Shown here: positions 1 to 10,068 of the stretch, one piece after another
Layout: the number at the start of each line of letters is the position of its first letter
Numbering within the stretch: position 1 is the stretch's first letter
NCBI GenBank assembly: GCA_927911695.1
Contig: CAKMQO010000186.1
Location: 1-10,068 of the forward strand
From: an uncultured Gemella sp.
GTDB taxonomy: Bacteria; Bacillota; Bacilli; Staphylococcales; Gemellaceae
Direction of reading: 5' to 3'
DNA length: 10,068 nucleotides
The notes under the pieces: model-generated
What the model was told of the DNA's origin: nothing
Databases searched by the model: none
The model's input: the letters and a program-made list of their open reading frames with translations, nothing else
Translations under genes and position numbers: made by a program

Positions 1-255
1 TTTCTGTATCGTTATTTCTTAATATTTTTATAGTATTAAAATCACTTATTAATATTAAAAACATTACTAATGTAAGAATTGCTTTAGTTGAAACATTATC
101 AATATTATTGCTAATCATACCTAGAGATACATAACAAATTATACTATTATACCAATTAGATCTTTTCATATACTCCGAATTTTTTAAAGTTTATATAAAA
201 AACTATATAAAAACTATAAAACAATTGACAAAAAAACTAAAATATTACCAACCAT
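1..255 (-). pseudogene. Broken small membrane protein, YtpI-like, partial
   Basis: A good ribosome binding site (GAGGAG, 7 nt before the ATG at 255) starts a reading frame that stops after 13 codons (MVGNILVFLSIVL). A second open stretch begins at an ATG at 169 and runs 56 codons off the window edge (MKRSNWYNSIICYVSLGMIS and on). One T added near 215 and one A added in the AAAA at about 163-166 would join the pieces into one small membrane protein. Its N-terminal membrane helix would be followed by YEKRSNWYNS, then SLGM and another hydrophobic stretch. The helix, KR.W and SLG pattern resembles the YtpI family of Bacilli, whose role is unknown; this resemblance is by eye only. The gene starts 23 nt after the DUF4064-like gene and probably shares its transcript. 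The alternative is two unrelated short peptides. Confidence 0.4.
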
Positions 256-278
256 AGCAATTCTCCTCAATTTAATAC

Positions 279-734
279 TTACAAATAATTAACTGTTTCT
301 TGATATTCCGCAGGGTTTTCTTTTCTAACAAATAGCATAATTGCTACGATGAAATATAATAAATATACAGGTATTAAAACTCCTACTGTTCCAACAGCTA
401 CTACAATTGCTAATAATAAGAAAAGTATCCCTGATAAAATACGTTTTTTCATTAAGAATGATGCTAATAATGCTACTACAACTAATACAATTAATAGAAC
501 TGAATACATCTTAAGTCCTTGAATCGTATAATCGAGAAGTTGTTCAGCTGATAAATTTACCCCATTAGGATTTTTAGCAAGCTCTTCTTTAAAAAGATTT
601 AAAAATTCTTGGTTATCTTTAAAAGTGAAATCTTAAAGAATGATCCATACGCTAAAAAATCCTGTTATTACTATTAATATAATATTAGCAATCCACGCTA
701 ACACTTTCTCCACTGTTCTTTTAAATGGTTTCAT
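279..734 (-). pseudogene. DUF4064-like membrane protein with in-frame stop
   Basis: The frame starts at ATG 734, with GAAGGAGGG about 7 nt upstream, and stays open over 151 codons except for one TAA at codon 34 (633-635). The N-terminus MKPFKRTVEKVLAWIANI forms the first membrane helix. A hydrophilic segment follows the stop (DFTFKDNQEFLNLFKEEL and on). The last 76 codons, from Met at 509, hold further helices and end in a basic, polar tail (FVRKENPAEY). The KRTVEKVL start, four-helix layout and final LFVRK agree with the DUF4064 family of Firmicutes membrane proteins of unknown function. The lesion is a nonsense codon, unlike the indels in neighbouring genes. Translation could restart at Met 509, but that would lose the first helix. 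A read error at one base would also explain it. Confidence 0.65.
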
Positions 735-780
735 AATAAAACCCTCCTTCTATAAAATCAAAGGATTTCCCTTTTTACTA

Positions 781-789
781 ATTATAGCA
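781..789 (-). promoter_or_regulatory. Extended -10 promoter candidate for the DUF4064-like gene
   Basis: TGC followed by TATAAT on the minus strand lies 47 nt before the ATG at 734. The TG-N-TATAAT form is an extended -10 element, which can work with a poor -35; I see no good TTGACA-like hexamer at 17 nt. A second TATAAT occurs at 804-809. Confidence 0.4.
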
Positions 790-893
790 TAAAACGTTAT
801 CAAATTATAGTGAAAATTAAATTAATTTACAAAATTTTTATCATAAATAAAAATCTTTAAAATTTACTAATTAGAGCACTGATTATCCTCTTT

Positions 894-1161
894 TTAATCT
901 TTAACTTCACTATTATTAAGATATTTTTTATAAAATAATATATGGCATATAGATACAAAAATGAATAAACCAAATAAATATAATATCCCCCTTGTAATTT
1001 GATAGTCATCAATCGTTAACATAGCGATAATTAAAAAGGTTATTATCTCAACACAGTAAAAAATAACTGCTATAATTTTTTGAATTCTATTCAACTTTTT
1101 TTAGAGAGTTTTTCGCATCATTAACAACCCCAATTAGAAAATCAAAAAATACTTCAAACAT
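894..1161 (-). pseudogene. Small two-helix membrane protein, frameshifted at an A7 run
   Basis: A very strong ribosome binding site (AAAGGAGG) precedes ATG 1161. This starts a 24-codon frame (MFEVFFDFLIGVVNDAKNSL then KKVE) that stops at 1087-1089. An overlapping frame begins at a TTG (1094) and runs 66 codons to 894, with two hydrophobic segments (AVIFYCVEIITFLIIAML and GILYLFGLFIFVSICHIL) and a charged tail. The TTG has no Shine-Dalgarno of its own. Reading six rather than seven A at 1096-1102 fuses the two into one protein of about 89 residues. I do not recognise a family. Alternatives are a true 24-residue amphipathic peptide with a translationally coupled second gene, or slippage at the A7 run. 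A clear promoter stands just upstream. Confidence 0.5.
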
Positions 1162-1242
1162 TATATTTCCTCCTTTATGTTCATCTATTCCTTAATGACT
1201 TTTCAATCTTATCCAACTTCAATATAATTCTATTTTTTGTAC

Positions 1243-1271
1243 ATTATAGCATTTATTTTTTGTGATTTCAA
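1243..1271 (-). promoter_or_regulatory. Promoter of the small membrane protein gene
   Basis: On the minus strand TTGAAA (1271-1266), a 17-nt spacer and TATAAT (1248-1243) match the housekeeping sigma consensus. A TG one base before the -10 adds an extended element. The start codon at 1161 lies about 80 nt downstream of the -10. The same transcript may continue into the two small membrane-protein genes that follow, because no clear terminator separates them. Confidence 0.65.
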
Positions 1272-1320
1272 CTTTTTCTATAATTCTTCATATAACTACA
1301 TTTCACTTCACTATAATAAA

Positions 1321-1353
1321 TAATCCTCCAAACCAAAACGGTTTAGAGGATTA
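1321..1353 (-). terminator. Terminator after the two-component operon
   Basis: TAATCCTC and AAACC pair with GGTTT and GAGGATTA around a 5-nt loop, giving 13 pairs with one C/A mismatch. On the minus strand the hairpin lies 11 nt after the kinase stop codon and is followed by TTTATTATAG, a modest U-rich tail. This fits an intrinsic terminator, although the U-tract is weak. Confidence 0.65.
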
Positions 1354-1364
1354 CCTTCTATTTA

Positions 1365-2590
1365 TTATCTATCAACTAATGTAAATCGCACTTCAATCTT
1401 GAAGACTCCATCTTCTGGTGCATATGCTTGAATTGTTTCTTTATGTTTTTCTGCTATAAGCTGTGCCATAGATAATCCTATACCATAACCTTTTATCGCA
1501 CTATTTCTAGATTCATCTAATCTATAGAAACGATCAAAAACTTTGCTTAAATCACCTTTTTCTACATTAGCTTTATTAGAAACTTTTAAAGTAGCATATT
1601 TTCTATTTTTATTAAGTTTAACCAATATATCACTATCTTCTGGAGCATATTTAATTGCATTTTCTAACAGTATATCCATTAATTGAATTATAGAATCTTT
1701 TTCTCCATAATAATTCAAATTTTCATCAATATCTGTCACAATATATTTTTTCTGGAAGTTAGCTAACTCATCAAAGTCCTCAATTCTCGACTTCAAAGTT
1801 TCAGTTAGATCAAAACTAGTTCGCTCTACAGTATCTTTTTCTTCCATTCGACTAAATACAACCAAACTATTTACCAAGCTAGTCAATCGATCAACCTGAT
1901 TATGAATATTGGTAGTCCATTTTGAATCTCCATTCATCATCTCTAATACATCAGCATTAGAACTAATGATAGCTAATGGTGTTTTTAACTCATGACTAGC
2001 TCCTGTTATGAATTGTTTTTGTTTTAAATATGTCTCCTGTATTGGTGCTATTACCTTTTTTGATATTAGAATAATTAAAACAAGTACTGATAGTATTACT
2101 CCTATTGAAATTAAAACACTATTTTTCACAAAAGATTCATAAGAATCAAGTTCACGTTGGCAATTTAAAAATAGTATTAAGTTTCCTACATTTGTTTCTA
2201 CTTTTAAGAATCTATAACTACCTATAAATCCACTTGTTTTTCCTTTTTCTAATGCTTCTATCACTTTGCTTTGCAAAGTATCTTGATCCTCTATTAAACT
2301 ATCATCTCGGTAAGCTTTAATTATTCTACCATTATTATCGACTTTTGCAATTGAAAAACCATTATATTCTGTAGCACTTGATGAATTTTTAGTAATTACC
2401 AAATCATCACCATCTTCTGCAAAAATTTTTATCAATGCTTGTGACCTAGAAGCATCTAATAAAGTTGTATCTATTCTTTCTTCTAGTTTATTAAAGTTAA
2501 TGAAGTTCAATGCTATTGCAAGTATCGCTATTACTACAGCAACACTACCAACAGCAGTGGCTATAAATTTTTCCTAAGACTCTTAAACAT
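1365..2590 (-). pseudogene. Two-component sensor histidine kinase, N-terminal frameshift
   Basis: This is a membrane sensor kinase that would phosphorylate the response regulator encoded just upstream. The expected start is ATG 2590, overlapping the regulator stop by 8 nt; it reads MFKSLRKNL and then stops at 2561-2563. Adding one A to the A5 run at 2568-2572 gives MFKSLRKKFIATAVGSVAVV, a normal basic start plus first membrane helix, joined to the 381-codon frame that is otherwise open from a TTG at 2510. The order is: TM1, an outside domain of about 100 residues, TM2 (VLISIGVILSVLVLIILI), HisKA with the phospho-accepting His in ASHELKTPLA (DNA 1992-1994), then HATPase_c with N box LLENAIKYAPE, F box VFDRFYRLDESR and G2 box GYGIGLSMAQLIAE. 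The catalytic core is complete. If the shift is real, the kinase would lose TM1 and normal membrane insertion. Confidence 0.85.
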
Positions 2591-3260
2591 CCAGCATCTC
2601 CAATGTATATCCTACATTTCTTGTTGCTTTAATGTGGATATTAGCATCTAATGCTTTTAGTTTTTTTCTTAAATAAGAAATATTAACCCATACAACATTA
2701 ATTTCAGAATCACTGTCATAACCCCAGATTCTTTCTAAAAATTGTTCCGTTTGAATTACATTACCAGGATTCCTCATAAGCATTTCCATCATTTGATATT
2801 CTTTATTTGATAATCTTACTTTATCTTTTTCTGTAGATAATTCAAATGTATATTTACTTAAACTAACATTACCTAATTCTAGTACGTTACTAGTAAATGT
2901 AGCTTGTCTCCTCGTCATAGAACGTACCCTTGCTAATAATTCTCTCGTAACAAATGGTTTTGTTAAATAGTCATCTGCACCACTATCTAATCCATATACT
3001 TTATCTTCGATTTCTGACTTAGCTGTTAGTAATAATACTGGTGTGCTTTTTTTATTCTCTCTAAGTTTTTTTACTACTGTTACTCCATCCATTTGTGGCA
3101 TCATAACATCAAGAATAGCTCCATCATAATCATCTAACATTAGATAGTCTAATGCATCTTGTCCGTTGTTTACTACATCGACTGAGTAATTGTTGTGTTT
3201 TAGCATTGCTTCTAGAGCATCTGCCAAGTCTCTTTCGTCTTCGGCTAATAATAACCTCAT
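2583..3260 (-). CDS. OmpR/PhoB-family response regulator
   Basis: An intact 225-residue DNA-binding response regulator, partner of the overlapping sensor kinase. The receiver domain (about 1-120) has the acidic pocket AEDE (6-9), the phospho-acceptor Asp51 in LDVMMP, Thr79 in LLLTAKS and Lys101 in LTKPF. The winged-helix output domain spans about 125-222 and ends in RKKLKAL...TRNVGYTLE. The segment INVVWVNISYLRKKL replaces the common VVDVHI..LRKKI form, a variant seen in Firmicutes regulators. The start ATG at 3260 follows AGGAGTGGGAGACT, so a Shine-Dalgarno is present at slightly unusual spacing. The target genes and signal cannot be read from this window; no transporter or resistance gene sits directly beside the pair. 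Confidence 0.93.
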   Translation of the reverse strand: MRLLLAEDERDLADALEAMLKHNNYSVDVVNNGQDALDYLMLDDYDGAILDVMMPQMDGVTVVKKLRENKKSTPVLLLTAKSEIEDKVYGLDSGADDYLTKPFVTRELLARVRSMTRRQATFTSNVLELGNVSLSKYTFELSTEKDKVRLSNKEYQMMEMLMRNPGNVIQTEQFLERIWGYDSDSEINVVWVNISYLRKKLKALDANIHIKATRNVGYTLEMLDV

Positions 3261-3313
3261 AGTCTCCCACTCCTAACTATATTTTTATGTTTTAGATATT
3301 TCAAATCAAATAC

Positions 3314-3319
3314 ATTATA
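3314..3319 (-). promoter_or_regulatory. Possible -10 box upstream of the response regulator
   Basis: The 367 nt between the regulator and arsM hold no gene I can support. TATAAT on the minus strand here lies 54 nt before ATG 3260. A TTGATT precedes it at only 14 nt, so the -35 is poor. A second candidate, an extended TGATATAAT at 3473-3481, would give a leader of about 210 nt. I cannot decide between them. Confidence 0.3.
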
Positions 3320-3565
3320 TAAAAATTAACTAAAATCAAGTTTAAACGATTATTTAAGTTACAATATATATATTATTTTTTCGTACATAATTCCAACTAA
3401 AATATATTCTACGACATATGCACTATAAAAATTCTCAATAAAACTTAATTCCTAAAATCCTATACATAAACTATTATATCAAAAATTTCAATTTTTTTCG
3501 CTTCTTACATATAATAAAATAATAATTAAAAATATTATTTTGTGTTTATTTATCTACATTTTACT

Positions 3566-3627
3566 TTATTTTGTCTATACATGTCAAAACAAATGGATAA
3601 CGTTTTCTTAAACATTAGACAAAATAA
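3566..3627. repeat. Long inverted repeat directly after arsM
   Basis: TTATTTTGTCTA at 3566-3577 is the perfect 12-bp reverse complement of 3616-3627. Inner pairing continues with ATGT/ACAT and AAAAC/GTTTT, leaving a loop of about 11 nt. The right arm touches the arsM stop codon at 3628-3630. The hairpin is AT-rich and lacks a following U-tract on the minus strand, so it may be a weak terminator, an mRNA-stabilising hairpin or an operator. On the minus strand TTGACA-18-TAAAAT overlaps it, a possible promoter for the regulator operon. Confidence 0.5.
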
Positions 3628-4378
3628 TTATTTTCTTCCAATAACTAGTCCGCTTTGGATAAAATCTTTCATTTCTTTACCATATCCCCATTTTTCCGCA
3701 TATTCATCTGATACGTCTGAATTAATAATTTGGAACTTCGTAAATCCTGATTTTTCAATAATCTCAGCCATCTCTTCTTCCAGAAGAGCACCAGCCACTC
3801 AAGTACAGTGCATTCTACTAGAATTTTTCCATTCTAGTGGCAACTCTTTTTTCAAAATAATATCAGATATTACAAACATACCATCTTCTTTTAGAATACG
3901 ATAAATTTCGTCGTATACTTTTTGTTTATCTGGTTCTAGATTAATAACACAGTTACTAATAGCTCTATCAACCGACCTATCTGCTAAAGGAATATTTATT
4001 AATTCTCCCTTAATAAATTCAATATTATCAAATTTCTTATTATCTCTAACCTTCTTCGCTTTTTCTAACATTGAATCCAATCTATCTAAACCATAAAGCA
4101 TTCCTACTTTAGGATTTTTCATCTTAGTAATAAAAATATCCATACCTGCTCCACAACCTAGATCTATTAAAGATTGCCCTTCTTTAATTTTCAAATGATT
4201 AATAGGATTCCCACAAGAAAGCCCCATATTTATCTCATCTGGAAATTCATTGATAATATTTTCATCATACCCTAGAGATTTACTCAGTAGCTTCGGATCA
4301 ATTTTTGTCTTCTGTTTATTTTAGAAATATTATCATAAAAGTTATCAACCGATAATCTTATTTTCATATTATTTGCAT
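3628..4378 (-). pseudogene. arsM: ArsM-type arsenite S-adenosylmethyltransferase with in-frame TGA
   Basis: A methyltransferase that in this family transfers methyl groups from SAM to As(III) in the cytoplasm as detoxification. Motif I is IDLGCGAGMDIF. Family hallmarks are GLSCGNP before it, SNCVINLEPDK (the SNCV cysteine binds arsenic) and GMFVISDIILKKELP. AAAGGAGGA lies 7 nt before ATG 4378, which reads MQII and stops. ATG 4367 opens MKIRLSVDNFYDNISK, and a third frame continues with KIDPKLLSKSLGYDENIINE into the core. One A added near 4374 and one in the AAAA of TCTAAAATAAA (about 4330) repair the N-terminus. After MHCT a TGA (3799-3801) interrupts the frame, which then continues VAGALLEEEMAEIIEKSGF to a TAA at 3628, about 247 codons in all. 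The TGA sits at the second arsenic-binding cysteine of the family. No ars operon neighbours are visible. Confidence 0.8.
3772..3788 (-). promoter_or_regulatory. SECIS-like hairpin candidate after the arsM TGA
   Basis: On the minus-strand RNA, CUCUUC pairs perfectly with GAAGAG around the loop UGGAA. Exactly 16 nt separate the UGA from the loop and the second loop base is G, which meets the minimal rules used for bacterial SECIS elements. Below an internal loop, GGCU can pair with GGCU through two G-U pairs. The sequence is also the coding stretch for LLEEE, so chance pairing is quite possible. Confidence 0.3.
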
Positions 4379-4462
4379 AATTTTGTCCTCCTTTGACATC
4401 TTAACTTGTTTCTAATATTCTATAATTATGATTTAGATAAATTTTCTTGCTATATCAACACA

Positions 4463-5519
4463 TTATTCATCATTTTTAATAACTGATATATATGCATCCG
4501 TTATATTAAAATCAGATAAATTATAAACCTTCTCTTCTAGTGTTTTTTTTATCATAAATATACAGTTTATCATAGAATTAAGAAGTAATAATTCATTTTA
4601 TCTTGATTGAAAAACGGGGGTTTATCTTCATTTTTAGGTCTATCATTAAAATAATAATTTTTTGTATATTATTTTTTGTATCTAAAATAGTCCATGTATA
4701 ATTAGGAACATATAAACTATAATGCTCTACTATTAGATTATCCCCATCTGGATAAATATTTAGAGGATAAGCATAGTTTAAAGTTATCAACTCATTATTT
4801 TTTGTATTCAAATCATATTTTAATAATTTATTACTACCTTTTGGTTCATTTTTACCTGTTAAGCCTTGAGAGTTTTGAGTTAAATAAATAACATCATCTT
4901 TTATATAAAATCGCATGTATGCTCCTTGGCTATAATTTAAATCTATTTCTTCCACAAGTTTGTAACTCATATCAAACTTCCATATCAAATTTCTCAATTG
5001 ATTATTTTTATCTATATTTCCGCCAAGAATATATATGTTATCTTTGTAAACTTGAATATCATTTGTAACATTAACCCCCTCTTTTTTAATTTCCTTTTTA
5101 TTTATCACTTTAAAATTTTCATCATATTCTATTATATTAAAACTATTAGCAAATAAAGTTGTAGCATATATTTTATTTTTATAGTGTGTGAATGTATACG
5201 GCTCAGAATTATCTTCTTTTAATTTAATATTTAACGACTCTTTATCAATCTTTGCAAGTAAGGCATCTTTTCCAACTACTGTTGTTTTTAAAAACATCTT
5301 ATCTTTCAAATCATAATAATCTTCTTTTAAAAAGCCATAATCTTCACTTCTTTTTATCTCTTTATGTAACTTTATAGAACCATTTTCCAGTTTAAAAAGT
5401 GATACTTTATTCTTTGATATTATTGAAATATCATAATCTTCTTTAGTATTTTTCCCACTACACCCAGCAATTACGACAACAGCAATAACAATATAAAATA
5501 TTTTCATAAAATTTTTCAT
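4463..5519 (-). pseudogene. Lipoprotein with propeller-like extracellular domain, frameshifted 3' end
   Basis: ATG 5519 follows AAAGGGGGA at 7-8 nt. Residues 1-20 form a lipoprotein signal (MKNFMKIFYIVIAVVVIAGC) with Cys20 in the lipobox VIAGC. The mature part has repeated strand pairs such as YKNKIYATTLF, YKDNIYILGGN, IKDDVIYLTQN and DGDNLIVEHY, typical of a beta-propeller. The open frame ends at 4593 after 308 codons with an unpropeller-like tail. Correcting one base at a time near 4643-4648 (A6 to A7), 4600 (A4 to A5), 4575 (a T) and 4552-4559 (A8 to A7) gives NYYFNDRPKNEDKPPFF, then ELLLLNSYDKLYIYDKKTLE and KVYNLSDFNITDAYISVI, ending at 4463. That restores the repeat and a protein of about 351 residues. 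The function is unknown; the arsM and scr neighbours give no clear clue. Confidence 0.65.
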
Positions 5520-5587
5520 AACAAAATCCCCCTTTATTGATATAACAACACGTAAAACCTTTACTCTTACTCAACATTATCACTTGT

Positions 5588-5617
5588 AGTATAACAAAAA
5601 AAACACTTTAAAAACAA
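5588..5617 (-). promoter_or_regulatory. Promoter candidate for the lipoprotein gene
   Basis: On the minus strand TTGTTT (5617-5612), an 18-nt spacer and TATACT (5593-5588) with a TG one base upstream of the -10. It stands about 70 nt before ATG 5519. Moderate match only. Confidence 0.45.
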
Positions 5618-5732
5618 CTGTAATAAAAAAACAATATAATAACGAATTATTCTGTTTTCATCAAAAAATCTATATTAGACTTAAACCTATTAAGTAGAAC
5701 TTACTTTAAAATAAAAAAAATTACAAAAATAA

Positions 5733-5787
5733 GGGAGTAACCCAAAACTCATGATTTCAGAGAAATCAATTTTGTTGAGTCACTCCC
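5733..5787 (-). terminator. Long imperfect hairpin downstream of scrK
   Basis: Two 26-nt arms (GGGAGT...GATTTC and GAAATC...ACTCCC) flank a 3-nt loop. Thirteen outer positions pair (two as G-U), seven inner positions pair, and a six-position mismatched bulge lies between them. On the minus strand the hairpin is followed by TTATTTTTG and then a run of T, so it can act as the intrinsic terminator of the scr operon. It stands 121 nt after the scrK stop codon, further than usual. The size and near symmetry suggest it may be a dispersed intergenic repeat. The 5788-5908 stretch between it and scrK holds only AT-rich sequence with a short direct repeat (AAGCTTTTA at about 5811 and 5859) and no gene I can support. 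Confidence 0.65.
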
Positions 5788-5908
5788 TCAAAGTTTATTA
5801 GATACCTAAAAAGCTTTTACAAAACGAATTTAGTTATCAACAAACCACTGCATCTTTAAGCTTTTATACAAACTTTTTTAAAGAACTTTCAGGTAAATCC
5901 CTTTATAA

Positions 5909-6847
5909 TTATATTAAACTATTATATTCTTCTTCTGTTAGGTAACTTGAAATTGCACCTGTTTTTGTGGTTGTTAAACTAGCATAGTTTGTCGCAAAAG
6001 TTGCCATTTGAGCTAATTCTTCTTCTGTAATATTATTAATGTCTTTTTGATTTAATAATTTAGATAAGAATGAACCAGCGAAAGCATCCCCTGCCCCTGT
6101 TGTATCAACAGCTTTTATATCAGGTATTTCAGTTACTACTTTATGATTTTGATAGTAAACTTCTGCCCCATGTTCCCCTTTAGTATAAAGAACAACTTTC
6201 ATGTGGCTGAAATCTTTTTTTAATGCTTCTTCGATATTAGTAGTTCCTGTTATGAATTCTAATTCATTATCAGCAACTTTTATTACATCAACATAAGGTA
6301 AGAATTCTTTAATAGTTTCAAGGTATACTTTGTGATCATCCCAAAGATTGAATCGTAAGTTAACATCAAAAGAAATTAACACTCCTAATTCTTTAGCTTT
6401 TTTCAGTAATAAATGATGGCTGGCTTTTGATTCTTCTTGAATTGCGATACTTGCAAAGTGAATTGCTTCAATTTCTGATAAATCTACTTTCTCAACATCT
6501 TCTTTACTAATTCTTAATGTTGAAGAACCTTTAAAGTAAAAACTAAATGAACGGTCTCCAGTTTCATCTAAAGAAACAAATGCTAATGGTGTAAAACTAT
6601 CAGCTTTACGGCTTACATATTTACAGTCTACATTTTCATTTTTTAAAGTATTTTCTAGAAAATCACCAAAACCGTCTTGTCCAAGTGATGTTAATAAATA
6701 ACTCTTATGTCCTAGTTTTTGCGTAACACACGCAACGTTAGCTACACAACCTCCAGCCTCTTTTTTAAATGATTTTACTTTATCGATAGTTCCTACTCCT
6801 TCTCCGATAAAGTCAATTAGCATTTCTCCTATACATAAAACTGCCAT
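5909..6847 (-). CDS. scrK: Fructokinase, PfkB (ribokinase) family
   Basis: A cytoplasmic kinase that phosphorylates the fructose released by ScrB to fructose-6-phosphate, using ATP. The 312 residues show both PfkB signatures: GGCVANVA at 32-39, and DTTGAGDAFAGSF at 248-260 with the catalytic base Asp254 and the GAGD anion hole. SFDVNLRFNLW (159-169) is typical of bacterial fructokinases. The frame is open further upstream, but ATG 6847 is the right start: GAGGAGAAC lies 5-10 nt before it, the protein then begins AVLCIGEMLIDF as in the family, and the scrB stop ends one base earlier. The spacing implies translational coupling. The gene is intact, one of the few in this window. It is the last gene of the scrA-scrB-scrK operon. 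Confidence 0.93.
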   Translation of the reverse strand: MAVLCIGEMLIDFIGEGVGTIDKVKSFKKEAGGCVANVACVTQKLGHKSYLLTSLGQDGFGDFLENTLKNENVDCKYVSRKADSFTPLAFVSLDETGDRSFSFYFKGSSTLRISKEDVEKVDLSEIEAIHFASIAIQEESKASHHLLLKKAKELGVLISFDVNLRFNLWDDHKVYLETIKEFLPYVDVIKVADNELEFITGTTNIEEALKKDFSHMKVVLYTKGEHGAEVYYQNHKVVTEIPDIKAVDTTGAGDAFAGSFLSKLLNQKDINNITEEELAQMATFATNYASLTTTKTGAISSYLTEEEYNSLI

Positions 6848-6848
6848 T

Positions 6849-8158
6849 TTAGTTCTCCTCTCTAATTTCGATTGCTCCAAGTTCTTTTGCTACATAGTTA
6901 GTAGCTAATATTTTTACATCATGATTTTCTGGATAGAATCTTGTCGAAATTGTAAATGATCCACCATTAGCGAATAATTCAATTGATGAACTATCAAATA
7001 CTATTTCTACATCTTCTAAATCCAATTTATATTTTTTATCATTTCTTCCGTAACCACTAGTACCAAAAGAAATTTTTAATTCTTTATTTTCATAGCTTAC
7101 TTTAAAATCAGCTACACTGATCTCAAAACTTTCTCCATGCTCTTGTTTATAATACCATGTATTTTTATTAAAGTCATTAGTTTCAATCTCATTACCTAAT
7201 AAATCTTTTACCGATTTATGTAAAGTTTGTCTAACTTTTCCATCTTTATAATTTACTACACGGGGTATAGTTAAACAGTTTTGATAACCAAACTTTGTTG
7301 TCGGATTTGTATAACTACTATCCGGCACATACATCCACCCGATTAGTACACGATTATTATCATCATCTAAAAATGTTTGTGCTGCATAAAAATCATGCCC
7401 ATAATCTAATAGTGTGAAGTTATCTAATTTATCTACATTTTCAATTCCTTCTTCTACAACAGAATATCCAATTTGATACATATTTTCATAATATGGATAC
7501 ATTCTTGTAATACCTTGAGGTGAAAACATAAATATTTCTTTTCCATCTACTTCAAAATAATCAGGACATTCCCACATGAATCCTAGATTTTTTTGTGAAT
7601 AAATAGTTTTATACGGTTTAAGAGTATCTTTATCATATACTAATAAACATCCATAATCATTACTATCTCTAGCACCTAGCACTAGATATTTTTTTCCATT
7701 TTTTTCAAATATCTTTGGATCCCTAACATGATTTGACATATTAGGGTAATCATCTGTTTTTAACAGACATTTTTTCTCAGTAAAATTAATTCCATCTTCC
7801 GTTTCAAAAGATATGGTGTTATGACCACGTCCAGCATGAACGTAGTCATAATCACCTTTATATTTCACATTTCCTGTGTAATAGAAGACTAATTTTCCAT
7901 CTTCTATATTAGCACTTCCTGAATACACACCATGAGTTTCTTCTTCAATAGTTGGTGTTAAGAAAACGCCACGATCTTCATAATTTTTTAAATCACTACT
8001 AGTATAGTAGTACCATAATTTTAACCCACCATTACTTCATATGAATATTGGTGAAAAATATGATACTTACCATTAAAATAAGCTAATCCGTTAGGATCAT
8101 TTAGCCATCCTTTAGTAGGTTCTAAATGAAGATTTTGTTTCCAGTTATTAGCTAGCAT
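6849..8158 (-). pseudogene. scrB: Sucrose-6-phosphate hydrolase (GH32), frameshifted
   Basis: Cleaves the sucrose-6-phosphate made by ScrA into glucose-6-phosphate and fructose. ATG 8158 overlaps the scrA stop by 11 nt. The N-terminus reads [20 protein letters not shown] with the nucleophile Asp21 in WLNDPNG, then runs into a stop at 8021-8023. One base added at about 8032-8033 (GTAATGG to GTAAATGG) gives [20 protein letters not shown] and continues through RGVFLTPTIEEETHGVYSGS into the long frame. The other GH32 motifs are intact: VRDPK (Arg-Asp stabilising the transition state) and WECPDYF with the acid/base Glu. A C-terminal beta-sandwich region follows. The repaired length is about 436 residues, near the low end for the family. 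If the shift is real, the protein starting at internal Met 7928 lacks the nucleophile and is inactive. Confidence 0.9.
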
Positions 8159-9323
8159 TTACTAGTTCCTTCTTAGTTTTGAAAAAGTATGCTGTTACTG
8201 AGAATGAAACGATGAATGATAATGCTAAACCAATACCAAATGTTGACCAGTGGTTAGCAGGAATTGATAAGAATCCTGGAAGACCAGCTGCTCCTAATGC
8301 TGATGCAAATACTTTGTTTAACCCAATCCATGCACTTCCTACCGCACTTCCTACAATAGCTCCATAGAATGGATATCTAAGTCTTAAGTTAACCCCGAAC
8401 ATAGCTGGTTCTGTAATACCTAGTAATGCAGAAATACCAGATGCTGATGAGATTGATTTCATTTTTGTGTTTTTAGAGAATACTAATACTGCAAGAACCG
8501 CTGCACCTTGCGCTACGTTAGACATAGATGCAATTGGGAAGATAAATGTTAATCCTGTCGCAGCTAGTAATTGAGTTTCGATAGCTGAGAAGCTTTGGTG
8601 TAATCCAGTGATTACGATTGGTGCGTAGAATAATCCGAAAATACCTGCTCCTACGAATCCACCTTGCATGTATAACCATTGTAACCCTTGACCTAATAAA
8701 GTACCAGCTTCACGAAGTACAGGCCCCATCCATGCGAATGTTACGAATCCAGTTACGAATAATGAAACTAATGGTGTAGTTAAGTTGTCTAACCATGATG
8801 GAGTTACACGACGTAAGAATTTTTCAATTGTCGCTAATAACCAAGCGGCTGCTAGAATTGGTAATACAGTTCCTTGGTATCCTACTTTAGCAATTTTAAA
8901 CCCGAATACATCCCAGTATTGAAGAGATGTAAGTCTTTGTAGACCATCAACTGCTTGACCACTTTGGTTAACGATATCTAAAGCTGGAGCAAGAAGTTGG
9001 TTTGTAGATGGATCTAATTTACCAAATGTATAGAAGTTCATTACATCTGGGTGAACCATTAACATCGCTAGTGCAGCACCTAGATATGGATTACCACCAA
9101 AACGTTTAGTAGCAGAGAAACCAATTAATACAGGTAAGAATACGAACGGTGCATTTGCAAATACGTTAACCATATCAGCAAGACCTGCGATACCTGGATT
9201 AGCTTCAATAACTGATTTACCAGTGTAGAATAAATCTTTCGCTGTTAAGACATTGTTAATCCCCATTAAAAGACCACCAGCTACGATTGCTGGGATAATC
9301 GGAACGAAAATATCACTTAACAT
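8148..9323 (-). CDS. scrA: Sucrose PTS permease, EIIC domain (3' part of scrA)
   Basis: The membrane channel domain of the sucrose phosphotransferase permease, which moves sucrose in while it is phosphorylated to sucrose-6-phosphate. The 391 residues carry many membrane segments, starting with [20 protein letters not shown]. The conserved motifs are YQGTVLP (149-155) and [13 protein letters not shown] (302-314), the latter characteristic of glucose/sucrose-type EIIC. In relatives this domain continues directly from EIIB. Here it is separated by one extra base: GTAAAAAATG has six A where five would read through as FVKMLSDIF. The ATG at 9323 overlaps the EIIB stop by 11 nt, so a separate EIIC made by coupled reinitiation is possible, but I see no dedicated ribosome binding site. 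No EIIA domain is present, as usual for IIBC-type ScrA; a glucose-type EIIA must serve from elsewhere. Confidence 0.9.
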
Positions 9324-9651
9324 TTTTTACAAAACGTTGTAGTGGATTCCCTTTTGGTTTTTTAGAAGTAGTTTTTTCACCTTCTTCTTCAATTGAAGCT
9401 CCACCTTTGTATACCTCATTGTACTTAGCGTACACTTGTTGAACAAGACCACTTCCGAAGATTAATTGAAGTTGACCGTTATTAAAGAATACACCTTTAA
9501 CACCTTCAATATCTTCTAATTTTTCTTTATTATATTTTTTTTCATCGTTTAATTCTAAACGAAGACGAGTTGCACAGTGAACAACAGAGCGTAAGTTTTC
9601 CTCACCACCACTATGTTCAACAACTTCTTTTACAACTTTTTTTAAGTCCAT
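9313..9651 (-). CDS. scrA: Sucrose PTS permease, EIIB domain (5' part of scrA)
   Basis: The cytoplasmic EIIB domain receives phosphate from EIIA and passes it to sucrose bound in EIIC. The phosphorylated residue is Cys26 in VVHCATRLRLEL, the standard EIIB motif, followed by GVKGVFFNNGQLQLIFG. ATG 9651 has AAAGGAG 8 nt upstream. Residues about 80-105 form a charged linker (IEEEGEKTTSKKPKGN), then NPLQRFVK, where the family runs into EIIC. Because of the A6 run at 9323-9328 the frame ends instead with NVK. Removing one A joins it to the downstream frame as one protein of 500 residues. This is the first gene of the scr operon and lies directly behind the operator-promoter region. Confidence 0.9.
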   Translation of the reverse strand: MDLKKVVKEVVEHSGGEENLRSVVHCATRLRLELNDEKKYNKEKLEDIEGVKGVFFNNGQLQLIFGSGLVQQVYAKYNEVYKGGASIEEEGEKTTSKKPKGNPLQRFVKNVK

Positions 9652-9691
9652 AGTTCTTTCTCCTTTATATTTTTAAATTTTATATAATGAC

Positions 9692-9705
9692 TCTTAACGT
9701 TTACT
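9692..9705 (-). promoter_or_regulatory. Possible cre (CcpA) site in the scr leader
   Basis: On the minus strand AGTAAACGTTAAGA matches the catabolite-response consensus TGWAARCGYTWNCW at 12 of 14 positions. It lies downstream of the promoter, where a roadblock would repress in the presence of glucose. It also resembles a weak copy of the nearby operator, so it could be a third ScrR site. Confidence 0.4.
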
Positions 9706-9715
9706 TAATAATAAT

Positions 9716-9782
9716 GGTAACGTTACTTTTTTATTGTACACCTCTTACTCTATAAATGTCAAGAGAAAAAAGTAACGTTACC
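9716..9782 (-). promoter_or_regulatory. ScrR-type twin operators flanking the scr promoter
   Basis: The palindrome GTAACGTTAC occurs twice (9717-9726 and 9772-9781), centres 55 bp apart. The copies are part of a perfect 17-bp inverted repeat, GGTAACGTTACTTTTTT and its complement, at 9716-9732 and 9766-9782. Between them on the minus strand lies a near-consensus promoter: TTGACA (9762-9757), 18-nt spacer, TACAAT (9738-9733). One operator sits just upstream of the -35 and the other at about the transcription start. The CG-centred palindrome is the LacI/GalR type, so the expected regulator is ScrR, whose gene is not in this window. Two operators about five helical turns apart would allow looping. 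Confidence 0.8.
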
Positions 9783-9810
9783 ACATTTATTTTTTTAACA
9801 CTTTTATTTG

Positions 9811-9839
9811 TTGCTTGAAAATAGTAATTTTGATATAAT
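9811..9839 (+). promoter_or_regulatory. Promoter of the divergent plus-strand gene
   Basis: TTGCTT (9811-9816), a 17-nt spacer and TATAAT (9834-9839) with TG one base before the -10 (extended -10). It lies 36 nt before ATG 9876 and points away from the scr operon. The upstream scr operator (9772-9782) is only about 30 nt from this -35, so a bound ScrR might affect it. Confidence 0.6.
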
Positions 9840-9875
9840 CAAATAGCATAAAATACTATATAAAGTGGGGTTGTC

Positions 9876-10068
9876 ATGGATTTTAAGATTTATAATTTAT
9901 TTTCCAATGTACTAAAAAATATAAATCGTTATAAATTTACATATATATCTATTGCCGCAATTATTCAACTAATGCTTATTTGTGGTTTATGGATTATTTC
10001 TAGAATTTTCAACTTGCTCTTACACTTGCAGGTGAAAGAACATTTAGATAAAAACAATATTCTACATA
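9876..10068 (+). CDS. Membrane protein, probably GlpQ-type phosphodiesterase membrane domain (partial)
   Basis: ATG 9876 has GTGGGG about 6 nt upstream and opens a frame that runs 64 codons off the window end. It begins with a basic amphipathic stretch (MDFKIYNLFSNVLKNINRYK), then one membrane helix (about 22-45, TYISIAAIIQLMLICGLWII), and then RIFNLLLHLQ...KEHLDKNNILH. The layout resembles the N-terminus of the membrane domain found before glycerophosphodiester phosphodiesterase (GlpQ/UgpQ) domains in Bacilli. The catalytic part would lie beyond the window, so this call rests on general similarity only. It is transcribed away from the scr operon and has its own promoter. Confidence 0.45.
   Translation, partial: MDFKIYNLFSNVLKNINRYKFTYISIAAIIQLMLICGLWIISRIFNLLLHLQVKEHLDKNNILH

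Follow-up and report, generated by a model that had tools for sequence, protein, structure and literature searches.

The window analysed here, a stretch of 10,068 nucleotides, carries on its minus strand a gene for an ArsM-like protein with an in-frame TGA. Comparison with related genomes indicates that selenocysteine (Sec) is very likely inserted at this codon. The gene product would be an ArsM-like SAM-dependent methyltransferase with selenocysteine as its third arsenic-binding residue. The UGA is proposed to be decoded as Sec because a SECIS hairpin follows inside the coding sequence, from where it would direct decoding by SelB and tRNA-Sec. Methylation would take place on As(III), or on a related metalloid, bound by the Sec selenolate and two conserved Cys thiols. 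The codon had been put forward as a selenocysteine candidate in the first-pass annotation of this DNA, and the proposal is supported by a conserved TGA/Cys pair, by sel genes in relatives and by a SECIS-like hairpin. Coordinates are listed in Table 1.

Table 1. Features of the arsM locus in the window.
Feature	Positions	Strand	Basis
In-frame TGA, proposed selenocysteine codon, in the CmArsM Cys224 column	3799..3801	minus	alignments of orthologs and solved structures
ArsM-like methyltransferase, part 5' of the proposed Sec codon; SAM-binding domain; columns of the other two As-binding Cys in SCGNP and SNCVINL	3802..4227	minus	family profiles, alignment
ArsM-like methyltransferase, part 3' of the proposed Sec codon up to the TAA; absent from public proteins ending at the TGA	3628..3798	minus	frame, dN/dS
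N-terminal ~50 codons of arsM, out of frame in the window via single-base differences in A/T runs	4228..4378	minus	alignment to relatives
SECIS-like hairpin, 7-bp stem CTCTTCT/AGAAGAG, GGA loop at 3779-3781	3772..3788	minus	folding

Reading frame across the TGA

Open reading frames of the window were listed under genetic code table 11. The minus-strand frame of arsM reads ...RMHCT-TGA-VAGALLEEEMAEIIEKSGF... and terminates with a TAA at 3628-3630. The first-pass annotation had correctly described a frame that continues past the TGA after MHCT, but its length of 57 codons counts the stop; 56 sense codons lie between TGA and TAA. These 56 codons are kept as protein by purifying selection. Downstream of the TGA, dN/dS is 0.026–0.121 in seven of the eight pairs of the window with a TGA-bearing relative (dS is saturated in the eighth pair), and upstream it is 0.019–0.102 against the same eight relatives.

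Protein family, fold and arsenic-binding residues

The best NCBIfam match of the part before the TGA is the arsenite methyltransferase family NF008823 (E 2.2e-49, 168.4 bits, cut-off 263 bits). The full-length ortholog of genome G001, with C read at the TGA, reaches 219.5 bits. This score is below the cut-off and the protein is therefore called ArsM-like. In the part before the TGA, Pfam family PF13847 (Methyltransf_31) is matched with 102 bits at a cut-off of 27. The predicted model has a pLDDT of 88.1, and its 13 best Foldseek matches in the PDB are ArsM/AS3MT chains with query TM scores of 0.61–0.67. As modelled, the protein has a SAM methyltransferase domain and an ArsM-like fold. Arsenic is presumably its substrate.

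CmArsM aligns across the catalytic domain. In the alignment with solved structures the TGA column coincides with the Cys that CmArsM has in YGECLGGAL, Cys224 by count; the first-pass annotation had rightly placed the TGA at the arsenic-binding Cys column. The columns of CmArsM Cys72 and Cys174 are both occupied by Cys in the window protein, and all three As(III)-binding Cys/Sec columns are found in the ArsM-like protein. We take Cys72, Cys174 and Cys224 to be the arsenic-binding residues of CmArsM. By their titles, the structures 5jx7 and 5eg5 are the mutants C224A and C72A, respectively. Compared with CmArsM, CrArsM and human AS3MT, the Gemella protein would have Sec in place of Cys224 and is shorter (250 aa in G001).

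The codon in relatives

Inspection of this codon in close relatives had been proposed in the first-pass annotation. An ortholog is present in all nine same-genus Gemella genomes examined. In the DNA alignment the window and eight of these nine orthologs share TGA at this codon; the exceptions, the ninth Gemella genome (G006) and the sister-genus genome G015, carry the Cys codon TGT. The TGA-bearing frames of the eight relatives are otherwise open over 255–280 codons. A repeat search found arsM in 10 of 15 genomes of the family, with exactly one TGA in eight and no internal stop in two.

At E <= 1e-30, 85 of 398 Firmicute genomes match. Internal stops are present in three of them: a TGA in G001, a TGA in G319 and a TAG in G372. 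Genome G319 belongs to a different Firmicute family and also has its TGA in the Cys224 column. The genome that carries the homolog with the in-frame TAG (G372:C183:2573-3160) gave no selA match at E <= 1e-60. Across the 43 genome rows fetched, the column holds Cys in 34 and TGA in nine. When the database relative P0069 was used as query, 24 of 398 Bacilli genomes matched at E <= 1e-30, with a TGA in G001 only. Among annotated plasmids, no match to the locus was found.

Among public proteins, 143 relatives were found at E <= 1e-40. The 120 of these that were listed comprise 90 whose last residue directly precedes the TGA column, 26 with W in the column, three with C and one fragment. The W forms are probably gene calls made under a genetic code in which TGA specifies Trp. 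Four of the six named loci with the same protein are from Gemella (haemolysans twice, sanguinis and bergeri), and the window is accordingly assigned to Gemella. Gemella sanguinis and Gemella bergeri are represented among the listed matches by a 'methyltransferase domain-containing protein' of 194–195 residues, cut at the TGA. The proteins P0069, P0102 and their kin are ~60% identical to the Gemella ArsM and either end at the TGA column or have W in it; two residues before that column they have Asn, not Cys.

A tree was calculated from 53 rows that we selected, 43 of them genome loci and 10 database proteins. The proteins of Gemella and G015 and the W proteins form a single clade (100/100). Within it, six TGA rows group with the Cys forms of G006, P0009 and P0010 (fork 97/89); a weak fork (92/13) sets two further TGA rows outside this group. 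P0009 is named Gemella cuniculi. This topology suggests a return from Sec to Cys in the G006/P0009/P0010 lineage.

SECIS-like hairpin

In the window the stem of the hairpin begins 10 nt after the TGA, and the spacing from TGA to loop is 17 nt. Folding of the 48 nt from the TGA gives an MFE of -10.9, versus -5.0 ± 2.0 for a synonymous-codon null drawn from these arsM genes (fraction as low, 0.0065). For the nine TGA-bearing Gemella genes, which are non-independent, this fraction ranges from 0.005 to 0.0515. The corresponding values of the Cys genes are 0.55 (G006) and 0.37 (G015), and within the Gemellaceae an above-null hairpin is found only in TGA versions. The hairpin of G319 is weak (-6.9, null fraction 0.41). 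At the same place, the Cys gene of G006 has a weaker hairpin of 8 bp with a 7-nt loop (-5.1, within the null); here the hairpin persists in weakened form. The zero energies obtained for the Cys genes from 21-base cuts overstate the loss, since folds of 48 nt show that G006 keeps a weak hairpin.

Published limits for bacterial SECIS elements, as given in a passage of PMC13188914, are a loop of 3–9 nt, a stem of 4–16 bp, a G in the first two loop positions, a spacing of 16–37 nt and an MFE <= -7.5. The window hairpin lies within these limits, with a 3-nt GGA loop, a stem of 7 bp, a spacing of 17 nt and an MFE of -10.9 over 48 nt. Energies at or below -7.5 are found for eight of the nine TGA-bearing Gemella genes; G008 is just short of this value with -7.4, and G319 (-6.9) is outside it.

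Codons 148, 149, 150 and 152 are identical across the nine TGA genes. All nine use CTG for Leu at codon 149. In the ORFs of 200 aa or more from the stretches of five relatives, CTG accounts for 49 of 2028 Leu codons. The longest synonymously invariant run of the gene comprises five codons and ends at the hairpin codons, with a permutation p of only 0.048. The single change within the hairpin (G005) alters the amino acid and preserves the stem.

A control set of 3786 TGA triplets, taken from seven stretches that are partly homologous, was compared with two SECIS models. The loose model fits 100 of them. The strict form (GG loop at +17, stem of at least 7 bp) fits five, all of which are arsM in the five stretches with the TGA form. 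The TGA of SelD in G004, which lies within the tested stretches, is absent from these five. In SelD the predicted hairpin loop has the same position as in arsM in seven of 10 genomes; in the other three it is one base earlier and has 5 nt. Rfam at the gathering threshold finds no family in the window, and the hairpin is therefore without support from a curated SECIS model.

Selenocysteine machinery

The first-pass annotation had also suggested a search for the sel genes. The genes selA, selB and selD and tRNA-Sec(UCA) are present in all nine same-genus Gemella genomes examined, a set to which the window's own assembly does not belong. Matches to selB and tRNA-Sec above cut-off occur in the same 11 of 60 genomes, namely the nine Gemella genomes, G010 and G015, and ARAGORN assigns a tRNA-SeC with anticodon tca to all 11. 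Both selA and selD are above cut-off in 10 of 16 genomes (nine Gemella and G010). SelD is itself a TGA protein, and selD contains one TGA in 10 of 10. Presumably, the machinery is also present in the cell from which the window derives.

In G004 the genes are arranged as a run of selD, yedF, an ORF, selB, a gene of the cysteine desulfurase family and selA. The ORF between selB and yedF (L131 8607-8882) encodes 91 aa, and an 88-aa ORF occupies the same place in G015. Neither ORF has an NCBIfam match at the thresholds used.

Alternative explanations

The first-pass annotation had regarded a Cys codon mutated or misread to TGA as the simplest alternative. The gene would then be decaying, its TGA a nonsense mutation or a base-call error and the remaining frame a remnant. 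A single base change converts a Cys codon to TGA and there are other single-base lesions in the arsM of the window. However, the same TGA recurs in eight other Gemella genomes with otherwise open frames, so that a mutated or misread codon is rejected; the purifying selection downstream of the TGA likewise contradicts a remnant. As judged from these orthologs, the TGA is real and no random lesion. The probability left to this explanation is negligible, and it is refuted for the TGA, whereas it may apply to the N-terminal lesions of the window. Scarcely more probable is a reading of the UGA as another amino acid, either by near-cognate readthrough with Trp or Cys or by a code in which TGA is Trp. 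The 26 listed database relatives with W in the column would agree with this. The non-TGA genome rows, on the other hand, are without exception Cys and never Trp, the W forms are best explained by the choice of code in gene calling, and the same-genus genomes possess Sec decoding, including a SelD with TGA.

Sec insertion generally competes with termination. The UGA could thus be a genuine regulated stop, with the truncated protein (193 residues in relatives) as the main product and Sec readthrough as a selenium-dependent switch. The 90 listed public proteins that end at the TGA do so because of gene calling and are no evidence on the product. Two points speak against a regulated stop: without Sec, the truncated form would be missing the third arsenic-binding position, and the sequence beyond the TGA is maintained as protein. 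A truncated main product is therefore considered unlikely, and insertion of Sec into a full-length ArsM-like enzyme is preferred.

Known selenocysteine-containing ArsM proteins

Sec-containing ArsM is already known from other bacteria and the Gemella protein would add another case. Sec-containing ArsM is named among the experimentally verified families in a passage of PMC9312934, citing Fomenko et al. 2007, and is likewise listed, with the motif UxxG, in a passage of PMC13188914. Sections of two further sources give 41 Sec-containing ArsM selenoproteins from 39 organisms (PMC5029168) and eight marine Sec-ArsM sequences (PMC2398784). The word Gemella is absent from the main texts of PMC9312934, PMC13188914, PMC5029168, PMC12013277, PMC5330540 and PMC1794560; Gemella may still be among the 39 organisms. 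Among the publications listed by a full-text literature search, none is titled on Gemella selenoproteins, and the four Gemella passages of PMC8082489 concern airway microbiomes.

The Gemella protein resembles the Sec-containing arsenite methyltransferase (ArsM, PRK11873/NF008823) in its best NCBIfam match, in the UxxG Sec motif (UVAG in Gemella) and in the exchange of Cys and Sec. It differs in coming from a genus of the Bacilli and in scoring below the family cut-off (219.5 versus 263 bits). The fused selenoproteins ArsM_DUF2284_UU (NF041536) and ArsM_AhpD_UU (NF041537), as described in part of PMC13188914, share the ArsM domain with Sec and UxxG. In contrast to these, the Gemella protein would have a single Sec and ends 56 codons after the TGA, without a fused second domain carrying further Sec. 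Its scores of 131.9 (NF041536) and 130.4 (NF041537), at cut-offs of 575 and 510, place it outside both families.

If the assignment is correct, a genus common in the human mouth and airways reads UGA as Sec and employs it in an enzyme resembling metalloid methyltransferases. Public gene calls that stop at the UGA would then leave out the C-terminus and, with the Sec, the third arsenic-binding position, and annotation would have to be corrected genus-wide. Furthermore, G006 and the remaining genomes would provide a natural Sec/Cys pair inside one genus for gauging the contribution of Sec to ArsM catalysis. A testable link of ArsM to the sel gene run would also be raised.

Possible link to selenium metabolism

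In G015 (L132, G015:C4, ~4400-11970) the run selD(TGA)-yedF-orf88-selB-desulfurase-selA is followed by the Cys-type arsM. This genome of the sister genus is a draft of 66% completeness. Its arsM starts 12 nt after selA on the same strand, a position that hints at a selenium-linked role. Among the genomes compared, arsM adjoins selA only in G015. Comparison of coordinates by eye revealed no other arsM beside selA, although contig breaks could hide some; the nearest is 8.3 kb away (G176). G010 has sel genes, but arsM was not found there at E <= 1e-30, nor in the 9.5 kb that contain its sel genes.

A general link of arsM to sel genes was considered and not adopted. Among Firmicutes, selA is present in 75 of 85 arsM-bearing genomes (70 of 80 plus G001, G443, G449, G450 and G451) versus 180 of 313 others (Fisher p 4.5e-8, with kinship ignored). 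The comparison assumes that both 398-genome searches cover one set, as their sizes and the listed handles suggest. With the gene order of G015 as the hint, the Gemellaceae enzyme might act in selenium metabolism, instead of or besides arsenic detoxification, by methylating excess reduced selenium or a selenium-metalloid species. With Sec as the catalytic residue, full-length synthesis would rise with the selenium supply and form a built-in selenium-sensing loop. This role is speculative and rather improbable.

Lesions elsewhere in the window

The first-pass annotation had reported probable frameshifts in arsM and lesions in its neighbours, and both were found. Single-base length differences in A/T runs break the first ~50 codons of the window's arsM; this N-terminal frame is open in all ten aligned relatives. 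The frameshifts are far from the TGA and thus have no bearing on it. Compared with two or three relatives, single-base length differences, mostly in A/T runs, are present at window positions 1365-2580, 3628-4378, 6849-8160 and 8148-9651. The genes affected are a histidine kinase gene, arsM and two sucrose genes, the last two named from their translation only. Since the relatives have intact frames, these differences are likely assembly or read errors in the window.

Synonymous divergence of arsM shifts at the TGA. Between the window and G001, dS rises from 0.18 before the TGA to 0.91 after it; between the window and G005 it falls from 0.84 to 0.38. These opposite shifts make a recombination break near the TGA of the window's arsM likely. 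The genome nearest to the window, G001, has 57% of the sampled 31-letter words in common with it. The segment 8180-9678 of the window, a sucrose PTS gene by its translation, is absent at this place in G001 and present in G004 and G005.
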